Positions 1-53,194 of a stretch of 53,194 bases of DNA are shown here, piece by piece. The notes under the pieces were generated by a model that saw only the letters and a program-made list of their open reading frames with translations, made no database searches and was not told the DNA's origin. Every line of letters begins with the position of its first letter. Position 1 is the first letter of the stretch. The stretch covers positions 1-53,194 of the forward strand of contig CANFYL010000004.1 of the NCBI GenBank assembly GCA_947451285.1, read 5' to 3'. A program made the position numbers and the translations under genes. The stretch is from Comamonadaceae bacterium. GTDB lineage: Bacteria; Pseudomonadota; Gammaproteobacteria; Burkholderiales; Burkholderiaceae_C.

Positions 1-797
<797 letters not shown>

Positions 798-812
798 TCA
801 TGCAGAGTCAGC

Positions 813-853
813 TTTGTGCGATGATTGGATTGACTGTGCGATAGTCGCGCAAA
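813..853. promoter_or_regulatory. Probable PobR operator: three 10-bp repeats
   Basis: Three related 10-mers lie between pobA and its regulator: TTTGTGCGAT at 813-822, ACTGTGCGAT at 833-842 and, inverted, TTTGCGCGAC at 844-853. The 8-mer TGTGCGAT is repeated exactly, 20 bp apart, which is two helical turns. Two of the copies form an imperfect palindrome and the third is a direct repeat with a 10-bp gap. As I recall, this is the arrangement described for PobR/PcaU operators in Acinetobacter. The element abuts the regulator's ribosome binding site, which would allow autoregulation. Confidence 0.6.
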
Positions 854-864
854 TAGGATGGTGT

Positions 865-1623
865 ATGCCGATAGCCAAAGCGGATGTGATTGAGGGAATG
901 GTCAAAGGCATGGCTGTGCTGGAGAGTTTTGACACAGAACGCCAGCGGCTGAACGCCACCTTGGCGGCACAACGCGCAGGCATCACGCGCGCTGCTGCAC
1001 GTCGACACCTGTTGACCTTGCATCACTTGGGTTATCTAGAATCCGATGGCAGCTCCTTCTGGTTGGCTGCCAAGGTGATGCGTTTTTCGGGCAGCTACTT
1101 GGCTTCGTCACGGTTGCCACGTCTGATACAGCCAACCCTGAACCGCCTGGCGGCCCAAGCGCAACATTCGTTTTCAGCCGTGGTGCTTGATGGAGAAGAG
1201 GTGGTCATCATTGCCCGCAGTGACGGGGCCCGTGTGCTGGCGTATGGCTTGCACTTGGGCGCACGTTTACCCGTGCATGCCACATCCACAGGGCGCGTGT
1301 TGTTGTCAGGTAAAACGAAGACGGAGTTCAATGCCTGGCTGAAGGGACGCAGTTTGTCGCGTTTGACAGGGCACACGGTCACAGACGCCAAGACCTTGCG
1401 TGAGCAGGTGGCCCAAGCGCAAATCAACGATTACGTCATCAGCTGTGAAGAGCACGAGCTGGGGGTGAGTGCCATGTCTGTGCCTTTGCGTAACGCACAG
1501 GGCAAAGTGGTGGCAGCGCTGAACGTGGTGTTGCCATCCCACGCCATGACAGGTGCCCACATAAGGCAGCAATTCTTGCCCTTGTTGCAGGGAGCAGCCC
1601 AAGAGTTGCGTGCTTTGTTGTGA
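865..1623 (+). CDS. pobR: IclR-family regulator of 4-hydroxybenzoate catabolism (PobR/PcaR type)
   Basis: Predicted 252-residue transcription factor with an N-terminal winged helix-turn-helix (about residues 8-75, including the AAARRHLLTLHHLGYL recognition region) and a C-terminal IclR effector domain (HATSTGRVLL, then YVISCEEHELGVSAMSVPLRN). The start is placed at the ATG at 865 because AGGA at 855-858 is well spaced from it. A longer reading from 814 would put the operator-like repeats inside the gene and has no ribosome site. IclR proteins of this subtype usually activate pobA or pca genes in response to aromatic acids. Divergence from pobA points to 4-hydroxybenzoate as effector; that is inference. 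The stop lies 4 bp from the convergent ligase gene. Confidence 0.88.
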   Translation: MPIAKADVIEGMVKGMAVLESFDTERQRLNATLAAQRAGITRAAARRHLLTLHHLGYLESDGSSFWLAAKVMRFSGSYLASSRLPRLIQPTLNRLAAQAQHSFSAVVLDGEEVVIIARSDGARVLAYGLHLGARLPVHATSTGRVLLSGKTKTEFNAWLKGRSLSRLTGHTVTDAKTLREQVAQAQINDYVISCEEHELGVSAMSVPLRNAQGKVVAALNVVLPSHAMTGAHIRQQFLPLLQGAAQELRALL

Positions 1624-1627
1624 GCGA

Positions 1628-3169
1628 TCAGGCGCGCAGCTTGAAGCGTTGAATTTTCCCCGTTGCCGTTTTGGGCAGCTCCTGCACAAACTCTACCCAG
1701 CGGGGGTATTTATAGGGTGCCAATTGCGATTTGACGTGTTGTTTCAAATCATCGGCGCTGAGCTGCTGCCCCGATTTGAGGACCACAAAAGCCTTGGGCT
1801 TGGTCAGTCCATCGGTGTCGGCCAAGCCCACGACCGCAGCTTCCAAAATGCTGGGGTGCGTCATGAGCGAAGCTTCGACTTCGAAGGGTGATACGTAAAT
1901 GCCACCGACCTTGAGCATGTCGTCGCTGCGACCACTGTAGGTGTAGTAGCCGTCAGTGTCGCGGATGTATTTGTCCCCACTGCGTGTCCACTCGCCCGCA
2001 AAGGTAGCCTTGGTTTTGGTTCGGTTGTTCCAATACATGAGGGCGGAAGTAGGTCCGTTAATTTGGAGTTCTCCAATCTCACCGTCTTTGCATTCTTGGC
2101 CATCTTCTCCCACGAGGCGCAGTGCATAACCCGGCACGGCTTTTCCTGTGGTTCCATAGCGCACCTCACCAGGACGGTTGCTCAAAAAGATGTGCAGCAT
2201 TTCGGTGGACCCAATGCCGTCCAAGATTTCGCTGCCGTATTCAGCGGTCCATTTTTTGCCAATCTCTGCGGGCAAGGCTTCGCCTGCACTGGTGCACACA
2301 CGCAGATTCAAGGCAGATTTTTTGGGACGTTGCGGATCCGCCAGCATCGACGCATACAAGGTGGGTACACCGTAAAAAATAGTCGGTTGATACTTGGTCA
2401 AGATGCCAAATACATCGGTTGTTGTGGGGCGCGCAGGCAGTAAAACTGTGGTCGCGCCGACAGCCATGGGAAAAGTGAGCGCATTGCCTAATCCGTAAGC
2501 AAAAAATAGTTTGGCCGCAGAGTACACAATGTCTGAAGCTTGAATGCCCAAGACTGCTTTGCCATATAACTCAGCGGTTTGAATCAAATGGCTGTGAAGG
2601 TGGACGGTGCCTTTGGGTGAGCCCGTGGAACCGCTGGAATAAAGCCAAAAGCACATGTCATCTGGATTGGTATTCAAGCAAATTGGCGTGGCATCTGCTT
2701 GGGCTATGAGTGATTCCAATGACAATTTGGACCCCGTTGATGTTGAATCTGACACGATGACAGTTTTCAAATCTGGGAGCTGACCGATCAAGCCTTCAAA
2801 TGCCGGCAGCAATGTGCCAGACACCACCAGAGCCTGCGATCGCGAATCACGCAGCATGTACTCAAAATCTTTGGCGGTCAGCAGGGTGTTGGTGGCAACA
2901 GGCACCACGCCAGCCAGTATGCAACCCAAGAACACGACAGGCCACGACGGTGTATCTAGCATGCACAGCATGAGTCGTGTTTCTGGCGTTACACCATGGG
3001 CGCGCAGGACGTTGGCAAACCGGTAAGCTTTTTCGGTCAGGGCGCCATAAGTCAAGGTGTGTCCCGACACGGCATCGATGAAAGCCGCCTTGCCTGAGTG
3101 GGAGGCGTTGCGCTCCAATAGATCTTGTGCTGCGTTGTAGGAATGATTTATGTTGATGATTGGTTGCAT
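1628..3169 (-). CDS. Benzoate-CoA ligase family protein
   Basis: AMP-forming acyl-CoA synthetase of 513 residues that activates an aromatic acid, probably benzoate, to its CoA thioester at the cost of ATP going to AMP. Visible motifs are the P-loop-like YSSGSTGSPKG, the benzoate-ligase-type SAAKLFFAYGLGN, the GIGSTE adenine-binding segment, the YTYSGRSDDMLKVGG hinge and the C-terminal PKTATGKIQR lysine motif. The ATG at 3167-3169 is chosen because AGGAG precedes it with good spacing; an upstream start at 3193 has no such site. No other box-pathway gene is present in the window. Specificity for 4-hydroxybenzoate is the main alternative, given that pobA is close by. Confidence 0.9.
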   Translation of the reverse strand: MQPIININHSYNAAQDLLERNASHSGKAAFIDAVSGHTLTYGALTEKAYRFANVLRAHGVTPETRLMLCMLDTPSWPVVFLGCILAGVVPVATNTLLTAKDFEYMLRDSRSQALVVSGTLLPAFEGLIGQLPDLKTVIVSDSTSTGSKLSLESLIAQADATPICLNTNPDDMCFWLYSSGSTGSPKGTVHLHSHLIQTAELYGKAVLGIQASDIVYSAAKLFFAYGLGNALTFPMAVGATTVLLPARPTTTDVFGILTKYQPTIFYGVPTLYASMLADPQRPKKSALNLRVCTSAGEALPAEIGKKWTAEYGSEILDGIGSTEMLHIFLSNRPGEVRYGTTGKAVPGYALRLVGEDGQECKDGEIGELQINGPTSALMYWNNRTKTKATFAGEWTRSGDKYIRDTDGYYTYSGRSDDMLKVGGIYVSPFEVEASLMTHPSILEAAVVGLADTDGLTKPKAFVVLKSGQQLSADDLKQHVKSQLAPYKYPRWVEFVQELPKTATGKIQRFKLRA

Positions 3170-3178
3170 GTTGTCTCC

Positions 3179-3192
3179 TGCACTAAACTGCA
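3179..3192 (-). promoter_or_regulatory. TGCA-N6-TGCA motif, possible BoxR/BzdR-type operator
   Basis: On the minus strand the motif TGCA-GTTTAG-TGCA ends within the ribosome binding site of the benzoate-CoA ligase gene, and a third TGCA follows 10 bases later across the start codon (3165-3168). From memory, BoxR and BzdR, the benzoyl-CoA-responsive repressors of Azoarcus, bind TGCA direct repeats with this spacing. The position would suit repression of the ligase. No boxR gene lies in this window. Confidence 0.45.
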
Positions 3193-3249
3193 ACTTTATC
3201 CAAATTCGGCAATATATTTCATCGTGGTTTCCCCGGGGTCAACTCAGGC

Positions 3250-3255
3250 TACAAT
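3250..3255 (+). promoter_or_regulatory. Probable -10 element of the tRNA-Pro promoter
   Basis: TACAAT lies 10 bp upstream of the mature tRNA-Pro 5' end, a common spacing for tRNA promoters. I see no convincing -35 hexamer 16-18 bp upstream, so the promoter is only partly supported. Confidence 0.4.
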
Positions 3256-3264
3256 AAACCTGTT

Positions 3265-3341
<77 letters not shown>

Positions 3342-3350
3342 ATTAATAAT

Positions 3351-3377
3351 AAAGGCCCCACACGGGGCCTTTTTTTG
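3351..3377 (+). terminator. Rho-independent terminator after tRNA-Pro
   Basis: The inverted repeat AAGGCCCC / GGGGCCTT with a 3-nt CAC loop is followed by a run of T (3370-3376). It sits 9 bp after tRNA-Pro and only 7 bp before tRNA-Arg. Confidence 0.85.
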
Positions 3378-3383
3378 TGTATT

Positions 3384-3460
3384 CTGCCCGTAGCTCAGTT
3401 GGATAGAGCAACAGCCTTCTAAGCTGTGGGTCGGGGGTTCGATCCCCTCCGGGCAGGCCA
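3384..3460 (+). tRNA. tRNA-Arg(UCU)
   Basis: A 77-nt cloverleaf. The acceptor stem CTGCCCG pairs with CGGGCAG, followed by discriminator G and an encoded CCA at 3458-3460. The anticodon stem ACAGC/GCTGT closes loop CTTCTAA, so the anticodon is TCT. The D-arm GCTCAGTTGGATAGAGC and the T-arm GGTTCGATCC are intact. There is no room for its own promoter after the preceding terminator. Confidence 0.97.
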
Positions 3461-3471
3461 ATTTCTCAAAT

Positions 3472-4389
3472 TTAATTGAACAACCAATCAGGGTTGAGCG
3501 CCACGTAACAGTTTTTCTCACCCAGCAATTGCCCTTGGGGGGAGACGCAAAATGCGCCGCGCTGGTATTTGTTTTCATCCGTCAGCACGTACGAACGATA
3601 AATATCTTGGCTGTGCTTACCGGTTTTATCTTTTGGAAACAGCATGACTAAACGGGTTGCGCCACATTCACCAAGGTGCATGCAAGCCACGGCAGCCTTC
3701 TGGTTGGGGTAAAACTCGATGTAGACCGCGCCGGGGAACTTCGTATTGGGTTTAGCAATCTTCACCATACAGGGCTTGTCTTGGGCGCGCGGCAAGCCCA
3801 TCCGGTCAGCGAAAGTATTCATTTCATTGAAAACGATCGTCTTGTATTTGGTGGTGACCACATCTCTGCATAGGTAATAGTCCGCCATTTTGGTGCTTCG
3901 GGCAATGGCAGTGAAAGGACGGTTGTTGACGTCGAGTTTGATGATGTCGGTGCTATAGAGCTGGCTGAGAACAGGAGCCTCCTTTTTGGACTCTTTGCCG
4001 TGGCCATCATTCTTTTTTTTGTCGTCTTTTTTCTTTTCTTCCTTTTTGGCGTCATGGCCGTCGCCGTGACCATCATCTTTCTTTTTTTCTTCAGGCTTGC
4101 CGTGCGCGTCAGGTTTGGCGTGAGGGTCTTTAGGCTCCGCTTTAGGTGGCGGTTTAGGTTCTTCTTTGGGAACCGGTTTAGGCTCTTCAAATGGGTCTTT
4201 GGCTACGCGTTTGTAGGTGTACCCACGTGCTTCTTCGCCTTCCTCCTCTACATACTTTAACTTTTTCTCTTCTTTGGTAGGTTCTTGTTTCTTGGGTTCG
4301 CTAGCTTGTACAAGCGTGCTCTGTCCGCTGAGCGAGAAAACCAGCACACAGAGCAAGACAGAAGAAAGAAAAGAGGGAGGCAACTTCAT
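3472..4389 (-). CDS. Secreted six-cysteine domain protein with Lys/His/Asp-rich linker (family not recognised)
   Basis: Predicted 305-residue exported protein. Residues 1-29 form a signal peptide ending VQA. Residues 30-138 are very rich in K, E, P, D and H (several GH and DGHG units) and look disordered. Residues 145-305 form a compact domain with cysteines at 174, 207, 236, 242, 281 and 294. The neighbouring upstream gene encodes the same domain with nearly identical cysteine spacing, so three disulfides in an oxidising compartment are likely. The ATG at 4387-4389 is preferred over a GTG at 4422 because it gives a clean signal peptide; neither has a strong ribosome site. Function is unknown. 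The linker might bind metal or anionic polymers, which is only inference. Confidence 0.8.
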   Translation of the reverse strand: MKLPPSFLSSVLLCVLVFSLSGQSTLVQASEPKKQEPTKEEKKLKYVEEEGEEARGYTYKRVAKDPFEEPKPVPKEEPKPPPKAEPKDPHAKPDAHGKPEEKKKDDGHGDGHDAKKEEKKKDDKKKNDGHGKESKKEAPVLSQLYSTDIIKLDVNNRPFTAIARSTKMADYYLCRDVVTTKYKTIVFNEMNTFADRMGLPRAQDKPCMVKIAKPNTKFPGAVYIEFYPNQKAAVACMHLGECGATRLVMLFPKDKTGKHSQDIYRSYVLTDENKYQRGAFCVSPQGQLLGEKNCYVALNPDWLFN

Positions 4390-4462
4390 ATCAATAAGGG
4401 CGTATCCCCTAAAGATCGACACCTAAAGTGCTGTCTTTAATTGGAACTGACTATCGCATGGC

Positions 4463-5110
4463 TCAGTCGACGCTGTAACAGGTGGTATCGCTGTGTAATT
4501 TGCCTTTGTCAGTCACGCAATGTTGAGAAATTAATTTACGCGACATATCAGACAAGAAATAAGACCGATACAAGACCTGGCCTTTAGGAATCAAACTGAT
4601 ACTGCGGAAAATTGGACATTGCTCGTTACGAATGCAGGCTGTCAAACGTTGTTGGTTGGTATAGAGATGAATGCTGATGCGTCCTGGGGTGAGGCTCTTG
4701 GTGGTGCCAATGCTGACCACACAGGCGTCACCTTTGACGAAAGGCATTTCATTGAGTTCGGCAAAGTAGTTCAGCTCGGCAACCAGCAACTCTTTGAACC
4801 ATGGCGCCACTATGCCATCGCACTCAAAGTAATCAAGTTTGGTGGTGTGAGCAATCATTTCGGTAAATGGTTGGTTCTTTGGACCCAGCAACAACATGGG
4901 TTCCTTGCCTGATTGAGGTGGTCTAGCCAAGATGGCTCTGGATGCTGTTGGCGATGCTGGTTTACTGAAATTAGGCTCGCCGCTGCCGTTGGGCGTATCG
5001 CTTTTTTGAACTGGGTAGGGCTTGTATTTAGGCTCGGGCTTGTCCTGCGCAAAGACGCTTGCACCGACGCACAGGATCAGGCTCGTCATCAGACAAAACT
5101 TCTTTAACAT
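4463..5110 (-). CDS. Secreted six-cysteine domain protein, paralogue of the next gene (family not recognised)
   Basis: Predicted 215-residue protein with a signal peptide (residues 1-21, ending VFA), a short Pro/Ser-rich linker and a C-terminal domain from about residue 72. Cysteines at 97, 130, 159, 165, 198 and 211 match those of the following gene product with gaps of 33, 29, 6, 33 and 13 residues, against 33, 29, 6, 39 and 13. Shared segments include N-x-PFT, TK-x-DY, a YxNQ-x4-AC-x5-C block, YRSY-x-L and CY near the end. It lies 73 bp upstream of its paralogue on the same strand and is divergent from a lipoprotein gene. I know no function for this family. Confidence 0.8.
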   Translation of the reverse strand: MLKKFCLMTSLILCVGASVFAQDKPEPKYKPYPVQKSDTPNGSGEPNFSKPASPTASRAILARPPQSGKEPMLLLGPKNQPFTEMIAHTTKLDYFECDGIVAPWFKELLVAELNYFAELNEMPFVKGDACVVSIGTTKSLTPGRISIHLYTNQQRLTACIRNEQCPIFRSISLIPKGQVLYRSYFLSDMSRKLISQHCVTDKGKLHSDTTCYSVD

Positions 5111-5210
5111 AGGTCAATACATAGGTTGTAACAAGTCCAACTTTATCAGCAAGTTCCGTCTCATAAGACTTGTATTCAAGTAAAGTGTCTAAAAACCGAT
5201 GATTTAAACC

Positions 5211-6377
5211 ATGCCCCAATATTTCCCAAAATGGATGCTGCCCTTATTGTTTGCTTTGAGTGGGTGCGGCGGTGGCAGTGGCGGGCTTCCAACTCCGCCA
5301 TTGGCTGTGTTGGATATGTCGTACGCGAATAAAAACTCGATCTCGTTGGACTTACCACAAATTCCATCGACCGTATTGGTAGATGCGGTGCCTGAGTCGA
5401 TTACTTTTGGGGATTTTTTCCAAGAAGGTTCGTACTCAGCTTTCGTGGTGGCCCCTTCCTCTGCCACCACCTCAGGATTTCAGGCGCATTTTTTAAAAAA
5501 AGATGTGTCAGGCTGGCATGAGGCCACATCTACATTGCTTGAGACAACCCAAGCGGATGCGTGCCCATTGGTCAGGCAGGCCTTGACTGCAGATTTCAAC
5601 GGTGATGGCAAACCTGATGTGTATTTGGTCTGTCGTGGCGCGTCGATAGGAGTCGCGACACCTCAAGTGTTGTACTTGAGCACGGCTGGGCAAAACAAAT
5701 ACACCCGAACAACAACCACGAATTCATTTGCGGCGCTGCATGCCTCTGCCGCTAACCTAGATCGAGACACCTCGGGCCGAATTGACATCATCACTGTCGA
5801 TGAGAGTTTTCAAATCAGTGTTTTGATCAATGGTGGAGCTGCTGTTTTTTCAAAAGAAGATAACTCATCAACGCATCGTATTCCAACAGGTTTGCCCAAC
5901 TCGGTCCAGAGAGTTTTCTTAATTCCGTCGACCATTGTCAATGCCACGGACGGGCCTGATTTGGTAGTCGCTGGCAGCTTGACCAATGGGTATTCATTGA
6001 TGTGGCTGAAAAATGATGGAACAGGAAGGTTTACCACTGCGACGGCTGGATGGTCCCGAAGTTTTGCTAACCCCATCAGCGGCGGTGGTTCTTTGATGCC
6101 CTCAGATTTCATTAAATTAGGAAATTATTTTTATGTATTGGATGACGCGCTGAAACAATTTGTTCGATTTGATGCGCCAACGACTGTTTCATCACTTGTC
6201 ACCAGTGCTTTACCTTTGAGTTCGGTGCAATCGACCAACAATCAACCAAGTGTTTTTCCAAAGCAAGTCAAACTCACTACGTCCGGGTTCGTTGCTTATG
6301 ACGGTAAATGTGCCGATACGTCAACAACTACGGCATCTAGTGCAAGTCGTTGCAATTTTTTAGCAAATGCGCCTTAA
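5211..6377 (+). CDS. Lipoprotein with FG-GAP/VCBS-like repeats
   Basis: Predicted 388-residue lipoprotein. A short signal sequence ends in the lipobox ALSGC (Cys19) followed by a glycine-rich tether. The body has at least two calcium-loop-like repeats, DFNGDGKPDV at residues 128-137 and LDRDTSGRIDI at 183-193, plus a later LKNDGTGRF, as in beta-propeller FG-GAP or VCBS proteins. Such proteins usually sit at the cell surface and act in adhesion or binding, but no partner is known here. The start at 5211 keeps a lysine before the hydrophobic stretch; the ribosome site is weak. It ends 2 bp from the convergent GST gene and is divergent from the six-cysteine pair. Confidence 0.78.
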   Translation: MPQYFPKWMLPLLFALSGCGGGSGGLPTPPLAVLDMSYANKNSISLDLPQIPSTVLVDAVPESITFGDFFQEGSYSAFVVAPSSATTSGFQAHFLKKDVSGWHEATSTLLETTQADACPLVRQALTADFNGDGKPDVYLVCRGASIGVATPQVLYLSTAGQNKYTRTTTTNSFAALHASAANLDRDTSGRIDIITVDESFQISVLINGGAAVFSKEDNSSTHRIPTGLPNSVQRVFLIPSTIVNATDGPDLVVAGSLTNGYSLMWLKNDGTGRFTTATAGWSRSFANPISGGGSLMPSDFIKLGNYFYVLDDALKQFVRFDAPTTVSSLVTSALPLSSVQSTNNQPSVFPKQVKLTTSGFVAYDGKCADTSTTTASSASRCNFLANAP

Positions 6378-6379
6378 GC

Positions 6380-7084
6380 CTAGCGCGACTTATATTGCGT
6401 GTTGCCAAACAGCACATCTCTTGATTTGTCATCGGTAATGGGTTTGCGTAAATCGGCCAGTACTTGAACACCGCGCTGTACGGCAGGACGCTGGCCAATC
6501 AGATCAAACCAATTTTTCAGATGCGGATAGTCAGCCCAGTCGATGCCTTGGTTTTGCCAACTGCGCAACCATGGAAATATGGAAATATCAGCAATGCTGT
6601 ATTGGTTGCCTGCAATGAACTTGGTTTTTTCCACTTTTTTATTCAGCACACCGTACAAACGCTTGGCTTCGTTGGTGTAGCGATTAACTGCGTATTCAAT
6701 TTTTTCGGGTGCATAAATTCGAAAATGATGTGCTTGTCCCAGCATGGGACCCAAGCCGCCCATTTGAAACATTAACCACTGGAGAACTTCATATTTGGCA
6801 CGATCGCTTTTGGGCAAAAACTTGCCAGTTTTGGCCGCCAGATATAACAAGATTGCGCCCGATTCAAACAGGCTGATGGGCTTACCGTCAGGACCCTGTG
6901 GGTCAACCAATGCTGGAATTTTGTTGTTAGGACTGATCTTCAAGAACTCAGGTTTGAATTGATCACCTTGTCCAATATTGACAGGGTGTGCCAGCCAATC
7001 GCGCCCGAGTTTGAAGCCACACTCTTCGAGCATGATGTGAACTTTATGACCATTAGGGGTGGGCCATGAGTGAACGTCGATCAT
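6380..7084 (-). CDS. Glutathione S-transferase, Nu-class (YfcG-like disulfide-bond oxidoreductase)
   Basis: A 234-residue GST with an N-terminal thioredoxin-like domain (about 1-85) and an all-helical C-terminal domain. The TPNG motif at residues 9-12 places Thr9 and Asn11 where E. coli YfcG uses them to bind glutathione, and NNKIPALVD and FESGAILLYLA are the usual GSH-site segments. Nu-class enzymes reduce disulfides and peroxides rather than conjugating glutathione. It starts 9 bp after the acyl-CoA dehydrogenase gene, with AAGGA overlapping that stop, so it is probably the last gene of the kinase-dehydrogenase operon. Confidence 0.88.
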   Translation of the reverse strand: MIDVHSWPTPNGHKVHIMLEECGFKLGRDWLAHPVNIGQGDQFKPEFLKISPNNKIPALVDPQGPDGKPISLFESGAILLYLAAKTGKFLPKSDRAKYEVLQWLMFQMGGLGPMLGQAHHFRIYAPEKIEYAVNRYTNEAKRLYGVLNKKVEKTKFIAGNQYSIADISIFPWLRSWQNQGIDWADYPHLKNWFDLIGQRPAVQRGVQVLADLRKPITDDKSRDVLFGNTQYKSR

Positions 7085-7093
7085 ATGTCTTCC

Positions 7094-8356
7094 TTAGCAA
7101 CCGCGGGTAACGGGCATTTCAACTTCTTGGGTCGCCGAGGCAATGTGCCGAGCGAGTTCTAGTTTGGCAATGGCATTGCGGTGCACTTCATCCGGGCCAT
7201 CTGCCAGTCGCAGTGTGCGTTGGTGGGCGTATGAGTAGGCCAGGGGAAAGTCGCCTGACACACCTGCTGCCCCATGGGCTTGGATCGCCCAGTCAATGAT
7301 TTGTGTGGCCATGTTAGGAGCGATGACTTTGATCATCGCAATTTCCGCACGCGCTATTTTGTTGCCTACGGTATCCATCATGTAAGCGGCTTTGAGGGTG
7401 AGTAAACGCGATTGTTCGATCATGATGCGAGCGTCAGCAATGCGTTCGTGCCACACCCCTTGTGCCGAGACGGGTTTGCCAAAAGCAACACGGCTGTTCA
7501 GACGTTTGCACATTAACTCCAATGCGCGTTCTGCCGCACCGATTGTGCGCATGCAGTGGTGAATACGTCCTGGTCCTAAGCGACCTTGAGCAATCTCAAA
7601 CCCTCTGCCTTCACCCAGCAACAAGTTGCCAACCGGCACGCGAACATTTTTCAGAACGACTTCCATGTGGCCATGTGGCGCGTCGTCGTAGCCAAACACC
7701 GTCAAGGGACGAACCACATTGACGCCTGGGCTGTTGCTTGGCACGATGATCATGCTTTGCTGAGAATGACGAGGCGCTTCTGGATCGGTTTTTCCCATCA
7801 CGATGTACAACGCACAACGGGGGTCACCTGCACCTGAGCTCCACCATTTACGTCCATTGATGACGTAATGATCTCCGTCTCGCTCAATGCGGCACTGGAT
7901 ATTGGTGGCGTCAGATGATGCGACTTCTGGTTCAGTCATCAAAAAAGCGGAACGAATGTCGCCACGCAACAAAGGCTCAAGCCATTGGTCTTTGAGTGAC
8001 TCGCTGGCATAGCGCTCGAAAGTCTCCATGTTGCCGGTATCTGGCGCAGAGCAATTGAATATTTCTGCCGCAAAAGGTACGCGCCCCATGATTTCACACA
8101 AAGGCGCATATTCGAGGTTGGACAAGCCTTCGGGCGCGCGTGGACTGTGCGGCAAAAACAAATTCCACAAACCCGCAGCCTTGGCTTTGGGTTTGAGTTC
8201 TTCCACAATTTGGGTGGGCACCCAAGCATTACCTTTGGAACGGTTATGTGCAATCTCTTGATAGAAGCGTTGTTCGTTTGGATAGATGTGCTCGTCCATG
8301 AAGGCAAGCAGACGCGCTTGCATGCCTTTGACTTTATCGGTGTAGTCGAAATTCAT
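7094..8356 (-). CDS. Acyl-CoA dehydrogenase, ACAD10/11-like
   Basis: A 420-residue flavoprotein of the acyl-CoA dehydrogenase superfamily. Visible features are the FAD/substrate segment [27 protein letters not shown], and the C-terminal [36 protein letters not shown]. The DGPDEVH stretch occupies the place of the catalytic acid region and is typical of the ACAD10/ACAD11 subgroup. The AAGGA ribosome site upstream of the ATG at 8356 is good. It follows an APH-like kinase gene by 34 bp. In Pseudomonas LvaC and animal ACAD11, such enzymes act with a kinase on 4-hydroxyacyl-CoA by elimination of a 4-phospho intermediate. That role is inferred here from the pairing. Confidence 0.9.
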
Positions 8357-8390
8357 GGGACTTTCCTTGGAGTTGTATTTTTATGAGTGA

Positions 8391-9476
8391 TCAGGCGTTT
8401 TGTGCAAATTTCCAGGCCAACTCGGCCATAGGTCGCGCACCAGCACCCGATTTTTTGGCTTGTGCGCTGGATGCGGTACCTGCTTCAACACGTTTGGCGA
8501 TGCCTTGCAGAATTGCAGCAATGCGAAACATGTTGTAGGCAAGGTAAAAATTCCAGTCGGTTTTGAGGTCTTGTGGCCTTGCTAATCCGGTGCGGTCGCA
8601 ATAGCGATGGATGTATTCCGCTTCATTGGGAATTCCTATGGTTGCGAGGTCGACACCACCTATGCCGCGAAAAGTACCCGGTGGAATGTGCCATGCCATG
8701 CAGTGGTAGCTGAAATCAGCCAAGGGATGGCCGATGGTGGAGAGTTCCCAGTCCAATACCGCCATGACTTGGGGCTCATTGGGGTGAAACATCAAATTGT
8801 CAAGTCGGTAATCACCATGCACGATGCTGACTTTGCTGGCGTCCAGAGCGCTGGCAGGCATATGTGCGGGCAACCAAGACATGAGTTGGTCCATCTCGTC
8901 AATCGGTTGCGTGACGGATGCCAAGTACTGCTTGCTCCAGCGACCAATTTGGCGCTCAAAGTAATTGCCGGGTTTTCCGAAATCAGCCAAACCGCGCTCA
9001 GCGAACGGGACGCAATGCAGCGCTGCAATCACGCGATTCATTTCGTCGTAGATGGCTGCGCGCTGTTGTCGATTCATCTCGGGGAGGGTTTGTTCCCAAA
9101 AGACTCGACCTTGAATAAACTCCATGATGTAAAAAGCCCGTCCGATGATGGACTCATCTTCACACAACACATGCATTTGAGCCACGGGTACATCTGTGCC
9201 ATACAAGCCGCCCATGACCTTGAACTCACGCTCTACCGCATGGGCTGATGGCAGTAGTTTGGACACCGGGCCAGGTTTGGCCCGCAACACGTAGCTTTTG
9301 CTGGGGGTGATGAGTTTGTAAGTCGGGTTAGATTGGCCGCCCTTGAACATTTCTACATGCAAAGGACCTGCAAAGCCTTGCAGGTGTTGACTTAGCCAAG
9401 CTTGCAAGGTGCCAATATCAAAGCTGTGGGCATCGCTGACAGCACGGGTGCCGACAAATGTGTCATCCCGGCTCAT
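8391..9476 (-). CDS. APH-family phosphotransferase (LvaA / ACAD10-11 kinase-domain-like)
   Basis: A 361-residue kinase-fold protein of the aminoglycoside phosphotransferase superfamily. The Brenner motif HGDYRLDNLMF carries the catalytic Asp and Asn, followed by VLDWELSTIGHPLADF with the metal-binding Asp. The N-terminal lobe has GGQSNPTYKL and YVLRAKP, with the ATP-lysine. The ATG at 9474-9476 is chosen because GGAG precedes it and it clears the regulator gene's stop by 13 bp; a longer in-frame reading to 9680 would run through that gene. The likely substrate is a hydroxyacyl-CoA rather than an antibiotic, because its neighbour is an ACAD10/11-like dehydrogenase. Confidence 0.88.
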   Translation of the reverse strand: MSRDDTFVGTRAVSDAHSFDIGTLQAWLSQHLQGFAGPLHVEMFKGGQSNPTYKLITPSKSYVLRAKPGPVSKLLPSAHAVEREFKVMGGLYGTDVPVAQMHVLCEDESIIGRAFYIMEFIQGRVFWEQTLPEMNRQQRAAIYDEMNRVIAALHCVPFAERGLADFGKPGNYFERQIGRWSKQYLASVTQPIDEMDQLMSWLPAHMPASALDASKVSIVHGDYRLDNLMFHPNEPQVMAVLDWELSTIGHPLADFSYHCMAWHIPPGTFRGIGGVDLATIGIPNEAEYIHRYCDRTGLARPQDLKTDWNFYLAYNMFRIAAILQGIAKRVEAGTASSAQAKKSGAGARPMAELAWKFAQNA

Positions 9477-9489
9477 AGGTCCACTCCGT

Positions 9490-10209
9490 TCAGTGGTCGG
9501 CTTCGCTGATATGAAGCAAAGCTTCTCGGTTGCGAATGACCAAACCACCCGCTTCGATGCGAATGGCTTCTTCGCGCTCCATGGCTTTGAGTTCTTGGTT
9601 GACGCGTTGACGCGAAGCACCCAGCAATTGAGCCAGTTCTTCTTGCGCCAAGTGCAAGCCAATGCGTGTTTCTTGTGCATTGGTCAAACAAGTTACGCCA
9701 TAGCTTCGAGCCAAGTGCAGCAGCTGTTTGGCCAAGCGCGAACGCAAGGGCAGGGTGTTGAGGTCTTCCACCAAACCAAAGAGTTGGCGAATGCGACGCG
9801 CTTGCAAGCGCAACATCGCTTCGTAAAACTCGACGTGTTGTGACAAGATTTTTTGGAAGTCGGCTTTGGCCACACAAAGAATCGTGGTGTCGCCATGTGC
9901 ATAAACATCGTGGGTGCGACGATCGCCGTCCAAGATGGCCACATCGCCAAACCAAATTCCTGGCTCCACATAGGTGAAGGTGATTTGCTTGCCCGACAGT
10001 GAGGTTGAGCTCACGCGAACGGCGCCTTTGGCGCAGGCCATCCACTCTTCGGGCGCATCGCCGCGCGCTGCGATCAAGTCGCCGTCTTTGCATCGTTTGA
10101 CGTAAGCGCATCGAAGAATGTCGTGTCGTAGTGAAGGAGAGAGAGATGAGAACCAACGACCTGCATTGATTGACTCGCGTTCTTCGATATTAAGAATGGG
10201 ATCGTCCAT
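9490..10209 (-). CDS. Crp/Fnr-family transcriptional regulator
   Basis: A 239-residue regulator with an N-terminal cyclic-nucleotide-binding-like beta-roll (about 20-140; PGIWFGDVAILDGDRRTHDVYA is the conserved signature region) and a C-terminal winged helix with the recognition stretch LAQEELAQLLGASRQRVNQELKAM. It lacks the cysteine cluster of oxygen-sensing FNR, so an Fe-S sensor is unlikely. It is the first gene of a run with the kinase, the dehydrogenase and the GST, which suggests local control of that operon. The effector cannot be read from the sequence. Confidence 0.92.
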   Translation of the reverse strand: MDDPILNIEERESINAGRWFSSLSPSLRHDILRCAYVKRCKDGDLIAARGDAPEEWMACAKGAVRVSSTSLSGKQITFTYVEPGIWFGDVAILDGDRRTHDVYAHGDTTILCVAKADFQKILSQHVEFYEAMLRLQARRIRQLFGLVEDLNTLPLRSRLAKQLLHLARSYGVTCLTNAQETRIGLHLAQEELAQLLGASRQRVNQELKAMEREEAIRIEAGGLVIRNREALLHISEADH

Positions 10210-10262
10210 AGACTGTCTTGTGTGTGACCTGTTGTTGAAGAATTGTCGCCCGGGCGACCGCT

Positions 10263-11042
10263 TTAAAGGTAGCGAGGGTTTTCTTTGTTGAGAAAGGCTG
10301 AAATTCCTACGCCTGCATTGGCATGGTGAAGGTTGCGAACAAAGTGATCGCGCTCTTGTGTCAAGTGCTGTGTGAGGCTTTGTGTGGTGGCATCGTTGAG
10401 CAATTCCTTGATGCTAGACATGGCATTGGGTGCGCGTGCATTCAGACGCTCAGCCAATTGCAGCGCCTGATCGAGCGCGTTGCCACTGTCGACCACTTGA
10501 TTGACCACGCCAAGTGCATGCAAGCGCTCGGCACCAATGCGGTCGCCCAACAAAAGTAGCTCTGAAGCCAGTTGACGCGGAAGTGCTTGCGCCAAGCTCC
10601 AACTGCCGCCACCGTCGGGTGACAAGGCGATGCTGCTGTAGGCCATGACAAAAATACTGTTGCGTGCGGCAACCACCAAATCGCACATCAGCACCAAGGA
10701 AAAACCAGCTCCTGCTGCCGCGCCTTCAACGGCTGCGATCACAGGCTTGGGAAAGGTGCGGATGGCCTCAATCCAGCTGTGCAAAGCTTCAATGCTCTGG
10801 GCTTGTACCTCAGGCGCTTTCTCGCGGTTGCCTTGCAAGCGTTGCAAGTTGCCGCCTGCGCAAAAATTTGCGCCTTCGCCCGTGATGATGACGCTACGGA
10901 TTTCAGGGTTGGTTTCAGCAACGTTGAGTGCCTCAATGCCAGCGGCATACATCTCTGGCCCCAAGGCGTTGCGCAGCGTGGGGTCGGACAAGGTCAAGAT
11001 CAGGGTCTGACCTTGGCTGGTACTTTTAAGTTGTGCAGTCAT
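10263..11042 (-). CDS. Enoyl-CoA hydratase/isomerase family protein
   Basis: A 259-residue crotonase-fold enzyme. The oxyanion-hole segments are visible as GEGANFCAGGNLQRL and AAVEGAAAGAGFSLVLMCDLVVAA, and the family's ALSPDGGGSW stretch follows. It probably hydrates or isomerises an enoyl-CoA; the sequence also resembles proteins named alternative-type oxepin-CoA hydrolase in Comamonadaceae, which I cannot verify here. The start at 11042 leaves 13 bp after the upstream 3-hydroxyacyl-CoA dehydrogenase gene; an ATG at 11069 would overlap that gene by 14 bp and is possible. The two genes form a beta-oxidation-like pair. Confidence 0.88.
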   Translation of the reverse strand: MTAQLKSTSQGQTLILTLSDPTLRNALGPEMYAAGIEALNVAETNPEIRSVIITGEGANFCAGGNLQRLQGNREKAPEVQAQSIEALHSWIEAIRTFPKPVIAAVEGAAAGAGFSLVLMCDLVVAARNSIFVMAYSSIALSPDGGGSWSLAQALPRQLASELLLLGDRIGAERLHALGVVNQVVDSGNALDQALQLAERLNARAPNAMSSIKELLNDATTQSLTQHLTQERDHFVRNLHHANAGVGISAFLNKENPRYL

Positions 11043-11055
11043 CGCCAAACAGGAC

Positions 11056-12576
11056 TCACGACTCAACATTGCTCAGACTGAGGCCGATCGCACCGCGCCG
11101 ACGCAACCAGGGGCTAGGACGGTAACGTGGGTCGCCGTAGACGGTCTGCACATTGAAGAGAACTTCCAAAATCTCAGTCGGGCCGAATTTGTCGCCCATC
11201 ATCAAAGGACCCATGGGGTAACCTAGGCCTAGGGTGACGGCGGTTTCCAAATCTTGTGGTGTGCACACGCCTTGCTGGCAAATGTCGCAGGCAATGTTGA
11301 CGATGGTGGCGACCACGCGTTGTGTGACAAAGCCACCACTGTCGCGGATCACACTGACTGGCTTGCCATCGCGCGCGAACAGGGCGTGCGCGGCGTCGCG
11401 CATGTCAGCTCGGGTGGCGGGGTTGGTCGCCAGTACACGGCGCTTGGTGAGCTTGTCGTCAATGAAGAAATCAATGCCAATGGTGCGAGCTGGGTCAAGC
11501 CGCTCGACGATGGCCACTGTGGTGACATCAAAGCCCAGGGGGGCCACGATGGACAGGGCTTGTGCCGAGGGTGATGCACCCGTTTCAATCTTGGCGCCTA
11601 GGTTTTTGAGCAATTGCAACAACTCGGCGCGCCGCACGGCGCGGGTGGAAACCCACACAGGGGGCATGTCGGACACGACAGGCACGGGTGGCTCGGGAGG
11701 CACTTGCGCCACACCTTCGATGTATTTGTAGAAACCTTCCCCCACTTTTTTGCCCAAGATGCCACCGGCCAATCGTTGGGCGGTGATGACGCTGGGGCGG
11801 TAACGCGGTTCGTCGTAATACTGCTGGTAGATCGACTCCATGACGGGATGCGACACATCGAGTGCCGTCAAGTCCATCAACTCGAAGGGGCCGAGTTTGA
11901 AGCCCACTTGGTCTTTCAAAATTCGGTCGATGGCGGCGAAGTCGGCAATGCCTTCGGACACGATACGCAAAGCTTCGGTGCCGTAGCCCCGACCCGCGTG
12001 GTTCACGATGAAGCCTGGTGTGTCTTGCGCGTGTACAGCTTTGTGGCCCATCTGGGTTGCGTATTGGGCCAAGTCTTGGCAAACAGCGGGCTTGGTTTTG
12101 ATACCGGCAATGACTTCAACCACTTTCATCAAAGGCACGGGGTTGAAGAAGTGGTAGCCCGCAAACTGCTCAGGACGCTTCAGTGCAGAGGCGATGGCCG
12201 TGACAGACAAGGACGATGTGTTGGTGACCAACACTGCGGTGGGTTGCACCAGCGCTTCGAGTTCGGCGAAGAAGGATTTCTTGATGTCCAAACGTTCAAC
12301 AATGGCTTCAATCACCAAATCGCAATCGGCCAAATCTGCCAGTTGCGCGGCGGGTTGAAGTGCTTGTTTGTACTGAGTTGCCTGTTCAGGGCTGAGTCGT
12401 TGTTTCTCGACCAGCTTGTCCCATTGAGACCCTAAGGCAGCGATGGCTTTCGCTACAGCTTCGGCCTGCATGTCAAAGAGTTTGACTTGGCTGCCGGCTT
12501 GTGTCGCAATTTGTGCAATGCCACGCCCCATGGCGCCAGCACCGACAACGCCCACAGTTTTGTAAATCGGATTCAT
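11056..12576 (-). CDS. 3-hydroxyacyl-CoA dehydrogenase (PaaH-like)
   Basis: A 506-residue NAD-dependent enzyme oxidising 3-hydroxyacyl-CoA to 3-ketoacyl-CoA. The Rossmann motif GVVGAGAMGRGIAQ is at residues 9-22, followed by IEAIVE, NTSSLS and the HFFNPVPLMKVVEV signature containing the catalytic His. The length reflects two C-terminal 3HCDH domains, the second ending near RYRPSPWLRRRG, as in PaaH/PaaC of phenylacetate catabolism. It precedes an enoyl-CoA hydratase gene by 13 bp. Specificity cannot be decided between a phenylacetate intermediate and ordinary fatty acids. Confidence 0.92.
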   Translation of the reverse strand: MNPIYKTVGVVGAGAMGRGIAQIATQAGSQVKLFDMQAEAVAKAIAALGSQWDKLVEKQRLSPEQATQYKQALQPAAQLADLADCDLVIEAIVERLDIKKSFFAELEALVQPTAVLVTNTSSLSVTAIASALKRPEQFAGYHFFNPVPLMKVVEVIAGIKTKPAVCQDLAQYATQMGHKAVHAQDTPGFIVNHAGRGYGTEALRIVSEGIADFAAIDRILKDQVGFKLGPFELMDLTALDVSHPVMESIYQQYYDEPRYRPSVITAQRLAGGILGKKVGEGFYKYIEGVAQVPPEPPVPVVSDMPPVWVSTRAVRRAELLQLLKNLGAKIETGASPSAQALSIVAPLGFDVTTVAIVERLDPARTIGIDFFIDDKLTKRRVLATNPATRADMRDAAHALFARDGKPVSVIRDSGGFVTQRVVATIVNIACDICQQGVCTPQDLETAVTLGLGYPMGPLMMGDKFGPTEILEVLFNVQTVYGDPRYRPSPWLRRRGAIGLSLSNVES

Positions 12577-12649
12577 GGTCTGATTATCGCTGACTGAAAA
12601 ATTGAGTGGCTATTCTGAGTGACTGCCAACTGAGCTTTCATCCATCGTT

Positions 12650-12678
12650 TTGACGGCTTGTAGATATGACAGAATATT
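12650..12678 (+). promoter_or_regulatory. Possible sigma70 promoter for the GST gene
   Basis: TTGACG at 12650-12655 is followed after 17 bp by AATATT (12673-12678). It lies about 25 bp upstream of the GST start, in the only AT-rich part of the divergent intergenic region. Confidence 0.35.
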
Positions 12679-12704
12679 TCAATATTCAATGTTAGAGAGA
12701 TCTC

Positions 12705-13370
12705 ATGACGCTCAAACTTTGTGGTTTTGCTGTGAGCAATTACTACAACAAACTCAAAATTCAATTGCTTGAAAAAAATGTGACTTTTGCGGAAGAGTTG
12801 GTCTGGGTTAACCCTGTAGATCCTGCCACACTATTGCGCTCGCCAATGGGCAAAGTTCCCTTTTTAGAAACCCCCAATGGATGTCTGACCGAGTCGGCGG
12901 TCTGCGCCGATTACATAGAAAATGCTTACCCAGAACATCCACTTTTGCCTTCAGATCCATTTGAGTCAGCCAAGGTGCGTGAACTGATTGCATACATGGA
13001 ATTACACATTGAGTTGGTCGCGCGGGAACTCTATGCCCAGGCTTTTTTCGGTGGCCAAGTCAGTGAGGGTGCACAACAACGTGCACGTAAGTTGCTGACC
13101 AAAGGGGTCGATGGGTTTGCAAAGTTGGCGAGATTTTCGCCATATGTAGCCGGTGCGAACTTTAGCTTGGCTGATTGTGCTGCTTGTGTCCATTTACCCT
13201 TGGCATCTTTGGCAACTAAATTGGTATTGGGTGAAGACTTGCTGGCCTCTTTGCCGGTTAAAGAATATACAAAACTTATGTCTAAACGTTCTTCGGTTCA
13301 GCAGGTTCTTGTTGATCGAAAAGCCAGTTCTGAATTAATGTCAACTCGCTACGCTAACCTAGGTGCTTAA
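12705..13370 (+). CDS. Glutathione S-transferase family protein
   Basis: A 221-residue two-domain GST. The N-terminal thioredoxin-like domain starts LKLCGFAVSNYYNKLKI, with Ser11 in the usual glutathione-activating position, and continues to GKVPFLET and LTESAVCADYIE. The helical domain has NFSLADCAACVHLP in place of the common SIADI motif. GAGAG lies before the ATG. The substrate is unknown. It is divergent from the 3-hydroxyacyl-CoA dehydrogenase gene, and its 3' end overlaps the convergent MFS gene by 4 bp. Confidence 0.85.
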   Translation: MTLKLCGFAVSNYYNKLKIQLLEKNVTFAEELVWVNPVDPATLLRSPMGKVPFLETPNGCLTESAVCADYIENAYPEHPLLPSDPFESAKVRELIAYMELHIELVARELYAQAFFGGQVSEGAQQRARKLLTKGVDGFAKLARFSPYVAGANFSLADCAACVHLPLASLATKLVLGEDLLASLPVKEYTKLMSKRSSVQQVLVDRKASSELMSTRYANLGA

Positions 13371-14536
13371 GGCGTATTTTTGTCAATTCTTTGTGCCACG
13401 CGCGCAGCCTGAATGCTCAGGCCTAAAGCCAGCACAATGCCTACCCACGCAAATAAGTGGAGCCGGTTCATTGCCCCTTGGTTTATCAGCCATCCCCCCC
13501 CTGCGGCTCCAATAGCTTGTCCCAGATAGATGGCCGATGTATTGAGCGCAGCAGAACCAGAGGCAAGAGCGGGTCTGAGTTGTATCAACCGAGCTTGTTG
13601 GGCGGAGTTGCAAGCAAACATGCCCAAGCCCCAAGGAATCAAGATCAAGGCGGCAAGCCAAACTTGGTTGCCCAGCGGCCACATCAACAAACTCATTGAC
13701 ATCAGGATCAGGCACAGATTGACACATCGCTCAGCCCCGATTCGATCAATTTGGCGAGACATCAAGAGGTTGCCTATCAGGCCGCAGGCGCCAAAACAAG
13801 CGAATAACATGCTCAAGTCTGCAGGACTGGTGTCTAAGGTGTGTTTGAAATATGGGGCAAAGTAAGCACTCAAAACAAATTGTCCTGAAGCACTCAGCAC
13901 CGTTACACCAACGGTCATCATCAAGTCATTAGCGCCAAGTGTTTGACGCCATGCCACCAATGACATCACTGGTGGCGCCAAACCTTTTGGAATGACCAGC
14001 CATGTCCAAGCTGCACTCAGAAGAGACAGGCAGGAGAGCAAAGCAAACACCACACGCCAACCAAAGACCTCACCTATCCAAGCCGCCGTAGGCATACCAG
14101 CGACAGAGGCTATTGACCAGCCAACAAATACAAAAGTGATGGCTCGCCCTCGGTTTGATGTCCCCGCCAACTGGCCAATGCAGGCTGCGGCTTGAGGGGT
14201 AAAGATTGCAGGGGCAACCATTGCTAACACACGCATCCATAAAATGCTTTGGTAGTCGGGCATGAGCGCGCAAAGCGCGTGGGCAAAGCCATACCAAAGC
14301 ATGACCCAACTGAGCAACTGACGTCGATCACGTTTGCCCAAAATCGTAGCAAAAAGCGGGGCACTCAAGCACATCAATACGGAGCCAGCAGTGATCAGAA
14401 AACCAGCTTGAGCAACCGTGATCTCTAAATCATGGGTGATGTCGTTCAATGCACCTGGCACCATGAGGACGCCAAAACCAATGACAAAATTCCCATATAG
14501 AAAACACCACAAAACGCCTGCAGGGGCACTGTTCAT
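13367..14536 (-). CDS. MFS transporter (DHA1-like)
   Basis: A 389-residue inner-membrane protein with about 12 predicted helices. The loop between helices 2 and 3 has the motif-A-like FATILGKRDRRQLL, and the sixth-to-seventh helix linker is short, as in drug/H+ antiporters of the DHA1 type. The cargo cannot be inferred. The start is 2 bp after the stop of the D-2-hydroxyacid dehydrogenase gene, so translation is probably coupled and the transporter may move that enzyme's substrate or product. Confidence 0.88.
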   Translation of the reverse strand: MNSAPAGVLWCFLYGNFVIGFGVLMVPGALNDITHDLEITVAQAGFLITAGSVLMCLSAPLFATILGKRDRRQLLSWVMLWYGFAHALCALMPDYQSILWMRVLAMVAPAIFTPQAAACIGQLAGTSNRGRAITFVFVGWSIASVAGMPTAAWIGEVFGWRVVFALLSCLSLLSAAWTWLVIPKGLAPPVMSLVAWRQTLGANDLMMTVGVTVLSASGQFVLSAYFAPYFKHTLDTSPADLSMLFACFGACGLIGNLLMSRQIDRIGAERCVNLCLILMSMSLLMWPLGNQVWLAALILIPWGLGMFACNSAQQARLIQLRPALASGSAALNTSAIYLGQAIGAAGGGWLINQGAMNRLHLFAWVGIVLALGLSIQAARVAQRIDKNTP

Positions 14537-14538
14537 GG

Positions 14539-15546
14539 TCAGCGGCGGACTTGCAAAGCGCCAGGATTGACGATGTTGGTGGGTGTTCCTTTGATGAAAT
14601 TCACAACGTTGTCAAACGCTAGACCAAAGTACAACTCGTAGCTGTCTTGTTCAACGTAACCGATGTGTGGTGTACATATGCAATTTTCAAGACGCAGTAG
14701 GGCGTGACCTTGCAAGATTGGTTCGCTTTCAAAGACATCAATCGCAGCCATTCCAGGGCGACCACGGTTCAAACCAGTCAGCAATGCATCGGGTTCTATC
14801 AACTCAGCACGCGAAGTATTGACCAGCAATGCTGTAGGTTTCATTCGCTGTAGATCAGCTGATGTGACGATGCCGCGCGTAGCGTCGACAAGACGTAAGT
14901 GCAAGCTGATGATGTCAGACTCTGCAAAAAACTCTTCTCTTGTAGCTGCGACGTTGAGTCCATCTTTGAGGCCATGTTCACGCGAGGCTTCGCTCCCCCA
15001 CAGCAAGACGCGCATGCCAAAAGCTTTGCCATAGCCAGCCAGCAATTGGCCGATTTTTCCGTAACCCCAAATGCCCAATGTTTTTCCGCGCAAGACTTGC
15101 CCCAGACCAAAGTTGGTGGGCATCGAGCCAGATTTAAGCCCCGACTGTTGCCAAGCCCCATGTTTGAGATGACTGATGTATTGCGGAATGCGGCGCATGG
15201 CGGCCATGATTAATGCCCATGTCAATTCGGCTGGTGCGATGGGTGAGCCTGAGCCTTCGGCTACCACGATGCCACGTTCGGTACATGCGGCCACATCAAC
15301 GTGGCTACCCACCTTGCCGGTTTGAGAAATCAGCTTGAGATTGGGAAGTTTCTCAATCAATTGACGTGTGATGTGGGTTCGCTCTCGAACCAGGACTAGA
15401 ATTTCAGCGTCTTTCAGACGTACTGACAGTTGTCCAATGCCCTTGATGGTGTTGGTATACACCTTAGCTTGGTAAGCTTCGAGCTTGGTGGCGCAATTGA
15501 GTTTTCGAACGACGTCTTGGTAGTCGTCTAGGATGACAATATTCAT
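14539..15546 (-). CDS. D-2-hydroxyacid dehydrogenase family protein
   Basis: A 335-residue NAD(P)-dependent oxidoreductase interconverting a 2-oxoacid and a D-2-hydroxyacid. The Rossmann motif appears as GIWGYGKIGQLLAGYG, and the catalytic trio is seen in NTSRAEL (Arg), DVFESEP (Glu) and CTPHIGY (His). The N-terminal catalytic half includes SQTGKVGSHVDVAAC. It resembles the subgroup often next to MFS transporters in Burkholderiales. The substrate is unknown; glyoxylate/hydroxypyruvate and phosphoglycerate are alternatives. It heads a two-gene operon with the transporter. Confidence 0.9.
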   Translation of the reverse strand: MNIVILDDYQDVVRKLNCATKLEAYQAKVYTNTIKGIGQLSVRLKDAEILVLVRERTHITRQLIEKLPNLKLISQTGKVGSHVDVAACTERGIVVAEGSGSPIAPAELTWALIMAAMRRIPQYISHLKHGAWQQSGLKSGSMPTNFGLGQVLRGKTLGIWGYGKIGQLLAGYGKAFGMRVLLWGSEASREHGLKDGLNVAATREEFFAESDIISLHLRLVDATRGIVTSADLQRMKPTALLVNTSRAELIEPDALLTGLNRGRPGMAAIDVFESEPILQGHALLRLENCICTPHIGYVEQDSYELYFGLAFDNVVNFIKGTPTNIVNPGALQVRR

Positions 15547-15598
15547 AACCCAATTGTGCCTTGTCCCTTGACGGGGTAATTGTCACCCGGAGTACTGC

Positions 15599-16114
15599 AT
15601 GTCTATTTCCATGTCCTCAGCCAGCTTGCCGGTCTTACAGACCATGTTGAGTAATTTGAACCATTTGCTGGGCAAGGCCCAGGCGCATGCAGAAGTCAAA
15701 AAATTTGATCCCATCGTCCTCACACAATACCGTTTGGCTCCTGACATGCTGCCATTCTCACGCCAGGTGTTGATCGCGTGTGATGCAGCCAAACTGTGCG
15801 TATCGCGTTTGTCTGGCTTAGAAGCACCGAAATTTGATGACACCGAAACCAATTTGAATGACCTGATGGTTCGAATTCAAAAGACGCTTGAGTGGATAGG
15901 TTCTGTGCCAAGCTCTGATTTGGATGGTTCCGAACTTAAAAGCATCACATTCCCTGTGGGGAAAGACAAAACTCGCACAATGACCGGTGAGAATTACCTT
16001 AAACACTGGGCTCTACCCAATGTGTTTTTCCATGTCACCACGGCCTATGCCATATTGAGACACAACGGCGTAGAGGTAGGCAAGGCGGACTACCTCTTGG
16101 GCGCAGATGCTTGA
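15599..16114 (+). CDS. DUF1993 domain protein
   Basis: A 171-residue protein matching the DUF1993 pattern (DinB-like four-helix fold): an N-terminal VLQTMLSNLNHLLGKAQAHAE helix, a DMLPFSRQVLIACDAAK segment, and the late WALPNVFFHVTTAYAILRHNGVEVGKADYL motif with a conserved His. GGAG precedes the ATG by 6 bp. Function is unknown. It stands alone, divergent from the hydroxyacid dehydrogenase and convergent with the lexA unit. Confidence 0.85.
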   Translation: MSISMSSASLPVLQTMLSNLNHLLGKAQAHAEVKKFDPIVLTQYRLAPDMLPFSRQVLIACDAAKLCVSRLSGLEAPKFDDTETNLNDLMVRIQKTLEWIGSVPSSDLDGSELKSITFPVGKDKTRTMTGENYLKHWALPNVFFHVTTAYAILRHNGVEVGKADYLLGADA

Positions 16115-16174
16115 AGCCTGCTAGACCTGATCGGCAGCCAAGATTGCGCTTCCATCAATTCGCCTAGTTGAGTT

Positions 16175-16417
16175 TCAGTGCCTGTTTTCTAGTTCGGCCA
16201 AACGGTCTAGCTCTGCACAGACGTCTGCCATCCTTCCTGATATCACCATTCGGCCTGCGTTGTGACGACTTTGGTGCGCTTCCATGACGCGCGCAACCCG
16301 AAGCGGTAACGCTGGTTTAGCGCTTGTGCTTTGTATTGCTTGGGTTGGTAGAAATCCACGAAAGGTGTTTTGCAATGGGTTGAGAAGGCGATAAGCGCCA
16401 AAGATTGCGAGGCTCAT
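16175..16417 (-). CDS. Small protein downstream of lexA (unknown function)
   Basis: An 80-residue protein starting 13 bp after the lexA stop and so probably cotranscribed and SOS-regulated. It has a weakly hydrophobic N-terminus, a Ser/Pro-rich middle and a C-terminal segment with ARVMEAHQSRHNAGRMVISGRM followed by an acidic helix. I do not recognise a domain. In Pseudomonas the cell-division inhibitor sulA follows lexA, so a similar role is possible, but there is no sequence resemblance I can point to. AAAGAAAGA upstream could serve as a ribosome site. Confidence 0.65.
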   Translation of the reverse strand: MSLAIFGAYRLLNPLQNTFRGFLPTQAIQSTSAKPALPLRVARVMEAHQSRHNAGRMVISGRMADVCAELDRLAELENRH

Positions 16418-16430
16418 GGTTAGTCTTTCT

Positions 16431-17105
16431 TTACATCAACATGGTGTTACGGATCAGGCCCACTGCCAAGCCTTCAATTTCAAAAGGTTCTCCAGGCTCG
16501 ACCACTATGGTTTGAAAGTCTGGGTTTTCTGCCATCAGTTCAATTTGCGTTGCGGTTCTGCGAAAGCGCTTCACGGTTACTTCATCCCCTAAGCGGGCGA
16601 CGACGATTTGCCCGTTTCTGGCCTCACGCGTGGATTGCACGGCCAACAAATCACCGTCCATGATGCCGGCGTCACGCATGGACATTCCTCGCACACGCAG
16701 CAGGTAATCGGGTTTGTGCTGAAACAGACTGCTCTCAACGTAATAAGTCTGATCCACGTGTTCTTGGGCCAAAATGGGAGAGCCTGCCGCTACCCGCCCA
16801 ACAAGCGGTAAAGCCAGTTGTGCCAAGCTTTGCAAGGGCAGTGTGAATTGCTGTGTCAACGAATGCTGCATGGTTCGAAAATTCTGACCTTTCAGACGAA
16901 TTCCTCGTGAAGTGCCGCTGACTAACTCAATCACGCCTTTGCGTGCCAATGCTTGTAGATGCTCTTCTGCTGCGTTGGCTGACTTGAATCCAAGCTCATT
17001 GGCTATTTCTGCTCTGGTGGGCGGTGATCCCGTATTAGCAATGGCAGATTGAATCAACTCCAAAATCTGTTGCTGTCTTGGTGTGAGTTTGGGCGTATCG
17101 TTCAT
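16431..17105 (-). CDS. lexA: LexA repressor
   Basis: SOS repressor of 224 residues. The N-terminal winged helix ([39 protein letters not shown]) binds DNA. The C-terminal latent protease has the cleavage site Ala107-Gly108, the catalytic Ser142 in GMSMRDAG and Lys179 in EVTVKRF; the distances between them (35 and 37 residues) match E. coli LexA exactly. The ATG at 17103-17105 is preceded by AGGAG 8 bp away. Two LexA-box-like sites lie just upstream, so autoregulation is expected. Confidence 0.97.
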
Positions 17106-17143
17106 AAAAGCATCTCCTGCACAATAGGGGGTGACTTGAATAT

Positions 17144-17163
17144 AACTGTTCTTACATCCAGTA
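17144..17163. promoter_or_regulatory. SOS (LexA) box 1
   Basis: CTGT-N8-CCAG within AACTGTTCTTACATCCAGTA, one base off the CTGT-N8-ACAG core. It lies 39 bp upstream of the lexA start and directly upstream of a TATATT that could be the lexA -10. Confidence 0.75.
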
Positions 17164-17182
17164 ACTGTATTTTTAACCAGTT
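17163..17182. promoter_or_regulatory. SOS (LexA) box 2
   Basis: A second CTGT-N8-CCAG (CTGT at 17165-17168, CCAG at 17177-17180), 19 bp from the first, so the two sites lie nearly two helical turns apart. Its edge is 18 bp from the asparaginase ATG, so LexA bound here could also affect that gene. Confidence 0.7.
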
Positions 17183-17200
17183 TTTGGGGTTTTGCAAGTG

Positions 17201-18154
17201 ATGATTGAGAAAAAAAATAAAAAAGTAGTTGTTTTAGCAACAGGTGGCACCATTGCAGGTTGGGCCAGTGACCTGAATGCGCCCCATAACTACCAAGCCG
17301 GTCAAATTGAGGTCGCCCAATTGTTGATGGAGTTGAAAGAATCACCTCATAACATTCTTTCGGAGCAAATCACACAAATTGATAGCAAAGATGCTGACGA
17401 TGCGTTTTGGCGTGTTTTGGCGAAACGTGCAGCGTATTGGCTTGAGCAGACTGAGGTTATAGGTCTTGTTGTGACGCACGGCACTGACACATTAGAGGAA
17501 ACCGCATATTTCTTGCAAGCTGTTTTGCAACCTAACAAACCATTGGTATTGACTTGCGCGATGCTTGCAGCCAATGCACCGAATAGTGATGGACCAGGAA
17601 ACTTGAAAGACGCACTCGCTCTGGCTTTTGACGAGTCTGCATCAGGTGTCATGGTTGTATGCGCTGGAGATGTCCATGCGGCTCACGAAGTTCAAAAAAT
17701 CCACAGTTTGCGTTTGAACCCATTCAGTTCAGGAGACTTAGGGCCCATGGGGCAAATCGTGAATGGGGAATTTAAACGCCTAAGACCAGCAAGCAGCATC
17801 CGTTGGCCTCAGCCTTTACCTTCAGTGAAAGACTTGTTGGCAGATCAATCTTGGCCTCGGGTGCTTTTGGTGGTGAATCATGCAGGCAATGATGGGTCGA
17901 TGGTTCGCGCGATGCTGACCCACGATGCTCCTGATGGTTGGGTGGTGGCTGGGACGGGAAACGGCACGCTGGACCATGCTTTACAGGACGCCCTGGAGCA
18001 AGCGCAGACGCAAGGTGCCCGCGTGATTCGTGCTTCACGCTGTTCATGGGGTGGGGTTCAATCGCGTGCCGATGACCTGTTTGCGCACGCTGGCCAGTTG
18101 ACAGCTGTCCAAGCTCGCGTTGCCTTGATGCTGGCTTTGATGGTCAAAAAATAG
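17201..18154 (+). CDS. Asparaginase family protein (type II-like)
   Basis: A 317-residue amidohydrolase releasing ammonia from asparagine to give aspartate. The two catalytic threonine motifs are present: ATGGTIAG near residue 15 and [11 protein letters not shown] near residue 90. The [15 protein letters not shown] and [12 protein letters not shown] segments are typical of the family. There is no signal peptide, so the enzyme is probably cytoplasmic despite its type II resemblance. The ATG at 17201 was chosen; a TTG at 17192 is the alternative, and ribosome site support is weak. It is divergent from lexA across the two SOS boxes. Confidence 0.88.
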
Positions 18155-18172
18155 GCCACCTTATATGGCCTA
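18146..18172 (-). terminator. Rho-independent terminator for adk
   Basis: On the minus strand TAGGCCA (18166-18172) and TGGCCTA (18152-18158) form a 7-bp stem with a 7-nt loop, followed by six T. It overlaps the last codons of the convergent asparaginase gene. Confidence 0.7.
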
Positions 18173-18191
18173 AATAAACGTTGTCAGAGAC

Positions 18192-18887
<696 letters not shown>

Positions 18888-18918
18888 CTAGGATAGCATG
18901 CGATACCCTTGCAAATGC

Positions 18919-19680
18919 TTACGAATTGAGTTCGAAAGCCTGACGAACACGGACTAAGTCTTCTGGAGTGTCCACTCCCATGCCTGGAGCGTTGGCGGTG
19001 ATATGGACAGCGATGCGGTGGCCATGCCATATAGCCCGAAGTTGCTCCAAGGATTCTGTCACCTCAATGGGAGCTTGGCTCAGCCTTGGAAATTGCCGTA
19101 AAAAATTAACCCTGTATCCATACAATCCGATGTGGCGCAAAGGAGCCGGCAAGGGCAGGGACGTAACACCTTGCGCAAAACCATCGCGCCACCATGCAAT
19201 GGGAGCACGGCTGAAGTAGAGCGCCGTCTGGCGTGCATCCAGTACAACTTTCACCACATTCGGATTGACAAAGTCGTCAACCGAATCAATCGCATGGGCA
19301 AGCGTGCTCATGCTGCAGTCAGGCCTTTCTTGGAGCAAGTGTGCGGCAGCATTGATGGCCTCGGGGTCGATCATTGGCTCGTCGCCTTGCACATTGACCA
19401 CAATGTCAGAGTCATTTAAGCCTAATACATCACAGGCTTCAGCCAAGCGGTCGCTGCCAGAGGGGTGATCATGACGTGTCATGATGCTTTGGATGTTGTG
19501 TTGCGCACATGCTGCGCCGATACGCTCATCATCTGCCGCTACCACGACGCGTGCAGCAAGAGAATGTTGAGCACGAAGGGCTACCCGCACCACCATAGGT
19601 AAGCCTGCGATATCAACCAAAGGTTTGTTAGGTAATCGCGTGGAAGACATGCGCGCAGGAATCAACACACAGAAAGACAT
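18919..19680 (-). CDS. kdsB: 3-deoxy-manno-octulosonate cytidylyltransferase
   Basis: A 253-residue enzyme forming CMP-Kdo from CTP and Kdo for the lipopolysaccharide inner core. The N-terminal nucleotide-binding motif [15 protein letters not shown] is followed by [13 protein letters not shown] and the C-terminal [15 protein letters not shown]. The ATG directly follows the TGA of the Trm112-like gene with no intervening base, which implies tight translational coupling. Confidence 0.97.
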
Positions 19681-19863
19681 TCAGCTCTCGAGTTCTAGAT
19701 CAGTCAATACACGCGCTTCATGTTCCAACAGCACTGGAATGCCGTCACGCACCGGATAAGCCAGCCTTGCGCTGCGCGAGATCAACTCATCTCGCTCGCG
19801 GTTGTAGTTGAGGGGGCCTTTGGTCACTGGGCAGACCAGCAGTTCAAGTAATTTGGAGTCCAT
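19681..19863 (-). CDS. Trm112 family protein
   Basis: A 60-residue protein of the Trm112/YcaR type: [13 protein letters not shown] near the N-terminus, then [25 protein letters not shown]. In bacteria it is commonly found between lpxK and kdsB, as here; eukaryotic Trm112 activates methyltransferases, but the bacterial role is unclear. Its start overlaps the end of lpxK by 20 bp and its stop abuts kdsB. Only one cysteine remains, so zinc binding is unlikely. Confidence 0.93.
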
Positions 19864-20854
19864 GATCAGATGATAACTTTGTGTCCAGTAATGCATCGAG
19901 GGTTTGGAGCATTGTGGTGGGCAAGGTGATGACCAAGGGGACGGCCCATGCCTCGGGATGTCGACGCCAAAGTTTGACGGCATCCTTTTCTGTGCAGAGC
20001 ACCTCACCCAGAGATGGGTTGATGAACAAGTTGTCCAAGTCATCATGGTCAGGCCGCGCTTGGGTGTGCACCAATGAAATTCCTTGCGCGCGAAGCATGT
20101 CAAAAAATAAGTTGGGTTGGGCGATGCCGGCTAGGGCTTGGACAGGTTGCTGGAACCAGTCTTTCAGATTGCGACGTGTACCGTCCGCGCGCACAGCAAA
20201 GTCCGACAACTGACGAACGATTCGGTACTGCCCCTGTGGTATCTGATTGGCGCTGGTGAGTTCAAAGCAGTGGGCCGATGGAATGAATCGTCGTGGCCAT
20301 GGTTCGCGCAATGGACCTGCAGGCAACATGCATCCGTTTCCAACACCCCGCTCGTCAAACACGCACAACTCAATGTCGCGATATAGGGACAAATGCTGCA
20401 ATCCGTCGTCACAAACAAGTACTTGAACGCTTGGATTCTTTTGTAAGAGTGCTTGGCCTGCTGCGTACCGATTGACACCCACCCAAACCGGTGCGCCAGT
20501 GGTTCGGGCGATCAACAGTGGTTCGTCCCCAACATCCTTGGCTGAGCTGTCGGTGCGGACTTCGCGTAAATCCTGAGACTGCCTGGCATAGCCACGCGAC
20601 AACACGCCAACCACAATGCCTCTATGTAACAAGTGTCGTACCAAAGCAATGACGATCGGTGTTTTACCCACCCCACCCACCAACACATTGCCAACTACGA
20701 TCACAGGCACCGGCAGCTTTTGAGGTGTCAATAACTTGTATCGGTAGAGCATTTGCCTCAAACCCACCAAGCTGCCAAATAAGCCCGCTACTGGCAACAG
20801 GATAAGCGCCAGAGGTCCTCGACTCATCCATGCCCGCGACAATATTTCACGCAT
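19844..20854 (-). CDS. lpxK: Tetraacyldisaccharide 4'-kinase
   Basis: A 336-residue membrane-associated kinase that phosphorylates the lipid A precursor at the 4' position. A hydrophobic N-terminal helix ([15 protein letters not shown]) is followed by the Walker A-like [13 protein letters not shown], then [16 protein letters not shown] and CDDGLQH. The ATG at 20852-20854 gives the usual N-terminus (REILSRAW); an in-frame start at 20935 would overlap exbD by 53 bp. It lies 28 bp after exbD. Confidence 0.95.
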
Positions 20855-20882
20855 TGCGTTCAATGAAATTGCCAGACCATCG

Positions 20883-21305
20883 TCAGTCTGACTTACCGCC
20901 CTGCTGGGCAGCAAAGGTGAGTTGAACCAAACCATTGCGGCGGGAGGCCTCCATCACCAACATGACCGATTGATGGCTGGCTTGAGCATCAGCGCTCACC
21001 ACGACCATGGGGTTGTCCATGGTTTGTGTGACTTGCGCAAGGGCTTGACTCAAAGACTGAACATCACGCCCTGTTATAGGAATGCGGTTGACGCTATAGC
21101 GGCCATCGCTGCTGATGGACACAATCACCTCGCCAGGTCGATCTTTTTGCGGTGCTGCATCTGCTACTGGCAGGTTCAGTTGCATTTCGGTGAACTTGCT
21201 GTAGGTGGTTGACAGCATCAAAAAGATCAACACCACCAACAAAACGTCAATGAAGGGGATCAGATTGATCTCAGGCTCTGGTGCACGCGATCGGTGAAAT
21301 TTCAT
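20883..21305 (-). CDS. exbD: ExbD/TolR family biopolymer transport protein
   Basis: A 140-residue inner-membrane protein with one transmembrane helix near residues 15-37 containing the conserved proton-carrying Asp (NLIPFIDVLLVVLIFLML), followed by a periplasmic domain. It works with ExbB to couple proton flow to outer-membrane processes. The ATG at 21305 gives the standard N-terminus; the in-frame start at 21374 would run into exbB. It starts 16 bp after exbB. No tonB is seen in the window. Confidence 0.93.
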   Translation of the reverse strand: MKFHRSRAPEPEINLIPFIDVLLVVLIFLMLSTTYSKFTEMQLNLPVADAAPQKDRPGEVIVSISSDGRYSVNRIPITGRDVQSLSQALAQVTQTMDNPMVVVSADAQASHQSVMLVMEASRRNGLVQLTFAAQQGGKSD

Positions 21306-21321
21306 GGTCTGAGGAAACCGT

Positions 21322-21948
21322 TCAACGCAGTTTGCTGCGCAACACCAACAAATGTCGGGCAAACCGCTCAGCATCTAACTCGAGCCCAAGCACATGGGCG
21401 TCTACCCGGGCGCGTAGGTAGCGCCAGAACATCAGTGCAGGAATCGCCACAATCAAGCCAAAAGCGGTGTTGTAAAGGGCCATGGAAATGCCCTGTGCCA
21501 ATTGCGCTGGATTGCTGGTTCCCGGTGCTTGCGATCCAAAAATGTCAATCATGCCGATTACTGTGCCAAGTAATCCAAGAAGCGGAGCTGCCGAAGCTAT
21601 GGTGGCTAATGCAGATAGATTTTTTTCCAGTCCATGAGCCACCTCGCGTCCGCTGACTTCCATGCTGTATCGCAAGTCAACGTCGTTGATGTGCGGGCTA
21701 ATCTGCAAGGCGTGCCATCCACTTGCGAGAACTTGTCCCAATGCCGAGTGCTGTTCGAGTTGGGTGATCACATCATCGCTGGGTAAGCTTGCCTGTGAGG
21801 CTTGGATGGCTTGGTTCAATAAACCGGGGGGAATGATCAAGTTCTGTCGTAAGCTCAACAAACGCTCAATGATCAAGGCAAGAGCCACCACGGAACAAGC
21901 CAGTAACGGCCAAATAGGCCAACCAGCCGCTTGTATGATCGTCAGCAC
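21322..21948 (-). CDS. exbB: MotA/TolQ/ExbB proton channel family protein
   Basis: A 208-residue membrane protein with three predicted helices: one near residues 10-28, then SALATIASAAPLLGLLGTVIGMIDIF with the family's conserved pore segment, and YNTAFGLIVAIPALMFW. The start is a GTG at 21948, supported by GGAG 7 bp upstream; an ATG at 21953 is out of frame and hits TGA at once. With exbD and lpxK it forms a known Burkholderiales cluster. Confidence 0.93.
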   Translation of the reverse strand: MLTIIQAAGWPIWPLLACSVVALALIIERLLSLRQNLIIPPGLLNQAIQASQASLPSDDVITQLEQHSALGQVLASGWHALQISPHINDVDLRYSMEVSGREVAHGLEKNLSALATIASAAPLLGLLGTVIGMIDIFGSQAPGTSNPAQLAQGISMALYNTAFGLIVAIPALMFWRYLRARVDAHVLGLELDAERFARHLLVLRSKLR

Positions 21949-22008
21949 TTCATGACTCCAGATAAAAGAGAACGACCATTATGGCGCAGCCACTTCATTC
22001 ATATTTGT

Positions 22009-22192
22009 TGTGGATAACTTTGTGGGTAAGTTCCTGGTGAAACATGGGCAAGCCGCATGAATGGCCGATCGCAACACAATGCATGAAAGTTGAGCATAAA
22101 AAATGCTAATTAAATCAATGAGTTACAAGGATTATTCAGACTCCCTGAGGATTGGGTGCAATTCTTTAGTTTTATTACGCATCTGTGGATGA
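22009..22192. other. exbB-xseA intergenic region with three DnaA-box-like 9-mers
   Basis: TGTGGATAA at 22009-22017 is a perfect reverse complement of the DnaA consensus TTATCCACA. TGTGGGTAA (22021-22029) and TGTGGATGA (22184-22192) differ by one base each and have the same orientation. The whole 252-bp gap is AT-rich and otherwise shows no gene; promoters for both divergent genes must lie here. Confidence 0.35.
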
Positions 22193-22200
22193 GTTGAAAC

Positions 22201-23484
22201 GTGCCAACCATTGAAGCGCTCGGTTTGACGGCCCGTATCTGGGCTGTTGGGGCACTTTGCCGCGCCATAGCTGATGCATTGGAGACGCGGTTCAATCCCA
22301 TTGCGGTTCGCGGTGAGATTTCTGGCTTTACGCGCGCATCCAGTGGGCATTGCTATTTTTCGCTCAAGGATTCACAGGGTCAGTTGCGCTGCGCCATGTT
22401 CAAGCGATCCGCCCAGATGATGGACTTTTCTCCCTCTGACGGCGAGTTCGTTGAGCTACGAGGCAGATTGGGTGTTTATGAGCCCCGAGGTGAGCTGCAG
22501 CTGATTGTTGAAAACATGCGTCGGGCTGGTCAAGGCACATGGTTCGAGCAATTTTTGCGTCTGAAATCCAAACTTGAAGCAGAGGGGTTGTTCTCTGCCG
22601 ACCGTAAAAGGTCGATTTCACAACGGCCTCGCTGCATTGGCGTGGTCACCTCTTTGGGCGCAGCGGCCCTCCATGATGTGGCCATAGCATTGCAACGTCG
22701 TGTGCCGCACATCCCAGTGGTAATTGCCCCCTCTGCTGTGCAAGGTTCTGATGCAGCGCCAGCGCTGGTCCAAGCTTTGCAGAAGCTCGCTCATCACCCC
22801 CAGATGGACGTGATTTTGCTGGTTCGCGGAGGCGGCTCGATGGAGGACCTGTGGGCCTTCAATGACGAAGCCTTGGCTCGAGCGATCGTGAACAGTTCGG
22901 TGCCGGTGATTACTGGGCTGGGACATGAGACGGACTTTTCCATTGCCGATTTTTGTGCTGATCTACGAGCGCCCACGCCGACTGCGGCGGCTGAACTCTG
23001 TGCCACCCCGAGGCAAGAATTATTAGAAAAGCTTCAGGCATGGGCCAGCGTTCTGCAAAACCAGACATACCGCCAATTCGATCAACAGATGCAACATTTG
23101 GATCGCGCACAATCGCGTTTGGGGCGGCCTTCCCAAGGTGTGACAATTGAAAAAATGCAACTTTTGTCAATGCAGCAACACTTTCAAGCTGCGCTTCATA
23201 CGCAGCTTCAACGAGAGAAATATAGGTTAGTGGCTTTCGCGGGCAATTTCGACCGAAGCTTGCATCAAACGCCCGCTAGGACCCGAGAGCGCTTGCATCG
23301 TGCGGCGTTAAGACTTGAATTGCTCGACCCAAAGTTGGTGCTACAGCGCGGTTTTTCTTGGCTCAGCGGAGTCAATGGGCAGGCTATCACCTCGATTGCC
23401 CACACCCAAGCCGGCCAAGATGTGCAAGCAACCCTTGCCGACGGCGTGGTTGATTTGCAAGTCACCGCAACACGCTCTATTTAG
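22201..23484 (+). CDS. xseA: Exodeoxyribonuclease VII large subunit
   Basis: A 427-residue catalytic subunit of the single-strand DNA exonuclease, acting with XseB (not in the window). An N-terminal OB fold (VRGEISGFTRASSGHCYFSLKD, RCAMFKR) is followed by the catalytic domain with IGVVTSLGAAALHD, VILLVRGGGSMEDLWAFNDE and ITGLGHETDFSIADFCADLRAPTPTAAAE, then a coiled-coil tail. The start is the GTG at 22201; no other start gives the full OB fold. Confidence 0.96.
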   Translation: MPTIEALGLTARIWAVGALCRAIADALETRFNPIAVRGEISGFTRASSGHCYFSLKDSQGQLRCAMFKRSAQMMDFSPSDGEFVELRGRLGVYEPRGELQLIVENMRRAGQGTWFEQFLRLKSKLEAEGLFSADRKRSISQRPRCIGVVTSLGAAALHDVAIALQRRVPHIPVVIAPSAVQGSDAAPALVQALQKLAHHPQMDVILLVRGGGSMEDLWAFNDEALARAIVNSSVPVITGLGHETDFSIADFCADLRAPTPTAAAELCATPRQELLEKLQAWASVLQNQTYRQFDQQMQHLDRAQSRLGRPSQGVTIEKMQLLSMQQHFQAALHTQLQREKYRLVAFAGNFDRSLHQTPARTRERLHRAALRLELLDPKLVLQRGFSWLSGVNGQAITSIAHTQAGQDVQATLADGVVDLQVTATRSI

Positions 23485-23520
23485 TTTTTACAATCTGTTC
23501 TTTTCACCTCAGAGGACTTC

Positions 23521-24102
23521 ATGGAACACACGCTCCCCGCACTGCCATACGCCATTGACGCTTTAGCGCCCCATTACTCACAAGAAACCTTGGAGTTCCA
23601 TCACGGCAAGCACCACAATGCTTATGTGGTCAACCTCAATAATCTTCAAAAAGGTACTGAGTTTGAAAGCATGTCAATTGAAGAGATCGTCAAAAAATCC
23701 AGCGGAGGTGTTTATAACAACGCAGCCCAAATCTGGAACCACACCTTTTTCTGGAACTGCATGAAGCCCCAAGGCGGTGGTGAGCCTACGGGTGCATTGG
23801 CTGCTGCGATCAATGCCAAGTTTGGCAGTTACGCAGCATTCAAGGAAGCCTTTGTGAAAAGCGCCGTGGGTAACTTTGGATCTGGCTGGACATGGCTGGT
23901 TAAAAAAGCAGACGGCTCTGTGGACATCGTCAACACTGGCGCAGCGGGTACTCCTTTGACCACTGCTGACAAAGCCTTATTGACTGTTGACGTTTGGGAA
24001 CACGCTTATTACATCGACTACCGAAATATGCGCCCTAAGTTCGTCGAGACCTTCCTCGACAAGTTGGTCAACTGGAGTTTTGCTGAAAGCAATTTCGCCT
24101 AA
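23521..24102 (+). CDS. sodB: Superoxide dismutase, Fe type
   Basis: A 193-residue cytoplasmic enzyme that dismutates superoxide. The metal ligands are His27, His74, Asp157 and His161 (in [13 protein letters not shown]), and Gln70 in [13 protein letters not shown] is the iron-type outer-sphere residue. AGAGGA precedes the ATG. It lies 36 bp after xseA; a shared or separate promoter cannot be decided. A hairpin terminator follows about 40 bp downstream. Confidence 0.97.
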
Positions 24103-24141
24103 AGCCAACCAAGCTTCATTACATATTCGTTTATGGGTCCA

Positions 24142-24168
24142 AAAGGCCGACTCTATGAGTCGGCCTTT
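24142..24168. terminator. Bidirectional hairpin terminator between sodB and the DUF192 gene
   Basis: A perfect 12-bp stem, AAAGGCCGACTC pairing with GAGTCGGCCTTT around a TAT loop. T-rich ends occur on both strands (four T on the minus strand), so it can serve both convergent genes. Confidence 0.85.
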
Positions 24169-24188
24169 AAACATTGGATTTCTCTTGG

Positions 24189-24632
24189 TCAAGGCTTGAA
24201 GGGCGCACCGCTCAAACGCATACCAGCTTTGAACCCTTTTTTACTAAACCAGCCTTGATGCATCTCTAGGACAAAGCGCACAGGCTTGGTCGAGCAGTGT
24301 GAGTCGGTGGTTTGAGGCTTCATATCAGCCAAGTTCACGATGGTTCCATAGTCTGTCACAAACGCAGCCGTCAGTGGTAATAGCGTGTTCTTCATCCAGA
24401 AACACTGAGCGCTTGCTTGTTCAAATACAAACAGCATGCCTTCATGTGCAGGCATATCGGTGCGGTTCATTAGCCCTATGCTGCGTTGTTCAGGGGTTTG
24501 AGCGACTTGGGCATCAATTTGGTACATACCAAGCTGTAGCTTGATGCGTGGCAAATTAGTTTGCGGCCCTTGTTGGGCCAGGGCGCTCAAATGAATGAGC
24601 ACAATCAAAATGAATGGGATAAAGCGTTCCAT
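24189..24632 (-). CDS. DUF192 family exported protein
   Basis: A 147-residue protein with an N-terminal signal peptide (about 1-20, ending ALAQ) and the DUF192 core: [42 protein letters not shown] and [17 protein letters not shown]. Function is unknown; the fold is a small beta barrel. The ATG at 24630-24632 is preferred to an in-frame GTG two codons upstream. It is divergent from icd and converges on sodB. Confidence 0.88.
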
Positions 24633-24740
24633 GAGCACATTATCCGGTCAGCTCATGTCACCAATGCGGTGCAATCCGGAGCACATCTTCCAGCCCTGTC
24701 ACTAGAATCAAAAAGCATTTCACTTTTCGGAGCTTTATTC

Positions 24741-25997
24741 ATGGCTTACCAGCACATTCAAGTGCCTGCCCAAGGGCAAAAAATTTCGGTCAACACCGAC
24801 ATGTCATTGAATGTGCCTGATCAACCCATCATCCCCTTTATCGAAGGAGATGGGGTTGGGCAAGATGTTACGCCAGTCATGCGAAAGGTGGTCGACACAG
24901 TTGTTGCCAAGGTATACGGTGGTCGGCGTCAAATTCATTGGATGGAGGTATATGCGGGCGAAAAATCTACGCGTCTATACGGTCCAGATGTTTGGTTGCC
25001 AGACGAGACCACCCAGGCCTTACGTGATTTTGTGGTTTCCATCAAGGGTCCTCTCAACACGCCGGTGGCAGGGGGTATTCGTTCTTTGAACGTGGCGCTC
25101 CGCCAAGCGCTAGACCTTTATGTTTGTTTGCGACCTATTCAGTATTTCAAAGGCGTGCCTTCACCTTTGAAGGAGCCTGAGAAAACGGACATGGTTATCT
25201 TTCGCGAAAACTCCGAAGACATCTATGCAGGCATTGAATATGCCTCTGAAAGTGCGGAGGCCACAAAGTTGATCCGATTTCTGACTGAGGAAATGGGCGC
25301 TAAAACCATCCGATTCCCCAACACATCAGCGATTGGTATCAAGCCCGTCTCGATTCAGGGAACTGAGCGCTTTATTCGTAAAGCCATTCAATATGCCATC
25401 GACCATGACAAACCGAGCGTGACCATTGTGCACAAAGGCAACATCATGAAATACACTGAAGGCGGTTTCCGAGATTGGGCGTTGGCCCTGGCTCAAAAAG
25501 AGTTTGGTGCCAAGCCGATTGACGGTGGTCCATGGTGCCGCCTTAAAAATCCAAAAACTGGAAACAACATCATCATCAAAGACGTCTTAGCCGATGCTTT
25601 CTTACAGCAAGTGTTAATGCGCCCAGCCGAGTATTCAGTGGTTGCGTCGTTGAACCTGAATGGCGACTACATTTCAGATGCTGTGGCTGCCCAAGTTGGC
25701 GGTATTGGTATTGCACCTGGGGCCAACCTGTCTGATACGGTCGCGTGTTTTGAGGCTACCCACGGCACGGCCCCCAAATACGCGGGCAAAGACTATGTCA
25801 ATCCGGGGTCGATGATCTTGTCGGCTGAAATGATGCTGCGCCATATGGGTTGGTTTGAGGCCGCCGACTGCCTTATTCTGGCGATGGAGGACGCTATTGC
25901 CACCAAACGCGTCACTTATGACTTTGCACGTTTGATGGATGGTGCAACCCAAGTCAGTTGCTCGGGCTTTGGTCGGGTGATGATGGAACACATCTGA
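24741..25997 (+). CDS. icd: Isocitrate dehydrogenase (NADP+)
   Basis: A 418-residue TCA-cycle enzyme oxidising isocitrate to 2-oxoglutarate. It carries [13 protein letters not shown], the substrate loop [45 protein letters not shown] and the [22 protein letters not shown] metal/cofactor region. The ATG at 24741 has GGAG 9 bp upstream; the longer in-frame reading from 24561 overlaps the divergent DUF192 gene. It lies 22 bp before clpS. Confidence 0.96.
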
Positions 25998-26019
25998 AGC
26001 TCCTCGATAGAATGACACC

Positions 26020-26367
26020 ATGTCACGTCTTACACCTACGAAAAAAGTTCAAACTCCTGATCGTGATGACGGTGGTTCGGTCGTCTTAGAACGTCGTACG
26101 CAGCGCACCAAACCACCGCAAATGTTCCAAGTTTTGATGCTCAACGACGACTTTACGCCGATGGAGTTTGTCGTCATGGTGTTGCAAGAGTTTTTCTCTA
26201 AGGACCGTGAATCAGCCACTCAAATCATGCTCAAAATCCACCTCGACGGCAAAGGTGTATGCGGGATTTACAGCAAGGATGTTGCTGCTACCAAGGTTGA
26301 CCAGGTGATGGAGGCTGCGCGCAAAGCAGGTCATCCATTGCAATGCGTCAGTGAACCTGTTGAATAA
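26020..26367 (+). CDS. clpS: ATP-dependent Clp protease adaptor
   Basis: A 115-residue adaptor that delivers N-degron substrates to ClpAP. After a flexible N-terminus comes the core: [28 protein letters not shown] with the N-degron pocket Asn-Asp-Asp, then [24 protein letters not shown]. It is followed by clpA, its partner, after 56 bp. Confidence 0.96.
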
Positions 26368-26423
26368 ATGGCTTTTGTTTCCATATACAGTCAAACCCAC
26401 GATGCAAGCCAGAAGGAAAATAA

Positions 26424-28754
26424 ATGATTGCCCAAGAACTTGAAGTCAGCTTGCACATGGCCTTTGTAGAGGCCCGCCAACAACGCCACGAATTTATCAC
26501 TGTGGAACACCTGTTGTTGGCATTGCTGGACAACCCGAGTGCAGCAGAGGTGCTTCGCGCTTGTTCGGCCAATATCGATGATCTTCGCAAGTCGCTTGCT
26601 AACTTCATCAAAGACAACACCCCTCAGGTGGCGGGTAGTGAAGAGGTTGATACCCAGCCGACCTTGGGTTTTCAGCGTGTGATACAGCGCGCGATCATGC
26701 ATGTGCAATCCACAGGAAATGGCAAAAAAGAGGTCACTGGCGCCAATGTCCTGGTCGCCATCTTTGGTGAAAAAGATTCACATGCTGTCTACTACCTGCA
26801 TCAGCAAGGTGTAACCCGTTTGGATGTGGTCAATTTCATTGCTCACGGCATCAAAAAGAGCGACCCACCTGAACCCGTCAAAGGTTCGGAAGCTCCCCAG
26901 GGCGAAGGTGAAGATGGTGGCGTTCCTGAAAAGAACGAAAAGGCATCTCCACTTGAACAGTTCACCCAAAACCTGAACCAATTGGCCAAAGAAGGCAAGA
27001 TTGATCCCTTGATTGGTCGGGAATACGAAGTTGAGCGAACCATTCAAATTTTGTGCCGTCGCCGTAAAAACAACCCGCTGTTGGTCGGTGAGGCTGGCGT
27101 TGGCAAAACCGCGATTGCCGAGGGCTTGGCCTGGCGCATCACGCAAAAAGATGTGCCTGAAATTTTGGCCGAAGCAGTGGTCTATTCGCTCGACATGGGG
27201 GCGTTGTTGGCAGGTACCAAATACCGCGGTGATTTTGAGCAACGACTCAAAGGAGTGATCAAGTCGCTTCAAGGCAAGCCTCACGCTATTTTGTTCATTG
27301 ATGAAATTCACACACTCATCGGTGCGGGTGCAGCTTCTGGAGGAACATTGGATGCTTCTAATTTGCTCAAGCCAGCCCTGTCGAGTGGGCAACTCAAATG
27401 CATTGGTGCGACCACTTTCACGGAATACCGTGGCATCTTTGAGAAAGACGCTGCACTGAGTCGCCGTTTCCAAAAAATCGATGTGGTCGAGCCATCTATC
27501 GAACAAACTGTAGACATCTTGAAAGGCTTGAAGTCTAGGTTTGAAGAACACCACAACGTCAAATACGCCGTAGCTGCTCTGCAAGCTGCTGCTGAGCTCA
27601 GTGCCAAGTACATCAATGATCGCCACTTACCTGACAAAGCCATTGACGTGATCGACGAAGCCGGTGCTGCCCAGCGTATCTTGCCTGCTTCCAAGCGAAA
27701 AAAGACAATCAGTAAAACTGAGATTGAAGACATCGTGGCCAAGATCGCCCGAATTCCTCCCGCGAACGTGTCGAACGATGACCGTGGCAAGTTGCAAACC
27801 TTGGAGCGCGATTTGAAAAGCGTGGTCTTTGGCCAAGACAAGGCGCTTGAAGTACTGGCTTCTGCCGTCAAGATGGCGCGCTCAGGCTTAGGTAAAAGTG
27901 ACAAGCCGATTGGTGCATTCTTGTTCAGTGGCCCCACAGGTGTGGGTAAAACAGAAGCTGCCAAACAACTTGCTTACATCATGGGTATTGACCTGATTCG
28001 CTTTGACATGTCTGAGTACATGGAGCGTCATGCGGTGAGCCGTCTCATAGGCGCTCCTCCAGGCTATGTGGGTTTTGATCAGGGTGGTTTATTGACCGAG
28101 GCTGTAACCAAGAAACCGCATTGTGTGCTGTTGCTCGATGAAATTGAGAAAGCGCATCCAGATATTTATAACGTGTTGTTGCAAGTCATGGACCATGGCA
28201 CCCTGACTGACAACAATGGCCGTAAAGCCGACTTTCGCAATGTGGTCTTGATCATGACGACCAATGCGGGCGCAGAAACCATGAATAAAGCGACCATTGG
28301 CTTTACCAACCCGCGCCAAGCTGGTGATGAAATGGGCGACATCAAACGCTTGTTCACACCGGAGTTTCGTAATCGTTTAGATGCTATCGTGGGCTTCAAA
28401 GCTTTGGACGAAAACGTCATCATGCGGGTGGTCGACAAGTTCTTGCTCCAGCTGGAAACGCAATTGGCAGAAAAGAAAGTTGACGTTACCTTCAGTGATA
28501 AGTTGCGGCAGCACTTGGCCAAGAAGGGCTTTGACCCCTTGATGGGGGCACGCCCCATGCAGCGTCTGATTCAAGACACCATCCGTCGTGCCCTGGCCGA
28601 TGAATTATTGTTTGGTCGTTTGACGGAAGGTGGCCGCTTGAGTGTGGACATCGATGACAAAGACGAGGTGTTGTTGGACATTCAACCTTTGCTAAAGAAA
28701 GAAAAAGGTGCCAAAGTAGAACCCAATTCGTCAGAAGAGACGACTGCCAGCTGA
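26424..28754 (+). CDS. clpA: ATP-dependent Clp protease ATP-binding subunit
   Basis: A 776-residue unfoldase of the ClpAP protease. A Clp N-domain (about 1-145) is followed by a Gly/Glu-rich linker, a first AAA+ module with Walker [10 protein letters not shown] at residues 222-230 and [12 protein letters not shown], and a second with GPTGVGKTE near residue 503 and [11 protein letters not shown]. The middle domain is absent, as in ClpA but not ClpB. AGAAGGA precedes the ATG. Its end is Lys/Glu-rich. Confidence 0.97.
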
Positions 28755-28779
28755 GCCCCGACTGGCTTACCTTCACGAC

Positions 28780-28800
28780 GTAACAGGTAATAGGTAACAG
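28780..28800. repeat. Three tandem 7-bp repeats
   Basis: GTAACAG, GTAATAG and GTAACAG follow one another exactly in the 119-bp gap between clpA and yebC. No function is evident; the rest of the gap shows no clear terminator. Confidence 0.5.
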
Positions 28801-28873
28801 AATTTTGATTGGCGAATGGCTTCATCCGCACACTTAAAATCGCGAGAGTTTTTCAATAGAGCAAGGACAACAC

Positions 28874-29593
28874 GTGGCGGGACATAGCAAATGGGCCAAC
28901 ATCCAGCACCGAAAGGGGCGACAAGACGAAAAGCGTGGCCGCATCTGGACCCGACTCATCCGTGAAATCATGGTCGCTGCCCGTTTAGGTGGGGCTGACC
29001 TCGACATCAACCCCCGCTTGCGATTGGCGATTGAAAAAGCCAAAGCAGCCAATATGCCTGCTGACAATATCAAGCGCAACATAGATAAAGCGACTGGCAA
29101 CCTCGAGGGTGTGAGCTACGAGGAAATTCGTTACGAAGGTTACGGCATTGCAGGTGCCGCCATCATCGTGGACACCATGACTGATAACAAAGTCCGTACC
29201 GTGGCTGAAGTGCGTCATGCCTTTAGCAAATACGGTGGTAACTTGGGGACCGAAGGTTCTGTGTCTTTTCAGTTCAAACACTGTGGGCAAATTATTTTTG
29301 CTCCTGGTAGCGACGAAGAACGAATCATGGAAATTGCGCTGGACGCAGGCGCTGACGATGTGATCACAGGTGATGACGGGGCTATCGAGGTGCTGACCTC
29401 TGCCTTTCAATTTGAGTCACTCCAAAAAGCACTGGAAGCAGCCGGTATCAAGCCGGCGGTGGCTGAAGTGACTTGGCGTCCTGAGAACACAATTGAACTC
29501 GGCGGTGAGGACGCTCTCAAAATGCAAAAAATACTGGATGTGTTGGAAGACCTTGACGATGTGCAAGAGGTCTATCACAACGCCGAGCTATGA
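28874..29593 (+). CDS. yebC: YebC/PmpR family DNA-binding protein
   Basis: A 239-residue protein of the YebC family, opening [28 protein letters not shown] with the typical basic N-terminus, then [13 protein letters not shown] and [14 protein letters not shown]. Members have been described as regulators and, more recently, as factors relieving ribosome stalling. The start is a GTG at 28874 with AAGGA upstream. The stop overlaps purD by 4 bp (ATGA). Confidence 0.95.
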
Positions 29594-30882
29594 AAATTTT
29601 GGTCATTGGCGGAGGTGGCCGAGAGCACGCTTTGGCTTGGAAACTCGCACAGTCTCACAAGGTGCAAACGGTGTTTGTGGCCCCAGGCAATGGCGGAACG
29701 GCAAGGGACAAACGGCTTGAGAACATTGAGCTGACAGATGTCAAAGCGCTGCGCGAGTTTGCCCAAACTGAGCAGATTGAACTCACGGTGGTCGGTCCAG
29801 AGACGCCCTTAGCCGCAGGTGTGGTGGACGAGTTTCGAGCATACGGCTTGCGCATCTTTGGTCCTACCCAAGCGGCGGCTCAGCTCGAAAGCTCCAAGGC
29901 CTTCAGCAAGGCCTTCATGAAACGACACAACATACCGACTGCGGAGTACGAAACCTTCACCGACCCTGCTGCTGCGCATGCCTACGTGAACGCTAAGGGC
30001 GTTCCGATCGTGGTGAAAGCTGATGGCTTGGCCGCAGGCAAAGGTGTGGTGGTGGCTATGAACTTGAAAGAAGCGCATCAAGCGATTGATTTCATGTTGG
30101 TCGATAACACCTTGGGTGTGGCTCACAACGCAGGTGGCGCACGGGTGGTCATTGAAGAGTTTTTAGTGGGAGATGAGGCGAGCTTTATCGTCATGTGCGA
30201 TGGTCGCCATGTACTCCCACTGGCAACCAGTCAAGACCACAAGCGCCTGTTGGACGCAGATCAGGGCCCAAACACAGGTGGCATGGGTGCGTATTCCCCT
30301 GCGCCTGTTGTGACGCCAGAGGTCCATGCGCGTGCCATGCGCGAAATTATTCTTCCAACCATTCGGGGCATGGAAAAAGATGGCATCGTTTTCACAGGTT
30401 TTCTCTATGCCGGCTTGATGATCGATGCCCAGGGTAAGCCCAAAACCTTGGAGTTCAATTGCCGTATGGGAGACCCCGAAACCCAACCCATCATGATGCG
30501 TTTAAAAACCGACCTCGTAGATGTGTTGTTGGCAGCCACTGAATCCGAGACGGGTAAGCAACTCGATGGCATCGAGTTGCAGTGGGACCGGCGCAGTGCA
30601 GTGGGAGTTGTCATGGCAGCGCATGGTTACCCAGAGCAACCGCGTCGGGGTGACCTGATCACGGGTTTGCCAAAAGACACGGACGAAGTAGTCGTTTTTC
30701 ACGCTGCAACTTCCCAGCAAGCAAGTGAGTTGCGCACTACGGGCGGACGCGTTTTGTGCGTGACTGCTTTGGGTGGGACGCTCAAGCAGGCCCAGCAGTT
30801 GGTTTATGAAACTGCCCAAACCATTCATTTTGATGGTGTGCAGTACCGTCGCGACATTGGTCATCGAGCTATCGCGCGTTGA
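29590..30882 (+). CDS. purD: Phosphoribosylamine-glycine ligase
   Basis: A 430-residue enzyme making glycinamide ribonucleotide from phosphoribosylamine, glycine and ATP in purine synthesis. The N-terminal [17 protein letters not shown], the ATP-grasp region [16 protein letters not shown], the [29 protein letters not shown] signature and the C-terminal GDLITGLP all fit. Translation is coupled to yebC by an ATGA overlap. Confidence 0.97.
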
Positions 30883-30900
30883 ACGCAAGAATACTGTCCA

Positions 30901-31545
30901 ATGCCTCAGACTTATTCCCAATCCGAACTGCCAATCCAGTTCATGGGCAGTCGCTTGGCGCGTGCAGCACTGACTTTGGTTGGTTGGCGTTATTCCTTTG
31001 ACGGTTTGCCCTCGAAACAGGGCGTTCTCATTGGCTATCCACACACCAGTAACTGGGATTTTGTGGTGATGATCTTGGTCAAATGGTCTATTGGTCTGCC
31101 AGTTCAATTTTTAGCAAAACACACCTTGTTTGATATACCTTTATTTGGTCGATGGTTGACTTGGCTAGGAGGCGTCTCGATTGATCGTTCCTCATCCCAA
31201 GGGGTTGTCGCTCACTTGTTGAACTTGTTCAAAAAGCATCAAGCTGAGAATCACTATTTTTGGTTGGCCTTGTCTCCTGAAGGTACACGCCGTCGCACTG
31301 ATGGTTGGCGAAGCGGTTTCTACCAGCTGTCCACCCTGGCAAATGTGCCCTTGTGCATGGTACGTATCGACTATGGTCAAAAAAAAGTGGACCTTTCGCA
31401 TTTCATGCATTTGTCCGGGGTTGAGGATGACGACTATGCGCATATTGCTCGTGTTTACGAGGGCGTTAAAGGGTTTCATGTGTCCCAAGCTGCCCCAGTT
31501 CAACCCATCAAGCAAGTCTCTTTAAATCCAAGGATTGATAAATGA
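30901..31545 (+). CDS. PlsC-like lysophospholipid acyltransferase family protein
   Basis: A 214-residue membrane-associated acyltransferase. The catalytic H-x4-D motif is seen as HTSNWD, the acceptor-binding motif as LSPEGTRRR, and [15 protein letters not shown] is the middle motif. It probably acylates a lysophospholipid or a related lipid; it is short, and closer to the 1-acyl-glycerol-3-phosphate acyltransferase-like proteins found with hemF in this group than to true PlsC. It lies 18 bp after purD and overlaps hemF by ATGA. Confidence 0.88.
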
Positions 31546-32459
31546 CACCTGTTGCAGAGTCTGTTCGCGAATACCTGATGGGTTTGCAGTCCCGCATCGT
31601 GGAAGCTGTTTCCCAAAAAGATGGCGGCACGTTTGTGTCAGACGCTTGGAAAAAAGGTCCAGGTGAGCAATTGCAAGGCAATGGAATTACAAAAATTCTC
31701 GAGAATGGAGCCGTTTTCGAGCGCGCGGGTTGTGGCTTTTCACATGTGCAGGGGCCCAAACTCCCGCCCTCTGCTACCCAGCATCGACCCGAGTTGGCGG
31801 GCGCGCCATTTGAGGCTATGGGGGTATCTCTGGTGTTTCATCCCCGCAACCCCTATGTGCCAACTGTGCACATGAATGTTCGCATGATTGCAGCTACACC
31901 GATCAACGGAGACACCGTGGCATGGTTTGGCGGCGGCATGGACTTGACTCCTTATTACGGCTTTAGCGAAGACGCAGTGCATTTCCACCAAACTTGTCGA
32001 GAGGCCTTGCAGCCCTTTGGTGCGGAACTCTACCCAAGGTTTAAAACGTGGTGTGACGATTACTTTTGTCTGAAGCATCGTGACGAGCAACGCGGTATTG
32101 GCGGTGTGTTCTTTGACGACTTCTCAGAGTTGGGATTTGATAAAAGTTTTTCTATGTTACGCAGTGTGGCCGATGCGTTCTTACCTGCTTACATGCCCAT
32201 CGTCGAGCGGCACGAGAAAACTGCATACGGTGAGCGTGAGCGGGCGCACCAACTTTACCGTCGTGGTCGCTATGTCGAATTCAATCTGGTTTGGGACAGA
32301 GGGACGCACTTTGGTCTGCAATCGGGCGGTCGTACGGAATCTATTTTGTTGTCCATGCCGCCACTGGTGAGTTGGTCTTACCAGCATCATTACGAGCCAG
32401 GAACTCCTGAACATGCGTTGACGCACGAATTTTTAGTGCGCAGAGATTGGCTCTCGTGA
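31542..32459 (+). CDS. hemF: Oxygen-dependent coproporphyrinogen III oxidase
   Basis: A 305-residue enzyme that decarboxylates coproporphyrinogen III to protoporphyrinogen IX with O2 in heme synthesis. The family signature [21 protein letters not shown] is present, with [30 protein letters not shown] and [32 protein letters not shown]. It implies aerobic growth. The stop overlaps nadD by GTGA. Confidence 0.97.
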
Positions 32460-33070
32460 ATCGTATTGGCGTTTTTGGTGGTGCATTTGATCCTCCGCAT
32501 GTGGCGCATCAGGCTATGGCTCGTGCGGCTTTGTCTCAATTTCAGTTGGATCTTTTGCGAGTCATCCCAACAGGATCGGCATGGCACAAAGCACGTCCAT
32601 TGACGGATGCCTCACACCGTTTGGCCATGGTTCATCTGGCATTCGATGACATTCAACCGAGTTGTGTGGATTGTCGTGAAATTGAGCGCCTTGGACCCAC
32701 CTACACCATTGACACCTTGGTCGACCTGAAAAACGAAAACCCGCAAGCGGCGCTGTTTTTGTTTATTGGTGAGGATCAGGCACGTGCATTTAAGACTTGG
32801 CGACGATGGGAAGATATTTTGCGCATGGCAACAGTGGTGGTTGCACAGCGACCTGAGATGGAGGATGACACTGCCAGCCCGAATTTTGCACAGTGGCACA
32901 ATGGTGTATCTGCCGACGTGCAAAGATTAGACATGACACCTCAGGCGGTGAGCGCGACCGACATTCGATCCCGTATCGCCCGTGGCGTGACCATGCCACC
33001 ATTGTTGCCCCTTTCTGTGCAACGCTATATTGAACAACACCGCCTTTACCAAACACACTCTGATGACTGA
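32456..33070 (+). CDS. nadD: Nicotinate-nucleotide adenylyltransferase
   Basis: A 204-residue enzyme forming deamido-NAD from nicotinate mononucleotide and ATP. The nucleotidyltransferase motif [14 protein letters not shown] lies at the N-terminus and the second ATP motif [10 protein letters not shown] near the end. The GTG at 32456 overlapping the hemF stop is chosen; an upstream TTG at 32447 adds three residues without a better ribosome site. It overlaps rsfS by 8 bp. Confidence 0.94.
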
Positions 33071-33707
33071 TTCACTCGCTAAAAAAGATGTTCAAAAACT
33101 CCAACGTTGCATTGTCGATGCCTTGGAGGATGTGAAAGCCCAATCTCTCAGTGTGTTTGATACCGAGCATCTCTCTTCCTTGTTCGAGCGTGTCATCATC
33201 GCGTCTGGCACTTCCAACCGACAAACCAAGGCCTTGGCTGCGAGCGTGCGTGACAAAGTGCGCGAAGCTGGTTTTCCCAAACCCCGCATCGAAGGCGAGG
33301 ACAACGGCGAGTGGATCATTGTTGACTGTGGTGCAGTTGTGGTGCATGTCATGCAACCAACGATCCGTCAGTACTACAACTTGGAAGAAATATGGGGTGA
33401 GAAGCCTGTTCGATTGAAGTTTGGTGCTCCTAAACCTGCACCCCCCATCGCTGCTGAGCCTCAAGTTAAAATCGCGGTAAAAAAGGCCAGTGCTAAAAAA
33501 CCGTCGTCTAAAAAAACAACAGATCATCCAACAACGGCCAAGACAGCTGCAAGAAGAACAGCTGCCAAGACTGCACCCAAAACCACGTTCAAATCCAGCA
33601 CCAAGCCAGTCACCAAAGTGGTCGGTAAGCCATTGGCCAAGAAGTCTGCAACCAAACCTGCGGCTAAAAAAACTGCGGCTAAGAAGCCGCTTACTCGCAA
33701 GGCATGA
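33063..33707 (+). CDS. rsfS: Ribosomal silencing factor with Lys/Ala-rich C-terminal extension
   Basis: The first 120 residues are a normal RsfS/Iojap domain, which binds ribosomal protein uL14 and blocks subunit joining in starvation: [15 protein letters not shown], then [15 protein letters not shown] and YNLEEIWG. Residues 121-214 are an added tail of Lys, Ala, Pro and Thr with AKK and PAAKK repeats, like a histone H1 C-terminus. Most RsfS proteins stop near residue 105-130. The start at 33063 overlaps nadD; the end overlaps rlmH by ATGA. Confidence 0.93.
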
Positions 33708-34171
33708 GGCTGTGGGTGGTCGCCGTGGGATTGCGTGTCCCAGATTGGGCGCAGACCGCGTGGGATGACTATGCAAAGCGTTTTCCATCAGAGATCAAGC
33801 TAGAACTCAAAGCGGTCAAAACAGAGCCCCGTGGTTCAAAAACAATAGACACCCTGCATGCGGCAGAGCGTGAGCGCATTCAAACTGCTATACCGCGTGG
33901 TTGCCGCATCGTGGCGTTGGATGAACGTGGCACCCACCTCACCACGCTCGGATTGGCGCAAAAACTCAAACAGTGGCAACTCGAAGCCGACGATGTGGCT
34001 TTGGTCATTGGCGGTCCAGACGGCCTAGATCCTGAGTTCAAACAAAATGCCCATGAGCGCATTCGTTTGTCTGACTTGACCTTACCGCATGCCATGGTTC
34101 GCGTTTTATTGGTCGAGCAGCTCTATCGGGCATGGTCGATCAATGCCAACCATCCCTACCACCGCGAGTGA
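33704..34171 (+). CDS. rlmH: 23S rRNA (pseudouridine1915-N3)-methyltransferase
   Basis: A 155-residue SPOUT-fold methyltransferase that modifies pseudouridine 1915 of 23S rRNA. The knotted SAM-binding part shows [13 protein letters not shown], and the C-terminal [29 protein letters not shown] is the family signature. It is standard downstream of rsfS. Confidence 0.97.
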
Positions 34172-34175
34172 TGTG

Positions 34176-34784
34176 ATGTCTTCTTATCCCTTTGTTTATT
34201 TGGCTTCACAAAGTCCCAGGCGTCGCCAATTGCTCGAGCAATTGGGCGTGCCTTATGAACTGCTCTTACCAGATTCGAGCGAGGATGCCGAGGCTTTAGA
34301 GGTGGTGCTGCCATCAGAAAACCCCAAGGCCTATGTGCAGCGCGTGACCTTACTTAAACTCACTGCGGCGCTGATGCGCATCAAGTACCGGGGCTTAGTG
34401 GCAGCTCCCGTGTTGTGCTCTGACACGACAGTGGCTTTAGGTGCCGCCATTTTGGGCAAGCCCAACGACCACAACCATGCCCAACAGATGCTGAGCGCTC
34501 TCAGTGGCAATACACATCGGGTGTTGACTGCGGTCGCTGTGGGGACTGTTCGCAAGCAGCGTCAGGCCTTAAGCATTTCGAGCGTTCGCTTTGCCCCTAT
34601 GACAAATCAACAAATCAAGCGCTATGTGGACAGTGGCGAGCCCATGGGAAAGGCTGGTGCCTACGCAATTCAGGGAAGCGCAGCCGCCCATATAGAGCAT
34701 ATCAACGGCAGTTACTCTGGCATCATGGGCCTGCCCATGTTCGAGACTGCGCAGATTTTGCGTGATTTCGGTTTCAAGGTGTAA
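34176..34784 (+). CDS. Maf family nucleoside triphosphate pyrophosphatase (YhdE type)
   Basis: A 202-residue house-cleaning NTP pyrophosphatase. The N-terminal [23 protein letters not shown] with the catalytic Asp, ILGKP, and [13 protein letters not shown] are Maf motifs. The DTT form of the catalytic segment matches the dTTP/UTP-acting YhdE subgroup rather than YceF. The ATG at 34176, 4 bp after rlmH, gives the standard N-terminus; the longer in-frame reading from 34089 lies inside rlmH. Confidence 0.93.
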
Positions 34785-34799
34785 CTCCATAGGCTCACC

Positions 34800-36290
34800 A
34801 TGCAACAAGATGTTTTGATCAACTGGTCGCCCCAAGAGACCCGCGTAGCTGTCGTCGAAAGTGGTGCCGTTCAAGAACTCCATGTAGAGAGAACGCTCGA
34901 ACGCGGGTTGGTTGGTAATGTGTATCTGGGACGAGTCTCGCGCGTGTTGCCAGGCATGCAATCGGCATTCATTGACATTGGCTTGGAGCGTGCTGCCTTC
35001 TTGCATGTTGCTGATTTGATGAGCACCGTGTCGGCCCGTCATGCCGAATCAGACGGCGGTCTAACTATTGCGCCAGTGCCGATCGAAAAACAAGTGTTTG
35101 AGGGCCAGTCCTTGATGGTGCAAGTCATCAAAGATCCTATTGGCAGCAAGGGTGCCCGCCTATCATCACAAATAAGTATTGCCGGTCGTTTGCTGGTTTT
35201 TCTGCCTCAAGATCAACACATCGGCGTGTCTCAAAAAATTCCGCTCGAGCAGCGCGAAAACTTACGCCGTCGTTTGCAGAAACTAGCTGAAGAAATTTCG
35301 CCCAATGCGCAAACAGGTGGCTATATCTTGCGCACAAATGGTGAAGACGCCACTGATAAGGAATTGAGTGAAGACATTGGCTACCTTCGCAAAACTTGGA
35401 CTCGCATCAAAGATGCCTCTTTGAGGTTACCGCCAATGTCATTGTTGCATCAAGATTTGAACTTGCTGCAACGCGTTTTGCGTGACCTGGTCAGCGAAGC
35501 CACGCAAACCATACGCATTGACTCCAAAGAACAATTCGAACTATTGCATTCCTTTGGATCAGAGTTCATGCCTGCAGCAACCCAAAAACTTGCTTTGTAC
35601 AAGGGGGAGCGGCCCATTTTCGATCTATACGGCATTGACGAAGAGGTGGCTCGTGCCCTAGGTCGCCGCGTGGATTTGAAATCTGGTGGCTACCTCATCA
35701 TCGATCAAACGGAGGCGCTGACCACAGTGGATGTGAACACCGGGGGGTTTGTCGGTGCGCGCAACTTTGATGAAACAATTTTTAAAACTAACTTGGAAGC
35801 TGCCGGAGCTATTGCGCGGCAACTGCGCCTGCGCAATTTAGGTGGCATCATCGTCGCAGATTTCATTGACATGCTGCGAGAAGACCATCGAGATGCTGTG
35901 CTGAATGAGTTTCGTAAACAGCTCGCTCGTGATCGTGTCAAGACCATGGTCAGTGGCTATTCCGCTTTGGGTTTGGTGGAAATGACGCGCAAACGCACCC
36001 GTGAATCCTTGGCGCACATGTTGTGCGAACCCTGCCCTGTATGCGATGGCAAAGGGAATGTCAAAACTGCACGAACTGTGACGTATGACATCTTGCGTGA
36101 GATCTTGCGTGAGGCTCGGCAATTCAATCCTAGGGAGTTTCGGGTCATTGCTGCGCCTAGCGTCATTGACGTCTTGTTGGATGAAGAAAGTCAGCACTTG
36201 GCGGGTTTGAGCGATTTCATCGGAAAGCCAATTTCTCTACGAAGTGAAATGGCCATGGCTCAAGAGCAGTACGACATAGTCTTGCTATGA
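34800..36290 (+). CDS. rng: Ribonuclease G
   Basis: A 496-residue endoribonuclease of the RNase E/G family, which processes 16S rRNA 5' ends and turns over mRNAs. The S1 domain starts near GNVYLGRVSRVLPGMQSAFIDIGLERAAFLH. The catalytic part has TVDVNTGGFVG and IIVADFIDM with the metal-binding aspartates, and CEPCPVCDGKG supplies the zinc-link cysteines. The long C-terminal scaffold of RNase E is missing. The end overlaps the glycosyltransferase gene by ATGA. Confidence 0.96.
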   Translation: MQQDVLINWSPQETRVAVVESGAVQELHVERTLERGLVGNVYLGRVSRVLPGMQSAFIDIGLERAAFLHVADLMSTVSARHAESDGGLTIAPVPIEKQVFEGQSLMVQVIKDPIGSKGARLSSQISIAGRLLVFLPQDQHIGVSQKIPLEQRENLRRRLQKLAEEISPNAQTGGYILRTNGEDATDKELSEDIGYLRKTWTRIKDASLRLPPMSLLHQDLNLLQRVLRDLVSEATQTIRIDSKEQFELLHSFGSEFMPAATQKLALYKGERPIFDLYGIDEEVARALGRRVDLKSGGYLIIDQTEALTTVDVNTGGFVGARNFDETIFKTNLEAAGAIARQLRLRNLGGIIVADFIDMLREDHRDAVLNEFRKQLARDRVKTMVSGYSALGLVEMTRKRTRESLAHMLCEPCPVCDGKGNVKTARTVTYDILREILREARQFNPREFRVIAAPSVIDVLLDEESQHLAGLSDFIGKPISLRSEMAMAQEQYDIVLL

Positions 36291-37402
36291 CACAAGAGCA
36301 TTCGCTGTCTATTCTTGTCTTCACCAGAGACTTGGATCGCTATTCCTTGATGATGTTGCGCGAGTTGCAGCATATGGGGCAAAAAGTCCATGTGGTTGTT
36401 GAACCAGCATCCACTGCCCACAGCAAAGATTGGTCAAGAGAAATTGATGTGGTTGCGAAGGTGCCGCTCAAAGGGCGATTCGATAAAAGTGCAGCCCGAC
36501 GTTACAGCGACTTGGTGGCGCAATTCTCGGCGGATGTGTGTTTGTGCTACACAAGCCGGGCTTTATCGGTCGCCTTGACTGCCAAGCGACAATTTAAATT
36601 CAAAACACCAATTGTTGGCACACGGGGGGCGATTGGCGGTGTGAGCGCTTTTTATGTGCAAGACTGGTTCACCTATTTGTCACCAAGACTTGATGCTGTG
36701 GTGTGCATGTCTCAAGCTATTGCTGACAAGTTGAGGCACGAAGCGAGGCGTTTTTATCCGAGTCATCCTGGGCGCTTTGAAACCATTTACCCCGGCTACA
36801 GCCAATTGTTGCAAATACATCCTCAGCCCGACCGAAGAAATCGATCCCTGACTGACACCGCTTGCTTATTGTGTATCGCCAATGACCGTCCCATCAAAGG
36901 TCTTGCTTTATTGCTTGATGCCGTGGCCAAGCATTTGAGATCAATCAATTGGCGACTTGATCTTGTAGGAGAGTGTGGGCCCTCCATTCGCACTGTTGTG
37001 GCCCAATCGCCTTTACTTTCACAGCATGTCCATGTGCATGGTTACCGTAGCGATGTGCCGGAATTTTTGAAGTCCGCGCACATCTACATACAACCCACAC
37101 TCAAGCCGGGTGAAGGTATTGGTAACTCCATGGCCGAAGCCATGTCATTTGGCTTGCCTGTTATCACCAGCAATGTGGGTGGAGGTACTGAGTTGGTCAG
37201 TCATCAAGAGACAGGCTTACATTTTTCTGCCGAGTCTTCAGTTGCACTGGCCACCGCGATTGATCAACTGATTGAGAATCCCGCTCTCTGCGATGACATG
37301 GGGCAGTTGGGCGCTGCTAAGCTTTTACAGCGATTCAGTTTGCGCCAGGAAGCCCAGAATTTCTTGAGCTTATTCAATGCTCTGCGGCTGTCTCATCCAT
37401 AA
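36287..37402 (+). CDS. Glycosyltransferase family 4-like protein
   Basis: A 371-residue GT-B glycosyltransferase. The C-terminal half has the nucleotide-sugar-binding E-x7-E motif in EGIGNSMAEAMSFGLPVITSNVGGGTELV, and FLKSAHIYIQPT before it. No membrane segment is seen. Acceptor and sugar are unknown; lipopolysaccharide or exopolysaccharide synthesis is the likely setting given msbA next door. Its start overlaps rng by ATGA and its last 29 bp overlap the convergent msbA gene. Confidence 0.87.
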   Translation: MTQEHSLSILVFTRDLDRYSLMMLRELQHMGQKVHVVVEPASTAHSKDWSREIDVVAKVPLKGRFDKSAARRYSDLVAQFSADVCLCYTSRALSVALTAKRQFKFKTPIVGTRGAIGGVSAFYVQDWFTYLSPRLDAVVCMSQAIADKLRHEARRFYPSHPGRFETIYPGYSQLLQIHPQPDRRNRSLTDTACLLCIANDRPIKGLALLLDAVAKHLRSINWRLDLVGECGPSIRTVVAQSPLLSQHVHVHGYRSDVPEFLKSAHIYIQPTLKPGEGIGNSMAEAMSFGLPVITSNVGGGTELVSHQETGLHFSAESSVALATAIDQLIENPALCDDMGQLGAAKLLQRFSLRQEAQNFLSLFNALRLSHP

Positions 37403-39167
37403 CGCCATGCTCGTTGTGCGAGAGATAAAGCTTGGCGTATACGCCGCCAGAGGCAAGCAGCTGATCGTGTTGCCCCATTTCTACAATCCGCCCGCGCTGC
37501 ATCACCACTATGACGTTCGCATGTTCAATGGTGGAGAGTCGGTGTGCGATGACCAGCGATGTGCGGTTGTGCATTAAGGCCTTAAGGGCTGTCTTGACCG
37601 CATGTTCAGATGCGCTGTCAAGCGCCGATGTGGCTTCGTCCAAGATCAAGATGGGTGCATTCTTGTAAATCGCACGCGCAATTGCCAATCGCTGACGCTG
37701 GCCGCCAGAAAATTGTGTGGCATTGTGTCCGACCCACGTATTTTCTTGCTGAGGTAACCCGCGCACAAAAGAATCCAAATTAGCCGCTTGTAAAGCTTCC
37801 CAAATTCGCCCTTCATTCACGTCAGAACCAAGCGCGATGTTGTGAGCGACCGTGTCATTGAACATCACAACATCTTGACTCACATAGGCCATGTGAGCGC
37901 GCAGACTGTCCAAATTCCATTCGGGCAATGGCACGCCACCTAAACTGATTTGTCCCGACGTAGGCTCTAAAAACCTTGGTAGTAAATTAGCCAATGTGGT
38001 TTTGCCCGAGCCAGAGGCGCCTACAAAGGCCACGGTTTGCCCCGGTTGAATTGTCAGACTTACACCGTCAAGTGCAGCTTGTATTGCATTGGGGTATTGC
38101 AGTCGCACATTATCAAAACGAATTTCACATTGATTTTTTTCACTTCTGTATGCACCTTGTCTCTCATCCGGTGTCTTGTCCAGAAGTTCTAATCCACGCT
38201 CTAGTGCAGTCACTCCTCGCGTGAGCATGCCGGTCACTTCAGACAAATGCTTGATAGGCGAGATGAGCATCAGCATGCCCGTGATGAACGATGCAAAGCC
38301 GCCTACCGTCACCGTATTGTCAGAACCTTGACCTGTGCTTTGCCATAATGCCACGCTGATCACAGTAGACAGGGCCAAAGCTGCCAGCATCTGAATCAAA
38401 GGCGTCATGACCGAATTGGCAACAACCGCTTTCATGGCAAGTTGCCGAAGTTTAAGATTGAATTCTGAGAATCTATGTGCTTGAGCAGTTTGTGCATTGT
38501 GCAGACGAACCATGCGGTAGGCCAACACGTTTTCCTCCACCACATAGGCCAACTCTTCAGTGGCATCCTGACCGGCGCGTGTGACACGGTCCAAGCGGTT
38601 AGACAGGTGTTTCACTATCCATGCAACAGGGGGAACGATGGCAAACACAATCAAAGTCAGCTTCCAGTTCAAAAACAGCAAATATCCCATCAGTGCAACC
38701 AAGGTAACCAAATCTTTGGCAAATGAGAGCAGGGTGGAAACCAACAAAGACGAACCATTGTTGACCTCATACACCATGGTGTTCGTCAACCCACTGGCAT
38801 GTTGGTTTTGAAATAAAAGAGGATCTGCACGTAAAAGCTTTTCAAACAAGCGCTGCCGAATTTGCTCCATTGACGTGTTAGTTACCCGTGCCAAACAATA
38901 AGCGGCAATAAATCCAGCAGCGCCCCGAACGGCAAATAAAAGCAGTAAAACAACAGGTATTTGCCACAAAGCAAAACTGCCCTCTTGGAAGCCCTTGTCC
39001 AACAAAGGCTTCATCAAAGCAGGAATAGCCGGCTCTGTGGCTGCCCCAACGAAAATCCCAAAAATCCCAAGGGCCAGGGTGCCCGTATGGCCGGAAAACC
39101 AGGGTGCTACGCGCCGCAGTCGCTTCCATAAAGAGATTGACTCGAGAGGCATTAAATCGATGCTCAT
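37374..39167 (-). CDS. msbA: Lipid A export ATP-binding/permease protein
   Basis: A 597-residue half-transporter that flips lipid A-core across the inner membrane. Six membrane helices occupy about residues 25-320. The nucleotide-binding domain has Walker A GASGSGKTT, the signature TQFSGGQRQRLAIARA and Walker B ILILDEATSALD, and ends in RIVEMGQHDQLL. The length fits MsbA of betaproteobacteria. It is divergent from tolB with 109 bp between, which must hold both promoters. Confidence 0.92.
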   Translation of the reverse strand: MSIDLMPLESISLWKRLRRVAPWFSGHTGTLALGIFGIFVGAATEPAIPALMKPLLDKGFQEGSFALWQIPVVLLLLFAVRGAAGFIAAYCLARVTNTSMEQIRQRLFEKLLRADPLLFQNQHASGLTNTMVYEVNNGSSLLVSTLLSFAKDLVTLVALMGYLLFLNWKLTLIVFAIVPPVAWIVKHLSNRLDRVTRAGQDATEELAYVVEENVLAYRMVRLHNAQTAQAHRFSEFNLKLRQLAMKAVVANSVMTPLIQMLAALALSTVISVALWQSTGQGSDNTVTVGGFASFITGMLMLISPIKHLSEVTGMLTRGVTALERGLELLDKTPDERQGAYRSEKNQCEIRFDNVRLQYPNAIQAALDGVSLTIQPGQTVAFVGASGSGKTTLANLLPRFLEPTSGQISLGGVPLPEWNLDSLRAHMAYVSQDVVMFNDTVAHNIALGSDVNEGRIWEALQAANLDSFVRGLPQQENTWVGHNATQFSGGQRQRLAIARAIYKNAPILILDEATSALDSASEHAVKTALKALMHNRTSLVIAHRLSTIEHANVIVVMQRGRIVEMGQHDQLLASGGVYAKLYLSHNEHGVMDETAAEH

Positions 39168-39276
39168 GGGCAGTCTGTGGGGAGGTGGGTAATTGCCCCA
39201 TTATCGTCAGTCATCTAGACACTAAAATCCTATGTTGTTTATATCCAGCGTCTTTCGATAGCGCCAAAATTGAACC

Positions 39277-40569
39277 ATGATCTTTTCACGCCGTAAAGTT
39301 GGGGCAACCTTGATTGCATGGCTGTTCTTGGCCATGTTGAGCATTTCTGCCAGGGCGCAATTTCGCGTTGAAGTGTCAGGCGTTGGCTTGACACAGGTGC
39401 CGATCGCCTTTGGCCCGTTCAGAGGTGAAGATGCGTCCCCTCAAAAAATTTCCACCATCGTGCAAGCTGACTTGGAGCGCAGCGGTCAGTTTCGTGGCCT
39501 GTCGGCAGGCAAGACCGTCGATGAAACCGAGCGCCCAGATCTGAGCGCCATGCGTCAATTGGGTGCAGATGCTTTACTCACGGGCAGTATCGGCAAAATG
39601 GCCGACGGTCGCTTCGATGTTCGTTTACGGCTGTGGGATGTTGTCCGTGGACAAGATTTGGGAGCCATGAGTTATGTGGTCGTTGCAGGCGATCTCCGGT
39701 TGGCCTCGCACCGAATTTCTGATTTTGTTTACGAAAAACTCACTGGAGAGCGGGGTGTTTTTTCCACCCGCATCACCTATGTGACCAAAGCCGGTACACG
39801 CTATAACCTTTGGGTGGCCGACTCAGATGGGGAAAATGCCCAATCTGCACTCGCCAGTCCAGAACCCATCATCTCACCCAGCTGGTCGCCAACAGGAACA
39901 CAACTGGCCTACGTCTCTTTCGAATCACGCAAGCCGGTGATCTATGTGCACGATGTAGCATCTGGCAAACGACGCGCAGTAGCGAACTTTCGTGGCTCTA
40001 ACAGTGCGCCATCATGGTCCCCAGATGGTCGAACCTTGGCTGTCACGCTCAGCCGTGATGGGGGGTCGCAATTGTTTTTGATCGACAGTGAAGGCGGAGA
40101 ACCACGTCGGCTCACGCAGTCTGCTGGAATTGACACAGAGCCTGTGTTTTCTCCCGATGGCAGCGCTGTTTATTTTGTCAGTGACCGAGGTGGATCACCC
40201 CAGATTTACCGTATGCCAGCCATGGGTGGTCCGGCCAACCGTGTGACATTCAATGGCAGTTACAACATCTCGCCATCACTCAGTGCTGATGGCCGCTGGT
40301 TGGCTTACGTTTCGCGCATTGGAGGTGCCTTCAAGCTGCATGTGATGGACTTGAACAGTGGCAATGCATCCCCCATCACCGACACAACGGCCGATGAGCG
40401 ACCCAGCTTTGCTCCGAACAGTCGATTGTTGGTTTATGCAACTCAACAAAGCGGCCGTGAAGCATTGATGACAACCACCCTCGATGGTCGAATCAAAGCC
40501 CGTTTATCAGGGCAGGGCGGCGATTTGCGCGAGCCGCATTGGGGCCCTTACACCAAAACTCAACCCTGA
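39277..40569 (+). CDS. tolB: Tol-Pal system beta-propeller protein
   Basis: A 430-residue periplasmic protein linking the Tol complex to Pal. A signal peptide ends ARA at about residue 27. An N-terminal domain follows, then WD40-like repeats with SPSWSPTG, APSWSPDGRTLA, TEPVFSPDGSAVYFVSDRGG and SPSLSADGRWLAYVS. Upstream is msbA rather than tolA, so the operon here begins with tolB. Confidence 0.97.
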   Translation: MIFSRRKVGATLIAWLFLAMLSISARAQFRVEVSGVGLTQVPIAFGPFRGEDASPQKISTIVQADLERSGQFRGLSAGKTVDETERPDLSAMRQLGADALLTGSIGKMADGRFDVRLRLWDVVRGQDLGAMSYVVVAGDLRLASHRISDFVYEKLTGERGVFSTRITYVTKAGTRYNLWVADSDGENAQSALASPEPIISPSWSPTGTQLAYVSFESRKPVIYVHDVASGKRRAVANFRGSNSAPSWSPDGRTLAVTLSRDGGSQLFLIDSEGGEPRRLTQSAGIDTEPVFSPDGSAVYFVSDRGGSPQIYRMPAMGGPANRVTFNGSYNISPSLSADGRWLAYVSRIGGAFKLHVMDLNSGNASPITDTTADERPSFAPNSRLLVYATQQSGREALMTTTLDGRIKARLSGQGGDLREPHWGPYTKTQP

Positions 40570-40595
40570 TCTTTCAATCACTTTAAGTACCCGTC

Positions 40596-41114
40596 ATGAA
40601 TAAATTTCTTTTGCTGATTGCCCTCACTGCTTTTTTGTCTGGTTGCGCCTCCGGCGTCAAATTAGATGAAGTTCCGGTCGATGACCGTTCTGGTTCAGCT
40701 CTAACACCAGGTGGTGCAGCGGTCGCTGGACTTGATGCGCGTGGTTTGTCAGGTGTGGCCGGTGGTGTCAAAGCTGGTCCTGCTGGCGTTGAAACTATCG
40801 TTTACTTCGATTACGACAGCTACAGCGTTAAGCCTGAGTTTCAAAAAATGCTCGATGCGCACGCACGCTTCCTGCGCGCCGACAAAAACCGCAAGGCTGC
40901 CCTTGAAGGGCATACGGATGATCGTGGGGGACGCGAGTACAACTTGGCATTGGGGCAAAAGCGCGCTGAAGCTGTCAGGCGCGTCCTCTCAGTGCTCGGA
41001 GTCTCGGACAACCAGATTGAAGCCGTGAGCTATGGCAAGGAAAAACCAGCGGCAACCGGTATGGATGAGGGTTCATTCGCTAAAAATCGCCGCACTGAGA
41101 TCAGCTACCGATGA
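40596..41114 (+). CDS. pal: Peptidoglycan-associated lipoprotein
   Basis: A 172-residue outer-membrane lipoprotein with lipobox FLSGC (Cys17) and an OmpA-like peptidoglycan-binding domain: TIVYFDYDSYSVKPEF, LEGHTDDRGGREYNLALGQKRAEAV and FAKNRRTEI. It anchors the outer membrane to the wall and binds TolB. It lies 26 bp after tolB and overlaps cpoB by ATGA. Confidence 0.97.
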   Translation: MNKFLLLIALTAFLSGCASGVKLDEVPVDDRSGSALTPGGAAVAGLDARGLSGVAGGVKAGPAGVETIVYFDYDSYSVKPEFQKMLDAHARFLRADKNRKAALEGHTDDRGGREYNLALGQKRAEAVRRVLSVLGVSDNQIEAVSYGKEKPAATGMDEGSFAKNRRTEISYR

Positions 41115-41875
41115 AATCGCAACGGACTTTTAAGCTCCAGGCGATGGCTTGGGTGCTTGCCTGTTTGGCAATTCCAGCGGCCCAAGCTGCATTGTTCGAA
41201 GACGATGAAGCGCGACGTGCGATTTTGGATCTCCGCCAAAAGGTAGAGCGCCAACGTGGAGAAATTCAGCAGATAGGTGGTGAGATCCAACAAATACAGC
41301 GCAGTCTTCTCGACCAGCAAAATCAGTTCGAAACGCTCAGCGCGGAGATCGCACGCTTGCGTGGCGAGAAGGAGCAACTTTCTCAAGAGTTACGTCAGCA
41401 GCAAGACGCCGCAAAATCTGCATCACAAGCGGTCGAGGAGAGATTGCGTAAATTTGAACCCGTCAAAGTTCAAGTCGATGGTTTAGAGTTTTTGGCTGAA
41501 CCTGCGGAAATCAGGTTCTTTGAAGATTCTCTGGGCGTCTTTCGTAAAGGTGACTTCATTGCCGCCAGTTCCTCTTTCACAGATTTCATTCGTCGCTACC
41601 CCACCAGTGGCTACAGCGCCACGGCATTGTTCTGGTTAGGCAATGCACAGTACGCCAATCGTGATTACAAGGAAGCTATCCGTAATTTCAATGCGCTATT
41701 GAGTAAGTCTTCCGAGCACCCTCGTGCGCCAGAAACCATGCTGTCGATCGCCAACTGTCAACTTGAGTTGAAAGACCTCAAGGCGGCTCGAAAGACGCTG
41801 GAAGATGTGATGAAAACCTACCCCCAATCTGAGGCAGCTAGCGCCGCGCGCGAACGCCTAGCAAGGCTCAAATGA
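41111..41875 (+). CDS. cpoB: Cell division coordinator CpoB (YbgF)
   Basis: A 254-residue periplasmic protein. A signal peptide ends AQA at about residue 26, an N-terminal coiled coil rich in Gln/Glu/Arg (about 35-115) mediates trimerisation, and the C-terminal TPR part has GDFIAASSSFTDFIRRYPTSGYSATALFWLGNAQYANRDY. In E. coli it couples peptidoglycan synthesis to Tol-driven constriction. The stop overlaps the transporter gene by ATGA. Confidence 0.95.
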   Translation: MKSQRTFKLQAMAWVLACLAIPAAQAALFEDDEARRAILDLRQKVERQRGEIQQIGGEIQQIQRSLLDQQNQFETLSAEIARLRGEKEQLSQELRQQQDAAKSASQAVEERLRKFEPVKVQVDGLEFLAEPAEIRFFEDSLGVFRKGDFIAASSSFTDFIRRYPTSGYSATALFWLGNAQYANRDYKEAIRNFNALLSKSSEHPRAPETMLSIANCQLELKDLKAARKTLEDVMKTYPQSEAASAARERLARLK

Positions 41876-42984
41876 ATGAAGTGACAGCACTCACCCAGCA
41901 GGTTTTAGGGGCTTTTTTCTTGATCGCTGTTGCGATTGGTGTTATCAGCCAGCGTACTCACTTTTGTACCATGGGTGCGATTGCGGATGTTTTCAATATG
42001 GGTGACTGGACCCGCGCACACCAATGGGTTTTGGCCGTTGGCGTCGCCATGATTGGCTTTGCTGCCTTGTCACAGCTCGGTTTGATTGACTCCAGTAAAA
42101 CACTCTACGCTGGCAATCGTTTCATGTGGTTATCCTCAACAGCTGGCGGATTGATGTTTGGCTATGGAATGGTCATGGCCTCGGGATGTGGCAACAAAAC
42201 CTTGGTACGTATTGGTGCGGGCAATCTCAAATCCCTGGTCGTTTTTCTGGTACTGGGTTTAAGCGCTTTCGCCACTCTCAAAGGCATCACCGCGGTGTTG
42301 CGCGTCAACACGGTGGATGCTATCTCTTTGAGCATGCCAAGCAATGCCGACTTAGGCACCCTGATTGCCAGTGTGACGGGTATTGCCAACGAATCGACCA
42401 ATATTTGGACTGGTTATGTGCTGGGTGTCCTATTGGTGCTGTGGGTGTTGCGTCATGCTGATTTTTGGACATTTGAAAACTTGTTGGCCAGCCTGGGTGT
42501 GGGTGCTTTGATTGTGCTCATGTGGTGGGTCAGCGGACATTTTGGTTTTTTACCTGAGCATCCAGAAACATTAGAGCCCGTGTATTTGGGCACCTATTCA
42601 GGCCGTATCGAAGCCATGAGTTTTGTCGCCCCTGTGGCGCATACCCTTGACTGGTTGATGTTCTTCAGCGACAAGTCAAAGTTTTTGACAGTGGGTGTCG
42701 TTTCGGTCACAGGTGTCATCGTTGGTTCAGCCGTTTCTGCTGTTCAGCAAAAAACATTTCGCTGGGAGGGCTTTGCCAGTGTCGATGATTTGTCGCAACA
42801 TTTGATCGGGTCTGCATTGATGGGCATTGGTGGTGTCACCGCCTTGGGTTGCACCTTCGGCCAAGGTTTGAGTGGCATTTCAACTTTGAGCTTGAACTCC
42901 TTTGCAGCCGTTGCAGCCATTGTGCTGGGGGCGGTGTTGTCGATTCGCCATCAAGTGGCGCGGTTGGAACGCAGCCTCGCGTGA
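41872..42984 (+). CDS. YeeE/YedE family transporter (thiosulfate uptake, TsuA-like)
   Basis: A 370-residue inner-membrane protein with about nine hydrophobic segments. Three conserved cysteines sit in short motifs: THFCTMG (Cys32), MASGCGNKT (Cys106) and ALGCTFGQG (Cys327), as in TsuA, where such cysteines relay thiosulfate. No tusA-like tsuB gene is next to it. It is translationally coupled to cpoB upstream and to tcdA downstream, an unusual place for a sulfur transporter. Selenium or other sulfur compounds are alternative cargo. Confidence 0.88.
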   Translation: MNEVTALTQQVLGAFFLIAVAIGVISQRTHFCTMGAIADVFNMGDWTRAHQWVLAVGVAMIGFAALSQLGLIDSSKTLYAGNRFMWLSSTAGGLMFGYGMVMASGCGNKTLVRIGAGNLKSLVVFLVLGLSAFATLKGITAVLRVNTVDAISLSMPSNADLGTLIASVTGIANESTNIWTGYVLGVLLVLWVLRHADFWTFENLLASLGVGALIVLMWWVSGHFGFLPEHPETLEPVYLGTYSGRIEAMSFVAPVAHTLDWLMFFSDKSKFLTVGVVSVTGVIVGSAVSAVQQKTFRWEGFASVDDLSQHLIGSALMGIGGVTALGCTFGQGLSGISTLSLNSFAAVAAIVLGAVLSIRHQVARLERSLA

Positions 42985-43760
42985 TGGACGACGCAGATTT
43001 GGCACGCCGCTTTGGCGGACTAGATCGTCTTTATGGGGTGAGCGGAGCGAATCAAATTCGTCTTTCACATGTGGCTGTGGTGGGCATCGGTGGGGTGGGT
43101 TCTTGGGCGGCAGAAGCCCTGGCTCGAAGTGGCGTAGCCCATCTGACATTGATTGACCTCGATCATGTTTCAGAATCCAACATCAATCGCCAAATTCATG
43201 CGCTAACCAGCACGGTCGGACAGTCCAAAGTTCAGGCCATGCGAGAACGTATCGCTCTCATCAATTCGCATTGCCATGTGAGGTGTATCGAAGACTTTGT
43301 AGAACCCAGCAATTGGCCAGACGTCTTGACAGGTCCCGTCGATGCAGTCATCGACGCCTGCGATCAAGTCAAAGCCAAATCAGCTATGGCAGCTTGGGCT
43401 TTGCAAAACTCCGCCCTGTTCATCAGCGTTGGAGCTGCAGGCGGAAAGCGTTTGGCGCACAAGGTGGACATCGATGACCTTGCATTCACCACCCATGATC
43501 CCTTGCTGGCACAGTTGCGCTACCGCTTGCGTCGTCAGTTCGGTGCTGCGCGAGATGGCAAAAAAATTGGGCTGGCGTGTGTGTTCAGCCGTGAATCCGT
43601 CGCCCCTCCCGATGCCAGTTGTGACCTAGAAGGCGATGGCAGTTTGAACTGCCACGGTTATGGTTCCGTCGTGAGCGTGACCGCCACATTTGGACAATGC
43701 GCTGCAGGCTGGGTACTTGATCAAATTTCTTCACGTGCACTGGCAAAACGCTCAAAATAG
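42984..43760 (+). CDS. tcdA: tRNA threonylcarbamoyladenosine dehydratase
   Basis: A 258-residue E1-like enzyme that cyclises t6A37 to ct6A in tRNAs decoding ANN codons, including the tRNA-Lys that follows. The adenylation domain has VVGIGGVGSWAAEALARSG, DLDHVSESNINRQIHA and DACDQVKAK. The ATG overlaps the TGA of the transporter gene by one base. It normally receives electrons or sulfur from CsdA-CsdE, not seen here. Confidence 0.94.
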   Translation: MDDADLARRFGGLDRLYGVSGANQIRLSHVAVVGIGGVGSWAAEALARSGVAHLTLIDLDHVSESNINRQIHALTSTVGQSKVQAMRERIALINSHCHVRCIEDFVEPSNWPDVLTGPVDAVIDACDQVKAKSAMAAWALQNSALFISVGAAGGKRLAHKVDIDDLAFTTHDPLLAQLRYRLRRQFGAARDGKKIGLACVFSRESVAPPDASCDLEGDGSLNCHGYGSVVSVTATFGQCAAGWVLDQISSRALAKRSK

Positions 43761-43769
43761 CGCTATAAT
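43741..43769 (+). promoter_or_regulatory. Promoter of tRNA-Lys
   Basis: A perfect -10 TATAAT at 43764-43769 with a weak -35 (TGGCAA at 43741-43746) 17 bp upstream. It overlaps the tcdA 3' end and lies about 47 bp before the mature tRNA. Confidence 0.6.
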
Positions 43770-43815
43770 TTGAGGCTTCGCGATGCATGTGAAAAACTCA
43801 AATGCTCCGCGAATT

Positions 43816-43891
43816 GGGACCATAGCTCAGTTGGTAGAGCAGCGGACTTTTAATCCGTTTGTCGTGGGTTCGACCCCCGCTGGTCCCACCA
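43816..43891 (+). tRNA. tRNA-Lys(UUU)
   Basis: A 76-nt cloverleaf: acceptor GGGACCA pairs with TGGTCCC, discriminator A and encoded CCA at 43889-43891. The anticodon arm CGGAC-TTTTAAT-CCG gives anticodon TTT, and GGTTCGACCC forms the T-arm. Confidence 0.97.
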
Positions 43892-43897
43892 AAATTT

Positions 43898-43932
43898 AAG
43901 CCACTTTGTATTCGCGTACAAAGTGGCTTTTC
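43898..43932 (+). terminator. Rho-independent terminator after tRNA-Lys
   Basis: A perfect 13-bp stem (AAGCCACTTTGTA with TACAAAGTGGCTT) around a 6-nt loop, ending in a short T run. It insulates the tRNA from the efflux operon. Confidence 0.88.
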
Positions 43933-43974
43933 TGCTTGTGGAAAAGCAAGCTCGGGTATCACCAAAGGTTCGTC

Positions 43975-45228
43975 ATGGTCAAGACAAGTCCCGTCAATCA
44001 CACCTTGCCACTCTTCATTCGAAGTGTTCATCTGGCTTTCATCGCTTGCACCATCAGCGTCTTGTTGGGGTGCGGCGCTAAAGAAGGTGCGTCACCGCCC
44101 AGCGGCAATGGCGGTCCGCCATTGGCCACCGTTGGGGTGATCACGGTTGAGCAACAACGCGTGGCGCTGCAAACCGAGTTGCCCGGGCGTGTCAGTCCCT
44201 TGCGTGTTGCACAAGTACGTGCACGTGTCAATGGCGTGGTGATGCAACGCTTGTTCAAAGAGGGCAGTCAGGTTAGCGCAGGACAGTTGTTGTTTCAAAT
44301 TGACCCAGCCCCTTACCGCGCAACCTACGACAGTGCCCAAGCCAGCTTGTCCAAAGCGCATGCCAATTTATTACAGGCCAATGCGCAGGTACAACGGTTC
44401 AAACCTTTGGCAGAGGCCAACGCGGTGAGTCAGCAAGAATTCTCCTCGCTTGTGACCAGCCAAAAGCAAGCTGAAGCTGATGTTGCCGCAGCTGCAGCTG
44501 CATTACAAAGTGCGCGCATTAACCTTGAATATGCCAGCGTTACTGCCCCAATATCAGGACGTATTGGTCAGGCCTTGGTCACCGAGGGCGCCTTGGTCAG
44601 CCAAGCAGAGGCTACGCAACTGGCACTGATTCAACAAACCGATACGGTTTATGTGAATTTCACGCAGTCGACGGCCGATGTGCTGAGTTTGCGCAAGGCG
44701 ATTGCAACGAAACAACTGCGTAGCGCTGCAGATGGTTCACTGGCGGTGCGTGTGGTGTTGGAAGATGGCAGCGAGTTACCTTACAAAGGCAAGTTGTTGT
44801 TCACAGACTTGACGGTCGACCCCACCTCTGGCCAAGTGACGCTTCGCGCTGAGATGCCCAACAAGGATGGACTGTTGCTGCCTGGACAATATGTGCGCGT
44901 TCGTTTGTCCCAAGCTGAGTTGCCAAGAGTTATTGCTTTACCGCAGCAAGCTGTGACTAGAACCGGTCAGGGAGACACCGTGTTGGTGGTTGGCGCAGAC
45001 AACAAACCTGTCTCTCGAAATGTCAAAGTTGGCCCCGCTCAAAACAACCAATGGCTGATCTTGGAAGGTTTGGAAGTGGGCGAGCAAGTTATCGTCGATG
45101 GCTTTCAAAAGATGACGGTGCCTGGTGCGCCTGTTAAGACAGTGCCGTGGGATCCTAAAGTCAAGTTGCCTGCCACAGAGCCAAGCGCCGCGCCGGTATC
45201 CGCTGCTGCTTCGGCGGCCAGCAAATAA
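43975..45228 (+). CDS. RND efflux periplasmic adaptor (AcrA/MexA family)
   Basis: A 417-residue membrane-fusion protein joining the RND pump to its outer-membrane channel. The lipobox VLLGC puts the lipidated Cys at residue 33. Lipoyl/barrel-sandwich halves (VRARVNGVVMQRLFKEGSQVSAGQLLFQID and ITAPISGRIG-like VTAPISGRIGQ) flank an Ala/Gln-rich hairpin coiled coil; the beta barrel and proximal domain follow. The ATG at 43975 has AAAGG upstream; the longer reading from 43906 starts inside the tRNA terminator. Confidence 0.93.
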   Translation: MVKTSPVNHTLPLFIRSVHLAFIACTISVLLGCGAKEGASPPSGNGGPPLATVGVITVEQQRVALQTELPGRVSPLRVAQVRARVNGVVMQRLFKEGSQVSAGQLLFQIDPAPYRATYDSAQASLSKAHANLLQANAQVQRFKPLAEANAVSQQEFSSLVTSQKQAEADVAAAAAALQSARINLEYASVTAPISGRIGQALVTEGALVSQAEATQLALIQQTDTVYVNFTQSTADVLSLRKAIATKQLRSAADGSLAVRVVLEDGSELPYKGKLLFTDLTVDPTSGQVTLRAEMPNKDGLLLPGQYVRVRLSQAELPRVIALPQQAVTRTGQGDTVLVVGADNKPVSRNVKVGPAQNNQWLILEGLEVGEQVIVDGFQKMTVPGAPVKTVPWDPKVKLPATEPSAAPVSAAASAASK

Positions 45229-45240
45229 AGGGCCTTTGAC

Positions 45241-48200
45241 ATGGCCCATTTCTTCATCAACCGGCCCATCTTTGCATGGGTGATTTCGCTTTTCATTTTG
45301 GGTCTTGGTGGCTTGTCCATCACCCAGTTACCGATCTCTCAATACCCGCCTGTAGCCCCGCCATCGATTTTGATCACTGCAGGCTACCCCGGTGCTTCAG
45401 CCCAAACACTGGAAGACAGCGTGTTCAGTGTGATCGAGCGCGAGATGAATGGCTCCCCTGGCATGATTTACATGGAGTCGGTTGCCCAAGCCAATGGCAC
45501 TGGCACCATCACCATCAGCTTTGAACCCGGTACCAACCCCGACCTGGCCCAAGTCGATGTTCAAAACCGCTTGTCGCGTGCCGCGCCACGTTTACCCGCA
45601 GCTGTGACACAGCAAGGGGTCCGTGTGGAAAAAACACGTACCAACTTCTTGGTCTTCATCATGCTGTCGTCGGACTCACCCGATTTCGACATCGTGGCGT
45701 TGGGTGACTTCGGCTCACGCAATGTGTTGCCTGAAATTCAGCGCTTACCCGGCGTCGGTCAGGCGCAGTTGTTTGGTACCGAGCGCGCCATGCGTATCTG
45801 GATCGATCCTGCCAAGCTCACCGGCTTCAACCTATCTCCCGCCGATGTGAACAGCGCCATCCGTTCACAAAACGCTCAGGTATCTTCTGGAAGCATGGGC
45901 GACTTGCCCAACCTCATCACCCAATCCATGTCTGCCACGGTGGTGGTGGATGGTCAACTCAGCAGTGTTGAGCAGTTCTCCAACATCATCTTGCGAGCCA
46001 ACACCGATGGCTCTGCCGTGCGCTTGAAAGATGTGGCACGCATCGAGCTAGGGGCCCAAACCTACGCCACCTCCGCCCGCTTGAATGGCAAGCCAGCAGC
46101 CGGCATTGGCGTGCAACTTTCGCCCAGTGGCAATGCCATGGCCACAGCCAAAGCGGTGCGCGATCGTATGGCAGAACTCGAAGCCTATTTCCCCAAAGGG
46201 GTGCACTGGAGCATTCCCTACGACAGCTCCCGATTTGTGAAAATCTCGATCGCGCAAGTCGCTGAAACGCTCCTTGAAGCCATCGTCTTGGTGTTTTTGG
46301 TGATGTACCTGTTCTTACAGAACTTTCGCTACACCATCATCCCGACCATCGTGGTGCCAGTGGCCTTGATGGGCAGTTTTGCCACCTTGCTGGCCTTGGG
46401 CTTTTCGATCAACGTGTTGACCATGTTTGGCATGGTGTTGGTCATTGGTATCGTGGTGGACGACGCCATTGTGGTGGTGGAAAACGTCGAACGCATCATG
46501 AGCGAGGAGGGCTTGTCTCCTTTGGTCGCGACACGCAAAGCCATGGGTCAAATATCTGGCGCGATCGTCGGTGTGACGGTGGTCTTGATTGCCGTGTTCG
46601 TACCCTTGGCGTTTTTCAAAGGCTCCGTCGGGAATATTTACCGCCAATTCTCGGCGGTGATGGTGAGCTCAATTGCATTCTCCGCGTTCATGGCTTTGTC
46701 GCTAACGCCCGCCTTGTGCGCCACGTTGCTCAAGCCAGTTCAGGCTGGGCACCACCATGGCAAAACAGGCTTTTTTGGTTGGTTCAACCGAGGCTTCACC
46801 CGGACCACCAAAAGCTACGAGAGCTGGGTCGCGCGCATGCTTCAAGGTGCCGGACGGTATCTGTTGATTTATTTGGCCATCATCATTGCCGTGGTGGTGA
46901 TGTACCTGCGTTTACCCACCTCGTTCCTTCCCAGTGAAGACCAAGGCTATATCTTGGTCAATGTGCAGTTGCCGCCAGGTGCCACGCAACAACGCACCCA
47001 GGCAGTGATGGAGCAGGTCGAGGGCTTTGTACTCAAGCAACCCGAAGTGCAAAGCATGGTGGGTATTTTGGGATTCAGTTTTTCAGGTCAAGGACAAAAC
47101 GCTGGTCTCGCCTTTGTCACCCTCAAAGACTGGGCTGAACGCTCTGCACCTATGCAATCGGCTCAGGCTTTGGCGGGTCGCGCGTTTGGGGCGCTCATGA
47201 GCGTGCGTGATGCCTTCATCTTCCCCTTGAGCCCGCCCCCCATTCCAGAGTTGGGCACGGCCTCTGGCTTTACCTTGCGTTTGCAAGATCGTGCTGGCAA
47301 AGGCCACGAGGCTTTGGTGGCGGCGCGCAACCAACTGCTGGGCCTGGCGGCTAAGAGCCCAGTGTTGACTCAATTTCGCCCTGACGGTTTGGAAGATGCG
47401 CCACAACTGCAAATCGACATTGACCGTGACAAAGCCAACGCCTTGGGCGTGAGTTTTGATGCCATCAACACCACCATCTCTACCGCTTTGGGTTCGACTT
47501 ATATCAACGACTTCCCCAACCAAGGCCGCTTGCAACGTGTGGTGGTGCAAGCAGACACCTCGGCGCGTATGCAGCCGCATGAGTTGCTTCGCCTGACGGC
47601 ACCCAATGCACAAGGCAAATCTGTGCCCCTGTCGGCCTTTGCCAGCACGCGCTGGGTCAAAGGGGCTATGCAAACCGTACGCTACAACGGCTACCCCGCC
47701 ATGCGCATTGGCGGTGCTGCAGCGCCCGGTTACAGCTCGGGTGCTGCCATGGATGAAATGGAGCGTCTGATGGCCCAATTGCCCGAGGGCTTTGCATTTG
47801 AGTGGACCGGTCAATCACGCGAGGAGAAGCTGGCTGGCTCGCAAGCTGTCATCTTGTATGGCTTTGCTGTGCTGGCGGTGTTTTTGTGTCTGGCTGCCTT
47901 GTACGAAAGCTGGTCCATTCCTCTGTCGGTCATTTTGGTGGTGCCTTTGGGTGTTCTGGGGGTGGTGTTGGCCACATGGATGCGAGGCTACGCCAACGAT
48001 GTGTACTTCCAGGTGGGGCTGATCACCATCATTGGCTTGTCGGCCAAGAACGCGATCTTGATCATTGAGTTTGCCAAAGACCTGCATGCACAAGGCCACA
48101 GTTTGATTGAATCGGCATTGGCTGCCGCGCACATGCGTTTTCGACCCATCCTGATGACCTCTATGGCCTTCATGCTGGGTGTGCTGCCCTTGGCCATTGC

Positions 48201-48396
48201 CAGTGGCGCAGGCTCTGCCAGCCAACGTGCCATTGGCACGGGGGTGATTGGTGGCAGTTTGCTGGGTACGGTGCTGGCTGTGTTTTTTGTACCGGTCTTT
48301 TTTGTAGTGGTGCGCAGCATTTTCAAAGGCAGCGAACGCCAGCACCGATTCGATGCCGAGCATGGTCACCAACTGGGAGTCGACCGTCATGAGTAA
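45241..48396 (+). CDS. RND multidrug efflux permease (HAE1, AcrB/MexB family)
   Basis: A 1051-residue inner-membrane pump driven by protons, with two repeats of six helices and large periplasmic loops. The start MAHFFINRPIFAWVISL and the proton-relay pair in GIVVDDAIVVVENVERIM are diagnostic of hydrophobe/amphiphile exporters; FLPSEDQGYILVNVQLPPGAT and the late LIIEFAKDLHAQGHS also fit. It starts 12 bp after the adaptor gene. Substrates cannot be predicted. Confidence 0.96.
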   Translation: MAHFFINRPIFAWVISLFILGLGGLSITQLPISQYPPVAPPSILITAGYPGASAQTLEDSVFSVIEREMNGSPGMIYMESVAQANGTGTITISFEPGTNPDLAQVDVQNRLSRAAPRLPAAVTQQGVRVEKTRTNFLVFIMLSSDSPDFDIVALGDFGSRNVLPEIQRLPGVGQAQLFGTERAMRIWIDPAKLTGFNLSPADVNSAIRSQNAQVSSGSMGDLPNLITQSMSATVVVDGQLSSVEQFSNIILRANTDGSAVRLKDVARIELGAQTYATSARLNGKPAAGIGVQLSPSGNAMATAKAVRDRMAELEAYFPKGVHWSIPYDSSRFVKISIAQVAETLLEAIVLVFLVMYLFLQNFRYTIIPTIVVPVALMGSFATLLALGFSINVLTMFGMVLVIGIVVDDAIVVVENVERIMSEEGLSPLVATRKAMGQISGAIVGVTVVLIAVFVPLAFFKGSVGNIYRQFSAVMVSSIAFSAFMALSLTPALCATLLKPVQAGHHHGKTGFFGWFNRGFTRTTKSYESWVARMLQGAGRYLLIYLAIIIAVVVMYLRLPTSFLPSEDQGYILVNVQLPPGATQQRTQAVMEQVEGFVLKQPEVQSMVGILGFSFSGQGQNAGLAFVTLKDWAERSAPMQSAQALAGRAFGALMSVRDAFIFPLSPPPIPELGTASGFTLRLQDRAGKGHEALVAARNQLLGLAAKSPVLTQFRPDGLEDAPQLQIDIDRDKANALGVSFDAINTTISTALGSTYINDFPNQGRLQRVVVQADTSARMQPHELLRLTAPNAQGKSVPLSAFASTRWVKGAMQTVRYNGYPAMRIGGAAAPGYSSGAAMDEMERLMAQLPEGFAFEWTGQSREEKLAGSQAVILYGFAVLAVFLCLAALYESWSIPLSVILVVPLGVLGVVLATWMRGYANDVYFQVGLITIIGLSAKNAILIIEFAKDLHAQGHSLIESALAAAHMRFRPILMTSMAFMLGVLPLAIASGAGSASQRAIGTGVIGGSLLGTVLAVFFVPVFFVVVRSIFKGSERQHRFDAEHGHQLGVDRHE

Positions 48397-49798
48397 GGCC
48401 ACACCGTTGTTCGGTCCCAGATCTGTGCGCTGCTGCGCTGCCTTGGTGGTGATGGGGTTGGCTGGATGCAGCCTGATCCCTACCTATGAGCGCCCAGTCG
48501 CCCCCGTCCCAACTTCTTTTGCGCAGGGAGATGGCAGCACCCAAGCAGGCGCTCCAAAAGCGAGCGCCGCCGAGATGGCTTGGCAAGATTTTTTCAAAGA
48601 CGCACGCCTTCAACGCTTGATCGAACTGGCCTTGCAAAACAACCGCGACCTGCGTGTGGCGGTGCTCAACATTGAGCAAACACGTGCCTTGCTGCAAGTC
48701 AAACGTGCCGATGAATTGCCTTCGGTCACCGCAGGCGTGACAGGTTCTCGCTTGCCCAACGCGTCGGGCGTCATCACCAGCACCTACACCGCTGGCTTGA
48801 GCGTGACGGCCTATGAGGTGGATTTGTGGGGTCGCGTGCGCGCTTTGAGTCAGGCCGCACAGGCCCAGTTGCTGGCCAGCGAGGAGGCCCGCAAGACGGT
48901 GCACATCGCCTTGGTCGCTTCGGTGGCCAATGCTTACTTGAATGTGCGGACCGATGAGGCCTTGCTGCAGATTGCGCGTGACACCGTTGCTTCTCGCGAG
49001 ACGTCGCTGCAACTCACCCAACTCAAGTTCAACCACGAAGCTGCGTCTCAATTGGAGCTGAGTTTGGCCCAGTCCTTGTTAGAAGCTGCCAAAGCCTCAC
49101 TGGCGCAATTCACGCGGCTGCGTTCGCAAGATGAGAATGCGCTGGTGTTGTTGCTCGGTCAAAGTCTGCCCACCGACTTGCCGCAAGGCTTGCCGCTCAC
49201 GCAACAAGCTTTGCTGCCCGATTTGCCTGCAGGCATGCCCGCAGAGCTGTTGTTACGCCGCCCTGATGTGCGTCAAGCCGAACAACTGCTGCAAGCCAAC
49301 AACGCCAACATCGGTGCTGCACGCGCGGCCTTTTTCCCACGCATCAGCTTGACCGGCAGTGCCGGCTTGGTCAGCGGTGACATGAGCGCTTTGTTCAACA
49401 ACGGCAATGCTGCCTGGTCGTTTGCACCGCAGGTGGTGTTGCCGATCTTTGATGCTGGCCGCAACCAAGCCAATTTGGACGCAGCCAAAGTGGGCCGAGA
49501 CATCGCGGTGGCCCAGTACGAAAAAGCCATTCAGGTGGGGTTCCGTGAAGTCTCCGATGCGCTGGCCGCACGCGACAGCTTTAACGAACAAGTGCGTGCC
49601 CAAAACGCTCAACTCAGGGCTGAACAAACACGTGTGCAACTCACCGATTTGCGTGTGGCAAATGGCGCGTCCAACACCTTGGAGTTGCTGGACGCCAAAC
49701 GGTCTTTGTTTGCCACGCAACAAGCCACCGTGCTGGCCCAAACCCAGCAATTGCAAAACTTGGTGAACCTCTACAAGGCCTTGGGCGGCGGTTGGTAA
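48389..49798 (+). CDS. RND efflux outer-membrane lipoprotein (NodT/OprM family)
   Basis: A 469-residue TolC-like channel. The lipobox MGLAGC gives a lipidated Cys27. The two structural repeats each begin with an efflux-type helical hairpin; YEVDLWGRVRALSQAA and LLLRRPDVRQAEQLLQANNANIGAARAAFFPRISLTGSAG are family hallmarks. The ATG at 48389 overlaps the permease stop by 8 bp. Completes a tripartite pump operon. Confidence 0.95.
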   Translation: MSKATPLFGPRSVRCCAALVVMGLAGCSLIPTYERPVAPVPTSFAQGDGSTQAGAPKASAAEMAWQDFFKDARLQRLIELALQNNRDLRVAVLNIEQTRALLQVKRADELPSVTAGVTGSRLPNASGVITSTYTAGLSVTAYEVDLWGRVRALSQAAQAQLLASEEARKTVHIALVASVANAYLNVRTDEALLQIARDTVASRETSLQLTQLKFNHEAASQLELSLAQSLLEAAKASLAQFTRLRSQDENALVLLLGQSLPTDLPQGLPLTQQALLPDLPAGMPAELLLRRPDVRQAEQLLQANNANIGAARAAFFPRISLTGSAGLVSGDMSALFNNGNAAWSFAPQVVLPIFDAGRNQANLDAAKVGRDIAVAQYEKAIQVGFREVSDALAARDSFNEQVRAQNAQLRAEQTRVQLTDLRVANGASNTLELLDAKRSLFATQQATVLAQTQQLQNLVNLYKALGGGW

Positions 49799-49820
49799 GG
49801 AGCTTTTAAAATTTCGGCCC

Positions 49821-50333
49821 ATGACCGAAGTCTTGTTTGCTGCTTATTTCGTCGTCTTGTTAGCGACGCTGGTTTTCAAAACCCCTATCGTCAAGGGCCC
49901 TTGGCTGTTTTTGCTGCGAGCTTTTTTCCCAAACTGGAAGTTCTTTCATGCCGTCGGGCATGTGCCTCAGTTGTTTGCGCGTGCCGCAAGCTGCAACGAG
50001 GCCGGGGACACCCTTTGGTCTGACTGGGTATTGATTTACCCACGTCTTACCCGCCGCTGGTACCACCTGCTGCACAACGCCGATACCAACCTGGGTCTGG
50101 CTCAGCAGAACTTGGTCGATCACTTGTGGGCCGACCTGTATGACTTACCAGAAGGTGCGGATCCGCGTGGTTTGGTGACCTATGCCATGGCATCGCGTTT
50201 GGCCCAACAGTTTTTGAGCGAGCTGCATCCCGGCATGCGCCAGTACCAGTTTGAGTTGCGCATGGTCTTGTCAGACCGTAACCAAGTGGTGGATACCCAA
50301 GTGATGATGACGGCTCCAGAGGTCGCATGCTGA
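49821..50333 (+). CDS. Membrane-anchored protein of unknown function, partner of the HTTM gene
   Basis: A 170-residue protein with an N-terminal hydrophobic helix (residues 4-21) and a second, weaker one near 28-36, followed by a soluble part rich in Trp, His and Leu (WSDWVLIYPRLTRRWYHLLHNADTNLG) and a charged C-terminal region. I recognise no domain. The stop overlaps the next gene by 7 bp, so the two products are probably made together. The ribosome site is unclear: the nearest GGAG is 18 bp upstream. Confidence 0.75.
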   Translation: MTEVLFAAYFVVLLATLVFKTPIVKGPWLFLLRAFFPNWKFFHAVGHVPQLFARAASCNEAGDTLWSDWVLIYPRLTRRWYHLLHNADTNLGLAQQNLVDHLWADLYDLPEGADPRGLVTYAMASRLAQQFLSELHPGMRQYQFELRMVLSDRNQVVDTQVMMTAPEVAC

Positions 50334-51127
50334 TTGACGCCCCTTTGGTGCTGGCAGTTCGAACCCTAGAGGTTTTGTTTGCTCTGAGTTTGGCCATTCA
50401 GACCCTGGAGTTTTTGCGCATGGGTGCTGCCACGTCTGAAGCAGGCTTATGGTCCTGGTCTGTGCAACGCAGCGATATCCCTGATGCAAAATTTCGCCGT
50501 TTCTTGGATGTTTTGTTCGCACCCGACATGCACCGACTGAACCTATGCCTGCGTTTGATAGCGGCTGTCTGGCTTGCTCTGTATGGCAGTTCGCTGGGCT
50601 TGGTGGTGGGCTTGTTTGTGAGCAATGTGCTGGTGCTGATCCGTTGGCGCGGTGCCTTCAATGGCGGCAGCGATTTTTTGACACTGGTGGTGTTGACGGG
50701 CTTGTTGATCGCTCAATTGGTCGGGGTATTCGGTGATGTGGTGTTGGGCTGGCAAGCTGGACTGTGGTACATCACCATCCAGGCCATTACCTCGTATTTC
50801 ATGTCGGGGTGGGTCAAGATCATGCGGCGCGAATGGCGCAGCGGTGCGGCCATGACCATTTTTTTAAACGCGGCCATTTACGGGCCTTTGTCGGAGCGCC
50901 ATCTGCTGCGCAACCGTGGCGTGGCCTTGCTGTGCGCGTGGGCCTTCATCGTGTGGGAATGCTGCGCGCCCTTGGCCTTGGTCAGCCTCGAACTGGCCAC
51001 GGTGTTTTGTGCCCTGGCCGGCGTGTTTCACTTTTTGGTGTTTTGGTTCTTTGGCTTGAACCGTTTTTTCTGGGCCTGGTTGGCCTCGTTCCCCGCCATC
51101 CTCTGGTGTGCCACGCAGTTTCAGTGA
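50327..51127 (+). CDS. HTTM-domain-like multi-pass membrane protein
   Basis: A 266-residue protein with five or more hydrophobic helices. The segments RWRGAFNGGSDFLTLVVLTGLL and YFMSGWVKIMRREWRSG (about 157-173, with Lys164) resemble the HTTM/vitamin K gamma-carboxylase-like family, in which a small residue-Gly-x2-Lys and a following Trp-x-x-Gly are typical. The bacterial function is mostly unknown. It overlaps the upstream 170-residue gene, and its 3' end overlaps the convergent ABC-F gene by 7 bp. Confidence 0.72.
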   Translation: MLIDAPLVLAVRTLEVLFALSLAIQTLEFLRMGAATSEAGLWSWSVQRSDIPDAKFRRFLDVLFAPDMHRLNLCLRLIAAVWLALYGSSLGLVVGLFVSNVLVLIRWRGAFNGGSDFLTLVVLTGLLIAQLVGVFGDVVLGWQAGLWYITIQAITSYFMSGWVKIMRREWRSGAAMTIFLNAAIYGPLSERHLLRNRGVALLCAWAFIVWECCAPLALVSLELATVFCALAGVFHFLVFWFFGLNRFFWAWLASFPAILWCATQFQ

Positions 51128-53154
51128 ACTGCGCTCTCCAATTGTTCCATCGCCTCGGTCAGCTCTAGCCAGCGCAGTTCGAGCGTTGCCAACTCGTCTT
51201 CCACGGCTTTGAGGCGTTTGCCTGCTTCGGCAATTTCGTTAGGTGCTAAGGTGCTGGCCAGTTTGTCGTGCAGGCTTTGCTTTTCAGCTTCCAGGATGGC
51301 CATGGTTTTCTCAATGCCGTCTTGTTCTTTTTTCAAGGGGCGTTTTTTCTCATGGATGTCTTTGCGCTGCTGGGCATCGTCTTTGCGTTGGTCGCGCGAA
51401 GGGATCGGTGCTTTGGCCTGAGGCGCCGGCACTGCCGCCACTGCAGGGGCCGACACGACTGCAGCCGCAGGCGCCTGCGCCGCCAAGTTGACCGCCGCCG
51501 TAGCTTCGGCGCGCAAGCGCTTGGCCTCATCCAGCAAGTAGCGCTGGTAGTCGTCCAAATCGCCATCAAAAGGCGCCACACCACCGCGTGACACCATCCA
51601 GAACTCGTCACACACAGCACGCAGCAAAGCGCGGTCGTGGCTGACCAGCATCACCGTGCCTTCAAACTCGTTGAGCGCCATGCTCAAGGCCTCGCGGGTC
51701 GCCAAGTCCAAATGGTTGGTGGGCTCGTCCATCAGCAGCAGGTTGGGGCGCTGCCACACCAGCATGCACAGCACCAAGCGGGCTTTCTCGCCACCGCTCA
51801 TGCTGCCCACGGCTTGCTTGACCATGTCGCCGCTGAAATTGAATTGACCTAAAAAGCTGCGCAGGTCTTGCTCGCGGGTGGCCTGGCCCGCGATCTTGCC
51901 TTCGCTGGTGAGCTTCTTGACCAAGTCGATCATGTGTTGCAGCGGCGTATCCGCCGGGCGCAGCACATCGAGTTCCTGTTGCGCGAAGTAACCAATGTTG
52001 AGGCCCTTGCCCTCGGTGACTTCACCGCCCAGGGCCGCCAAGTCACGCGCAATGGTTTTGACCAGAGTCGACTTGCCCTGACCGTTGGCGCCCAAGATGC
52101 CAATGCGTTGCCCCGCCAGCACCGAGCGGCTGACGTTTTGCACAATCACCGTCGGCGGTGTACCCGCTGGCGCATCCTCGGGCGCTGGGTAGCCAAAGCT
52201 CACGCCCTGCATGGACAGCATGGGGTTGGGCAAGTTGGCCGGTTCTTTGAACTCAAAGCTGAAGTCGGCATCGGCCAACAGCGGCGCAATTTTTTCCATG
52301 CGGTCAAGTGCTTTGACCCGGCTTTGCGCTTGCTTGGCTTTGCTGGCCTTGGCTTTGAAGCGCGCAATGAACTTTTGCAAGTGGGCAATCTTGTCTTGCT
52401 GTTTGGCGAACGCGTTTTGTTGCAACTCCATTTGCTCGGCGCGCATGTCTTCGAACTTGCTGTAGTTGCCACCGTAGCGCACCAGCTTGGCCGCGTCGAT
52501 GTGCAAGGTCACATTGGTCACCGCATCCAAGAACTCACGGTCGTGGCTGATCACCACCATCGTGCCTTCGTAGCGCTTGAGCCAGGCCTCCAGCCACACC
52601 AAAGCATCCAAGTCCAAGTGGTTGGTGGGCTCGTCAAGCAGCAGCAAATCGCTGGGGCACATCAAGGCGCGCGCCAACTGCAAGCGCATGCGCCAACCAC
52701 CCGAAAAGCTGTTGACTGGGTTATTCAACTCGGTGGTTTTGAAACCCAGCCCCAAGATCAAGGCTTGCGCGCGCGAGGCGGCGTCGTGCTCGCCCGCGTC
52801 GTACAGCGCCATGTAGGCGTGCCCCATGCGGTCACCGTCGCCAGAGGCTTCGGCAGCGGCCACTTCGATGCGCGCGTCGGTGAGCACGGTGTCGCCTTCA
52901 ATCACAAACTCGGTGGCGCTTTGGTCGGTCTCAGGCATGTCTTGGGCCACTTGGCCCATACGCCACTGGGCGGGGATGTAGTACTCGCCCGCATCTTCGT
53001 GCAAGCCGCCATTGAGCAGGGCAAACAGCGACGACTTGCCCGCACCGTTGCGGCCGACCAAGCCTACTTTTTCGCCGGGATTGAGGGTGACCGAGGCACT
53101 GTCGAGCAACACCTTGGCGCTGCGGCGCAAGGTGACATTTTTCAAAGTAATCAT
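51121..53154 (-). CDS. ABC-F family ATPase (YheS type)
   Basis: A 677-residue cytoplasmic protein with two ATPase domains and no membrane part. Walker A motifs are GRNGAGKSS (about 35-43) and GANGQGKST; each domain has its signature (SFSGGWRMRL, SMSGGEKARL) and LLLDEPTNHLDLD or LLMDEPTNHLDLA. The linker with FKAKASKAKQAQSRVKALDRMEKI is the ribosome-contacting arm, and the whole resembles E. coli YheS more than Uup or EttA. An Ala/Pro-rich linker precedes a C-terminal coiled coil. ABC-F proteins relieve stalled ribosomes. Confidence 0.93.
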   Translation of the reverse strand: MITLKNVTLRRSAKVLLDSASVTLNPGEKVGLVGRNGAGKSSLFALLNGGLHEDAGEYYIPAQWRMGQVAQDMPETDQSATEFVIEGDTVLTDARIEVAAAEASGDGDRMGHAYMALYDAGEHDAASRAQALILGLGFKTTELNNPVNSFSGGWRMRLQLARALMCPSDLLLLDEPTNHLDLDALVWLEAWLKRYEGTMVVISHDREFLDAVTNVTLHIDAAKLVRYGGNYSKFEDMRAEQMELQQNAFAKQQDKIAHLQKFIARFKAKASKAKQAQSRVKALDRMEKIAPLLADADFSFEFKEPANLPNPMLSMQGVSFGYPAPEDAPAGTPPTVIVQNVSRSVLAGQRIGILGANGQGKSTLVKTIARDLAALGGEVTEGKGLNIGYFAQQELDVLRPADTPLQHMIDLVKKLTSEGKIAGQATREQDLRSFLGQFNFSGDMVKQAVGSMSGGEKARLVLCMLVWQRPNLLLMDEPTNHLDLATREALSMALNEFEGTVMLVSHDRALLRAVCDEFWMVSRGGVAPFDGDLDDYQRYLLDEAKRLRAEATAAVNLAAQAPAAAVVSAPAVAAVPAPQAKAPIPSRDQRKDDAQQRKDIHEKKRPLKKEQDGIEKTMAILEAEKQSLHDKLASTLAPNEIAEAGKRLKAVEDELATLELRWLELTEAMEQLESAVH

Positions 53155-53194
53155 TGGGGGAGAGCGCCTTGCGTTAATGCGGTGTGTGTGAGGA

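Follow-up and report, generated by a model that had tools for sequence, protein, structure and literature searches.

A conserved, exported-looking six-cysteine domain family in paired genes, so far known from a single genus of freshwater bacteria

Two adjacent minus-strand genes in the window, the whole stretch of 53,194 nucleotides analysed here, raise the question of what kind of protein they encode and what a tandem pair of such proteins may do. Gene A (3472..4389) encodes a protein of 305 aa with a putative signal peptide, a long linker rich in K, E, P and H, and a C-terminal six-cysteine domain (3490..3966, minus strand), and ends in NPDWLFN. Gene B (4463..5110) encodes a protein of 215 aa with a putative signal peptide, a short linker and a C-terminal domain of the same kind (4466..4927, minus strand). 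The domain is about 155 residues long in both proteins, with profile matches of E 3.0e-56 (A) and 2.1e-66 (B). The signal peptides were read by eye, and from them both proteins are predicted to be exported by the Sec route. For gene A, an ATG at 4389 is read as a better start than a GTG at 4422; the distance from B is 73 nt from the former and 40 nt from the latter. In alignment A2, a conserved and unexplained PDWLFN tail closes 9/9 A proteins from the lineage to which the window's A belongs (window 3472-3500, minus strand).

The intergenic region of 100 nt upstream of B (5111..5210) separates it from a divergent lipoprotein gene (5211..6377, plus strand) and is presumed, by its position, to be the home of both promoters; a promoter scan of 3150-5400 returned no sigma-70 consensus and was uninformative. 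The lipoprotein has an LSGC lipobox, identified by eye, a Gly-rich start and FG-GAP repeats, and belongs to PF13517, which it matches with 36 bits where the cut-off is 26.9. It is the probable functional neighbour of the pair. Downstream of A lie a convergent tRNA-Arg(TCT) (3384..3460, plus strand) and, beyond it, a tRNA-Pro(TGG) (3265..3341, plus strand), neither of which is regarded as a working part. The window's genome is 62% complete and contains A and B as its sole two copies of the family. The first-pass annotation had placed two adjacent genes here, next to a tRNA-Arg and a surface-type lipoprotein, and that arrangement is confirmed.

The C-terminal domains of A and B are homologous. 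A BLASTP alignment covers 184 columns with 28% identity (E 1e-24), in keeping with the earlier claim that the domains align over their length. The cysteines are found at C174, C207, C236, C242, C281 and C294 in A and at C97, C130, C159, C165, C198 and C211 in B, which gives gaps of 33-29-6-39-13 and 33-29-6-33-13, exactly as first read. With this conserved spacing in a homologous domain, both belong to one six-cysteine family. Relatives were collected within the genus by an iterated profile search that yielded 158 family genes from 76 genomes; 154 domains were retained, four with a short match being left out, and 153 are complete over the six columns. All six cysteines are kept in 153/153 complete domains and an extra cysteine between them occurs in 0/153, although the profile contains the six cysteine columns and its detection of members therefore leans towards them. 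One proline and one arginine are invariant in 154/154 domains. A chance cysteine pattern is ruled out by the BLASTP E-value and by this conservation. The strong constraint that had been supposed is thus borne out, and the six residues may form three disulfides. It had also been claimed that a single 6-residue insertion separates A from B. This is true of the window's A lineage and fails for the other A rows: the gaps are 33-29-6-39-13 in 24 of the 62 A rows, 33-30-6-33-13 in 36 and 33-30-6-34-13 in two, so that the insertion is specific to a lineage.

As had been anticipated, the domain could not be placed in a known family. Membership was taken to be a profile match over the curated cut-off or, for PHROGs, a clear E-value; neither A nor B had such a match in Pfam, NCBIfam or PHROG, and 57 family members gave only scattered matches (best E 0.018 for Pfam, 0.0075 for NCBIfam and 0.0023 for PHROGs). 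Weak TonB-like and ZIP-like matches were below the cut-off and were attributed to linker composition. The sequence families of the PDB contained no match to the A/B domain either, fold searches yielded nothing firm, and a known family was rejected as the identity of the domain. The result of the fold searches is an absence of matches and does not prove a new fold. No description of such a family was found in the literature, judged by titles and the starts of abstracts among the matches listed from a partial library. AlphaFold2 gave the A domain (pLDDT 73.6, pTM 0.75) and the B domain (pLDDT 81.9, pTM 0.81) one and the same alpha+beta fold, with an identical core order of strands and helices. 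The two domains are thus predicted to have a common fold, as the initial reading required, and not two different ones.

The distribution of the family is narrow in taxonomy and nearly complete within its genus, which we infer to be Limnohabitans. A 57-member profile found the family in 77/84 genomes of the genus and in 37/40 of those of good quality. In 399 genomes of the taxonomic family (141 genera) there were six matches, all in the window's genus. Among 399 genomes of the order, one match beyond the window's own genome was found and set aside as spurious (G603; E 7.4e-4 over 45 positions with three in-frame stops), and among 398 genomes of the phylum (213 genera) the window's genome was the sole match; the three samples overlap. 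A single-sequence search of 299 genomes of the taxonomic family gave four matches, again all within the genus. The acyl-CoA dehydrogenase flank was inspected in five of the seven genomes without a match, G339 and G374 having given no flank. The contig stops before the pair's place in G363 and G371, and that of G350 starts within an unscanned ORF where the lipoprotein would lie. In G325, a tRNA-Arg comes after the acyl-CoA dehydrogenase with no pair between, and in G310 transporter-like ORFs come after the dehydrogenase's neighbour and the pair is missing; these two look like true absences at this site. Two weak partial matches in G348 were left unclassed. The suggestion of an accessory system does not fit a family present in 77 of 84 genomes with three of the seven absences at contig ends. 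The family is part of the genus core and not a recent accessory duplication.

The phylogeny also speaks to the age of the pair. In a tree of 154 domains, a branch supported at 100/97 separates the 62/62 A rows from the 62/62 B rows, and the duplication therefore predates the divergence of the sampled genomes. It is ancient, neither local nor recent. Of the solitary copies described below, 17/18 fall together on the B side in a clade supported at 97/99, and the remaining one (L091) sits on a long branch on the A side. Since some long branches meet in the tree, its inner order is unsure. The dN/dS ratio was 0.059, 0.071 (dS 2.7) and 0.086 for A and 0.112 for B in the four unsaturated family comparisons, 10/15 of the listed comparisons being saturated, and 0.02 for the flanking acyl-CoA dehydrogenase. 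This means that the family is under purifying selection and evolves faster than the dehydrogenase.

The operon-like layout of the window recurs across the genus. Contiguous pairs, defined as loci where the stretch contains two family genes and no more, are on the same strand in 64/64 loci (64 genomes), with gaps from the first possible start codon of -25 to 185 nt and a median of 63. These pair counts are lower bounds because the gene-caller missed or shortened genes (B in L094 and L140, A in L170 and rhodanese genes in L074), and upstream genes scored as co-directional may for the same reason conceal a missed one. Gaps of 910 nt (L100) and 1665 nt (L153) before a co-directional upstream gene are places where a gene was possibly missed. 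Twelve solitary A- or B-type rows are near contig ends or had their partner missed by the gene-caller. Separately, in some genomes a same-strand protein of 303-321 aa with a similar start (MQV.S...) precedes the pair (L092:4584-5549, L108:6985-7914, L109:5335-6246 and L112:6579-7490; also L131, L132, L142 and L179), and the two members scanned (L092 and L109) had no Pfam match.

Downstream of A, a tRNA-Arg is found within 150 nt in 31/56 loci with room for it, and it is always convergent. This neighbour recurs, but the flanks vary in other lineages. An origin in a phage or mobile element was considered and rejected: tblastn of B produced no match in plasmids and phages, and these look-ups gave no sign of an integrated element at the locus. 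The gene upstream of B is visible in 60/64 loci, being divergent in 44 and co-directional in 16. The 44 divergent proteins include 19 with FG-GAP_3, 17 with NHL and six with lactonase-type propeller models, classes that may overlap, and 43/44 have a loose Cys-Gly pattern near the N-terminus, with L103, L152 and L163 at least being likely start-site artefacts. As to co-occurrence in Burkholderiales, of which a survey was proposed at first pass, the lipoprotein gene does recur beside the pair, and among the genomes sampled the pair occurs in a single genus. With a co-directional upstream gene and no divergent lipoprotein beside B in 16/60 loci, the lipoprotein is not obligatory. At 40% identity between the window's lipoprotein and its counterpart in G344, and 23% for that in G302, it evolves much faster than the A-B pair. 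The lipoprotein locus in the window and 43 counterparts (alignment A5) contains different propeller families by species (FG-GAP, NHL and lactonase-like), mostly with a Cys-Gly-run start. The divergent lipoprotein is read as a surface protein that changes fast, or is swapped, while its position stays the same.

From these data, the explanation favored here, tentatively and with slightly less than an even chance, is that A and B are disulfide-locked envelope binding partners that act with the propeller-type lipoprotein. It is favored on the features that recur throughout: a putative export signal, cysteines that do not vary, close tandem pairs and a neighbouring lipoprotein gene. A and B would be exported and probably disulfide-locked binding proteins of the envelope, each with a small alpha+beta fold locked by its six cysteines. 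They would be co-transcribed as one operon in the order B then A, and appear to have stayed side by side from a time before the sampled genomes of the genus split. Most likely they would function only together, as an obligate pair located in the periplasm or on the cell surface, where they may contact the divergently encoded outer-membrane lipoprotein and serve it as partner subunits or accessory factors. The FG-GAP and NHL propeller-type lipoproteins include this divergent neighbour; the six-cysteine proteins themselves stand outside them.

The loci that lack a divergent lipoprotein beside B and the rapid evolution of the lipoprotein count against this reading. The solitary copies also count against disulfide-locked partners, since purely structural cysteines leave the genes that surround half of them unexplained. 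The family consists of three groups. Proteins of group B are soluble and have a short linker, those of group A are soluble too but have a long and charged one, and the members of group C are solitary and in most cases have a lipobox. At least 18 C copies exist, 18 extra copies having been fetched among the matches listed, and a lipobox was identified by eye in 11/18. Sulfur or thiol genes neighbour 9/18 of them in three types of context, a pattern that was spotted post hoc and is treated as a lead. In G300, two C copies (L074 and L075) are each flanked by two rhodanese genes. The two operons (L074 5527-6854 and L075 5261-6588, minus strand) are similar and comprise a membrane rhodanese, the six-cysteine lipoprotein and a rhodanese with a lipoprotein-like start, the anchors being assigned by eye. 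In G340 and G358, the C copy adjoins a Sulf_transp (YeeE/YedE-type) gene with a second Sulf_transp gene beyond. It adjoins OsmC in G335, G356, G331 and G376, genomes with only two OsmC matches each, and a PLP-dependent enzyme beyond OsmC is read as being of the cysteine-synthase type. In G334, the neighbour is a thioredoxin. The other nine C copies are beside hemerythrin-domain genes (four), a ring-hydroxylating (Rieske) dioxygenase (two) or other genes (three). In the hemerythrin contexts (L077, L078, L081 and L083), the C copy comes directly after a hemerythrin-domain gene from which a second one is divergent; two of each gene were scanned with Pfam and the rest were assigned by clustering.

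On account of these sulfur and thiol neighbours of half of the C copies, the main and strongest rival is a role of the domain in handling extracytoplasmic thiols or sulfane sulfur, in which its cysteines would bind, accept or sense persulfide, thiosulfate or oxidants. C lipoproteins would then carry sulfur from one to the other of two partners, exported rhodaneses and importers of the YeeE/YedE type, and A and B would be a second deployment of that chemistry. A parallel is provided by a periplasmic thioredoxin whose gene lies next to that of SoxT1A, a YeeE-like transporter (PMC11582611): like C in G340 and G358, it is an exported cysteine-containing protein next to a transporter of this type. 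Unlike that thioredoxin, the six-cysteine family has neither a CxxC motif (no cysteine gap is 3) nor a Pfam thioredoxin match, and so does not belong with thioredoxin/DsbA-like proteins. The cysteines are moreover invariant and even in number, as structural disulfides would be, and no sulfur gene was seen among the neighbours of the A-B pairs in the loci scanned with Pfam. The mixed neighbours of the remaining C copies, the 20 rhodanese matches in G300, where rhodaneses are thus not rare, and the post hoc nature of the context weigh on the same side. Sulfur handling is rated as rather unlikely. A broader version, in which a new envelope domain defining Limnohabitans forms an extracytoplasmic thiol/sulfur relay, with C relaying from rhodaneses to YeeE/YedE and A-B relaying or sensing at the surface with the propeller lipoprotein, is improbable. 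Secreted inhibitors, with disulfide-rich cystatin/monellin-like domains that would act on the proteases or lysozymes of protist grazers or of competitors, seem quite improbable. The fold search did return weak monellin/cystatin-like matches (PDB 8jz1, 5o7l and 3lh4), with Z-scores that were tied with unrelated rows and too low for a claim of a common fold, and no sequence relationship to single-chain monellin or the cystatin-like fold was found; the six-cysteine domain has an extra second helix and extra C-terminal strands. To our knowledge, monellin lacks the six cysteines. Cystatin inhibitors have a QxVxG motif, which on reading is absent from the A and B sequences. There is only a slim chance that A binds or buffers metal, with a His-rich linker that loads the domain. 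The A linker is rich in H, D and K in the window's lineage and 11/63 A linkers have at least eight His; however, the median is three (n=63), B linkers have a median of zero and a maximum of one (n=48), and the weak Zip and ZrgA matches are below the cut-off and inside the low-complexity linker.

Genus-restricted exported families are common as such. What makes this one noteworthy is its near-universal presence in the genus, its ancient split into three groups and a link to sulfur chemistry that lends itself to testing. In the samples searched, it is so far limited to a single genus of freshwater bacteria, nearly every species of which has the pair. Limnohabitans is dominant in fresh water and suffers heavy losses to bacterivory (PMC12697174 and PMC3591437). 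As a near-universal, genus-only and conserved family of exported-looking proteins in three paralogous groups, the six-cysteine proteins are good candidates for an envelope trait that defines the genus, and the operons of the C copies supply a concrete and testable hypothesis for it in the handling of sulfur.
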